The notes beneath the pieces are model-generated. The model was not told the DNA's origin. It saw only the letters and a program-made list of their open reading frames with translations, and ran no database searches. Source: Vicinamibacterales bacterium (lineage in GTDB: Bacteria; Acidobacteriota; Vicinamibacteria; Vicinamibacterales; UBA8438). From it: a DNA stretch of 42,836 nt. Positions 1-42,836 of this stretch are shown here, in pieces. The DNA lies in the NCBI GenBank assembly GCA_029940535.1, contig JAPYUM010000026.1:1-42836 (forward strand), read 5' to 3'. Every line of letters begins with the position of its first letter. Positions within the stretch are counted from its first letter, which is position 1. A program made the translations under genes and the position numbers.

Positions 1-215
1 AGAGCCTGCAGGCGGACGTCGAAGGCGATATTGAAGCGGTCGACAAGGTGCTGCGAATTACCCGCATCCGCGTCCGCTATCGCATCCAGATTCCAACCGG
101 GACCCGGGAAAAAGCGGAGCGGGCCGTGGCAACGCATCCCACGAAGTGTCCGGCCGCGAACAGTATCCGAGGCTGTATCGACCTGGACATTTCGGCGGAG
201 ATCGCCGAGGAGTAG
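1..215 (+). CDS. OsmC family protein, C-terminal part (gene starts before window)
   Basis: Reading from base 3, an open frame of 70 codons ends at TAG 213-215. The segment CPAANSIRGC is the signature around the second, conserved cysteine of OsmC/Ohr-type proteins, and the last strand (IDLDISAEIAEE) also fits the C-terminus of that family. OsmC-type proteins are small cytosolic thiol-dependent peroxidases that reduce organic hydroperoxides; some members have other roles. The 5' end, with the first cysteine, lies outside the window, so catalytic competence cannot be judged. The gene converges on the DUF4149 gene with a single base between the two stop codons. Confidence 0.8.
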   Translation, partial: SLQADVEGDIEAVDKVLRITRIRVRYRIQIPTGTREKAERAVATHPTKCPAANSIRGCIDLDISAEIAEE

Positions 216-216
216 C

Positions 217-714
217 CTACGCCAAGCGGGATTTGGCTTCCCAGTAGATCAGGGAGAGGCCGAAGCCCAAGTTGAGCAGCAGCAGCACGGTGGTTTGCGT
301 GTAGAGGTTCTCGTACCGGGCCGCGTAGTCGTTGTTGGCGGCGAGACTGGCGATGTTGGCCTCCATTTCGTCCTGCAGCCCGTCGAGCTGGCCGGTGACG
401 CCGAGCCCCGCGTAGAGACTGATGCACAGCATCAGCAGGACCGTGGCCACTCGGATACCGATGGCCGGCGGGCGGGGAGCTTTGTAGGTTAGCGTGCCCA
501 GACACCCCAGCAGCACCACCGCGGACCCGTATTCGAAGGACCGAAACCGTCTGAGCATCTCGCCGAAGACGTCGCCGGCCTCGAGGCGGCCGGCTGCCCC
601 GTGGTAAGTCTCCAGCACGTCGAAGATGGCTGGTGAGGCGAATGTCCCGAGGGCCACCATGCCCCCGACCCAGAACACGAGGGCAAGCAGATACAGAGAT
701 CGCAGGACGACCAT
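217..714 (-). CDS. DUF4149-type integral membrane protein
   Basis: The 165-residue protein has about four hydrophobic segments (near residues 5-25, 53-72, 80-100 and 138-158) and an N-terminus (LYLLALVFWVGGMVALGTF) typical of DUF4149/TMEM205-like inner-membrane proteins, whose biochemical role is unknown. The frame stays open far upstream because of the high GC, so the start is chosen at ATG 714-712 by family length. There is no Shine-Dalgarno sequence. Instead TATAAT lies on the minus strand at 726-721, six bases before the ATG, so the transcript may be leaderless. The gene is divergent from the DUF255 gene, with 21 bases between the start codons. Confidence 0.78.
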   Translation of the reverse strand: MVVLRSLYLLALVFWVGGMVALGTFASPAIFDVLETYHGAAGRLEAGDVFGEMLRRFRSFEYGSAVVLLGCLGTLTYKAPRPPAIGIRVATVLLMLCISLYAGLGVTGQLDGLQDEMEANIASLAANNDYAARYENLYTQTTVLLLLNLGFGLSLIYWEAKSRLA

Positions 715-720
715 GGGCGC

Positions 721-726
721 ATTATA
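721..726 (-). promoter_or_regulatory. Putative -10 box of a leaderless promoter
   Basis: TATAAT (minus strand) is followed by GCGCCC and then the ATG of the DUF4149 gene. A start about seven bases after the -10 box would fall on the A of the ATG. No convincing -35 hexamer is seen 17 bases upstream. Inference from sequence only. Confidence 0.4.
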
Positions 727-735
727 CGTGTCGTC

Positions 736-2253
736 ATGAGCCCCGAAGACGGCGAGATCAAGTGGCGGGACTGGACCGCTTCGACGTTCGCGTTCGCGGC
801 GGCCGAGCAGAAGCCGGTACTGCTGGCGATCGGGCCCGCATGGTGTCGGGGGACCGAGGAGATGCATCGTGTCAGCTACACGGACCCGGATGTGGTGCAG
901 GTCGTCACCGAACAGTTCGTCCCCGTCCGAGTGGACCCCGACCGTCGGCCCGATATCGGGGAGCGATACACGCTGGACGGGTGGCCCACCACCGCCTTTC
1001 TCACGCCGTCCGGCGTCTTGCTGGGGGGGGGAGGCCATCTCGACCCGGCGCGGCTGATCGTGGTCTTGCGGCAGGTGCGCGCCGCGTTCGCAGCCAGGCC
1101 AGACGCGGGTAACCCTGAAACCGATCCACCGTCTCGCGACGACGACGCCGCGCCGCTTGGCCTCGCATCGGCACGCCTGGATGCGGACGCGGCCGGACGG
1201 TGGTTCGACGACCAGCTCCGCACGCGGTTCGACCCGACCTGGGCCGGGTTCGGCCCCGGCCCGAAGCGCGCTCACACCTCCGCGTTGAAGGCCGCGCTCC
1301 TGCGGGGCCGGCACGCGTCGTCGTCTGGCGACCTCACCGACATCGTCAACAGAACGCTCGACGCCATCGCCGACGGCGGGCTCGTAGACACCGTCGAGGG
1401 CGGTTTCTTCCGGTACTGCGAGCAACCGGATTGGTCTCGACCCCACGTCGAGAAAGTGCTGACGCCCAATGCGCGGTTGGTTGATCTGTTCTTGACGGCA
1501 TCGCGCATCCTCGGTCGGTCGCACTATGCGAAACGGGCCGCCGACACGATTAGATTCATTCATGACACGCTCTCGGACGCCGACGGCGGGTTCTTTGCCA
1601 GTCAGCGCGCCGACCCCGACTATTCGGCGTTGACCACCACGCCGGAGCGCGAGCGCCACGGGGCGCCGCCGGTCGACCGGAGCGTGTATGTCGATGCGAC
1701 CGTCACCATGGCTTCGGCCTATGTCCTGGGGGCCGCGGTTCTGGCCGACAGCTCGCTGCTGGAGTTCGCCGCGACCGCGGTGGACCGCGTGGTGATGGAG
1801 ACGTATGCACGTGGAGGTGGCGTTGGCCACGTCGTCAACGGGCGGCCACCGATACGCGGGCTGCTGAGCGACCAGGTAGCGGCGAGCGCGGCCTTGTTGG
1901 ATCTGTACGAGGCCAGCGGACAGGACGTCTATTTGGACATGCCGCAGGAACTGATGGCGTACTGCCAACAGGAGATGTGGGACGAGGGTGATGGTTTTCG
2001 GGACCGAATCCGTGGGTCTTCCGATCACAGCCCACCGATCGGTCTGCTGCGCGAGCCGCACCGACCGTTCGCGCTCAACTGTGACGCGGCCGTCGTCCTG
2101 GGCCGTCTCGCGGCCCTGACCGACCAGACGCACTACCGCGAGCAGGCCCTCCGGGTCCTCGCCAGCCAGACGTCCGTGTACCAGGCCCGCGGTCTGGACG
2201 GCGCGGACTACATCCTGGCGCTCGAGCAGCTTCAGACCCTGGCGGGACCCTGA
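736..2253 (+). CDS. DUF255 (YyaL/SSP411-like) thioredoxin-fold protein, short form
   Basis: The 505-residue protein starts with a thioredoxin-like DUF255 region (about residues 8-115, with VPVRVDPDRRPDIGERY and GWPTTAFLTPSG). It continues into the alpha/alpha-barrel-like region of the YyaL/spermatogenesis-associated-protein-20 family (GGFFRYCEQPDWSRPHVEKV; YVDATVTMASAYVLGAA). The family is cytosolic and its substrate is unknown. Two things are odd. The usual CHWCH-type redox site is reduced to AWCRGTEEMHR with one cysteine. The protein is also shorter than the roughly 650-700 residues of full-length YyaL. ATG 736 is used; the ribosome-binding site is weak. Confidence 0.8.
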   Translation: MSPEDGEIKWRDWTASTFAFAAAEQKPVLLAIGPAWCRGTEEMHRVSYTDPDVVQVVTEQFVPVRVDPDRRPDIGERYTLDGWPTTAFLTPSGVLLGGGGHLDPARLIVVLRQVRAAFAARPDAGNPETDPPSRDDDAAPLGLASARLDADAAGRWFDDQLRTRFDPTWAGFGPGPKRAHTSALKAALLRGRHASSSGDLTDIVNRTLDAIADGGLVDTVEGGFFRYCEQPDWSRPHVEKVLTPNARLVDLFLTASRILGRSHYAKRAADTIRFIHDTLSDADGGFFASQRADPDYSALTTTPERERHGAPPVDRSVYVDATVTMASAYVLGAAVLADSSLLEFAATAVDRVVMETYARGGGVGHVVNGRPPIRGLLSDQVAASAALLDLYEASGQDVYLDMPQELMAYCQQEMWDEGDGFRDRIRGSSDHSPPIGLLREPHRPFALNCDAAVVLGRLAALTDQTHYREQALRVLASQTSVYQARGLDGADYILALEQLQTLAGP

Positions 2254-2347
2254 TTCTGACCGGTCCGCGGCGCGGACGACAGGTGTTTCTGGCCATCGAT
2301 TCCCCGGTCTCGGGACCGTCTGCCACCCGTGCTACACTTCGTGGCCC

Positions 2348-2353
2348 GGAGGA
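2348..2353 (+). promoter_or_regulatory. Ribosome binding site deciding a TTG start of transketolase
   Basis: GGAGGA lies five bases before TTG 2359. Upstream in-frame GTG codons (2329, 2341) have no such site, so TTG 2359 is preferred. TACACT at 2333-2338 could be a -10 box, which would also exclude the upstream GTGs. Confidence 0.6.
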
Positions 2354-2358
2354 CCCCT

Positions 2359-4263
2359 TTGCCAGTAGATCGCACTCCCCAGCTACCCGCTCTTCGTAAC
2401 ATCGCCACCCGGCTCCGTATCGAGTCGGTGCGTGCGACCGCCACCGCCGGCAGCGGACATCCCACGAGCTGTTGCTCGGCCGCGGAGATCGTAGCTGCCC
2501 TGTTTTTTGCCCAGATGCGGTTCGACCCGCACGATCCCGCGTGCGAGGACAACGACCGTTTTGTGCTGTCGAAAGGCCATGCCGCACCCATTCTGTATGC
2601 GGCGTGGGCCGAAGCGGGCGTGATCTCGCGCGACCAACTCTCGTCACTGCGGGACATTGATTCCGACCTCGAAGGGCATCCCACCCCGAGATTGCCGTTC
2701 GTCGACGTGGCCACCGGGTCGCTCGGTCAAGGCATCTGTGCCGCGGTCGGCACGGCGCTCAATGCCCGTCGCATCGGGTCAAGCTACCGCACCTACGTGT
2801 TACTCGGTGACGGGGAGTCGGCCGAAGGATCGGTGTGGGAGGCCGCCCAGACGGCGGCCAGGATGGGGCTCGACAACCTGTGCACCATCATCGATGTGAA
2901 CGCGCTGGGCCAGAGCCGCGACACGCAGTGGGGCCACGACATGGAGTCCTATGCGGCCCGGTGGCGCGCGTTCGGCTGGCACACCCTGGTCGTGGATGGT
3001 CACGATCTGGTGGCCGTGCTGGCGGCACTGGACGAGGCGGCCGAGACGAGCGAACGTCCGACGATGGTATTGGCGCGCACCCTCAAGGGCAAGGGGATCT
3101 CGTTCGTCGAAGGCCGAGACGGGTGGCACGGCAAACCGCTGATGGGCGAGAACTTGGCGCGCGCGCTGAGCGAGCTCGAGGGACAACTCGGGGCGCCGAC
3201 CGACAATCCTCCCATTCCGGCCGCGCCGCGCCGCGGAGACGCGTCGTCGCCACCTCCGGCATCGCCTACCCCGTTAGACGTCGCGGCCGTCCAATTGCCC
3301 GCGTATGAGGCGGGGAGCACGGTTGCGACTCGTGAAGCGTATGGCGCCGCTCTGGCGGCGTTGGGGAGCAGCGACACGCGCGTGGTGGCGCTGGATGCCG
3401 ATGTCAAGAATTCGACGTTCAGTGACAAGTTCGAGAAGCAGCATCCCGACCGCTTCTATCAGATGTTCATTGCCGAGCAGGTCATGGTGGGGGCGGCACT
3501 CGGGTTGGCCAGTCGCGGCGCCATTCCGTTCCCGTCGACGTTCGCCTGTTTTCTCACCCGCGCGTCCGACTTCATCCGCATGGGTGGCATCGGCAACGTC
3601 AACATCAAACTGGCCGGGTCGCACGCCGGTATCTCGATCGGTGAAGACGGTCCCTCGCAGATGGCGTTGGAAGACCTCGCCATGATGCGCGCGGTGCCCG
3701 AGTGTGTCGTCCTGTACCCCTGTGACGCGGTCAGCGCCGGCCGTCTCGTGCTGGCCTCGGCCGCCCATTCCGGGATGACCTACATGCGGACGTCACGCCC
3801 CAAGACGCCGATTCTCTATGCCGAGACCGACGAGTTCGTCATTGGTGGGTCGAAGGTGTTGCGCGAGAGCCCGGATGATGTGGCGACGGTGGTCGCGGCC
3901 GGCGTGACGGTGTTTGAGGCGCTCAAGGCCCACGAGGAACTGCTCGTCGCCGGTGTCCATCTCCGGGTCATAGACGCCTACTGCGTGCAGCCGATCGACG
4001 CCGAGACGATGGTTCGAGCGGGCACGGCGACCGGTTCGCGTCTTATCACGGTAGAGGATCACTACGCCGCGGGCGGACTGGGCGACGCCGTGAGCGATGC
4101 TGTCGCGACGCATGGCATCACCGTGACGCGATTGGCGGTGCGGGCCGTGCCGCGGAGCGGCAAGGGTGCCCAGCTGCTCGACCGTTTCGGCATCTCGTCG
4201 AAGCAGATCGTGGCCGCAGTCCACGCTCAGGTCGCGGCGGCGTCCGACACGCCGGCAGGATAG
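2359..4263 (+). CDS. tkt: Transketolase, animal-type single-chain enzyme
   Basis: This is a thiamine-diphosphate enzyme moving two-carbon ketol units in the non-oxidative pentose phosphate pathway; cytosolic. From the TTG start it has 634 residues in the usual order: N-terminal TPP domain (AGSGHPTSCCSAAEI, SKGHAAPILYA, the GDGESAEG metal-diphosphate motif), pyrimidine domain (VKNSTFSDKF, IAEQ with the catalytic-type Glu, SIGEDGPSQMALEDLAM) and C-terminal domain (TVEDHYAAGGLGDAV). These motifs are closer to vertebrate TKT than to E. coli TktA, and the length also fits that type. A low-complexity linker rich in Pro/Ser (about residues 285-305) joins the first two domains. It stands alone; neighbours are not pentose phosphate genes. 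Confidence 0.93.
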   Translation: MPVDRTPQLPALRNIATRLRIESVRATATAGSGHPTSCCSAAEIVAALFFAQMRFDPHDPACEDNDRFVLSKGHAAPILYAAWAEAGVISRDQLSSLRDIDSDLEGHPTPRLPFVDVATGSLGQGICAAVGTALNARRIGSSYRTYVLLGDGESAEGSVWEAAQTAARMGLDNLCTIIDVNALGQSRDTQWGHDMESYAARWRAFGWHTLVVDGHDLVAVLAALDEAAETSERPTMVLARTLKGKGISFVEGRDGWHGKPLMGENLARALSELEGQLGAPTDNPPIPAAPRRGDASSPPPASPTPLDVAAVQLPAYEAGSTVATREAYGAALAALGSSDTRVVALDADVKNSTFSDKFEKQHPDRFYQMFIAEQVMVGAALGLASRGAIPFPSTFACFLTRASDFIRMGGIGNVNIKLAGSHAGISIGEDGPSQMALEDLAMMRAVPECVVLYPCDAVSAGRLVLASAAHSGMTYMRTSRPKTPILYAETDEFVIGGSKVLRESPDDVATVVAAGVTVFEALKAHEELLVAGVHLRVIDAYCVQPIDAETMVRAGTATGSRLITVEDHYAAGGLGDAVSDAVATHGITVTRLAVRAVPRSGKGAQLLDRFGISSKQIVAAVHAQVAAASDTPAG

Positions 4264-4311
4264 GCCGCAAGTTTTCTACGCGGCCGGCGCCATATCGACT
4301 CGCACGAGGCG

Positions 4312-4317
4312 TAGAAT
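4312..4317 (+). promoter_or_regulatory. Putative -10 box upstream of gamma-glutamyltransferase
   Basis: TAGAAT lies 42 bases before the ATG of the downstream gene, which is preceded by an AAGGAA ribosome-binding site. No clear -35 box is visible. Confidence 0.3.
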
Positions 4318-4358
4318 GGCGAGGTCCGCAACCACTCCGTCACAGTGAAGGAAATGCC

Positions 4359-6080
4359 ATGTCCATGAAATCTGACCGCGTGCGCGCCGTGTTTGGGGTC
4401 TGCGGCCTGGCTGCGGCCGTCTGTGCGGGCACCCTGGTGATGGCGCAGAGCCGCAATCAGGATGGCAACGGGCAGGCGCTGGGGCACGGCTACTCTCGGC
4501 CCGCGCGTAGTCCCCACGGCAGCCGGTCGGAGGTCATCGCCCCGCATGGCATGGTGGCGGCTTCTCATCCGCTGGCCGCGCAGGTGGGCATCGACATCCT
4601 CAAAGCCGGTGGCAATGCTATCGACGCCGCGGTGGCGGTCAACGCGGTTCTTGGCCTCGTCGAACCGCATATGAACGGGGTTGGTGGCGACCTGTTCGCC
4701 ATTGTCTGGGACAACGACACGCAGCAGCTCTACGGACTCAACGCCACGGGCCGGTCGCCGTACGAGATCAATCGGCAGGTCTTTGCCCGTCAGAATTTGG
4801 AGCGCGTACCCGGGACGGGGCCGCTCACGTGGACGGTGCCCGGTGCGGTTGATGGATGGGACCAGCTGCTCACACGGTTCGGGACGATGGGTTTCCCCGA
4901 GGTGCTCGCGCCGGCCATCGCCTACGCGCGTGACGGGTTCCCCGTGAGCGAGATCATCCAGGGGCAATGGGCGGCGTCGGAAGACTCGTTGGCCCAGTGG
5001 CCCACGTCGGCTGCCACCTACCTTCCCAACGGTCGACCGCCGGCCGTTGGCGAGGTGTTCAAGAACCCCGGGCTGGTCCGGACCTACGAGGCGATCGCCC
5101 GGGGCGGCCGTGACGCTTTCTACCGGGGCGAGATCGCCCGGAAGATCGTCGCCTTCAGTGAATCGAACGGCGGCTACTACACCGCGCGTGATTTCGAGGA
5201 CCACACCTCCGCCTGGGTGGACCCGGTCACGACGAGCTACCGGGGGCATGACATCTGGGAGATCCCCCCCAACAGTTCTGGCATCGTGGCGCTGATGATG
5301 CTCAACATCCTGGAGGGCTACGACATGGCGGCTCTGGGACAAAACTCGGCCGCCGCGATTCATCGCATCGTCGAGGCGAAGAAGCTTGCCTTCGCCGATC
5401 GTGATCGTTTCGTGGCCGATTCTGACGCCAACCGACTGCCGGTCTCGGAACTGATCTCGAAAGCGTACGGGGACACGCGACGCGCGCTCATCGACCCGAC
5501 GCGAGCCTCGCAGTCCGTCAGCGCCGGCGATCCGACGGAGACTGTCTATCTCACGGTGGTCGACAAGGATCGGAACGCCATTTCGCTCATCGAGAGCATC
5601 TTCGGCGGGTTCGGGTCCAAGGTCGTGCCGGGGGATCTCGGCTTCGCCCTCCAGAACCGTGGCTCAGGCTTCTCGCTCGAACCGGGGCACTTCAATGCGC
5701 TCGAGCCGCACAAACGGTCGCTGCACACCAACATGCCAGCGTTCGTGACCAAGGATGGGAAGCCGTGGTTGTCCTTCGGCGTGATGGGCGGCGACATGCA
5801 GCCGCAAGGTCATACCCAGGTGCTGTCGAACATCATCGATTTCGGCATGAATCTGCAGGAAGCGGGCGACGCCGCCCGAGTGCGCCACGGCGGCAGCGTC
5901 ATGGTGGAACCGGGAGTCACGGATGACGTGATTGCCGAACTGGAGCGGATGGGACACCGGGTACGTCGCGCCGGCGGCGGCGGCATGGGCGGCTACCAGG
6001 CCATCATGATCAACCCCGAGACCGGCATGCTGCATGGTGGCACCGACCCGCGCAAGGATGGGGTCGTGCTCGGGTACTAG
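4359..6080 (+). CDS. ggt: Gamma-glutamyltransferase family protein, exported
   Basis: An N-terminal nucleophile hydrolase of the gamma-glutamyltranspeptidase family, which cleaves or transfers gamma-glutamyl groups (for example from glutathione) in the periplasm. The first 30 or so residues form a Sec signal peptide ending near VMAQS. Family landmarks are GGNAIDAAVAVN, NGVGGD and PGAVDGW in the large-subunit half, and SFGVMGGDMQPQGH near the C-terminus. The self-cleavage nucleophile is predicted at Thr395 in ETVYLTVVD, in place of the TTHxSVVD of E. coli Ggt, a variant seen in many family members. Length (573 residues) is normal. AAGGAA precedes the ATG. Substrate preference is not evident. 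Confidence 0.9.
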   Translation: MSMKSDRVRAVFGVCGLAAAVCAGTLVMAQSRNQDGNGQALGHGYSRPARSPHGSRSEVIAPHGMVAASHPLAAQVGIDILKAGGNAIDAAVAVNAVLGLVEPHMNGVGGDLFAIVWDNDTQQLYGLNATGRSPYEINRQVFARQNLERVPGTGPLTWTVPGAVDGWDQLLTRFGTMGFPEVLAPAIAYARDGFPVSEIIQGQWAASEDSLAQWPTSAATYLPNGRPPAVGEVFKNPGLVRTYEAIARGGRDAFYRGEIARKIVAFSESNGGYYTARDFEDHTSAWVDPVTTSYRGHDIWEIPPNSSGIVALMMLNILEGYDMAALGQNSAAAIHRIVEAKKLAFADRDRFVADSDANRLPVSELISKAYGDTRRALIDPTRASQSVSAGDPTETVYLTVVDKDRNAISLIESIFGGFGSKVVPGDLGFALQNRGSGFSLEPGHFNALEPHKRSLHTNMPAFVTKDGKPWLSFGVMGGDMQPQGHTQVLSNIIDFGMNLQEAGDAARVRHGGSVMVEPGVTDDVIAELERMGHRVRRAGGGGMGGYQAIMINPETGMLHGGTDPRKDGVVLGY

Positions 6081-6137
6081 CGGACCGATCGGGCGGTGGT
6101 TGGTATTGCTCCAGTCGTTCGGAGTGCGGTCCCGCCG

Positions 6138-6479
6138 CTAGCTGCAAACGCTTGTTTGGCAGGAAAGACGGTCAGCGTCCCGCTGCAACCCGTGGTTAGC
6201 CGTTGACCCCTTCGTCCGGTTGTCCACATACCGCACGTCCGGAATCTCGGAAAAGTCGGAATCCTGGGTCCATAGAGTGGCGTCCCAGGCCCTGGCGGTG
6301 GCCAGCATAATGGAGTCGGCCATCGGGATCTTCAGTTCGTGGCTAAGCCGGGCCGCTGATAGCGCCACCGGCGCTGAAAGGTCAGAGATCGTGCCCTGCT
6401 GCATCGTCGCGACGGCCTGCAGGGCCTCACCTTCTGCACTTTGTTGAAGGACGAGCTTGAAGACTTCATATAAACTCAC
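6138..6479 (-). pseudogene. Truncated PIN-domain (VapC-type) toxin gene
   Basis: The frame keeps the second half of a PIN-domain RNase toxin (SLYEVFKLVLQQ, then MADSIMLATARAWDATLWTQDSDF with the last acidic residues of the active site). About 50 N-terminal residues with the first catalytic Asp are missing. An in-frame stop lies about ten codons upstream of the first possible start (GTG at 6479). No antitoxin gene is adjacent. The last 25 or so residues after VRYVD are not typical and may be read-through. A remnant, probably inactive. Confidence 0.65.
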
Positions 6480-6629
6480 CCCGGTCCGTCGTCGTTCGCC
6501 TGCAACTATTTATTACCGCTTGGTTTAGGTGGTAGAGCGGAGGCTCCAAAGGGTCGGATTGGCGCTCGATCTGCGCCTCAATAATGCGACCAGGGGTCTC
6601 GCCGCGGCGAGTCTTGACCTGGCAGCCTG

Positions 6630-6857
6630 TTACCTGACGCGGGTGGCCGACCACTCCGCGGTACCATCGTCCGTCCGCACGGTCCCGGTCATGGTGGTGT
6701 CGTCGACACGGCCCCGGTAACTGGCGGTGCCGATGATGACGGGAGCAGGTTGTCCGCTCGCGCCTGTGGGTGAGAGGAGGAGGATGCCGACAGCCATCGC
6801 CGCGCACAGCCGCCGCCGCTGGCGATCCCGTTGACCCCGACCTGGTACCTCAGCCAT
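6630..6857 (-). CDS. Small exported hypothetical protein
   Basis: An open frame of 75 residues starts at ATG 6857 with a basic N-terminus (RGQRDRQRRR), a hydrophobic stretch (MAVGILLLSPTGASG) and a probable signal cleavage before QPAP. The mature part (GRVDDTTMTGTVRT..EWSATRVR) looks like the last beta-strands of exported domains ending in a W-x-A-T-R motif, so it may be the tail of a longer decayed gene fused to a signal peptide. The start overlaps the end of the vapC-type gene by 8 bases on the same strand. No function can be assigned. Confidence 0.4.
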   Translation of the reverse strand: MAEVPGRGQRDRQRRRLCAAMAVGILLLSPTGASGQPAPVIIGTASYRGRVDDTTMTGTVRTDDGTAEWSATRVR

Positions 6858-7263
6858 CACGTGGTAGCAGACGCGGGTGACCGGCGATCGTGACGGCGCC
6901 GAAGTGTTGGAGGTCCAGGGTGGCGATCGCCTCCGCCCGGAGGCGCTCCGCTGTGGCGATGACAACCGCATCCACCAGCCCGAGACGGAGGTCGGCGTAC
7001 CGCTTGCAAATCAACGCGGCCGCCTCGATGTCAGTCTGTCGTCCCCACTCGACCCCGAACGCGCCATGAGCCAGGTCGGCGAGAAACACCGCCTGCGCCG
7101 CCGGGCCGAGCTGGGTTGTCACCAGGAAGTCGACCTCGGGCAGAATCGCCCCGGGCAGTACCCACGCGTCAGGGTCACTCAGGTAGAGCTCGCGTAGCGG
7201 TTTGTGGTGCCGGTCGTCGGAATCCAGCAGCGCGACGACCGCTCCGGTGTCGGCGACGATCAC
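6850..7263 (-). CDS. vapC: VapC-type PIN-domain toxin ribonuclease
   Basis: A 137-residue single PIN domain, normal for VapC: Mg-dependent RNases that block translation until neutralised by their antitoxin. Acidic active-site residues are visible at Asp5 (MIVADTGAVVALLD), Glu43/44 (LPEVDFLV) and Asp near residue 97 (LGLVDAVVIATAERL). The start is GTG 7263, and its last bases overlap the antitoxin stop (GTGA), the usual translational coupling of an antitoxin-toxin operon. The gene appears intact, unlike the vapC remnant 370 bases away. Confidence 0.85.
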   Translation of the reverse strand: MIVADTGAVVALLDSDDRHHKPLRELYLSDPDAWVLPGAILPEVDFLVTTQLGPAAQAVFLADLAHGAFGVEWGRQTDIEAAALICKRYADLRLGLVDAVVIATAERLRAEAIATLDLQHFGAVTIAGHPRLLPRDG

Positions 7264-7487
7264 GGTTCACCCAGACCTGTGAGCCGCTCCTCAGCGCGCT
7301 CGCCGAGGTCGTCGCGCCCGCTCGAGAACGCGCCGATCGACCGAGCCACCCGTGTGGCGGCGTGCCGTTTCGTGTACTCGGCCACCGCCTCGCGTATCAG
7401 CTCCGCCGACGGTCGCTGTTGTTCGGCGGCCAGTCGCTTCAGACGACGGTAGTCGTCTGGATCAAGATAGACAGTCGTTTTCTCCAT
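7260..7487 (-). CDS. Ribbon-helix-helix antitoxin of the VapBC-type pair
   Basis: The 75-residue protein begins MEKTTVYLDPDDYRRLKRLA, a classic ribbon-helix-helix (CopG/MetJ-like) DNA-binding N-terminus. A charged C-terminal tail would wrap the toxin. It precedes and overlaps the toxin by 4 bases. RHH antitoxins repress their own operon, and an inverted repeat lies across this gene's start codon (7484-7504). Confidence 0.82.
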   Translation of the reverse strand: MEKTTVYLDPDDYRRLKRLAAEQQRPSAELIREAVAEYTKRHAATRVARSIGAFSSGRDDLGERAEERLTGLGEP

Positions 7488-7504
7488 ATGCCTGACACAT
7501 ATGG
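7484..7504. promoter_or_regulatory. Inverted-repeat operator over the antitoxin start
   Basis: CCATATG, a 7-base spacer, then CATATGG: a perfect 7+7 inverted repeat. The left arm contains the ATG of the RHH antitoxin, the position expected for an autoregulatory operator of a toxin-antitoxin operon. Confidence 0.55.
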
Positions 7505-7538
7505 TAGCCCGGTATCGAGCGCGTGGCGGGTCGGCGAT

Positions 7539-8147
7539 CTACCGGACTTCTGGCCCCCCGCGCCGGTCGTCGCGGACGAATCGGTCGCGCGCCGGCATGA
7601 CCACGGCGGGGAGGGTCCGCGCGTCCATGACCGCCTCGGTGGTGATGATGTCGTTCTTGGCCAGAATCCAGGCGACCAGCCCGTAGACCTGCGGGGCGGT
7701 CAGCGAGCCCGGCGCGTTCCGTGGCATGGCCCGGTTGATGTAGTCGTAGAGGGTTGTGGCATAGGGCCAGTAGTTCCCAACCGTCGAACGGTTGCTGCTC
7801 GGATCGCGACCGACGACCGGCGCGGCGGTGCCTCCTTCGCCGTCCGGTCCGTGACAACCGCGGCACGTCCGGGTCCAGGTCCGCGCCCCGTCCGCGGCGG
7901 TGCCGCTGCCCTCCGGGAGTCCAGTGCCGTCAGGCATGACGTCAATGTCGAGGGCCTCGATCTCGCTCGTAGTCGCGGGCCGGCCCAGCCCAAAGCTGTC
8001 CGGGTGGTCCGAGGGCGGCGACGGCTGTTGTCCCGCCGCGGCGGGCGCCGCCACCCACAGTCCGCCAATGATCCCCACGACCCCGACCCACCCGACCACG
8101 TCGGCACGCCTCGTCGACTCCGAACCGCCCGTGCGCGGGCGCCTCAC
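7539..8147 (-). CDS. SoxD-like monoheme cytochrome c partner of the molybdoenzyme
   Basis: The exported protein of 202 residues has a signal sequence (VGVVGIIGGLWVAAPAAAG) and one heme c site, CRGCHG. Surrounding blocks (GLGRPATTSEI, DIDVMPDGTGLPEGSG, VGNYWPYATTLYDYINRAMP, and a MDARTLPAVVMPARD tail) match the cytochrome subunit SoxD of SoxCD sulfane dehydrogenase. It would pass electrons from the molybdenum centre to the respiratory chain. GTG 8147 overlaps the stop of the upstream soxC-like gene (GTGA), so the two are coupled. Classical SoxD has two hemes; only one is present here, as in SorB-like partners. Confidence 0.82.
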   Translation of the reverse strand: MRRPRTGGSESTRRADVVGWVGVVGIIGGLWVAAPAAAGQQPSPPSDHPDSFGLGRPATTSEIEALDIDVMPDGTGLPEGSGTAADGARTWTRTCRGCHGPDGEGGTAAPVVGRDPSSNRSTVGNYWPYATTLYDYINRAMPRNAPGSLTAPQVYGLVAWILAKNDIITTEAVMDARTLPAVVMPARDRFVRDDRRGGPEVR

Positions 8148-9385
8148 GACCGCAACCTCTCGGCCCCAAACAACACGCGGCCATCGTCGCCGACCGTCCA
8201 GGACGTGATCGGGTTCTGGTGATACCGCGTGCGGGGCCCGCGCGCCGCTCGCAGCGTCTCCCACGTCGGCTGCACGTAACCGGTCTCGTCGGTGGCCCGA
8301 CTCATGATCTCGGCCGGCTCCCCACCCCATTCCCACCGGTGCCGAAACCGCACGTGCGCCTTCGGCAGCACCGGTCCCTGCAGCGTCGCTGCCTGCCAGG
8401 TGGTACCGCCGTCGGCACTGACGTCGACCCCCGTGATTCGCCCGCGGCCGCTCCACGCCAGACCCCGGATCTCGTGCCAGCCCGGTTCGATGACGCGTGG
8501 AAAAGCGGGGTCGGTGATGATCGAACGGGCGTCCATCACGAAGCTGAATTGGCGTGATTGGCTCCCGTCGCCCAGTGGATCGGTATATTTCGACGTTTCC
8601 TCCCGGGTCATGAACGGCTGGTCGGCGAGTTCAATCCGTCGCAGCCATTTGACACTCGAGTTGCCCTCCCAGCCCGGAAGCAGCAGGCGTGCCGGGTATC
8701 CGTTGCCCGGCATCAGCGCATCGCCGTTCTGCGCGTAGACGATCATCGCGTCGTCGAACGCTTTCTCCATCGGAATGCTCCGCGTCATCACCGCGGCGTC
8801 CTGCCCCTCGGCGAGGAACCAGGTGGCGTCGGGGTTGGCCCCGACCTCCTTGAGCACCGTCGACAACAGCACCCCGGTCCATTCCGTCTGACTGGTGAGG
8901 CCGCAGACCATCTGCGGCAGGGTCTCTGGTGTACCGCGTCGCAGGTTGCCCGAACACTCCAGGAAGCAGATGCGGGAAGTGGCCGGGAACTGCTGGAGGT
9001 CAGCCAGGCTGAACACGGTCGGTCGGTCGACCATGCCGTGGACGAGCAGCTCGTACTGGGCCGGATCGATGTCCGGAACCCCGCCGTGATGCCGCTCGAA
9101 GTGCAGGTCGGCGGGAGTGATGGTGCCCCGCAGGTCTTGAAGCGGCGTGCGCGAGGATGTCGCACTCGGGTCCCGCTGGGGGGTCACGAACCGCGACCGC
9201 TGGTCGACCTCGTTCGGACCGCGCCCGGCTCGGCGCGTGGTCGTGACCGATTGCTGTCCGGCCACCGGGGCGACCGCGGCGGCGCCCATCGCGCCCGCGG
9301 CACCAGCCAGCAACTCTCGCCGCGTCAGCCGCTCACGTCGTCTCGGCGCGCCTGCGTCCGTGTGTCGTATCCGCTCATTGGCCAT
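8144..9385 (-). CDS. soxC: SoxC-like molybdopterin sulfite/sulfane dehydrogenase
   Basis: A 413-residue periplasmic enzyme of the sulfite oxidase family. A twin-arginine signal (LTRRELLAGAAGAMGAAA) is expected for export with its molybdenum cofactor. The blocks LRGTITPADLHFERHHGGVP and RICFLECSGN are typical of SoxC; Cys144 in ECSGN is the predicted molybdenum ligand. A C-terminal Mo-co dimerisation domain follows (VDVSADGGTTWQAA). Substrates in the family are sulfite or SoxY-bound sulfane sulfur. No soxXYZAB genes are in the window, so sulfite oxidation is as likely. ATG 9385 has a GGTGGAG ribosome-binding site; an ATG further upstream in frame lacks one and would precede the signal peptide. 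Confidence 0.88.
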   Translation of the reverse strand: MANERIRHTDAGAPRRRERLTRRELLAGAAGAMGAAAVAPVAGQQSVTTTRRAGRGPNEVDQRSRFVTPQRDPSATSSRTPLQDLRGTITPADLHFERHHGGVPDIDPAQYELLVHGMVDRPTVFSLADLQQFPATSRICFLECSGNLRRGTPETLPQMVCGLTSQTEWTGVLLSTVLKEVGANPDATWFLAEGQDAAVMTRSIPMEKAFDDAMIVYAQNGDALMPGNGYPARLLLPGWEGNSSVKWLRRIELADQPFMTREETSKYTDPLGDGSQSRQFSFVMDARSIITDPAFPRVIEPGWHEIRGLAWSGRGRITGVDVSADGGTTWQAATLQGPVLPKAHVRFRHRWEWGGEPAEIMSRATDETGYVQPTWETLRAARGPRTRYHQNPITSWTVGDDGRVLFGAERLRS

Positions 9386-9520
9386 GCATTGCACTCCACC
9401 CTGGTCTGGCGTCGGCTCGATGCCGGAGTCGTGCCTCATGTGGGGACGAACCGTCGTCGGGTTCTGGCCACGGTGCCAGAGCGCCGCGACGGGTCCCAGT
9501 CGTGTCGAGCGTATTATGCG

Positions 9521-10090
9521 TCAGTCGACGGGACCGTCGACCGGCACCAGCTCCTTGAGCTCTTCCACCCAGTTCGTGACGACGTGTACCTGCTGTGCGG
9601 GCGGCACCTCGCCGTCGGTCGATGGTGTGTCTACCAGCAAGAGGAATCGCTGTCCGTCACGACTCACGTCATAGTGCGTGCCGGTGTTCAGCGGTCGCGC
9701 ATAGGGCCTTGTACGGCCACGGTGGGTCGTCCCAGTGTGAGCGCATCGCCCGACGTTATCGGGACCGTCATGATGGCATTCGGTTCGGCGTAGTAGAACA
9801 ATTCCGTTCCGTCGGCCGACCAGCGCGGCCGAGAGCCACCGTCTGAAGATACCGGCTGGAGTCCGTCGTCGACATTCGGGAACGGTCGCCCGTAGACCTC
9901 GAATCGTCCCGATTCGTCCGACTGATAGGCCAACCAGCGGCCGTCGGGCGACACCTGGGCGTTCACTTCGCTGAACAACTCGTCGAGCAGGACCTCCTCC
10001 ACCCCGGACCCGTCCACACCGATGATGCTGAGGTCGTTAGGGCCCGCGAACTGAGGTGCGAACACCAGCCGGCCACCGTCGTCATGCTGC
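9521..10090 (-). pseudogene. C-terminal PD40 beta-propeller remnant of a eukaryote-like Ser/Thr kinase
   Basis: Minus-strand blades read NAQVSPDGRWLAYQSDESGR, FEVYGRPFPNVDDG and PRWSADGTELFYY, the WD40-like (PD40) repeats found at the C-terminus of acidobacterial PknB-type kinases. A one-base deletion near 9705 shifts the frame: the last conserved stretch (PLNTGTHYDVSRDGQRFLLL ... WVEELKELVP) continues in the next frame to TGA at 9523-9521. The 5' side stops abruptly near 10090, where an opposite-strand HNH gene fragment begins. A kinase N-lobe fragment on the same strand lies at about 10519-10606. Non-functional. Confidence 0.75.
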
Positions 10091-10467
10091 ATGACCGGGC
10101 GGGGCCGGTCCTCGACGTCGGGCGCAAGACCCGCACCATTCCGCCCGCAATCCGACGCGCCCTCGCTTCGCGTGACCGCCATGGCTGCTTTCCTGGATGC
10201 GAGTCCCGTCACTGCGACGCCCACCACGTGCGGCACTGGGCCGATGGCGGCGCCACTCGTCTCAACAATCTGGTACTGCTCTGCAGACGGCATCATCGCG
10301 CCGTGCACGAGGCTGGGTTCGCGGTCGCGTTGGAAGAAGACGACGAAGTGCGGTTCACCCACCCCGGCGGCTGGCCCCTTGTCCCTGCGCCCACGGCACC
10401 GCAGTGGACCTGGGCTGCACTCTCCCCGACCGCCGCGCGCACCTCGGCCCGAGGCGCCATACAGTGA
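10091..10467 (+). pseudogene. C-terminal fragment of a DUF222/13E12-type HNH endonuclease
   Basis: The frame encodes PVLDVGRKTRTIPPAIRRAL, then a zinc-finger-like CFPGCESRHCDAHHVRHWAD and NNLVLLCRRHHRAVHEAGF: the HNH nuclease domain that ends 13E12-repeat/DUF222 proteins. The His-Asn-His core (HHVRHW, NLVLLC, RRHH) is intact and the natural stop at 10467 appears kept. The several-hundred-residue DUF222 N-terminal region is missing. No ribosome-binding site was found. The family is widely associated with mobile DNA. Its left edge coincides with the break in the kinase/PD40 remnant. Confidence 0.7.
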
Positions 10468-10518
10468 CGGAATAGAGTTCGAGCGTGAGGCGCTACGGAG
10501 GGTCAGTGCCTCTCGGGG

Positions 10519-10606
10519 CGTAGGGACGAGACGGTGTCACCGGAATTCTCGATGCCGTAGATGGATGGGGTTCCCCGATGGTTCAGGCTGGCGAGCACCT
10601 GCGCCA
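10519..10606 (-). pseudogene. N-lobe fragment of a eukaryote-like Ser/Thr protein kinase
   Basis: The minus strand reads AQVLASLNHRGTPSIYGIEN followed by SGDTV in one frame, matching the alphaC-beta4 region of PknB-type kinases. Only this short piece remains. Together with the PD40 tail at 9521-10090, it shows that one kinase gene was broken and largely deleted around the HNH fragment. Confidence 0.6.
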
Positions 10607-10621
10607 CGAAGGGCAGGCGGT

Positions 10622-10858
10622 TCACGCCGGTGCGTCGCGGCGAGCTTGTATCGCTGTGATAATTTCGTCTGGTTCGGGGAACCGCTCTTCCGCTTGTTTC
10701 GAAAACACGAGATCGCCGTCGACCACGACGTCGAATTGCCCTCGGGCACCGACGACGACCTCGGCGTCAATACCGACCGCGTCCTTGATGGAGGCCGCCA
10801 AACTGGAGGCCTTGGGCAAGTAGTTTCAAACCTTGCAGTAGCTGATCGAGATATGCAT
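10622..10858 (-). CDS. SelW/Rdx-family selenoprotein candidate (in-frame UGA = Sec)
   Basis: From ATG 10858 the product would be 78 residues: MHISISYCKV, then UGA, then NYLPKASSLAASIKD and the rest of a thioredoxin-like SelT/SelW/SelH (Rdx) fold, ending PDEIITAIQARRDAPA. The UGA at 10828-10826 sits exactly where the family has the second residue of its redox motif: Cys8-Lys-Val-Sec11, a CxxU site. Homology continues in frame on both sides, and a hairpin resembling a bacterial SECIS begins 14 bases after the UGA. Rdx proteins are small cytosolic thiol/selenol redox proteins of poorly known substrate. Standard gene calling would report only the part after the UGA. The alternative is a nonsense mutation of a TGC cysteine codon. 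Confidence 0.72.
10792..10812 (-). promoter_or_regulatory. Bacterial SECIS-like hairpin after the UGA codon
   Basis: The minus-strand RNA folds as AGGCC (10812-10808), U, CCA (10806-10804), loop GUU (10803-10801), UGG, C, GGCCU (10796-10792): five plus three base pairs with one U/C mismatch. The apical loop begins with G, 23 bases after the UGA, within the distance known for bacterial SECIS elements read by SelB. Folding was done by eye. Confidence 0.6.
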
Positions 10859-10971
10859 GGGCGCGATGTTACTGCAGCCCTGGGATGGTGGCAATCGCGC
10901 ACCTCGCCACGACCTGGCGGCGAAGCGGCCCGCGCTTGCATCCTGCGGAGCGCCTGTGAAAGCCTCGGTTC

Positions 10972-11787
10972 ATGAAGAAGTGGATTCGGTCTGTTCGCGG
11001 CGTCGTGCTCGACCTGGACGGGACCGTGTACGAGGACGGCGAGCTCATCGACGGCGCGGGTGACGCGATCGCGGCTGTGCGCGCGGCCGGATTGGGGCTG
11101 AAGTTCGCGACCAATACCTCCCGCCACCCGCGTGGCACCTTGATCGAACGGTTGCGGCGGCAGGGCGTGGACGCGGCGCCCGACGATGTCTTCACGGCGC
11201 CCCGAGCCGCTGCCGCCTGGCTTGTCGACCACGGCATGACTCGAATCTCGCTCCATGTGTCGCCGATGACCGTCGAAGAATTCACTCGTTTCGCGATAGA
11301 CGAACAGCAACCGGAAGCGGTCGTGGTCGGCGACCTCGGCGACGATTGGACCGTCGAGCGTCTCAATCGCGTCTTCCGACACGTGATGGGCGGCGCCCAG
11401 CTGCTGGCGATTCAAAAGAACCGCTATTGGAAACACGGCGGCGCCCTGTGTCTCGACGCGGGCCCGTTCGTCGCGGCCATCGAGTACGCCACCGACACCA
11501 GGGCGGTCGTGGCGGGCAAGCCAAGCCCGGAGTTCTTCGGCGCGGCGGCGGCGGCCCTGGACATCGCGCCCGGCCAACTCGTTGTCGTCGGTGACGATGT
11601 GCACACCGACGTACTCGGGGCTCAGTCCGTCGGAGCCAGAGCGGTTCTCGTGAAGACCGGCAAGTTCCGAAGCGCCGACCTCGGCGATTCGGACGTGCGG
11701 CCGGACCTCACGCTGGACTCGATTGGTCAACTCCCAGCCGCGCTGGGCTTAGCGTGGCGCCCACGGCCACTCCCAGAAAGAGGTTGA
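10972..11787 (+). CDS. HAD superfamily subclass IIA phosphatase (LHPP-like)
   Basis: A 271-residue cytosolic HAD-IIA hydrolase. Motif I is VVLDLDGTVYEDG with the nucleophile Asp; motif II is FATNTSRHPRG; Lys of motif III is in VVAGKPSPEFF; motif IV is VVVGDDVHTDVLGAQSVGA. The capping module sits between motifs II and III, as in NagD/LHPP enzymes. Sequence character is nearest the subgroup containing human phospholysine phosphohistidine pyrophosphatase. The physiological substrate is not evident. It is followed 9 bases later by a deaminase gene, so the two are probably cotranscribed. Confidence 0.85.
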   Translation: MKKWIRSVRGVVLDLDGTVYEDGELIDGAGDAIAAVRAAGLGLKFATNTSRHPRGTLIERLRRQGVDAAPDDVFTAPRAAAAWLVDHGMTRISLHVSPMTVEEFTRFAIDEQQPEAVVVGDLGDDWTVERLNRVFRHVMGGAQLLAIQKNRYWKHGGALCLDAGPFVAAIEYATDTRAVVAGKPSPEFFGAAAAALDIAPGQLVVVGDDVHTDVLGAQSVGARAVLVKTGKFRSADLGDSDVRPDLTLDSIGQLPAALGLAWRPRPLPERG

Positions 11788-11796
11788 AGAACGGAC

Positions 11797-12255
11797 ATGA
11801 CCGAGCACGAGGGGTTCATTCGTCAGTGCCTCGCGTTGGCCGAGGAGGCGGCGCGGGCGGGGGACGAGCCGTTCGGCGCGCTGCTCGTCGTCGATGGCGC
11901 GGTGCGACTGACCGCGCGCAACGCGGTGCTCACCGAGTCAGACCCGACGCGTCACGCCGAACTGACGCTCGTCAGCGATGCCTGCCGTCGATTCGACGCT
12001 GCGACCCTGGCTCTGGCGACGATCTACACGAGCACCGAGCCGTGCATGATGTGTTGCGGCGCGGTGTACTGGAGTCGGATTCCTCGGGTGGTCTTTGGGT
12101 GCTCGGCCGCCGCTCTCGGTGCGATCGCCGGCGGCAGTCTGGTCGCGTCGTCCCGCGAACTGTTCGCTCATGGACAGCGCGGTGTCGAGGTCATCGGCCC
12201 GGTGCTGGAGCACGAAGCAACCGATGTGCACCGCCGGTTCTGGCCGCGCTCGTGA
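11797..12255 (+). CDS. Nucleoside/nucleobase deaminase (CMP/dCMP deaminase fold)
   Basis: A 152-residue zinc deaminase: RHAELTLVSDA provides the His ligand and proton-shuttling Glu, and TSTEPCMMCCGAVYW supplies the two Cys ligands of the PCxxC motif. FGALLVVDG and RIPRVVFGCSAAALG complete the fold. The C-terminus (VHRRFWPRS) resembles guanine deaminase/tRNA adenosine deaminase-like proteins, so guanine deamination or a related reaction is possible; TadA is less likely, but substrate cannot be fixed by eye. ATG 11797 has AGAGG upstream. Confidence 0.82.
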   Translation: MTEHEGFIRQCLALAEEAARAGDEPFGALLVVDGAVRLTARNAVLTESDPTRHAELTLVSDACRRFDAATLALATIYTSTEPCMMCCGAVYWSRIPRVVFGCSAAALGAIAGGSLVASSRELFAHGQRGVEVIGPVLEHEATDVHRRFWPRS

Positions 12256-12320
12256 CGCGTGCAAATCGATACGGTATGGTGGAGATTCGCTGAGGCAGGA
12301 AACGAGTGAGGCCCGGTGAC

Positions 12321-12338
12321 GCAGGCCTGTAGGCCTGC
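12321..12338 (+). repeat. Second palindrome of the REP-like unit
   Basis: Perfect 8-bp inverted repeat with a 2-base loop directly abutting copy A. A related shorter palindrome, GGCCT-GA-AGGCC, lies on the far side of the IS110 remnant at 40655-40666. Confidence 0.65.
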
Positions 12339-12418
12339 GGTCGCACGGCTAAAGCCGTGCGCCACACTGAGATTTGTGGCCCCGTCGAGGTGGGCCGGCT
12401 CCTACCTGTTGTCAGGAG
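12337..12418 (+). repeat. REP-like dispersed repeat, copy A
   Basis: A core of 69 bases (12337-12405) recurs in inverted orientation at 39780-39848 with six mismatches by eye. It contains the hairpin GCACGGCT-AA-AGCCGTGC (12343-12360) and is preceded by a second hairpin, GCAGGCCT-GT-AGGCCTGC (12321-12338). The pair of adjacent palindromes resembles bacterial REP/BIME elements. It occupies the leader region upstream of msrA. Confidence 0.75.
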
Positions 12419-12438
12419 TTGTGGAGGAGGAGGGTCAG

Positions 12439-13089
12439 ATGTGGTTCAGGAGAGACACACCGCGTATGCCCGCGCCTGACGAAGCGCCGCCGGGTCGTGA
12501 TGAGCCGATGGTGGTGCCGGATGCGCACTTCGTGAACGGTGCGTCGCTGCGCCCGCCGTTTCCCGACGGTCTGCGGCAGGTCGTGTTCGGGATGGGCTGC
12601 TTCTGGGGTGCCGAGCGTCAGTTCTGGCAGACGTCCGGGGTCCACACGACGGCGGTCGGCTACGCCGGCGGGGTAACACCGAACCCGACCTATCGGGAGG
12701 TGTGCGGTGGCATGACCGGCCACACCGAAGTGGTCCTGGTGGTGTTCGACCCGACACTGGTCACCCTCGACGCACTGCTTCGGCAGTTTTGGGAAGGGCA
12801 TGACCCTACCCAGGGCATGCGCCAGGGGAACGACGTCGGCACGCAGTATCGGTCGGTCATCTACTGCGACGGCACCGAGCCGCCCGCCGCCGCACGCGAG
12901 TCTCGAGAGGCCTATCAGCGCGCACTCGAGGCCGAAGGGCACGGGGCCATCACCACCGAGATCGAGAATGCACCGTCCTTTTACTACGCCGAGGACTACC
13001 ATCAGCAGTATCTCGCCAAGAATCCAAACGGTTACTGCGGCATCGGTGGTACCGGCGTGTCCTGTCCGGTCGGGCTCGCGGTCTCGTAG
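12439..13089 (+). CDS. msrA: Peptide-methionine (S)-S-oxide reductase MsrA
   Basis: Repairs methionine-S-sulfoxide in proteins using thioredoxin. The catalytic Cys54 lies in [13 protein letters not shown]. The C-terminal part ([18 protein letters not shown]) holds two recycling cysteines, as in E. coli MsrA, and length (216 residues) fits that longer bacterial type. The start is ATG 12439, preceded by a strong GGAGGAGGAGGG; the frame is open upstream but that part is REP-like repeat, not protein. Cytosolic. No msrB is adjacent. Confidence 0.93.
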
Positions 13090-13142
13090 CACCTCTCATC
13101 CGCTCCGTTTTGGTCCCGGGGCTCGTCCGCCCGCGACTCGAC

Positions 13143-13215
13143 AATAAGCCAATCATGCCAGCGGCGTCGTTGATCCGTCTCGCCCCTTGCCAGACGAACG
13201 CCTCGCCAGGAAACC
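13143..13215 (+). repeat. Partial copy of the 105-bp MITE-like element
   Basis: The right terminal repeat of the element at 21284-21388 is present at 13189-13215 (GCCAGACGAACGCCTCGCC then GGAAACC with one change), with a shortened GC-rich internal part before it. The left terminal repeat is not recognisable. Confidence 0.6.
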
Positions 13216-13279
13216 GCTCGGGCGCACCAATGTGGGTACTGCGTTGCTTCGTCTGACGAGGGAGCAACGTTCGACTTCA

Positions 13280-13573
13280 TCAACCCGACCGATCGCGTGG
13301 TTCCTCTCCCGCATCCAGCGCGTCGGTGCGGACCAGATGCCACGCTGGCGGCAATCCGAAGAGCAACGGTGTGACGACACACAAGGCGGCGATGAAGAGC
13401 ACCACACCCGAGTCGAGCTTGAATTGCATCCAATAGGGAAAGGTCCAGAAGGTGTCGAGCCCGGCGACGAACCACCGCGTCCCGGCCACCGAGAACGCCA
13501 CGCCGAACGCGCCGCCGACGACGGCCAGCACGAGACACTCGGCCAGCATCTGACGCAAGATGCGGCCCCGGGT
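13280..13573 (-). pseudogene. C-terminal fragment of an FtsX/MacB-type ABC permease
   Basis: The minus strand encodes TRGRILRQMLAECLVLAVVG, then a second hydrophobic stretch (VVLFIAALCVVTPLLFGLPP) and AWHLVRTDALDAGEEPRDRSG, i.e. the last transmembrane segments of the MacB/FtsX permease domain common in Acidobacteria. Permeases of this type run to 400-800 residues; upstream of 13573 the homology ends. An MITE-like copy lies immediately downstream. A remnant. Confidence 0.65.
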
Positions 13574-13881
13574 CAGACCCGTCGGGATACACCACCCAGG
13601 TGTGGATGGGCACCGTGGTCCACGGCAGCGCCACGTCAACCCACTGGGCGTGTCGCGGTGAGGCGTCCAGGTCTGCCGGCGCGGTGTGACTACTTGGGGG
13701 CAGCGCGGGGTCAGACGCCGTCGGCGGGTGGGCCTCACACGCCAGACCCCCGCGCACATGCTAGCGAGCAGCCAGCGCGCTGCGGCTCCCCGCGTGTGGC
13801 CGGGGGCGATCGAGTGCATTTTCTATATTGGTGTTCGCATACTGTCTTTTTGCGCCGCCCCCGACGTAGACTCGTTCTCCC
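13574..13881. other. Region without a recognisable intact gene
   Basis: About 310 bases between the permease fragment and the histidine kinase. Open frames exist on both strands but none resembles a known protein. The last 70 bases before the kinase ATG are AT-richer (TTTTCTATATTGG near 13820) and may hold its promoter. Confidence 0.4.
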
Positions 13882-15810
13882 ATGACCGCCCCGAAAGACA
13901 CACCGACCCACGCGCCGCCGGCCCCGTCGGGCTCTGTCGAGCGTGCGTTCGGATTCAAGCGTCTGCTCGAGGCGACGCAGATCGTGCAATGGGAAGCCGA
14001 TGCGCAGACTCGCGACTTCACGTATGTGGGGTCGCAGGCCGAGCGACTGCTTGGTTACCCGCTGGCCCGCTGGCTGGAACCGGCCTTTTGGAGGACTCAC
14101 CTCCATCCCGACGACCTCGAACGGGTGCTGCGCTTTCGCGAGGAAGCGCTCCGCGAGCACGAGGCCTACGAGTTCGAGTACCGAATGGTCGCGGCTGGGG
14201 GGCAGAGCGTCTGGTTCCATGACGTGGTCGCGGTCCAGCGGCTGGACGGGGTGGCGGCTGTCATTCGCGGTTTTCTCATCGACGTCAGCAAGCGGAAACG
14301 CGCCGAAGCGACCGCGCGGGCCAGCGAGGCACGGGTGAGACAGCTGATCGAGCAGGCGCCGGACGCCATCATCGCCGCGCGGGCGAACGGACAGGTCGCG
14401 TTCGTCAACCAACAGGCAGAGCATCTGTTCGGCTATCAGTCGGGCGAACTGGTTGGCGGACAGATCGAGCAGGTGCTGCCGGGTCAGCGCACCAAGCAGA
14501 GTCCGGAGCTCCCTGGCGGGCAATCAGGGCCCGTCGGCCCGATGACCGTGGACGGCAGCGGGCCGGCCACCGCCCGCTGCGCCGATGGCCGGACGTTCCC
14601 AGCCGCCGTCAATTTCGGTCGGCTCGAGATAGACGAGGGGCTCGTGGTCGTGACCACGGTGCGCGATGTGTCCCGTGAGGTCGAGGCCGAACAGGCGCTG
14701 CGGCAAAGCGAGGAGCGCTTTCGGATTGCCGCGACGCTGGGCGCCGACATCATTGCCGAGGTGGACATCCCCACCGGAGGCGTGGTGTGGTTCGGGAACG
14801 TCGACGAAGCGATGGGGTTCGAGCGCAGCGCATTCCCACGCACCATGGATGGCCTGCGCGAACAGCTCCATCCGGACGACCGGGACCGGGTGCAACGGGC
14901 GATCGAGCGCGAGGTCTTCGCGCGGCGGCAGGCGGTGTCGTTCGAGTGCCGGATGCGGGCCAAAGACCGGTCGTATCGGCACTGGACGGTGCGCGCGGCG
15001 CCCCGATCGGACGGCGACGGCCGACCCAAGACATTCGTGGCGGTCTGCTCGGATGTGACGGAACAGATCGTCGCGCGCGCCGAGGCGCTGCAGCATCGCG
15101 ACGCGCTGGCCCATGTGGCTCGGGTCAGCTCTCTGGGCGAGTTGACCGGAGCCGTGGCTCACGAGCTGAATCAGCCGCTGGCGGCAATTCTCAGCAACGC
15201 CCAGGCCGCGGTTCGCCTCTTGGATCGCGCCGCGCCAGACCTGCGACAGGTCGGCGAGGTACTGCATGACATCGTGGCGGACGATCGCCGCGCCAGTGCC
15301 ATCATCCAGCGGCTCCGAGAGATGATGCGCGGCGAGTCTCCGTCGCGCGAGCGCATCGATCTCGGCACCGTTGTCCGTGAGGTTCGGGAAATCATGCGGA
15401 GTGGCCTGTCCATGCGCGGGATCGCGGTGCTGTCCGAGTTCGCGTCGGACCTGCCGGCCGTGGTGGCGGACCGTATCCAGATTCAGCAGGTCGTCGTGAA
15501 CCTGGTGACCAACGCCATGCAGGCGATGGAGGAGCTGTCCGAGGCTCGGCTCACGTTTCGGGTGTTCCAGCGGGACGATGGGTGGCAGGTGGTGACGGTG
15601 TCCGACACTGGTCCTGGCATCGCCCCGCCGATGCTCGCCACTATGTTCGATCCGTTCAATTCGTCGCGCGAAGGTGGTCTGGGCATGGGGCTGTCCATCT
15701 CTCGCAGCATCATCGAGGCTCACGACGGCGAAATGCAGGTCGAGCATCTGTCGGCGGGTGGGGCGACGGTCGGGTTCGCGCTGCCACCGACGCGGGACGA
15801 CCGCCGATGA
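13882..15810 (+). CDS. Cytosolic PAS-domain sensor histidine kinase (FixL-like)
   Basis: The 642-residue protein has no transmembrane segment. Three PAS regions can be read: residues about 25-140 (LHPDDLERV, PAS_3 type), 150-270 (APDAIIAARANGQVAFVNQQ) and 285-395 (LHPDDRDRVQRAI). The HisKA domain follows, with the phosphorylated His427 in AVAHELNQPLAAILSNAQAA, then an ATPase domain with N box (NLVTNAMQAM), DTGPGIA and GLGMGLSISRSI. It is paired by an ATGA overlap with a FixJ-type regulator. No heme-ligand pattern is obvious, so the signal sensed is unknown. Confidence 0.9.
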   Translation: MTAPKDTPTHAPPAPSGSVERAFGFKRLLEATQIVQWEADAQTRDFTYVGSQAERLLGYPLARWLEPAFWRTHLHPDDLERVLRFREEALREHEAYEFEYRMVAAGGQSVWFHDVVAVQRLDGVAAVIRGFLIDVSKRKRAEATARASEARVRQLIEQAPDAIIAARANGQVAFVNQQAEHLFGYQSGELVGGQIEQVLPGQRTKQSPELPGGQSGPVGPMTVDGSGPATARCADGRTFPAAVNFGRLEIDEGLVVVTTVRDVSREVEAEQALRQSEERFRIAATLGADIIAEVDIPTGGVVWFGNVDEAMGFERSAFPRTMDGLREQLHPDDRDRVQRAIEREVFARRQAVSFECRMRAKDRSYRHWTVRAAPRSDGDGRPKTFVAVCSDVTEQIVARAEALQHRDALAHVARVSSLGELTGAVAHELNQPLAAILSNAQAAVRLLDRAAPDLRQVGEVLHDIVADDRRASAIIQRLREMMRGESPSRERIDLGTVVREVREIMRSGLSMRGIAVLSEFASDLPAVVADRIQIQQVVVNLVTNAMQAMEELSEARLTFRVFQRDDGWQVVTVSDTGPGIAPPMLATMFDPFNSSREGGLGMGLSISRSIIEAHDGEMQVEHLSAGGATVGFALPPTRDDRR

Positions 15811-16433
15811 TGGAGGAGCCCACGGTCTTTGTCGTGGACGACGACCCCTCGGTGCGGCGCAGCGTGGTGCGCTTGCTCGAGTCCGCCGGGCTGCGAGTCG
15901 AAGGATTCCCGTCCGGCGAAGCGTTTCTCGAACGCGAGACGCCCAGGGGGCCGGGGTGTGTGGTGCTCGACGTGCGGATGTCGGGCATGAGCGGGCTCGA
16001 ATTGCAACGTCGTCTCCACGCCACCGGGCGGCCGATGGCCATCGTCTTCATCACGGGGCACGGCGACGTGCCGATGAGTGTGGCGGCCATGAAAGGCGGC
16101 GCGGTCGACTTTCTTCTCAAGCCGTTCGACGACGAAGCGTTACTGGCCGCGATCGAGCGGGCCATTGGACGTGACCGCGAGTGGCTCCAGGCCCAGCAAC
16201 AGCTGGCCGTCCTACGGGCCCGCTACGACCGCCTGACCCCTCGCGAACAACAGGTGTTCGCCCTCGTCACGACCGGCATGCTCAACAAGCAAGTGGCGGC
16301 TCAGTTGGGCACCACCGAAAAGACGATCAAGGTGCATCGAGCCCGGGCGATGGCCAAGATGGAGGCCGGATCTGTCGCTGATCTCGTTCGCCACGCGGAG
16401 CGTTTGCAGATCACGGCCTCGCACCTTGACTGA
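15807..16433 (+). CDS. FixJ/NarL-type response regulator
   Basis: A 208-residue partner of the preceding kinase. The N-terminal receiver (VFVVDDDPSVRRS) has its phospho-acceptor at Asp55 (VVLDVRMSGMSG) and the conserved Lys in FLLKPFDDEAL. A LuxR-type helix-turn-helix follows: LTPREQQVFALVTTGMLNKQ, then VAAQLGTTEKTIKVHRARAM. This linker and HTH are characteristic of FixJ/TodT/StyR regulators, which activate transcription after phosphorylation. ATG 15807 overlaps the kinase stop, so translation is coupled. Target genes are unknown; a palindrome just past the stop could be one of its sites. Confidence 0.9.
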   Translation: MMEEPTVFVVDDDPSVRRSVVRLLESAGLRVEGFPSGEAFLERETPRGPGCVVLDVRMSGMSGLELQRRLHATGRPMAIVFITGHGDVPMSVAAMKGGAVDFLLKPFDDEALLAAIERAIGRDREWLQAQQQLAVLRARYDRLTPREQQVFALVTTGMLNKQVAAQLGTTEKTIKVHRARAMAKMEAGSVADLVRHAERLQITASHLD

Positions 16434-16438
16434 CCGAG

Positions 16439-16454
16439 TTGGACCAAGGTCCAA
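16439..16454. promoter_or_regulatory. Palindrome just downstream of the response regulator
   Basis: TTGGACC-AA-GGTCCAA, a perfect 7+7 inverted repeat five bases after the stop codon. No T-run follows, so it is a poor intrinsic terminator; a dimeric-regulator binding site is an alternative. Function inferred only. Confidence 0.4.
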
Positions 16455-18215
<1,761 letters not shown>

Positions 18216-18363
18216 GCTCACTGGTCACGATTCCGTCCTGTAACCGCGGCCTGGTTGAGCGCATCGTAAGAGGTATGACGGTGAGGATCCTGATGTCGAT
18301 CAGAGTTCTTCGCGGTGACCCGTCTGTACTTGGACGGTGCCGGTCGAGAGTTGAGTCGCATCC

Positions 18364-19635
18364 ATGAGACGCAGGATCACTACACCCGCCGGTTGGACGC
18401 TCGCCTGCCTGCTGGCCGGCGTCGGCTGGCCCGGGCCGTCCGTGGCTCAGACCACGACCGAGATTGCCGCCGGGCAGGAGAACGACGCCCCTGCCACACG
18501 GGAGGAGATCCTGCGGCGCAAGCGGCAGGAGAAGGCCGAGGCGATGGAGCCCTACGCCGTCTCGAACGCCGAGTCCCGCGTGCTGGGCTTCGAAGCGATG
18601 AACTTCCCCGCCAACCTGTTTGAGCGCGGGTGGCGTCGGTTTGTCCCGGTGATCGGAGGGATGCCGTCCGGGTCCGGTTTCGTTGGTGGCCTCGGGTATC
18701 ACAACGGTCTCGACAACGAAGCGTTCGAGTTCGACGCGTCGGCGCGAATTTCAACCCGTTTATTCACTGCCACCCAAGCCGAAGTGCGGTTTCCGACGGC
18801 GCGTCACGAGTCGCCGGTGCGTGGTCGGGTGACGTTTCGGAACAGCGACTACCGCGAGCTCCGTTTCTTTGGGCTTGGTCCTGACACGCGCTCCAACGAG
18901 CGGTCGACATATCAGCTACGCCAGCGGGCGGTCGAGGCCGGGGCGGACGCCGAGGTCGGTCGGTTCGTGAGTGTCGCGGCGCACGGAGGCTGGCTCCGAG
19001 CCGAGGCCGACGAGGGCTTTTTTGGTCCGTCCCTCGAGGAACTGTTCGAGCCGGCCGGTGTTCCCGGCTTCGAGACGACGACCGACTATCTGCACTATGG
19101 CGCCACGGTCGAGCTCGACCTCCGGGACACGACCGTCCCCGAGGCTGGCGTCGTGCTGCGGGGCGAGTTCGCACGATATGACGACCGGGACTTGAACCGG
19201 TTCGACTTCAACCGGGTGGCGGCTGAGGTCCAGGTGCACGTGCCCCTGGGCGTCCGCAGTCGGGTCCTGGCGCTACGGGCCCGCACTTCCCGATCGGTCG
19301 CGGCCTCGGGCGGGGAGGTGCCGTTCTATCTCATGGAGACCCTGGGTGGCGGCACGACGATCCGGGGGTTCCGCGAGTTCCGGTTCCGCGACGCCCGCAC
19401 GCTGCTCCTCAGCGCCGAGTATCGCTGGGAGCTGTGGACGTATCTCGATTTCGCGCTGTTCGCCGATGCGGGGAAAGTGTTTTCGGAGTCGTCTGAACTC
19501 GACCTGCACAACCTGGAGACCGCCGTCGGGTTCGGCCTTCGCGGCCACGGTCCGGCCGGGACCGTTGTTCGGTTCGACTTGGCCCGCAGCCGTGAGTCGA
19601 TCAAATTACACATCGGAGGGGGGCCGTCGTTTTGA
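18364..19635 (+). CDS. Omp85/BamA-TamA-type outer-membrane barrel protein
   Basis: The 423-residue exported protein has a signal peptide ending near SVAQ, a short charged helical segment (REEILRRKRQEKAEAME), then beta-strand-rich sequence to the end. GGGTTIRGFREFRFRD is the conserved loop-6 motif of Omp85 barrels (usually VRGY/IRGF), and the last strand ends in Phe, as outer-membrane proteins do. No POTRA domains are visible, so it is a barrel-only D15-type protein of unknown cargo. The stop overlaps the TTG start of the following exported kinase-like gene (TTGA), implying a functional pair. Confidence 0.82.
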   Translation: MRRRITTPAGWTLACLLAGVGWPGPSVAQTTTEIAAGQENDAPATREEILRRKRQEKAEAMEPYAVSNAESRVLGFEAMNFPANLFERGWRRFVPVIGGMPSGSGFVGGLGYHNGLDNEAFEFDASARISTRLFTATQAEVRFPTARHESPVRGRVTFRNSDYRELRFFGLGPDTRSNERSTYQLRQRAVEAGADAEVGRFVSVAAHGGWLRAEADEGFFGPSLEELFEPAGVPGFETTTDYLHYGATVELDLRDTTVPEAGVVLRGEFARYDDRDLNRFDFNRVAAEVQVHVPLGVRSRVLALRARTSRSVAASGGEVPFYLMETLGGGTTIRGFREFRFRDARTLLLSAEYRWELWTYLDFALFADAGKVFSESSELDLHNLETAVGFGLRGHGPAGTVVRFDLARSRESIKLHIGGGPSF

Positions 19636-21284
19636 CAAGTAGCCACAACAGACACATTTGGCTGCTCCTGGTGGCGCTCACCGTCACACCGGCGGCCCTG
19701 TCGGCCCAGGAGCCCAAGTTCTATCTTGACGACCCGGTACTCGCCGATACCGTCCTGCTCGACGTGCCCGATGAACCGGCCGAGCTCGAGTTGAGCGACA
19801 TGTTCGACCGCCTCGGACACATCTTCGCCGAGGTTGGCGAAGGCAGCGGCGAGGCGCAGAACGTCAACACGCTCGACGAAGTGCCCGACGGCAACTGGTT
19901 CGTCAATCGCCACGGGGTCAAGCGCTTGACCCTCGACGAACTGACCCGCGGGCCGAATACGACCGACGGCCCGAACCCGGGCGCGCCCTGGCGCGTCTTC
20001 CAGAGCAAGAGCCAGGGACTGACGCCCGGGTTTCAGATCATCGACGACGTCGGTGACCGGTACATCATCAAGTTCGACCCCCTGGACGTCCCGGAGCTCG
20101 CGTCGGGCGCCGAGGTGATCGGCACCAAGCTCTTCTACGCCATTGGCTACCACGCGCCGCAAAACCACATCGTGCGGGTACGTCCCGAGAACTTCGTCAT
20201 CGAGGCCGGTACGACGCTCGAAGACCAGTTCGGTGACGAACGAGAGCTGACCGCCGAGCGGCTCGAACGCGTCCTCAGGGGCGTCCCCCGATTGTCCGAC
20301 GGGCGACTGCGTGTCACCGCCAGTAAGTATCTCGACGGACAGCCGCTTGGGCCCTTTCGCTACTACGGCACCCGCTCTGACGACCCGAACGACGTGATTC
20401 CGCACGAACATCGGCGCGAGTTGCGCGGTCTCCGGCTGTTCGCGGCCTGGGCTAACCACGACGACACGCGGGCGCAGAACACCCAGGACAGTTGGGTCGA
20501 AGACGGTGGGCGCCGGTACATTCGGCACCACCTCCTCGACTTCGGGTCCACGTTCGGCAGCGGCAGTGTCGAGATTCAGCTGGCCAACCTGAGTTTTCAG
20601 TACTGGCTCGATATGAGCGAGGTGACGGCCAACTTCCTCGGGTTGGGCCTGCGGGCACCCAAGTATCGTTCGGTGGAGTGGCCGGAGTTCCCCAAGTATC
20701 AGTCGATCGGGCGGTGGGAGTCGGTGGCGTTTGAACCGGAGGAGTGGAAGAACGACTACCCGAACCCCGCCTTCGTCCGGATGACGGACCGGGACGCGTT
20801 CTGGGCCGCAAAGATCCTGATGCGGTTCACCGAAGAGGAGCTGCTCGCGATCGTGCAGACCGGCGAATACAGCGACCCGGATGCCGAGCGCTACTTTCAT
20901 CAGGTGCTGGTCGAGCGACAGCAGAAGACGGGCCGGTATGCGATGGCCCGGGTCAACCCGCTCGACGAGTTCGCGCTGCTTGGGTCGAGGTTGGAGTTTG
21001 CGAACCTGGCCGAGCGCTACGGGTTCGCCGCCGGCACCCGTTACGAATTTGCCTGGTCGGTGTATGACAACCAGACTGGTGACGTCCGGTCGCTCACCGA
21101 GCCGGCGACCGGCGCCGAGCCGGGGCTGGCGCTACCCGCCGGAGCCACGCTGACCGGGGATACCTACTTGATGGTCGAGATTCGGTCGATGCACGCGGAC
21201 TTTCCGGCCTGGAATCAACCGGTCACGGTCTATCTGCGCCCGACCGGCGCCAGTTTCCACCTGGTCGGTATCGACCGCTACTAG
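19632..21284 (+). CDS. Exported protein with kinase-fold signatures, coupled to the Omp85 gene
   Basis: Not a family I can name. The start is TTG 19632, overlapping the upstream stop, with GGAGG at 19615-19619; it gives a good signal peptide (IWLLLVALTVTPAALSAQ). Of 550 residues, the middle carries an ordered set of protein-kinase-like landmarks: a glycine-containing strand (GLTPGFQIIDDVGD), Lys147 in RYIIKFDP (VAIK-like), Glu161 in an alphaC-like helix (GAEVIGTKLFYA), His276-Asp-Asp278-x4-Asn283 in NHDDTRAQN (HxDxxxxN catalytic loop), and Asp303-Phe-Gly in LLDFGSTFG. The C-terminal 90 residues look like a beta-sandwich. Periplasmic or surface phosphotransfer is inferred. Identity as a HipA/CotH-like or new branch is open. 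Confidence 0.7.
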   Translation: MTSSHNRHIWLLLVALTVTPAALSAQEPKFYLDDPVLADTVLLDVPDEPAELELSDMFDRLGHIFAEVGEGSGEAQNVNTLDEVPDGNWFVNRHGVKRLTLDELTRGPNTTDGPNPGAPWRVFQSKSQGLTPGFQIIDDVGDRYIIKFDPLDVPELASGAEVIGTKLFYAIGYHAPQNHIVRVRPENFVIEAGTTLEDQFGDERELTAERLERVLRGVPRLSDGRLRVTASKYLDGQPLGPFRYYGTRSDDPNDVIPHEHRRELRGLRLFAAWANHDDTRAQNTQDSWVEDGGRRYIRHHLLDFGSTFGSGSVEIQLANLSFQYWLDMSEVTANFLGLGLRAPKYRSVEWPEFPKYQSIGRWESVAFEPEEWKNDYPNPAFVRMTDRDAFWAAKILMRFTEEELLAIVQTGEYSDPDAERYFHQVLVERQQKTGRYAMARVNPLDEFALLGSRLEFANLAERYGFAAGTRYEFAWSVYDNQTGDVRSLTEPATGAEPGLALPAGATLTGDTYLMVEIRSMHADFPAWNQPVTVYLRPTGASFHLVGIDRY

Positions 21285-21388
21285 GTTTCCGAGCGAGGCA
21301 TCCGCCTGGCGGCGTTGCTGCGTCGGTCACAGCCCGCCTGGCTGCTCCCTCCTTGCGCCTGGCCAGACGAACGCCTCGCCCGGAAACC
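21284..21388. mobile_element. MITE-like 105-bp element with 27-bp terminal inverted repeats
   Basis: The left end (21284-21310, starting GGTTTCCGAGCGAGGC) and right end (21362-21388, ending GCCTCGCCCGGAAACC) are inverted repeats with four mismatches in 27. There is no coding capacity. It abuts the stop codon of the kinase-like gene, and its end sequence also occurs at 13189-13215. Confidence 0.65.
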
Positions 21389-21418
21389 ACCCCTCAGCGT
21401 TTCTTAGCACCCAGGCCG

Positions 21419-22159
21419 TTACTGGATGGTTTGTAGCTGATTGTCGACCCGCAGCACGCCCTGGGTCATCCGAGCGATTCGCTCCATCTCGCGTCGCTCG
21501 ATCTCTCCCTGGACCCAACCCACCAGCGTGACCGAGGACCGCTCCACGATGATGTGGAATGGCGGGTTTCGTGCGCCCTGAAAGCGCTCGAAGTGGGTGC
21601 TTCGGAAGATGGATCTGGAGATGCTCCGCCGTAGATTGGTGTCGCCGGTGGACGGCGTCATCGTCTGGATTTCGTTCTGTACGTCCTGCACGCCACGGAT
21701 TCTTGCCACCCGTTCAAACAGTTCACGCGGTTTGTCTCGGTCCGACGTCACCCGTCCCCACAGGGACACCACCCCGGCGTCGACGGCGCCGTCGAGATAG
21801 TCGAACAGCGAGTAGTGTGGGTAGTCCTGGACCGCTTTGGCGACTTGCTCGGCGAGCGCCTGGTCGCCCTCGGCCGGTGGAATCTCAATCTCGGTGACCA
21901 CCGTGTCGACGCTATCCACCTCGAGACTCATCCGAATGGCCTCACTCTTCTGCCAGAACGAGTCGAGCTCCCCGGTGAGCGTCACCTCGGTGCCGACGAC
22001 GGCCACCTCCAGCCGCCGCAGCGACCGCTCTCTCCGCAGCGCCTCCCGGACCTCCTGCTCGAGTTGGGGGCCGGCCTGCGCCACCGCCGAGCTGGCCGGA
22101 AGACTCAGGGCGCAGACGAACAGGACGGCATGTGCGGCCGCGGTGGCATGACGCTGCAT
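21419..22159 (-). CDS. Exported protein with three BON domains
   Basis: The 246-residue protein has a signal peptide ending near SVAQA. Three BON (phospholipid/OsmY-type) domains follow at about residues 32-95 (LEVAVVGTEVTLTGELDS), 100-170 (DAGVVSLWGRVTSDRDK) and 200-246 (VERSSVTLVGWVQGEIE). BON proteins are periplasmic and thought to bind membranes or envelope components and help envelope integrity. AAGGAG precedes ATG 22159. A second BON gene begins at 42472 and shares the YPHY/YPYY-type block in its second domain. Confidence 0.85.
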   Translation of the reverse strand: MQRHATAAAHAVLFVCALSLPASSAVAQAGPQLEQEVREALRRERSLRRLEVAVVGTEVTLTGELDSFWQKSEAIRMSLEVDSVDTVVTEIEIPPAEGDQALAEQVAKAVQDYPHYSLFDYLDGAVDAGVVSLWGRVTSDRDKPRELFERVARIRGVQDVQNEIQTMTPSTGDTNLRRSISRSIFRSTHFERFQGARNPPFHIIVERSSVTLVGWVQGEIERREMERIARMTQGVLRVDNQLQTIQ

Positions 22160-22251
22160 AGCGATCTCCTTGTGGCGTAGCTCAAGACGGTTGTATCACA
22201 CTGGCGTCCCTGGCGGAGACAGATCTCGGCGGCCGACTCGGGGCGCGGTCG

Positions 22252-25200
22252 CTAGGCGCGGCTGCGTTTCCCGAACAGCGCGCTGAAGATCTGTTGGAGG
22301 AGGTCAGGCCGTTGCCCCAGCAGATCGTAGAGGTCGTCGCGGTCGATACGCAGGGCGCTGCCGGCCTGAGCCACCACCGGGCGGCGGGGCTCCGCCCCGG
22401 CCTCACCGTCCTGGCCGGCCAGTGCCGCCAGTAGTCCGATGACGTCCCCCGGTCCGGCAGGGATCGGCGGCACGGACGTATCCGGCACCTCCAGCGAGAG
22501 GGTCCCGGAGAGTACCACGTAGACCATCGGGGCGTCGGTGTTCCCGGAGACCACGGCGTCCGCTTCAAGCTCGAACTGGTGGGCGATCGCTGCGAGATGG
22601 CGCATCTCGATGGCGCTCATTCTCGAGAAAACCGGAACCCGCTGCATGGCCAGTACTTTCTGAATCGGCGTCAGTGGCTCTCCGACTGGTCGAATCAGCG
22701 CGGTGTCGAGGTTCCCCTTGATGACCGCTGCCCTCTCGGGCGCCCCGCGGCCGGCAAGGGTGCGGAAGAAGCCTTGCACCAGGTCGATGTTGTCCGCGAG
22801 CAGGGTGCGCATCTCGTCGGTGCCCAGCCGCAAGGTGACACACGGCTCCAGCGTCTTGACCGTGTGGGACATCAAGTGCCCGTTGAGCACCTCTTCGAAC
22901 CCCAGCGTGACCGGTGGTGAGATTTCGTGCGGCGTCCCGCGACGCGCGGTGGACACGATTCGGCCGTCGAGCAGCACATACAGCACGTCCGGCACGGTGC
23001 CCTCCTGAAAGAGGGTCGTGGCCGCCTCGTGGCGTGTCTGGTGGCCGGTCCCGGCGATTCGAAAGAGTTCGTCGATACCGACCGACGCGAACATCGGGAT
23101 CCCGCGCAGCCGTGCGACCAGCGCCACCGCCGGCAGCGGCTCGAGCCACAGTTCGCGACGACGATCGCTGGTCAGACGGCGCGACGCCAACGTCCAGGAC
23201 GCGGCCTCGAATACATACCAGTCCGTCACGTCGCGGTGTGCCAGCACGAATTCGACGTCGTCGGTCAGGCTCCAAATCTCTTTTTCTCGGACGAGGTCGA
23301 TCGCGGCGGCGGCCACGACCGGGTCGTCGTCGTTGATCAACTGGAGCAGCGTCTCTTCGACGTTACGCGGACGTGTCTTGAGCACCACGTTGGCCCGGCG
23401 GACCTTCTCGTCGAGCGGCATCTCCTCGAGTACCGGCATCAACCGTCCGCGGAGGTGACTGGACAGAATGTTGTCCAGATACTCGAAGGCATTCGATCGC
23501 GCCCGTGCGTCACCCCGCTCGACGGACCACCGCGCGGCCGCAATGTCCTTCCACGGATACAGCAATCCAAGCAGACGATAGATGCGGTCAAGACCGCGAC
23601 GAGACTTCTGATCCAATGTCATCGCCAGCACCGAGTTGGTGGGCAGTCCCGCTCGAACGAAGAGGTTGTAATGCAGGGTCAGTCCGTTGAAGTAGGTCCT
23701 GCCCTCCTTGAGGGCGAGCACTTCGAGTGGTTCCGGTTTGAACGTCAGTTCGGGGTGTGCGCGGCTCAGCTTCTGAATCGCGCTGAGCACTTTGTAGCGC
23801 AGAAATCCGTCCGTCTCGGCCAGGCCCGTAATCAGGATGTCCATCGAGGCCTGGGAGGGGATCCGTGCCAGCGTGGCTGGGATGTGTCGCCGGACCCAGA
23901 TGTCCTCGCTGGGGTCGGTCAGGAAGTGGCCCAGCATGTCGATGGCCGGTTCGCCGTAGCCCACCAGGGTTTCGCGGGCGCCGCTCTTCAGGCGTCGGTG
24001 CCCGAGGAGCGAGATGAGTGTCGGCCCGAAGAGGTTGTCTGTCGACGGCAATGCGCGAACACTGCGCATCGCCTCGGCCGCGACGGTCGGATCCGTGTCG
24101 TGCAGCAGCGGAATCAGAATGTGTCGGCAGTCTGCTCCACCTACCTGTCGAATGGCGGCCGCCAGGTCACGTCGTGCCCGCGGGTCACTCTCGTCGGCCG
24201 CGGCGGCCAGCGCGGATAGGGCGTGGTCGGCCGCGTCCTCGTCGGCGGCTTGACCGCTCTGAGACAGGGCGACCGCCGCGGTGGCGACAATACGTGGGTC
24301 GTCGTCAGACAGCAGGGTGCGCGCGTACGCCGACGCGTCCTGGTCGTTGATTCTGGCCAGGGCGGCGACGGCGGCGGCTCGGACGTCGGGGCTCTCGTCC
24401 TTGATCATCTTCGGGATGAGAGAGGCCCATCGTTGGGAGATGTCACCCATCGCTGACAGCGCGCGGGCCCGGACCGCCGGGGAGTCGTGGTGGAGCAGCA
24501 ACGGCGTCACCAGATTCCGCTTGTCCAGTGACTCGAGCATGTCGATGGCGTACAGCACCCGCCCTTCGTCCGGATGGGCCAGCTCCTCGACCAGCGTGTC
24601 CACCGTGGACAGGTCCGCCACATCCATCCGCACTTCGGCCGGTTGGACGACGCGTTGCTCGATACTGTGGCGGAAGGCGGCCAGGTAGCCGTTTCGGGCC
24701 TGGACCGACATGTAGACCCACAGGACCAGCAGGACCAGGCTGGCGAGGCTGAGGTAGGGCCAGCTCAACCCCAGGCCCCACGGCTTGATGAGCACCAGAA
24801 TTAGAATATTGACGACGGACTTGGAGACGCGATCGACCGTCACGTCGACAAAGGGCTTCGCGTGATACTTCAGCTCGCTCGGGAGCGGCATGAACAGGAT
24901 TTCGCGGCTCGTCTTGTCGACCGAGTAGCGCAGGGACGTGTCCACGGTCCGGGCGAGCATCGAGGACCAGAGCTGCTGGCTGAGCAGCATGGCCACGGCG
25001 GTTCCGCCGAGACTGATCGGGAGGAGTAGCAGGGCAACGCCGATGCCCAGATACCGGTGGATGCGGGCGGTGAGCCAGATCTGGACGACGAAACTGACCA
25101 TCGACGTGTAGATCTGGACGGTGGCGAGCAGCCCGGTGATGCGCGCGTCCGCGCCCGCGCCTTCGCCGACGAACTCGTCCGCCGCCATGTTCAGCTGCTG

Positions 25201-25953
25201 GTCGATCAGCGCGGCGCCCATCGCCGACAGCGCGATGACCATCGAGATGACCTGCAGATGCTTCGACTCGCGCAGCATGCGCCAGGACTCGTTCCACGCC
25301 ACGCTCTTTTTCTCGCCGGTCGACGTGATATCCCTGAGCCCGACGTGCTTCGAGCGGGCCAGTACCGTGGTCACGATTGCGATGCACCCGGCAATCAGGC
25401 CCGCGCTGACGAGCAGCAAGTTGTCCAGACCGACCCGATCGACCGTTTGGCGGACCAGGAACGAGGCGGCCAGTCCGCCCAGCGCCGCCCCGCCGCCGAT
25501 GAACCCGAAGAAGCGTTTGGCCTGTCGCGGGTCGTAGATATCGTTGGCTAATGTCCAGAACTGACTGAGCAGCAGTACCCCGAGGATGAGGCGAAAGAGA
25601 TACAAACTGGTCGCCGAGAGCCAGTTCCCGCCGACTCGGAAGACCACGGAGAACCCGAGCAGCAGCGCGACAATACCGACCTGCGTAATCTGGATCACCC
25701 AGCGTTTCGGGAGCCGCGCAATCGCCACCGTGTACACCTGCATGATCCCGGCGGTCAGCGGGCCCGCCACGAGGATCATGAATGGTAGATTCTCGGCCCC
25801 GAACTCCGCGATGAACACCCCCGCCGCCAGCGGCTTGAGGATGTTGTAGGCGGTCATCGCCAGGAACGAGTAGAGGAACATCAAGAGGAGCGTGCGGCTT
25901 TCCTCTTCACGAACCTGAACGACCGGTGCGAGCAGGCGATGAACGATAGCCAT
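22252..25953 (-). CDS. ADP/ATP-carrier-like (MFS) protein fused to HEAT repeats and two cNMP-type domains
   Basis: A 1233-residue inner-membrane protein. Residues about 1-420 form around 12 transmembrane helices resembling the NTT/AAA nucleotide transporter branch of MFS proteins (ILKPLAAGVFIAEFGAENLP; YSVDKTSREILFMPLPSELK). Residues about 430-800 are HEAT-like helical repeats (SPAVRARALSAMGDISQR; SPDVRAAAVAALARIND). Two cyclic-nucleotide-binding-type beta-barrels end the protein (about 905-1030 and 1085-1225). The first lacks the conserved Arg of the phosphate-binding cassette (LNGHLMSHTVKTLE), so cNMP binding is doubtful. It is last in a minus-strand cluster, 4 bases after a DUF2339 gene. 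Nucleotide transport is a family guess. Confidence 0.85.
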   Translation of the reverse strand: MAIVHRLLAPVVQVREEESRTLLLMFLYSFLAMTAYNILKPLAAGVFIAEFGAENLPFMILVAGPLTAGIMQVYTVAIARLPKRWVIQITQVGIVALLLGFSVVFRVGGNWLSATSLYLFRLILGVLLLSQFWTLANDIYDPRQAKRFFGFIGGGAALGGLAASFLVRQTVDRVGLDNLLLVSAGLIAGCIAIVTTVLARSKHVGLRDITSTGEKKSVAWNESWRMLRESKHLQVISMVIALSAMGAALIDQQLNMAADEFVGEGAGADARITGLLATVQIYTSMVSFVVQIWLTARIHRYLGIGVALLLLPISLGGTAVAMLLSQQLWSSMLARTVDTSLRYSVDKTSREILFMPLPSELKYHAKPFVDVTVDRVSKSVVNILILVLIKPWGLGLSWPYLSLASLVLLVLWVYMSVQARNGYLAAFRHSIEQRVVQPAEVRMDVADLSTVDTLVEELAHPDEGRVLYAIDMLESLDKRNLVTPLLLHHDSPAVRARALSAMGDISQRWASLIPKMIKDESPDVRAAAVAALARINDQDASAYARTLLSDDDPRIVATAAVALSQSGQAADEDAADHALSALAAAADESDPRARRDLAAAIRQVGGADCRHILIPLLHDTDPTVAAEAMRSVRALPSTDNLFGPTLISLLGHRRLKSGARETLVGYGEPAIDMLGHFLTDPSEDIWVRRHIPATLARIPSQASMDILITGLAETDGFLRYKVLSAIQKLSRAHPELTFKPEPLEVLALKEGRTYFNGLTLHYNLFVRAGLPTNSVLAMTLDQKSRRGLDRIYRLLGLLYPWKDIAAARWSVERGDARARSNAFEYLDNILSSHLRGRLMPVLEEMPLDEKVRRANVVLKTRPRNVEETLLQLINDDDPVVAAAAIDLVREKEIWSLTDDVEFVLAHRDVTDWYVFEAASWTLASRRLTSDRRRELWLEPLPAVALVARLRGIPMFASVGIDELFRIAGTGHQTRHEAATTLFQEGTVPDVLYVLLDGRIVSTARRGTPHEISPPVTLGFEEVLNGHLMSHTVKTLEPCVTLRLGTDEMRTLLADNIDLVQGFFRTLAGRGAPERAAVIKGNLDTALIRPVGEPLTPIQKVLAMQRVPVFSRMSAIEMRHLAAIAHQFELEADAVVSGNTDAPMVYVVLSGTLSLEVPDTSVPPIPAGPGDVIGLLAALAGQDGEAGAEPRRPVVAQAGSALRIDRDDLYDLLGQRPDLLQQIFSALFGKRSRA

Positions 25954-25957
25954 GGGG

Positions 25958-28144
25958 CTAGGGCGCGCTCTCGGCTCGTGTCGTCGCCGCCGCGTGGCGC
26001 TGATAGAGGTAGGACGCGCCCATGAGCAACAGTCCCAGCGCGATGCTGCTCAGGATGCGATAGATGGAGTCGAGCTGGGAGAGATCGACCGTGAACACCT
26101 TCACCACGGTGACACCAAACACCGCAATCGCGAGATACCGAATGGGGGCGTACCTTCTCTTGAATCCGGCCGCAGTGAGGGCGGTGGCATACGCCCCCCA
26201 TGTGGCTGACAGCATCATCTGCCAGATCAGCTCCGCGTTCGACCCAAAGCGCGGCCCGGTCGCCCGCAGTTCCCAGAAGGTGTAGATCTCCGTCGACAAG
26301 GTGACGAGCATCAACACATTCGCCGTCACCACCGCCGTCGCCACCGCGACCGGGTGGGCTTGGCGACTGTCAGTGACGGTTCGCGCGTGAAGCCAGGCCA
26401 CGTAACCCAGCATGGCCACCACGAAGAAGCCGAGCAGCGCGCGGCGGTTCAGGATGACCGTGTAGGCGGCGGGCACCGGGTCGAACTGGACCGCGAGAAG
26501 CCGCGTGATGGCGATCGCGAGCAGCAGTGCCCCGACGGATCGAAGCCAGGCGCGGTCTTCCCGCAATCCGATCCAGACCAGGCCGGCCGCCTGCGTGGCC
26601 AACAGGATCGGTGTCCACGCGCCATCCAGGAACACGGCGCCCGCGACCACGGCCAGCGTCACGGCGACGCTGAGCGTGTGTCTCGCTGCTCGCGGATCGA
26701 GACGCCGGACTGCGACCGTGACCGCCGCGTACGCGGCGGCAAGCGCCGCCGCCACGAACCCCGTGAGCGCGTACCGTGATGGGGCGAGCACGGCGTCCAG
26801 ACCGACGAAGAGCCCGAGTCCGACGGCCGGTATGAGCAGGACGTCGGCCGCCTGTATCCGGGCTCGGACTCGTCTGATGAGCTCGACCTGCGCCGCGACA
26901 TGGATGCCGGCGACCGCGAGCCAGGTCACGGCGGCCGGCACCAGCCAGGACTGGTCCGGCCGGCTGCCGGCCCAGTCGAAGAGCGGCACCGCGACGGCGA
27001 CCCACAACAGCAGGCGGGTCCACATGCTTTCTCGGCGGACCGAGAGGACCACGCCCACACCGGTCCCGATGATCAGATACACGAGAAAAGCGAGTCGGTG
27101 CGGCGTCAGGACCGAGAGCGAGGCCAGGTGATACCAGGCCGGGGTTGTCCAGAGCGCGAGACGCACCCACCTGGCCTGCGGATGCGACGACCGTCGCATG
27201 CGATGCAGCACCCACAGGAACAGCGCCGCGTAGATGGTGAAGAACAGCTCGGTCGTCAGGTAGGCGTCAGGTAGATAGAGTCGGACGTTCCAGATCGGGA
27301 CCGTGAGTCCGGTGAGCAGGAAGCTCGTCAGGTTCAAGGACGGCCAGTCGCGACGGTGAGCGAGGTAGACGATCGCGCCGAGGAGCAGGGTCGTGTAACA
27401 GAAGAGGCTGAGGTGGCTCCCGGTGTTGACGCCGACCAGAAACGGCGTGCCAAAACCACCGACCACGGCGACGGTGGCGAGCGGTTGTGACCGCAGACGG
27501 TCCGCCTGCGCCGCGGCCAACCCGGTGATTGAGACCAGTAGCCCGAACCCCATGACCGCGTTCAGCAGGCCGTACAGATTCAACGCCGCGTACACCGCCA
27601 GATACCAGATGGCGATGGCGCCTCCAATGAGCGTCGTGCCGAACCGGGCGTGTCCGGCGGTGACGGCACGACGACCCGCGACGAAGACGAGCGCCCCGGC
27701 GAGGCCGCCGAACGCTACGCGAAGCGGCGGGGTGACCCACTGACTCGCGAACGCGTACCGAATGAACAGGCCGACGCCGATGACCAGGGCGGCCACGCCG
27801 ACGTACAGCATCCACCGCGTCCCGATGCGGGCCTCGAGTCGGATCGCCGTCGACTCACGGGGGGGTGAACTGGGTGCGCCCTGCGCCATGGACGTCGCGA
27901 CGGTCGTGGGCGCGGCGGTCAGGTGTTTCGACGCACCAAGGTCGTCGGACGCGGCCGGGATGCTTGTCTCGTCGGATGGACGCGGGGCCGGGTGATCGTG
28001 ACGGAGCTGATCCTCCAGTGCCGCGATGCGCCGCTCGAGTCGAGCCATGGCGTCGCGCGCCGCCGCCGCACGGCCCAGCGCCACGAGGGGCAGCACCACG
28101 GTCAGCAGCAGCGCCAGGATGATCGCGATCAGAAATCCAAGCAT
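25958..28144 (-). CDS. DUF2339 polytopic membrane protein
   Basis: A 728-residue protein: one N-terminal hydrophobic helix (LGFLIAIILALLLTVVLPLV), a short coiled-coil (RDAMARLERRIAALEDQLRH), a disordered Ser/Pro/Thr-rich stretch, then about 20 transmembrane segments starting at GTRWMLYVGVAALVIGVGLF, the hallmark opening of DUF2339. The last part (RYLAIAVFGVTVVKVFTVDL, SSIALGLLLMGASYLYQRH) is also conserved in the family. Function unknown; an envelope or transport role is often supposed. It lies 3 bases after the upstream membrane gene and 4 bases before the carrier-HEAT gene, in one transcription unit. Confidence 0.9.
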   Translation of the reverse strand: MLGFLIAIILALLLTVVLPLVALGRAAAARDAMARLERRIAALEDQLRHDHPAPRPSDETSIPAASDDLGASKHLTAAPTTVATSMAQGAPSSPPRESTAIRLEARIGTRWMLYVGVAALVIGVGLFIRYAFASQWVTPPLRVAFGGLAGALVFVAGRRAVTAGHARFGTTLIGGAIAIWYLAVYAALNLYGLLNAVMGFGLLVSITGLAAAQADRLRSQPLATVAVVGGFGTPFLVGVNTGSHLSLFCYTTLLLGAIVYLAHRRDWPSLNLTSFLLTGLTVPIWNVRLYLPDAYLTTELFFTIYAALFLWVLHRMRRSSHPQARWVRLALWTTPAWYHLASLSVLTPHRLAFLVYLIIGTGVGVVLSVRRESMWTRLLLWVAVAVPLFDWAGSRPDQSWLVPAAVTWLAVAGIHVAAQVELIRRVRARIQAADVLLIPAVGLGLFVGLDAVLAPSRYALTGFVAAALAAAYAAVTVAVRRLDPRAARHTLSVAVTLAVVAGAVFLDGAWTPILLATQAAGLVWIGLREDRAWLRSVGALLLAIAITRLLAVQFDPVPAAYTVILNRRALLGFFVVAMLGYVAWLHARTVTDSRQAHPVAVATAVVTANVLMLVTLSTEIYTFWELRATGPRFGSNAELIWQMMLSATWGAYATALTAAGFKRRYAPIRYLAIAVFGVTVVKVFTVDLSQLDSIYRILSSIALGLLLMGASYLYQRHAAATTRAESAP

Positions 28145-28147
28145 CGG

Positions 28148-29137
28148 CTACCCAAGTCGTCCGAGCGCTTCGGCGGTCGGTGATTCAGGCCAGACCGGGG
28201 TGGAGGCGGCGACGTAGCCGACATGGGCCAATTGGCTCTGGAAATAGGCGGTTTCCGACGCGTAGAACAGGAGTCGGCCGGCGCACCGCGCCACCAGACC
28301 GAGCAGCGCTGCGGCCAGCGTGAGCCAGTCGATCGGCGTTGTTCCCACCGCCACGAGCGGCGTGGCCGCGACCGCGGCCACGAGCAGCAGCCCGTTCGCG
28401 GCATACAACCCAGCGCACGCGACCGGCCGTCGTTTCACGAACCGCCAGCCTGCCAACACCGCGCCGATCATGCTCCGGCGGTCCTCGACGACCGCACGCA
28501 CCCGCGCATAGTCGAAGACGACTCCGGCCAGACCGACCAGCAGGCCGAAGACAAGGTAGAGGCCGATCCGTACGGCGGTCTGGCCGGCGGTGGAGATACC
28601 GCCGCCGAGCCACGCGAACAGCGTGCCAAACAGCACGCCCTGGACCAGACCGAACAGCACGCCGTAGGTCAACCCGACGATGAGGCCGAGCCGGATCAGG
28701 CGCGATCCATAGAGTCCGCAGGCGGCAAAGAATCCGGCCGTGCGGGTGGGCCGATCGCGCGCGAGCCGGTCCAGAAAACCGCCGGACAGGAATGTCCACA
28801 GAACCAGGACGCAGCCAAGCAGGTAGCCGACCAGGAGGGTCTGGTGCGGTTGAGCGTCGGGGACTCGTGGGGTCAGCCCGGCGAGTTGAGCCGTGCATCC
28901 GATGACCGACGATGCCAGTGACCGTGCCACGCCAATGGCGGGTGCGGCACACGGTCTCCACCAATGGCTCGCCCCGTCAAGGTGGATATCCCCGCGAGTG
29001 GGAGAGGGCGCCCCGCCATCCAACACTTCGTGGACTGGCAGCGCGAGCGAGAGTATGAGCACGGCCGCGCCGGCCAGAATCACCGGTGCCCCGAGCACCC
29101 GGCTCACCCCGTCCCGGAGGGAAGACACGATCGGCAT
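28148..29137 (-). CDS. Polytopic membrane protein of unknown family
   Basis: A 329-residue protein with about six hydrophobic segments (PVILAGAAVLILSLALP, LLVGYLLGCVLVLWTFLSGG, two in the 150-210 region, and GLYAANGLLLVAAVAATPL). A soluble loop with GDIHLDGASHWW follows the first helix, and a short C-terminal tail ends the protein. I do not recognise the family. The start is either GTG 29140 or the directly following ATG 29137; the latter is given. Head of the tight cluster with DUF2339 and the carrier-HEAT protein, so a shared envelope function is likely. Confidence 0.72.
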   Translation of the reverse strand: MPIVSSLRDGVSRVLGAPVILAGAAVLILSLALPVHEVLDGGAPSPTRGDIHLDGASHWWRPCAAPAIGVARSLASSVIGCTAQLAGLTPRVPDAQPHQTLLVGYLLGCVLVLWTFLSGGFLDRLARDRPTRTAGFFAACGLYGSRLIRLGLIVGLTYGVLFGLVQGVLFGTLFAWLGGGISTAGQTAVRIGLYLVFGLLVGLAGVVFDYARVRAVVEDRRSMIGAVLAGWRFVKRRPVACAGLYAANGLLLVAAVAATPLVAVGTTPIDWLTLAAALLGLVARCAGRLLFYASETAYFQSQLAHVGYVAASTPVWPESPTAEALGRLG

Positions 29138-29204
29138 CACGCGGTTCCCGGGCGCTTACCGGACGCCCGGCCGTCGACGCCCCCTCGCCGTCAGGACCCA
29201 GTTC

Positions 29205-29525
29205 TCATCGATAGTCGTCTCGCACGGGGTGGAAGACATCGATGATTCGGCACTCGGTCACGGCGCGCCCCGAGTGGCTCACGTTCGGCGGCACCACGGC
29301 CACCATGCCCGGACCCAGTCGTTGGGTTTCGTCGCCAATCGTGAGCTCGAACTCTCCGGCGAGCACATGGGCTATCTGCTCGTGCGGGTGTGCGTGCTCC
29401 GGCAGCGTCGCGCCGGCCGCAATCGTCCAAGTGACCGAGGTCATCGTGAGCCCGGTCGAGAACTTCCCCACGAAGCCTGCCATCGGTTCGCGGCGGGTCT
29501 GCTCGCTCGGCGAGAGAAACGGCAC
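29205..29525 (-). CDS. Small cupin-domain protein
   Basis: A single conserved beta-barrel of 106 residues. The metal-binding motif 1 is readable as HAHPHEQIAHVLAGEFELTI (two His and a Glu), and motif 2 as PGMVAVVPPNVSHSGRA (His). Single-domain cupins of this size include dioxygenase-like enzymes and regulatory or ligand-binding proteins; the substrate is unknown. GTG 29525 lies 4 bases after the stop of the PQQ dehydrogenase gene, placing it in that operon. Confidence 0.82.
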   Translation of the reverse strand: MPFLSPSEQTRREPMAGFVGKFSTGLTMTSVTWTIAAGATLPEHAHPHEQIAHVLAGEFELTIGDETQRLGPGMVAVVPPNVSHSGRAVTECRIIDVFHPVRDDYR

Positions 29526-29529
29526 GGTC

Positions 29530-31170
29530 TCAGTCCCTGAGTCCGAACGTGTAGACCACGTTGCCGGCGGCGATGGTGATGTACTGCTTACCGTCGACGG
29601 CGTAGCTCATGGGGGACGAGTGCACCATTCGGCCCACGTTCATGTGCCAGAGCTCATCACCGCTCACCGCGTCGAGCGCAAAAAAGTAGCCGTCAATACT
29701 GCCGCTGAAGACGAGGTCGCCGGCGGTCGCCATGATGCCGGCCGTCGAGCGCGGCTGAATCTCATACTCCCACCGGAGGTTGCCGGTCTTGGGGTCGATG
29801 GCCCGGATCGCACTCTGATAGTTGTCGACGGGTAGCGGTCGTTGGCCACCGCCGCCGGTGAACTGGTCGCCCTCGACGTAGTCCTCGTCCCGTTTGTAGA
29901 AGATGTCCTCACCGTCGTAGGCCTGCACATAGAACAGCTCCGTGCGCGGACTGTAGGCAGGAGAGAACCAGTTGGTGCCACCACCCACCGGCGGGGACAC
30001 GGTGGTGCCTTCGGCGGTCGGAAACGTGCCCGGAATCCGGATCGGTCGGCCGTTCGAATCAAGACCCTCGGCCCAGGTCTGTTTGGCGAAGGGCTTGCCC
30101 ACCAGGAACTCACCCGTTTCGCGATCGAGGGTGTAATAAAAGGCGTTCCGGTTCGCCCACATCATCACCTTGCGCATCTCACCGTCGAACTCGAGATCCG
30201 CCAGAATCGGGACCTGAATGGCGTCCCAGTCGTGCACGTCGTGCGGCGTGAACTGGAAGTACCATTCCAATCCCCCGGTCTCGTGGTTCAGCGCCATCGC
30301 GGAATCGGAATAGAGGTTGTCGCCCATGCGGACGTCGCCGTTCCAATCCGGTCCGGGGTTGCCCGTGCCCCAGTAGACGAGATCGAGGTCCGGGTCATAG
30401 GCGCCAGTGATCCAGGTGGCCGAGCCACCGGTGCGCCAGGAGTCGCCGGCCCAGGTCTGGTTGTCCGGGTGGTCAGGACCGGGAATCGTGTCGGCGCGCC
30501 ATTCGAGCTCCCCGCTTTCCGCGTTGTAGGAGTCGATGAACCCGCGCACCCCGTACTCGCCGCCGGCCATGCCGGTCACGACTTCGTCCTTGACGATCAG
30601 CGGGGCGGCGGTCTTGCTGTAGCCCGCCCGGTAGTCCGCCAGTTCCTTGTCCCAGACCAGATTGCCAGACCGTGCGTCGATCGCCACCAGGTGGGCGTCG
30701 AGGGTGCTCATGTACAGCGTCTCGCCAAGAATGGCGACCCCACGGTTGTTCCGACCGCAGCAGATGCGCAGATCGTCCGGGAGTGGGTAGTTGTAGCGCC
30801 AGTACTGCCGGCCGGTCGCCGCGTCGACGGCCACCACGTTGCTCGGCGCCTCGGTAATGAACATCACGCCGTCGACCACGACCGGGACCGTTTCAGCGCG
30901 GTCCAGCTGGGGAATCTGATAGGCCCACTTCAGCTCGAGGTCGCCTACGTTGCGATTGTGCACCTGGTCGAGGCCACTGAAGTGTTGGCTGTCCAGTGTG
31001 CCGGAATACATCAACCAGTTCTCTGGCTCGTCGGCCGCGTTGAGCAGTCGCTCCCACGTGACGGGTGAGAACGACGGCGTTGCGCCGGGCTGCGACTCGG
31101 TTTCTTGGGCCGCGGCCGGCGTGATGCCGGCGGCAACGCTCAGCGCGATGACAATAGCAAGCCGTTTCAT
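29530..31170 (-). CDS. PQQ-dependent alcohol dehydrogenase, periplasmic (methanol/ethanol dehydrogenase family)
   Basis: An exported quinoprotein of 546 residues (signal peptide MKRLAIVIALSVAAGITPAAA). Eight-bladed propeller signatures include WRYNYPLPDD and AIDPKTGNLRWEYE. The vicinal disulfide over PQQ is Cys137-Cys138 (RICCGRNNRG). The catalytic Asp314 lies in HDVHDWDAI; Asp316 two residues later gives the DxD pattern associated with lanthanide-dependent enzymes, where calcium enzymes such as MxaF have Ala. It oxidises an alcohol or aldehyde and passes electrons to cytochrome c, here probably the diheme cytochrome encoded 2 bases upstream. GGAGGAG precedes the ATG. Substrate unknown. Confidence 0.85.
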   Translation of the reverse strand: MKRLAIVIALSVAAGITPAAAQETESQPGATPSFSPVTWERLLNAADEPENWLMYSGTLDSQHFSGLDQVHNRNVGDLELKWAYQIPQLDRAETVPVVVDGVMFITEAPSNVVAVDAATGRQYWRYNYPLPDDLRICCGRNNRGVAILGETLYMSTLDAHLVAIDARSGNLVWDKELADYRAGYSKTAAPLIVKDEVVTGMAGGEYGVRGFIDSYNAESGELEWRADTIPGPDHPDNQTWAGDSWRTGGSATWITGAYDPDLDLVYWGTGNPGPDWNGDVRMGDNLYSDSAMALNHETGGLEWYFQFTPHDVHDWDAIQVPILADLEFDGEMRKVMMWANRNAFYYTLDRETGEFLVGKPFAKQTWAEGLDSNGRPIRIPGTFPTAEGTTVSPPVGGGTNWFSPAYSPRTELFYVQAYDGEDIFYKRDEDYVEGDQFTGGGGQRPLPVDNYQSAIRAIDPKTGNLRWEYEIQPRSTAGIMATAGDLVFSGSIDGYFFALDAVSGDELWHMNVGRMVHSSPMSYAVDGKQYITIAAGNVVYTFGLRD

Positions 31171-31172
31171 GT

Positions 31173-31991
31173 TCAGCTCTCCTCCCGCCGAAGCGAGTAC
31201 AGATACGCGACCAGGTCGTCTACCTCGCCGTCGGTCAGGACGCCGTCGACGCTGGGCATGGTCGACGTCTTCACCCGGTCATACGACCGCACGCCGCTCT
31301 TCGAGAATGACCACAGGTCTTCGTTCTCGTCCATCAGCCGCATCGAGAAGGTGTCTTCGTTCATCCGCAGCCCCTCGACAACCGACCCATTCTCCCGGGT
31401 TACCCGCAACGTCCACCACCGCGGCGTCACATCCTCGTCCGGTGAGCGTAGGGCGCTCACCAGCTCATCGAGTTCGCGACGGTTGCCCACCCGGCTCAGA
31501 TCTGGTCCGCGCCGGCCCCCGTCACCGTTCACCATGTGACAGCTATTACAGTTGCCTTTGCCCGCAAAGAGCTGTTGCCCGCTGGTGGCGCTGCCCGGCA
31601 CGTCGACATCGGCAGTGTCGTTCAGCGAGTTGAGGTAACTCACAACCATCCAGACCGACTGGTCGGTCGACCGTCGACTGATGCCGATCATCTGGGTGTT
31701 GGGGATGCCTTCTCGCACGATTTGGAACAGCCCGGCGTCCGTGCTGGCGCTGCTCAGGCCCTGTGTCAGGTCGGGTCCCAACTCGCCGCCCGCCCCGTCG
31801 CGCCCGTGGCAGCGGCCGCACTGCTGTCGGAACACACGCTGGCCCATCCGGACATCGAGTGTGCCGGTAAAGACGTTGTCCGCCGTTGCCTCTTCTCGAG
31901 GTTGGGCGTGCACGGCGGCCGGGGCCGTCGTCAGGACCAGCAACGCCACGAGCATCGGCGTGACGGTCGCCCACAGACTACGCATCGACAT
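31173..31991 (-). CDS. Diheme cytochrome c, partner of the PQQ dehydrogenase
   Basis: A 272-residue exported protein (signal peptide ending near AVHAQ) with two c-type heme sites: CGRCHG in the first domain and CNSCHM in the second, plus Met candidates for the axial ligands (QMIG; TMPSVDG). The second domain (GPDLSRVGNRRELDELV) resembles cytochromes of PVC and acidobacterial PQQ systems. It is the first gene of an operon with the dehydrogenase (2-base gap) and the cupin protein. GGAGGG stands before ATG 31991. Electron transfer from PQQ enzyme to terminal oxidase is inferred from the arrangement. Confidence 0.88.
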   Translation of the reverse strand: MSMRSLWATVTPMLVALLVLTTAPAAVHAQPREEATADNVFTGTLDVRMGQRVFRQQCGRCHGRDGAGGELGPDLTQGLSSASTDAGLFQIVREGIPNTQMIGISRRSTDQSVWMVVSYLNSLNDTADVDVPGSATSGQQLFAGKGNCNSCHMVNGDGGRRGPDLSRVGNRRELDELVSALRSPDEDVTPRWWTLRVTRENGSVVEGLRMNEDTFSMRLMDENEDLWSFSKSGVRSYDRVKTSTMPSVDGVLTDGEVDDLVAYLYSLRREES

Positions 31992-32055
31992 AGTGCCCTC
32001 CAGGGGATCAAATATTTACCACGTGCTGGCCGAGGCCAGTCCCCCAGCCCCAGCA

Positions 32056-33801
32056 TCATAGCTGTTTCGGGGAAGACGTTCCGGCGCCTGGGCTGATCCG
32101 GGCGACGATATCACGCGCCCGGCGCACGATGCTACGCTCGAACCGCCCGATGGCTCGGTACCGCTCGGCTCGGCGCTGCACCAGCTTCTTCGGCTTCAGG
32201 GTGGACAGTTCGGCGAGGTGGTGGACGACCCGTTCAAGTATCTGACGGGCCGCCGCGTCCACGTCCCGGTGGGCGCCACCGGGCGGTTCTGGCACCACGT
32301 CGTCAATGACGCCCAGTTCCAACAGGTCGTGCGACCGGAGTTTGAGGGCCGGCAGCAGTTCCTCGCTGCGGGCGGCATCGTGCAACAGGATCGCGGCCGC
32401 GCCCTCCGGGGCGATCACCGAGTAGATGGCGTTCTCCTGCATCAGGATCACATCGGCGAGACCAAGCGCCAGCGCGCCGCCGGAGCCGCCTTCCCCGATC
32501 ACGATGTTGACGATCGGCACTGGCAGACGGGCCAACATACCGAGGCACTCGCCAAGGGTTAACGCAATTCCGCGTCGCTCCGCCTCCATGCCTGGAAACG
32601 CGCCGCGCGTGTCGACCAGTGTCACCAGCGGCAGGCCGCACTTCGCCGCCAGTCGCATCAGCCGCTGGGCTTTCCGGTAGCCCTCGGGCATCGGCATCAG
32701 CTGTCCCGCCTGGGCAATGACCACGACCGGGTGTCCCTGCAGGCTGGCGATGCCGCCCATGATGGCCGGGTCGTCACCAAAACACCGGTCGCCGTGGAGC
32801 TGGCTGAACGATTGAAAGACCCGCTCGACATAAGCATCCGCGCGGGGGCGCGTCGCGACGCGTGCCAGTTTCAGCACCGCGCTGGCGGTCCGGGTGGACT
32901 TCGGGGTCGGGGCGAGCTGGACATGCGGCCAGGCGTGCGGGCGACCAGGCGCGAGCTGCGAGACCAGCACCGCCAACCGGTTTCGCAGAAATGGGCGCTC
33001 GACAATCATGTCGATCATCCCGTTCTTGATCACCGCTTCGGCGCGTCGCTCGTCCTTCGGGATTCTCTCGTCGATGGTGCCTTCGACCACCCGCGCGCCC
33101 ACAAATCCAATCTGCGCGCCTGGCTCGCCGATGAGGATGTCGCCGAGTGAGCCGAAACTGGCAAATGTGCCGCCAAAACTGGGGTTCGTGAGTACGGAGA
33201 TGTAGGGGAGTCCCGCGGCCTGATGCTCCGAGACGGCGATGGCCGTCTTCGCCATTTGCATCAGGGCCAACACGCCCTCCTGGATCCGGGCCCCGCCGCT
33301 GGCGATGATCGAGACCACCGGCAACCGGCGTCGGGTCGCGACCTCGAACGCCCGGGCCACTTTCTCGCCCACGACCGAACCCATCGTGCCGCCGAGAAAG
33401 TCGAACTCCAGAGAGATGAGGACGACCGGTCGGCCATCGAGTTGCGCCTCGCCCGCGAGGGCCGCCTCCTGCATACCGGTCCGTCGCTCGGCTTCGCGGA
33501 GCCGTTCGCGATAGGGTCCGCTCACATTGAAGTCGAGTGGGTCGGTCGAGAACAGGCGCTTGCCAATTTCTCGGAACGAGCCGGCGTCCGCCAGATGGTC
33601 GATCCATTCCTGCGCGGTCAGGGCGCTGTGATGCCCACACCCGTCACACACGCGTAACTCCGCCGCGAACCGAATCTCGTCCACCTCGTGCCCACATTTG
33701 CGGCAGGTGTGGGTCTGCGGCGCTGGTGCGGACTCGACGACGACAGCCTCTTCTGTGACAGCCACGGCGAACCTCGTTTCGAGGAGCTCCCGCGACGACA
33801 C
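32056..33801 (-). CDS. accDA: Fused acetyl-CoA carboxylase carboxyltransferase (AccD-AccA)
   Basis: One 581-residue chain carries both halves of the transferase that moves CO2 from carboxybiotin to acetyl-CoA, the first step of fatty acid synthesis. The beta half (about 1-290) has the zinc ribbon Cys33/36/52/55 (CRKCG...CDGCG) and SGGARIQEGVLALMQMAKT. The alpha half (about 310-560) has GYRKAQRLMRLAAKCGLPLV and IGEGGSGGALALGLADVILM. Separate accD and accA are the rule in most bacteria. GTG 33801 is the longest start and has no ribosome-binding site; GTG 33765 (codon 13), preceded by an AGG, is an alternative. Biotin carboxylase genes are not in the window. Confidence 0.92.
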   Translation of the reverse strand: MSSRELLETRFAVAVTEEAVVVESAPAPQTHTCRKCGHEVDEIRFAAELRVCDGCGHHSALTAQEWIDHLADAGSFREIGKRLFSTDPLDFNVSGPYRERLREAERRTGMQEAALAGEAQLDGRPVVLISLEFDFLGGTMGSVVGEKVARAFEVATRRRLPVVSIIASGGARIQEGVLALMQMAKTAIAVSEHQAAGLPYISVLTNPSFGGTFASFGSLGDILIGEPGAQIGFVGARVVEGTIDERIPKDERRAEAVIKNGMIDMIVERPFLRNRLAVLVSQLAPGRPHAWPHVQLAPTPKSTRTASAVLKLARVATRPRADAYVERVFQSFSQLHGDRCFGDDPAIMGGIASLQGHPVVVIAQAGQLMPMPEGYRKAQRLMRLAAKCGLPLVTLVDTRGAFPGMEAERRGIALTLGECLGMLARLPVPIVNIVIGEGGSGGALALGLADVILMQENAIYSVIAPEGAAAILLHDAARSEELLPALKLRSHDLLELGVIDDVVPEPPGGAHRDVDAAARQILERVVHHLAELSTLKPKKLVQRRAERYRAIGRFERSIVRRARDIVARISPGAGTSSPKQL

Positions 33802-34004
33802 GGGAGAAAGAAGGCAGGTGAGGTTCGGACGATGTAGCGCTGCCTCACATGCGGGTGGGTCCCTGTCCGTACCATCGGCTCAAGACCTGCCCGTCACAAG
33901 TTACGGGAGCCCTGGGTGGGTCTTTGCTCCGCCCCGGACATTCCAGGCTATCAGGTCAATGCGCCTGGACGGCCGATGACGATGTAATAGTTGTGTAATC
34001 CTGG

Positions 34005-34223
34005 CTAGAACAGCCCCTTGAGCAACTGGAGCCCGATCAACAGGACCATCGGCGAGAAGTCCAGACCGCTCACCGGGGGCACGAGCCGTCTGATAGGGGC
34101 GAGCGCCGGTTCAGTGAGCGCATTCGCGAACTGCACGATCGGGTTGGATGGCGGCAGTCGCATCCACGACGCGACGATCGCCACGAAGACGATCAGCGTA
34201 TACAACTCAATGATTTGGACCAT
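34005..34223 (-). CDS. YggT family membrane protein
   Basis: A 72-residue protein with two transmembrane segments (VQIIELYTLIVFVAIVASW; FSPMVLLIGLQLLKGLF) linked by NALTEPALAPIRRLVPPVSG, the signature of the YggT/YlmG family. Members are implicated in osmotic tolerance and in division or membrane-complex assembly. Length is typical for a single YggT domain. ATG 34223 is used; GTG 34250 would add 9 residues. Confidence 0.85.
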   Translation of the reverse strand: MVQIIELYTLIVFVAIVASWMRLPPSNPIVQFANALTEPALAPIRRLVPPVSGLDFSPMVLLIGLQLLKGLF

Positions 34224-34359
34224 GGCTGTTGCAACTCGTGGTGCGAGCACCCTGCGTGCCTAGAGTACCGCATCGCTGGACCGTCACGGACACACCCTGC
34301 GCCAAATTCGGGCCGCCAACACGCGCTTCGTCACAACCCCATCCGCTCCACGCCGGCGG

Positions 34360-34521
34360 CGCGCCGCGCATCGGCACCGGTCCAACCCACGGGAGGTCAT
34401 CAATCGTGACCGCAACTCGGATTGGCGCCGCGCGAGGTTGGGCTGGGAGCGGGGAACTGGTTACGCCGAGAACGGCAACCAGCGCCGCTGCTCCGATGAG
34501 AGTCGCAGACTGCAGTCTCAT
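34360..34521 (-). pseudogene. 5' fragment of an exported polysaccharide deacetylase gene
   Basis: From ATG 34521 comes a signal peptide (TLIGAAALVAVLGVTSSPLP) and RVAVTIDDLPWVGPVP, the first strand and metal-binding Asp-Asp of the NodB/polysaccharide deacetylase fold. Homology stops after about 55 residues; the remaining frame to 34207 is unrelated and overlaps the YggT gene. The rest of the enzyme (usually over 200 residues) is missing. Confidence 0.55.
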
Positions 34522-34546
34522 GTCGATCTACTTGCCACAGTCTGGT

Positions 34547-36517
34547 CTACGGTAGTGCCAGGGCGATCAGCGACGGCCGGCTCTCGCGGCCGCCGCCGCC
34601 GGTAGCGACCACGAGGTACTGCGTCCCTTCGTGCAGATAGGTCACGGGGTTGCCCCAGGGCGGCTCCGGGAGCGCCACGGACCCCAGGTAGGCGCCCGTG
34701 TTCTTGTCATACGCGGTGATGGCTCGGGCCACGTCGGCGTCATCGTCGACGTCGCGCCCGCCGTGGTTGACCACGAGGAGGGTCCTTGTCAGCAGTGGCC
34801 CGCTGTACAGCGCGCCGCCGCCACCGCCCAATGGAGGCAGGTCGAGGTCGCGGAGGGCGGGGTGGTTTCTCGGGCCATCTCCGTGCGCGCTCATCCACTC
34901 GTGCTCGCCGGTGTTGAGGTCGATCGCGGTGATTCGTTTGTACGGTGGTTTCACGAGCGGCAGCCCCTGGGGGCCGGGCAGACCGGTGACCCAGGTCTCT
35001 GGCGCATAGCCGACCGTCGCCGGTAGCTCGTACTTGATCAATTCCGCGACGCGGAGTCTGGTATGCGATGGCACGAATAGCCGGCCCGTCTCGGGGTCTA
35101 CCGCCGCGCCGGGCCAGTTCGCGCCACCGGCGTCACCCGGCATCAGGATGAACGGCTTGACCCCGCGGAGGGTGGGTGGGGAGAAGAGTGGTCCAAACCG
35201 CGCCCGCTCTGTCAACTGGAGCGCTTCGGCGCGCAGCGCCGGCGTGAAGTCGATCAGGTCGTCGACCGTGATCCCTTGCATGTCGTAGGGCGCCGGCCGC
35301 GTCGGGAACGGCTGCGTCGGGGAATACCGCTCTCCCGGAACATCACCCGCCGGCACGGGACGTTCCTCGATTGGCCAGACTGGCTCGCCCGTCACGCGGT
35401 CGAACACATAGGTGAACGCCTGTTTGCTGATCTGAGCCAGCGCTTTGATCTCACGGCCATCAACCGTGATGTCCAGCAGGTTCGCGGCCGTCGGGAAGTC
35501 GTAGTCCCAGAGCCCGTGGTGCACCGCTTGGAAATGCCACACGCGTTGACCGGTCTCGGCGTCGAGACAGACGATGCTCTCGGAGAACAGGTTGTCCCCC
35601 GGCCGCATGCCGCCATAGAAGTCGTTGGTCGGCGTACCGATCGGCAGATACACGTAGCCCAGTTCCTCGTCGGCCGCCATCATCGACCAGACGTTGGTGT
35701 GGCCGGTATACCGCCAGGAGTCGTTCTGCCAGGTGTCGTTACCGAAGTCGTCGCCCTGCGGAATGGTGCGGAAAATCCACTTCATCTGGCCGGTCCGGGC
35801 GTCGTACCCGCGTACGTGTCCCGGTGGGGCTTCCCGGGTCTCGGTGCGGTCGGTGACCACGCTCCCAACCACCACCGTGTTTCGCACGATCGCGACGGGC
35901 GACGAGTGTGTAATGCGTGTCGGGTCCACGGGGCGACCCAACGTGCCGCTCAGGTCCACGGCGCCGTTTTCGCCGAATTCGGGGTAGAGCGCGCCGGTAC
36001 GCGCGTTCAGGGCCACCAATTGCAGGTCATGCGTTGCAATGAAGATCCGCGTATCGTCAGACTCGCGGTCGGCCCAGTAGGAGACCCCGCGGTGCTGCCA
36101 CCCTGAGTTGGCCGGACGTTCGAGCCGCTCGTAGGCTCTTGGGTCATACGTCCACACCGTTTCACCCGTGCCGGCGTCGAGTGCCGCCACCTGCGAGATC
36201 GCGGTACTGACGTATACCAGTCCATCGATCATCAGCGGCGTGGCACGGAACTGGCCGACATGAAGATTCTCGCGCTGGCTCGTGACGTCCGTGGAGATGG
36301 AGGTCCAGCGCCAGGCGATCTCCAGGTTCTTGAAATTCTCTGGTGTGATCTGGTCGAGGGGTGAGTATTTTGTGTTCGTCGCATCGCCACCGAACGCCCG
36401 CCACTCGCCTACTGGGGCGGTCTGGGCCGATGCGGACCCGACTCGGGTGGCCACCACGGCCACGAGTGCCATCATTCGCAGTCCCCGCCAGAGGTCCGAT
36501 TGTGCGCCGGTGTCCAT
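34547..36517 (-). CDS. PQQ-dependent dehydrogenase, soluble glucose/quinate-dehydrogenase type (paralog 1)
   Basis: An exported 656-residue quinoprotein. From ATG 36517 (AGGAG eight bases upstream) the protein starts with a signal region (LRMMALVAVVATRVGSASAQ), followed directly by the propeller; the N-terminal membrane anchor of E. coli Gcd is absent. Family blocks are WRAFGGDATNTKYSPLDQIT, HHGLWDYDFPTAANL with the catalytic-type Asp338, GEPVWPIEERPVPAGDVPGE and NTGEHEWMSAHGDGPRNHPA. It would oxidise a sugar, polyol or cyclic acid in the periplasm. A close paralog lies at 37749-39713, separated by one unrelated gene. Electron acceptor unknown. Confidence 0.88.
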   Translation of the reverse strand: MDTGAQSDLWRGLRMMALVAVVATRVGSASAQTAPVGEWRAFGGDATNTKYSPLDQITPENFKNLEIAWRWTSISTDVTSQRENLHVGQFRATPLMIDGLVYVSTAISQVAALDAGTGETVWTYDPRAYERLERPANSGWQHRGVSYWADRESDDTRIFIATHDLQLVALNARTGALYPEFGENGAVDLSGTLGRPVDPTRITHSSPVAIVRNTVVVGSVVTDRTETREAPPGHVRGYDARTGQMKWIFRTIPQGDDFGNDTWQNDSWRYTGHTNVWSMMAADEELGYVYLPIGTPTNDFYGGMRPGDNLFSESIVCLDAETGQRVWHFQAVHHGLWDYDFPTAANLLDITVDGREIKALAQISKQAFTYVFDRVTGEPVWPIEERPVPAGDVPGERYSPTQPFPTRPAPYDMQGITVDDLIDFTPALRAEALQLTERARFGPLFSPPTLRGVKPFILMPGDAGGANWPGAAVDPETGRLFVPSHTRLRVAELIKYELPATVGYAPETWVTGLPGPQGLPLVKPPYKRITAIDLNTGEHEWMSAHGDGPRNHPALRDLDLPPLGGGGGALYSGPLLTRTLLVVNHGGRDVDDDADVARAITAYDKNTGAYLGSVALPEPPWGNPVTYLHEGTQYLVVATGGGGRESRPSLIALALP

Positions 36518-36564
36518 CGACGATGCTCCTGTGAAGCCCGTGTCCGTGGGCGGCACGAGTCGCG

Positions 36565-36570
36565 ATTATG
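36565..36570 (-). promoter_or_regulatory. Putative -10 box upstream of PQQ dehydrogenase paralog 1
   Basis: CATAATCGCG on the minus strand, 47 bases before the ATG. The same YATAATCRCG string precedes paralog 2 and the PQQ-like propeller gene. Confidence 0.4.
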
Positions 36571-36690
36571 GCGTCCGACTCCGTTGTCTCGACTCCGCCG
36601 CCACCTTGTTCGACACGCCCGAATTTGTTTCAATGGCGTCTGCGTTCGCCTGGTTTCTGTTGTTCTTCCACGACCCTGTAGAGAGGCATC

Positions 36691-36807
36691 ATGACATCTC
36701 CTGTGTTGAGTCGTGTGTTGGTCGCGTCGGATGAGAGCACGGTCGCGATCCCTGCCGATTTCAGGGAGAAGTACCAGCCGGTGGGCCACGGCGTGCATAT
36801 GAGCTGA
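36691..36807 (+). CDS. Short open frame of 38 codons, possible gene remnant
   Basis: ATG 36691 follows a GAGAGG ribosome-binding-like sequence. The peptide contains ASDESTVAIPADFREKYQPV, vaguely like the first strand of a cytochrome P460-type domain, and then stops. It ends 2 bases before the GTG of the next gene, so it could also act as a leader for translational coupling. Low confidence that it is a real protein. Confidence 0.25.
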   Translation: MTSPVLSRVLVASDESTVAIPADFREKYQPVGHGVHMS

Positions 36808-36809
36808 TC

Positions 36810-37772
36810 GTGTCTCTTCGAGTCAAGACGGTACTGGCGGTGCTGATGGCGCTGGGGCTGCTGTGGGCGTATCAAACCCGCGAGCAGCGGGCCCAGGAGC
36901 GATTGGCCTCGGAGCGGTCCGACTTCGTGCCGACCGAGGTCGTCGACATGGGGCGGATGCCGACCGAACTGCGCGAGTCGTCGGGTCTTGGCGTCAGTCG
37001 GTCGTACCCCGGCGTGTTCTGGACCCACAACGACTCGGGTGATGGCCCTCGGCTGTACGCCATCGACGACTCGGCGGCGCTGCTGGCGACCGTGACGGTC
37101 GAGGGGGCCATGGCTCGTGACTGGGAGGCGATGGACCTCGGTCGGTGTCCGGCGGCGGCCGACCGCTTCTGCCTGTACGTCGCCGATATCGGGGACAACC
37201 GGTCGCAGAGAGACTCAGTCGTCATCTACATTATCGAGGAGCCTGACCCGTTCGCCGGCGACCATGCTGCCGCCCTGGTGGGGGTCGTACCGTTTGTCTA
37301 TCCAGACGGACCCCACGATGCAGAAGGGCTCGCCCTGACCGCAGATGGCGATGTGATCGTGGTCACGAAAGAGCGCGAGCAGGGGACCTGGCTGTTCGAG
37401 ATACCGGCCGCCGACATCGTGGACGCCATCGCCCGCGGCGGGATGCTCTCGCTCGGCCCCGGGCGGCCGTTGCCGATCTGGCCAGACGTGACCGCCAGTC
37501 GCTATGTGACGGGTGCGGCGCTCAGCCCCGATGGAGATGTGCTCGCCGTTCGGACCTATGCCGAGATCTATCGTTTCCGGTGGCCTATCGGTGACACGCC
37601 GGAGCAGATCGCCGAGGCCTGTTTCCTCGGTAATGCCGAACCGCAGGGCGAGGCAATCGGATTTCGGGGCGATGCTGAAGACTGGCTGGTGCTGACCAGC
37701 GAATCTGACGTCGACCAGGCCGGCTACCTACGCGCCGTGCGCTGCAGGCTAGGGCAAGGTCAGCGCGAGTAG
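36810..37772 (+). CDS. Exported beta-propeller protein of unknown function
   Basis: A 320-residue protein with an N-terminal hydrophobic helix (TVLAVLMALGLLWAY) that may be a signal anchor. Repeated strand blocks such as RESSGLGVSRSYPGVFWTHN, MARDWEAMDLGRC, LYVADIGDN and GPHDAEGLALTADGDVIVVT fit a six- or seven-bladed propeller of the SdiA-regulated/esterase-like phytase type, although no catalytic set is obvious. The start is GTG 36810, 2 bases after a short open frame. Its 3' end overlaps the convergent PQQ dehydrogenase gene by 24 bases. Confidence 0.72.
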   Translation: MSLRVKTVLAVLMALGLLWAYQTREQRAQERLASERSDFVPTEVVDMGRMPTELRESSGLGVSRSYPGVFWTHNDSGDGPRLYAIDDSAALLATVTVEGAMARDWEAMDLGRCPAAADRFCLYVADIGDNRSQRDSVVIYIIEEPDPFAGDHAAALVGVVPFVYPDGPHDAEGLALTADGDVIVVTKEREQGTWLFEIPAADIVDAIARGGMLSLGPGRPLPIWPDVTASRYVTGAALSPDGDVLAVRTYAEIYRFRWPIGDTPEQIAEACFLGNAEPQGEAIGFRGDAEDWLVLTSESDVDQAGYLRAVRCRLGQGQRE

Positions 37773-39713
37773 TTCCGCCTCGTCCCCGGTGCCGACCGCC
37801 ACCACCAGATACTGTTTGTCGTCGTACATATAGGTGACCGGGTTTCCGCCCGGTACCGCCGGGAGGTCCAGCGATCCGAGATGCTCGCCACTGGCCTTGT
37901 CATACGCGCTGATGGTGCGGACGCTCGCGGCGATGTCCTCATAGCCGCGCCCGCCGTGGTTCATGATCAGCAGCGTCGGGGTCACCAACGGGCCGGACGT
38001 GATGCCGCCACCGCCGCCGAGCGGGGGAAGGTCCAGGTCTACCAACGCGGGGTGGTTTCTGGGGCCGTCCCCATGTGCCTGCATCCAGGCGTGGTCACCG
38101 GTATTCAGGTCAATCGCGGTCACGCGCTTGTAGGGTGGCTTGAACAGCGGGAGCCCCTGCGGTCCTGTCAGGCCTCTGCCCCACGGATCGGTGAAGTACC
38201 CGATGGTGGCCGGTGGCTCGTACTCGATCAGGTCCGCGAGGATCAGGGTCTTCGAGGACGAGACAAAGAGCCGGCCGGTTTCGACGTCGACCGCGGACCC
38301 TTGCCAGTTCGCGCCGCCCCCAGCGCCTGGGGCCTGAATGAACGGCAATTCACCTCTGAGCACGGGTGGGGAAAAAATCGGTCCGAACCGCGCCCGGGGT
38401 TCGATGATCTCGAGCGCTTCCGCCCGCAGCTCCGGGGTGAAGTCGATGACGTCTTCGAGACGGCTGCCCTGCTGCTCGAATGGCGGCGGTTTGGTCGGGA
38501 ACGGTTGGGTGGGCGAGTACCACTCCCCGGGTATGTTGCCCTGCGGCACGGGACGCTCTTCAATCGGCCAGACCGGCTCACCGGTGGCACGGTCCAGGAC
38601 GTAGGTGAACGCCTGCTTGCTGACCTGCGCAATCGCGTCGATCTCGCGGCCGTCGACGTTGATGGTCAGCAGGTTCGGTCCCGTCGGGAAGTCCCAGTCC
38701 CACAGCCCGTGGTGAATCGCCTGGAAGTGCCAGGCCCGCTGGCCGGTCTCGATGTCGACGGCCACGATGCTCTCGGCGAACAGGTTGTTCCCAGGGCGCA
38801 TCCCCCCATACCAGTCGTTGGACGGCGTGCCGGTGGGCAGATACACGAGGCCGAGCTCTTCGTCGACCGCCATGTAGGACCACACGTTGGCGTGCCCGCT
38901 GTATCGCCAGGATCCGTTCTGCCAGGAATCGACCCCGAACTCGTCCCCCTGGGGGATCGTGTGGAAGATCCACTTCATTTCCCCGGTGCGCGTATCGTAG
39001 GCGCGCACATCGCCAGGTGAGGCTTCGCGCAGTCTGATGTTGGTGTCCTGGACGACGCTGCCCGCGATGATCGTGTCACCCGCGATGGCGACCGGCGACG
39101 AATAGGTCATCCGCGACGCATCGATCTCCCGACTGTAGCCCTGGGTCAGATCGATGTACCCGTTCTCGCCGAAGTCCGGGTAAACGGCGCCGGTCCGCGC
39201 GTTCAACGCGACGAGTTTCAGGTCGTGATTCGCCATGAAGATTCGCGCGTCGTCGCTTTCACTGTCTTTCCAGTAGGTGAGTCCACGGTGACGCCATCCC
39301 ATGTTCGGCGGTCGGTCCATGTAGTCGTAGATGCGGGGGTCGTGGGTCCAGACCGTCTCGCCCGTGCCGGCGTCGAGCGCCGCCGCCTGGCCGAGCGCGG
39401 TGCTGACGTAGACCAGACCGTTGGCCATCAGCGGTGACGACATGAAGGCGCTCGGGCGAATTTGCTCGTGCTCCGCGATCACGGCTTGCGAGAGCGACGT
39501 CCACCGCCACGCGATTTCCAGGTCTCCGAAGTTGTCAGCCGTGATCTGGTCGAGTGGCGAGTACTTGGTGTTGGCACCGTCTCGGCCAAACGCATGCCAT
39601 TCGCCGTCGGGGACTTGGGATTGGGCGGCGGCGGCCCCGCTATCCAGCGTCGCGACCAGACCAACCCATAGCGCACAGCGAACGAGATGACGAAGTTGTG
39701 GTCCGGCGTGCAT
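37749..39713 (-). CDS. PQQ-dependent dehydrogenase, soluble glucose/quinate-dehydrogenase type (paralog 2)
   Basis: A 654-residue exported quinoprotein, colinear with paralog 1: signal region ending near GAAAAQS, then WHAFGRDGANTKYSPLDQIT, HHGLWDWDFPTGPNL (catalytic-type Asp339, with Asp341 two residues on), GEPVWPIEERPVPQGNIPGE and NTGDHAWMQAHGDGPRNHPA. Long stretches are nearly identical between the two, so they arose by tandem duplication with the exported propeller gene now between them. ATG 39713 has AGGAG nine bases upstream, and a TATAAT box precedes it. Substrate unknown. Confidence 0.88.
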   Translation of the reverse strand: MHAGPQLRHLVRCALWVGLVATLDSGAAAAQSQVPDGEWHAFGRDGANTKYSPLDQITADNFGDLEIAWRWTSLSQAVIAEHEQIRPSAFMSSPLMANGLVYVSTALGQAAALDAGTGETVWTHDPRIYDYMDRPPNMGWRHRGLTYWKDSESDDARIFMANHDLKLVALNARTGAVYPDFGENGYIDLTQGYSREIDASRMTYSSPVAIAGDTIIAGSVVQDTNIRLREASPGDVRAYDTRTGEMKWIFHTIPQGDEFGVDSWQNGSWRYSGHANVWSYMAVDEELGLVYLPTGTPSNDWYGGMRPGNNLFAESIVAVDIETGQRAWHFQAIHHGLWDWDFPTGPNLLTINVDGREIDAIAQVSKQAFTYVLDRATGEPVWPIEERPVPQGNIPGEWYSPTQPFPTKPPPFEQQGSRLEDVIDFTPELRAEALEIIEPRARFGPIFSPPVLRGELPFIQAPGAGGGANWQGSAVDVETGRLFVSSSKTLILADLIEYEPPATIGYFTDPWGRGLTGPQGLPLFKPPYKRVTAIDLNTGDHAWMQAHGDGPRNHPALVDLDLPPLGGGGGITSGPLVTPTLLIMNHGGRGYEDIAASVRTISAYDKASGEHLGSLDLPAVPGGNPVTYMYDDKQYLVVAVGTGDEAELLALTLP

Positions 39714-39751
39714 CTGGTGACGCTCCTTGAGAGGTCCAGGGAAATGCCGCG

Positions 39752-39757
39752 ATTATA
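39752..39757 (-). promoter_or_regulatory. Putative -10 box upstream of PQQ dehydrogenase paralog 2
   Basis: TATAATCGCGG on the minus strand, 38 bases before the ATG; CAGTTT lies 17 bases further upstream as a weak -35. It is close to the edge of a REP-like repeat. Confidence 0.45.
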
Positions 39758-39779
39758 GTTGACGCCTCCTGAGGAAACT

Positions 39780-39848
39780 GTAGGAGTCGGCCCACCTCAA
39801 CCGGGCCACAGATCTCATTGTGGCGCACGGCTTGAGCCGTGCGACCGC
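39780..39848 (-). repeat. REP-like dispersed repeat, copy B (interrupted by the IS110 remnant)
   Basis: Inverted copy of 12337-12405 with the hairpin GCACGGCT-TG-AGCCGTGC. Eight bases beyond it the IS110-type remnant begins. A second palindrome, GGCCT-GA-AGGCC, follows the far end of that element (40655-40666), so the element appears to sit between the two palindromes of one REP-like unit. Confidence 0.72.
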
Positions 39849-39932
39849 AGATGGGATGAGAGGGCCAGCTTCCAACGGGGTATCTTGCGATCCCCAATGG
39901 ATGAACGGGCTCGAAGCCCAAAGGAGGCTGGC

Positions 39933-40419
39933 ATGGCGCAACGTATCACGACCGAAGCGATGGTGACGATCGGCTTGGACCTGGGTGACCGGCAGACAGC
40001 CGGCTGCGTCGTCGATGAGGGCGGCCAGATTTTCGAGCGGTTTGAAGCCCGCACGCCCCCCACGCGGTTGCTGGCGGCGGGCTATGTGGTCGTGGTGGCC
40101 AATGCCCGGCGAGTCCGGTTGATTGCGGAGAACGATGCCAAGAGCGACCGGCTGGATGCGGAGCTGTTGCGGCAGGTGCCGGGCGTGGGCCCCCTGACAG
40201 CGCTGACCTACGTGCTGACGCTCAAGGACCCGACGCGCTTCCCCCGGAGCCGCACGGTCGGCGCGGCCTGCGCCTGGCCGGGCGAGGGGAAAGGGCGCCA
40301 AGAAACGGGCGGTCGTGGCGGTCGCCCGCAAGCTGGCGGTGCTACTGCATCGGCTGTGGCTGACCGGCGAGGTCTACGAACCCGTGGGCGATCAGACGCC
40401 GGTGGGCCGCGCCGCCTAA
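39933..40419 (+). pseudogene. IS110-family transposase remnant with internal deletions
   Basis: ATG 39933 (AAGGAGG upstream) opens with ITTEAMVTIGLDLGDRQTAG, the DEDD/RuvC-like N-terminus of IS110 transposases. Then separate conserved blocks are joined with the material between them missing: YVVVVANARRVRLIAENDAK and SDRLDAELL directly to RQVPGVGPLTALTYVLTL, and then, after RSRTVGA and a frame change, to KGAKKRAVVAVARKLAVLLH, RLWLTGEVYEP and TAA 40417-40419. At least three deletions leave under half of the usual 350-450 residues. Inactive. Confidence 0.8.
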
Positions 40420-40636
40420 CCGGCGGCGAGCGCGCCACGCGACGGGACGACGGACGGACGGCCGATCAGGGAGACCGTGTCCGGGTGACTGCAATTCAGG
40501 CCTTGGTCGTGAGAGACCGCCTCGCAGAGAGCAGCACCCGGCCACGTTCGGACCTCAACGTGCACCGGGCTCGACAGAGCACCGAGAGTGCGGATGGAAG
40601 CCGGGGGCCCTGATCGACCACACGGGCTTGACACCG
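40420..40636 (+). other. 3' non-coding end of the IS110 remnant; possible bridge/seek RNA locus
   Basis: No credible open frame. In IS1111-group elements this end encodes the structured RNA guiding target choice; whether it survives here cannot be told by eye. The final bases up to 40734 hold the second palindrome and nothing else recognisable. Confidence 0.35.
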
Positions 40637-40734
40637 GCTGGCCCTCTCATGGAAGGCCTGAAGGCCCGCGCCACAGGGTCAGCCGTTTCCTGCCCGAAGC
40701 TTCGTGCCGCAGGCGGACGCAACGCCAGGAAAAC

Positions 40735-42180
40735 CTAGTTGGTGTCGCTGAGACGCCAGAGGTGGGACCGAGTGCGGATGAACAGGCTTCCTCGGGCGAT
40801 GGCCGGGCTCGACATGGCCACCTCGCCCAGATCATTGCTGCCGACAACGTTGAAGTCATCCGCCGGGTTGATGACGTAGGCACTGCCTTCTTCGCTGAGC
40901 ACGAAGATCTTGTCGTTGTAGGCCCAGGGTGATGCCGTGAACCCGCCGGCGCCGACCGCGACGCGCCGACGTACTTCCTGGTTCAGCACCTGCTGCTCGC
41001 TGTAGTACTGCTCTTCGCCGGTATGAGCGTCGTGCACAGTGTAAAACCCCTGGTCGAGCAGGGTGAAGTAGTAATCGCCGTAGACCAGCGGCGTCGGGTG
41101 ATACGGTCCGGCACGGTCCTGATACCAGACGACCGCGTCGTTGCTCGCCTCCCCGGCTTGCAGCGTGATATCGCCTTGGGCCCCCGGGCGGATCGCGAAC
41201 ACCGGCCGAACCGCGTCGCCGACATATCCGGACGTCACGTAGAGCAGCCCGTTGGCACTGAACGGTTGGGGAATCGAGATCGTGTTCAGGCCGCTGAAGC
41301 GCCACAGCTCGTTCCCGTCGAGGTCGTACGAACGCACGTGATCGCTGCCGGCGGTTACCAGTTCGGTCCGCGCGTCGTGCTGCCACACGAACGGTGTTGA
41401 CCAGTTCGTGCCCTCGTCCCGGTCGACGCGCCACCGCTCGGCCCCGGTCGCGGCGTCGAGCGCGACGACAAATGACTGGTCGTCGTTGTCGTTGACGATG
41501 AAGAGCGAGTCGTCGTGCAGCACGGGTGAGGCCGCGGGACCCCACCCCAGCCGGGTGACGGCCGGGTCGAACCGCTGCTCCCAGACCACCTCACCCGCCA
41601 TGTCGAGGGCAAACACCCCCACGTTGCCGAAGTAGGCGTACACCCGCTCCCCATCGGTCACCGGTGTCGACGACGCGAAGGTGTTCTTTAAATGGCGGTC
41701 GAATAGCGGTTCACCGACGTTGACCTCCGAGGTCCACTCGAGCTGGCCGGTGTCGAAGTCGAAGGCGTACACCAGCCAATGGTGGACGTCCACCTCGCGT
41801 TCCATGAGGTCGCCCGGCTTCGGGTCGGGGAACCGGCCGTCGTCGGTCGTCTCGGGGGAACCAAAGGGGAAGTAGAGCCCCATGCGTGGCTCCTGGCTCT
41901 CGCCGTCGCTCACGACCGTCGTGAGGAAGATCCGGTTGCCCCAGATCACGGGCGACGACCAGCCCAGGCCATCGACGGGCGTTTTCCAGACCACGTTCTC
42001 CGTCGCGCTCCAGGTGCTGGGCAGCCGCGCGTCGTCCTCCGCGATCGGCAATGCGTTTGCGCCGCGGAAGGAGGGCCAGTTGTCGTTTTCGGCCGAGAAG
42101 GTCGTGACGGTCGCGACGACTGTCAGCAGCAAGAGCGCAAGAAACGGTGTTCGGATGGAATGCGGTCGACTGGAAAGCAT
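40735..42180 (-). CDS. Exported PQQ-binding-like beta-propeller protein
   Basis: A 481-residue protein with signal peptide (FLALLLLTVVATVTTFSAEN) and outer-membrane-protein-assembly/PQQ-like repeats: NWPSFRGANALPIAEDDARL, ENVVWKTPVDGLGWSSPVIW, TGAERWRVDRDEGTNWSTPF, DLDGNELWRFSGLN. This PQQ_2-type propeller is common in planctomycetes and acidobacteria. It lacks the catalytic Asp blocks of the true PQQ dehydrogenases nearby, so it is more likely a structural or scaffold protein or an enzyme of unknown activity. ATG 42180 has AAGGAC upstream, and a TATAAT box lies at 42219-42214. Confidence 0.82.
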   Translation of the reverse strand: MLSSRPHSIRTPFLALLLLTVVATVTTFSAENDNWPSFRGANALPIAEDDARLPSTWSATENVVWKTPVDGLGWSSPVIWGNRIFLTTVVSDGESQEPRMGLYFPFGSPETTDDGRFPDPKPGDLMEREVDVHHWLVYAFDFDTGQLEWTSEVNVGEPLFDRHLKNTFASSTPVTDGERVYAYFGNVGVFALDMAGEVVWEQRFDPAVTRLGWGPAASPVLHDDSLFIVNDNDDQSFVVALDAATGAERWRVDRDEGTNWSTPFVWQHDARTELVTAGSDHVRSYDLDGNELWRFSGLNTISIPQPFSANGLLYVTSGYVGDAVRPVFAIRPGAQGDITLQAGEASNDAVVWYQDRAGPYHPTPLVYGDYYFTLLDQGFYTVHDAHTGEEQYYSEQQVLNQEVRRRVAVGAGGFTASPWAYNDKIFVLSEEGSAYVINPADDFNVVGSNDLGEVAMSSPAIARGSLFIRTRSHLWRLSDTN

Positions 42181-42213
42181 GGAGTGTCCTTCGCGTGTGG
42201 AGGTCCTTCCGTG

Positions 42214-42219
42214 ATTATA
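42214..42219 (-). promoter_or_regulatory. Putative -10 box upstream of the PQQ-like propeller gene
   Basis: TATAATCACGG on the minus strand, 33 bases before the ATG, matching the YATAATCRCG string of the two PQQ dehydrogenase genes. No clear -35. Confidence 0.45.
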
Positions 42220-42402
42220 CGCGGGCCATCACCGCCGCGGACTCGGTCGGCTGCGCGAGTGACCACTCTAGGGGACATTCGATGGTCCGTCGAACGATGA
42301 CTGATATTGATGTAACTTCTTTTACGTCATTAGTTACATGCGTCCTGTCGTTGTTGACGACGCTGGCACGCGCCGTGAAGGTTGCTCCCCCGCAGGGTCG
42401 GC

Positions 42403-42435
42403 CGAGGGCCGGCTCCAATGATTGGTCGGCCCTCG
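42403..42435 (+). promoter_or_regulatory. Strong hairpin in the leader of the second BON gene
   Basis: CGAGGGCCG (42403-42411) pairs perfectly with CGGCCCTCG (42427-42435); the loop contains a further CCAA/TTGG stem. It ends 36 bases before the ATG of the BON gene. It could be a 5'-UTR regulatory structure or a terminator-like element without T-run. Function inferred. Confidence 0.4.
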
Positions 42436-42471
42436 AGCCGGCCGCGATGCCGGAAGCAAGGGGGGAACGCC

Positions 42472-42836
42472 ATGAGATCGATGACATTCGCACAATTGAA
42501 CGGACGATGGCTGGCGATCGCGATGCTGACGATGTTCGTCGCCGCGCCCAGTGCTGCGGCGAGCACCGCCGACGCGGACCTGCAACGCGAGGTCGAGCAG
42601 CGTCTTTCGAAGAAGGAGGCAGTCGCGGCCAAGATCGACGTGGCCGTCGCCAACGACGTGGTGACGCTGACCGGGGTGCTCGCGTCGCTCTGGGAGACCG
42701 AATGGGCGGTCGAGCGGGTCGAGAAGACCGATGGGGTGGTGACGGTCGTCAGTCAACTGACCATCGTGGTGCCCCGTCCCGATGCCGACCTGGCCGCGTT
42801 GGTCGCCGACGCGATCGGCCGCTATCCCTATTACAC
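42472..42836 (+). CDS. Exported BON-domain protein, N-terminal part (runs off the window)
   Basis: ATG 42472 follows AAGGGGGG. The signal peptide (LAIAMLTMFVAAPSAAAS) is followed by a first BON domain (IDVAVANDVVTLTGVLAS, about residues 35-100) and the start of a second (DADLAALVADAIGRYPYY). The order and the YPYY block match the three-BON protein at 21419-22159, so the two are paralogs. The last complete codon ends at 42834. An envelope-associated periplasmic protein. Confidence 0.8.
   Translation, partial: MRSMTFAQLNGRWLAIAMLTMFVAAPSAAASTADADLQREVEQRLSKKEAVAAKIDVAVANDVVTLTGVLASLWETEWAVERVEKTDGVVTVVSQLTIVVPRPDADLAALVADAIGRYPYY

Follow-up and report, generated by a model that had tools for sequence, protein, structure and literature searches.

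Does the in-frame UGA of a short minus-strand gene in a Vicinamibacterales genome encode selenocysteine (Sec), or does it mark a gene that is dead or read in another way? The gene lies in the window analyzed here, a stretch of 42,836 nts (positions 1 to 42,836) of contig JAPYUM010000026.1 of assembly GCA_029940535.1. A sequence-only reading of this DNA had proposed a SelW-like selenoprotein, with homology to the Rdx family continuing across a UGA at the second redox residue, in a gene that annotation pipelines would truncate or miss.

A SelW-like reading frame with an internal UGA

The translated frame comprises 78 codons (10858-10625, minus strand), starting with an ATG at 10858 and followed by a terminal TGA at 10624-10622. 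The internal TGA is found where it had been placed, at 10828-10826, and corresponds to codon 11, the second redox residue of the motif C8-K-V-U11. With this codon written as U, the translation is MHISISYCKVUNYLPKASSLAASIKDAVGIDAEVVVGARGQFDVVVDGDLVFSKQAEERFPEPDEIITAIQARRDAPA. Standard pipelines do end the gene at codon 10 or skip it altogether.

The product was matched over residues 3-71 by the Pfam family Rdx (PF10262; E=2.8e-16, 59.9 bits for a cut-off of 22.6), by TIGR02174 CXXU_selWTH (52.5 bits, cut-off 34.2) and by NF041051 SelTWH_Campy. The latter is the best curated model over these residues, yet its score of 84.8 bits is slightly under the cut-off of 88, which was counted against the Sec reading. 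Because the Rdx-profile matches cover residues 3-71 with the UGA read through, the similarity is unbroken across the TGA, as had been claimed. Both redox positions of C8-K-V-U11 are invariant when U is counted as C, in keeping with the CxxC/CxxU motif of Rdx proteins.

An AlphaFold model built from 18 related sequences (mean pLDDT of 91.6) predicts the thioredoxin-like fold of the Rdx family, with TM-scores of about 0.80-0.89 against crystal structures of bacterial SelW-related proteins, those for 2fa8, 2ojl and 2obk being about 0.85-0.89. The same fold is shared, at 20-32% identity, by 2fa8 from Agrobacterium, 2ojl, 2obk, 3dex and mouse SelW (2npb), the mouse protein being only a weak match to the selW-like product.

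Conservation of the UGA codon among relatives

In the order, a match was detected in 41 of 162 genomes, and TGA occupies codon 11 in all 35 readable copies of the selW-like subfamily (28 plus seven more). Within the window's own family, the selW-like gene is present in 22 of 28 genomes. Twenty of these copies reach the active site and all 20 carry the TGA, while the remaining two are broken by contig ends before it. At the level of the phylum, 121 of 396 sampled Acidobacteriota genomes have a match, and an in-frame TGA was found in all but ten among the matches listed; those of the ten that were inspected include two partial matches from the order (G079 and G077) and the Cys paralog of genome G161. 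TGA is also present at the same codon in homologs from Myxococcota, Planctomycetota, Pseudomonadota, Chloroflexota and Binatota. The closest named contigs, at 78-90% protein identity, are MAGs of Acidobacteria or Vicinamibacterales, and the named relatives of the organism are all metagenome assemblies. In a short protein tree, the members of the window's family fall together on one side of a branch with a support of 78; elsewhere the tree is poorly resolved.

The sequence-only reading expected the Cys-containing homologs to show CKVC. This was not borne out, the close homologs all being CxxU instead. Only three Cys copies were found in the order (L078-L080, motif CTQC), and they were rejected as orthologs because they fall in a different Rdx subfamily, the one typified by Agrobacterium 2fa8. 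In the Agrobacterium protein, as in these paralogs, the second redox residue is Cys, where the gene studied here has the UGA. The column of the UGA holds Sec in all readable close homologs and Cys in the paralogous subfamily.

The distribution of the codon bears on the possibility that a Cys codon was turned into TGA by mutation or sequencing error, leaving a dead frame. TGA is one base away from TGC and TGT, and the genome is a draft of 228 contigs. However, the TGA stands at exactly codon 11, with the remaining frame intact, in independent assemblies of several phyla, and the stem located downstream (see below) is under selection at synonymous sites. Since the TGA is kept in every readable close homolog and is accompanied by a SECIS, this explanation was rejected and is regarded as extremely improbable. 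The decay or misread Cys codon against which the sequence-only reading had cautioned was not seen in the relatives.

Among the more distant homologs, an Rdx protein encoded in a Planctomycetota MAG (L070, CANEYR010000004.1, 3001-3255) has TGA at both redox positions (H-U-T-S-U-G), and its four sisters (L065-L068) have CxxU. It is possibly a diselenide-type UxxU SelW, or possibly the result of a single sequencing error. UxxU was reported for a Prx-like family in a GOS paper.

A bacterial SECIS hairpin downstream from the UGA

A hairpin is located at 10812-10792 on the minus strand (AGGCC-U-CCA-GUU-UGG-C-GGCCU), in which 5+3 pairs and one U.C mismatch carry an apical GUU loop at 10803-10801. Its first base is the 14th after the UGA, and the G of the loop, at 10803, is the 23rd, so that the pairing, loop and distances described from the sequence alone are all correct. 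The bSECIS model specifies a loop of 3-9 nts, a G in the first two loop positions, a spacing of 16-37 nts and an energy of at most -7.5 kcal/mol. The hairpin agrees with these published rules, having a 3-nt loop that begins with G, a spacing of 22 nts and an energy of -11.8 kcal/mol. An Rfam scan of the window returned no matches.

A further point counted against the Sec reading is that the plain fold of 61 nts (10830-10770) is not unusual compared with dinucleotide shuffles (z=-0.21). Because folding against dinucleotide shuffles was uninformative, synonymous recoding and covariation were chosen. Only 1% of recodings that preserve the peptide and follow local codon usage were as stable as the hairpin, implying that its stability is more than chance.

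The decisive evidence for the hairpin, and for the reading of the UGA, is comparative. In an alignment of 75 distinct sequences drawn from several phyla, 85.3% of the cells of the stem are paired, against 34-49% when it is slid, and the stem scores 0.330 for covariation, compared with 0.126 +/- 0.012 in shuffles. Both sides change at pairs 18-36, 21-33, 23-31 and 24-30. The pair types seen are CG and GC at 24-30, CG, GC, UA and AU at 21-33, and GC, CG, AU and UA at 18-36. The loop G is invariant and RNAalifold supports the hairpin, although two of five whole-structure measures, the number of pairs with changes on both sides and the number of further pair types, are not above shuffles. Agreement with the bSECIS rules and this covariation both uphold the earlier view of the hairpin as SECIS-like.

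Several stem exchanges, for example C21-G33 to G21-C33, fall on codon wobble positions and hence are not forced by the protein. Furthermore, the four four-fold wobble sites located within the stem (codons 17, 18, 21 and 22) are invariant across 19 family genomes, whereas each of the remaining 17 sites of this kind varies, an outcome with a hypergeometric chance of 1.7e-4 if relatedness is ignored. The alignments thus indicate a stem that is held by compensatory changes and is under selection at synonymous sites.

Codon 10 (10831-10829), which immediately precedes the UGA, has T as its wobble base in 18 of the 19 genomes of the family, even though the encoded residue varies between Val and Arg. 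This constancy suggests that the 5′ context of the UGA is under selection.

Selenocysteine machinery in the same genome

The assembly is a draft of 4.83 Mb that is 96.85% complete. The sequence-only reading had named selA, selB, selC and selD as the genes to look for in this genome, and all four, which are the criterion for bacterial selenoprotein genes, are present in it. The tRNA-Sec is encoded on contig C10 (66.8 bits, cut-off 47), and ARAGORN likewise identified it as tRNA-SeC (anticodon tca). SelB is full-length (656 aa, 344 bits; contig C84), and SelA and SelD are encoded on contigs C93 (531 bits) and C158 (292 bits), respectively. Across the order, SelA is above the cut-off in 121 of 162 genomes.

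An FdhA-like molybdoenzyme gene on contig C48 (L124, G000:C48; reverse complement, frame 1) has a TGA at the molybdenum-ligand position, in the context RIUHSPTVASLAATFGRGAM. It was checked by profile only, and a run of N follows its TGA. This gene is apparently the second selenoprotein gene of the genome, in which case the Sec machinery would have more than one client.

The UGA could also be read as another amino acid, such as Trp by a recoded tRNA, or by near-cognate read-through. Only the in-frame TGA itself speaks for such decoding. On the other hand, UGA terminates ordinary genes in this genome, including the selW-like gene itself, and the residue encoded by the internal UGA falls in the Cys/Sec column of the CxxU/CxxC motif, upstream from a covarying hairpin of SECIS type and in a genome with the full Sec machinery. 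As UGA also ends genes here and the machinery is complete, an alternative code was rejected, and decoding other than by Sec is given next to no credence.

The locus is therefore almost certainly a genuine selenoprotein gene, in which UGA codon 11 is decoded as Sec with the help of a SECIS read by SelB, and which encodes an oxidoreductase of the SelW type with a CxxU site. SelB bound to the hairpin, from the 14th base after the UGA, would deliver Sec-tRNA(Sec) at codon 11. The product would be a small protein of the cytosol, with a thioredoxin fold and belonging to the SelW/Rdx family. By alternating between a selenenylsulfide and a reduced selenol/thiol pair, its C-x-x-U site would act as a reductant that depends on thiols. 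This role is suggested by analogy with the one proposed for other Rdx proteins. The frame, its homology and predicted fold, the conserved UGA, the covarying SECIS and the complete Sec machinery are established here, whereas the actual insertion of Sec, as well as the redox activity and physiological role of the protein, is inferred.

Genomic neighborhood and linkage with soxC

In the window, selW is followed on the minus strand by a gene for a soxC-type sulfite dehydrogenase (8144-9439; TIGR04555, 485.5 bits for a cut-off of 420), with a Tat signal and a molybdenum cofactor. A cytochrome c protein is encoded after soxC, on the same strand and in a SoxD-like position (7539-8456; Pfam Cytochrome_CBB3/Cytochrom_C), and its true start is probably inside this ORF. 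On the other side of selW, the opposite strand carries genes for a HAD hydrolase, a deaminase and MsrA, which are frequently conserved as well.

soxC lies directly downstream from selW, on the same strand, in 20 of the 21 informative genomes of the family, an adjacency and shared orientation consistent with a proposed selW-soxC operon. A cytochrome c ORF follows soxC in most of the linked family genomes with enough sequence, and in several genomes the SelW stop and the SoxC Tat motif are only 100-180 nts apart. This lineage-specific linkage was not found described in the literature.

The arrangement raises the possibility that the selenoprotein has a role tied to the adjacent SoxC and cytochrome c, through a selW-soxC-cytochrome operon, rather than that of a general thiol reductant. 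Close and consistent adjacency in the family favors this idea. However, the SelW-like genes checked at other loci are not beside soxC, and the linkage is absent from all flanks checked outside the window's bacterial family; hence it may be simple neighbor conservation. In addition, SoxC would be exported by means of its Tat signal whereas no signal peptide is evident in the selW-like protein, which makes direct contact between the two unlikely. In the window itself, selW and soxC are separated by about 1.2 kb of other sequence. A role tied to SoxC is judged unlikely, and it is slightly more doubtful still that the SelW-type selenoprotein of this family is a dedicated partner of the SoxC-type sulfite/sulfane dehydrogenase with its cytochrome c. 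If true, such a partnership would connect the function of SelW/Rdx proteins, which is poorly understood, with the oxidation of inorganic sulfur.

The intervening sequence (9440-10621) is lacking in most relatives and contains a PD40/TolB-like ORF (9688-10362, minus strand) overlapped on the opposite strand by an HNH ORF (10084-10467, plus strand). At the corresponding position, the sister genome G146 carries about 1.0 kb that is mostly different in sequence, so that this segment looks like a variable insertion site.

Relation to known SelW-like selenoproteins

The description of bacterial SelW-like selenoproteins dates back to the Sargasso Sea survey (PMC1088965), and Global Ocean Sampling yielded 427 SelW-like selenoproteins against 56 Cys homologs (PMC2398784). 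A 2006 paper listed Acidobacteria with four selenoproteins from three families and noted that SelW-like has few Cys homologs. The earlier statement that selenoproteins of this family are rare in bacteria is hence incorrect, SelW-like being the selenoprotein family that is most widespread among marine microbes. The proteins of the marine metagenomes (PMC1088965, PMC2398784) resemble the present one in being small Rdx proteins with CxxU, an in-frame UGA and a bacterial SECIS directly downstream. They differ in that they come from reads and contigs of mixed communities, whereas the gene described here could be assigned to an Acidobacteriota genome, together with its neighbors and the Sec machinery of that genome.

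The selW-like gene is an ordinary member of a well-known selenoprotein family, and it matters mainly as a gene that is cut short by standard annotation. Its conserved soxC neighborhood provides a lead, and no more, on the function of SelW, which is poorly known. SelW-type selenoproteins whose SECIS covaries well are present across much of Acidobacteriota, and the SECIS alignment of 75 sequences could be used as a model specific to the family when such genes are annotated.
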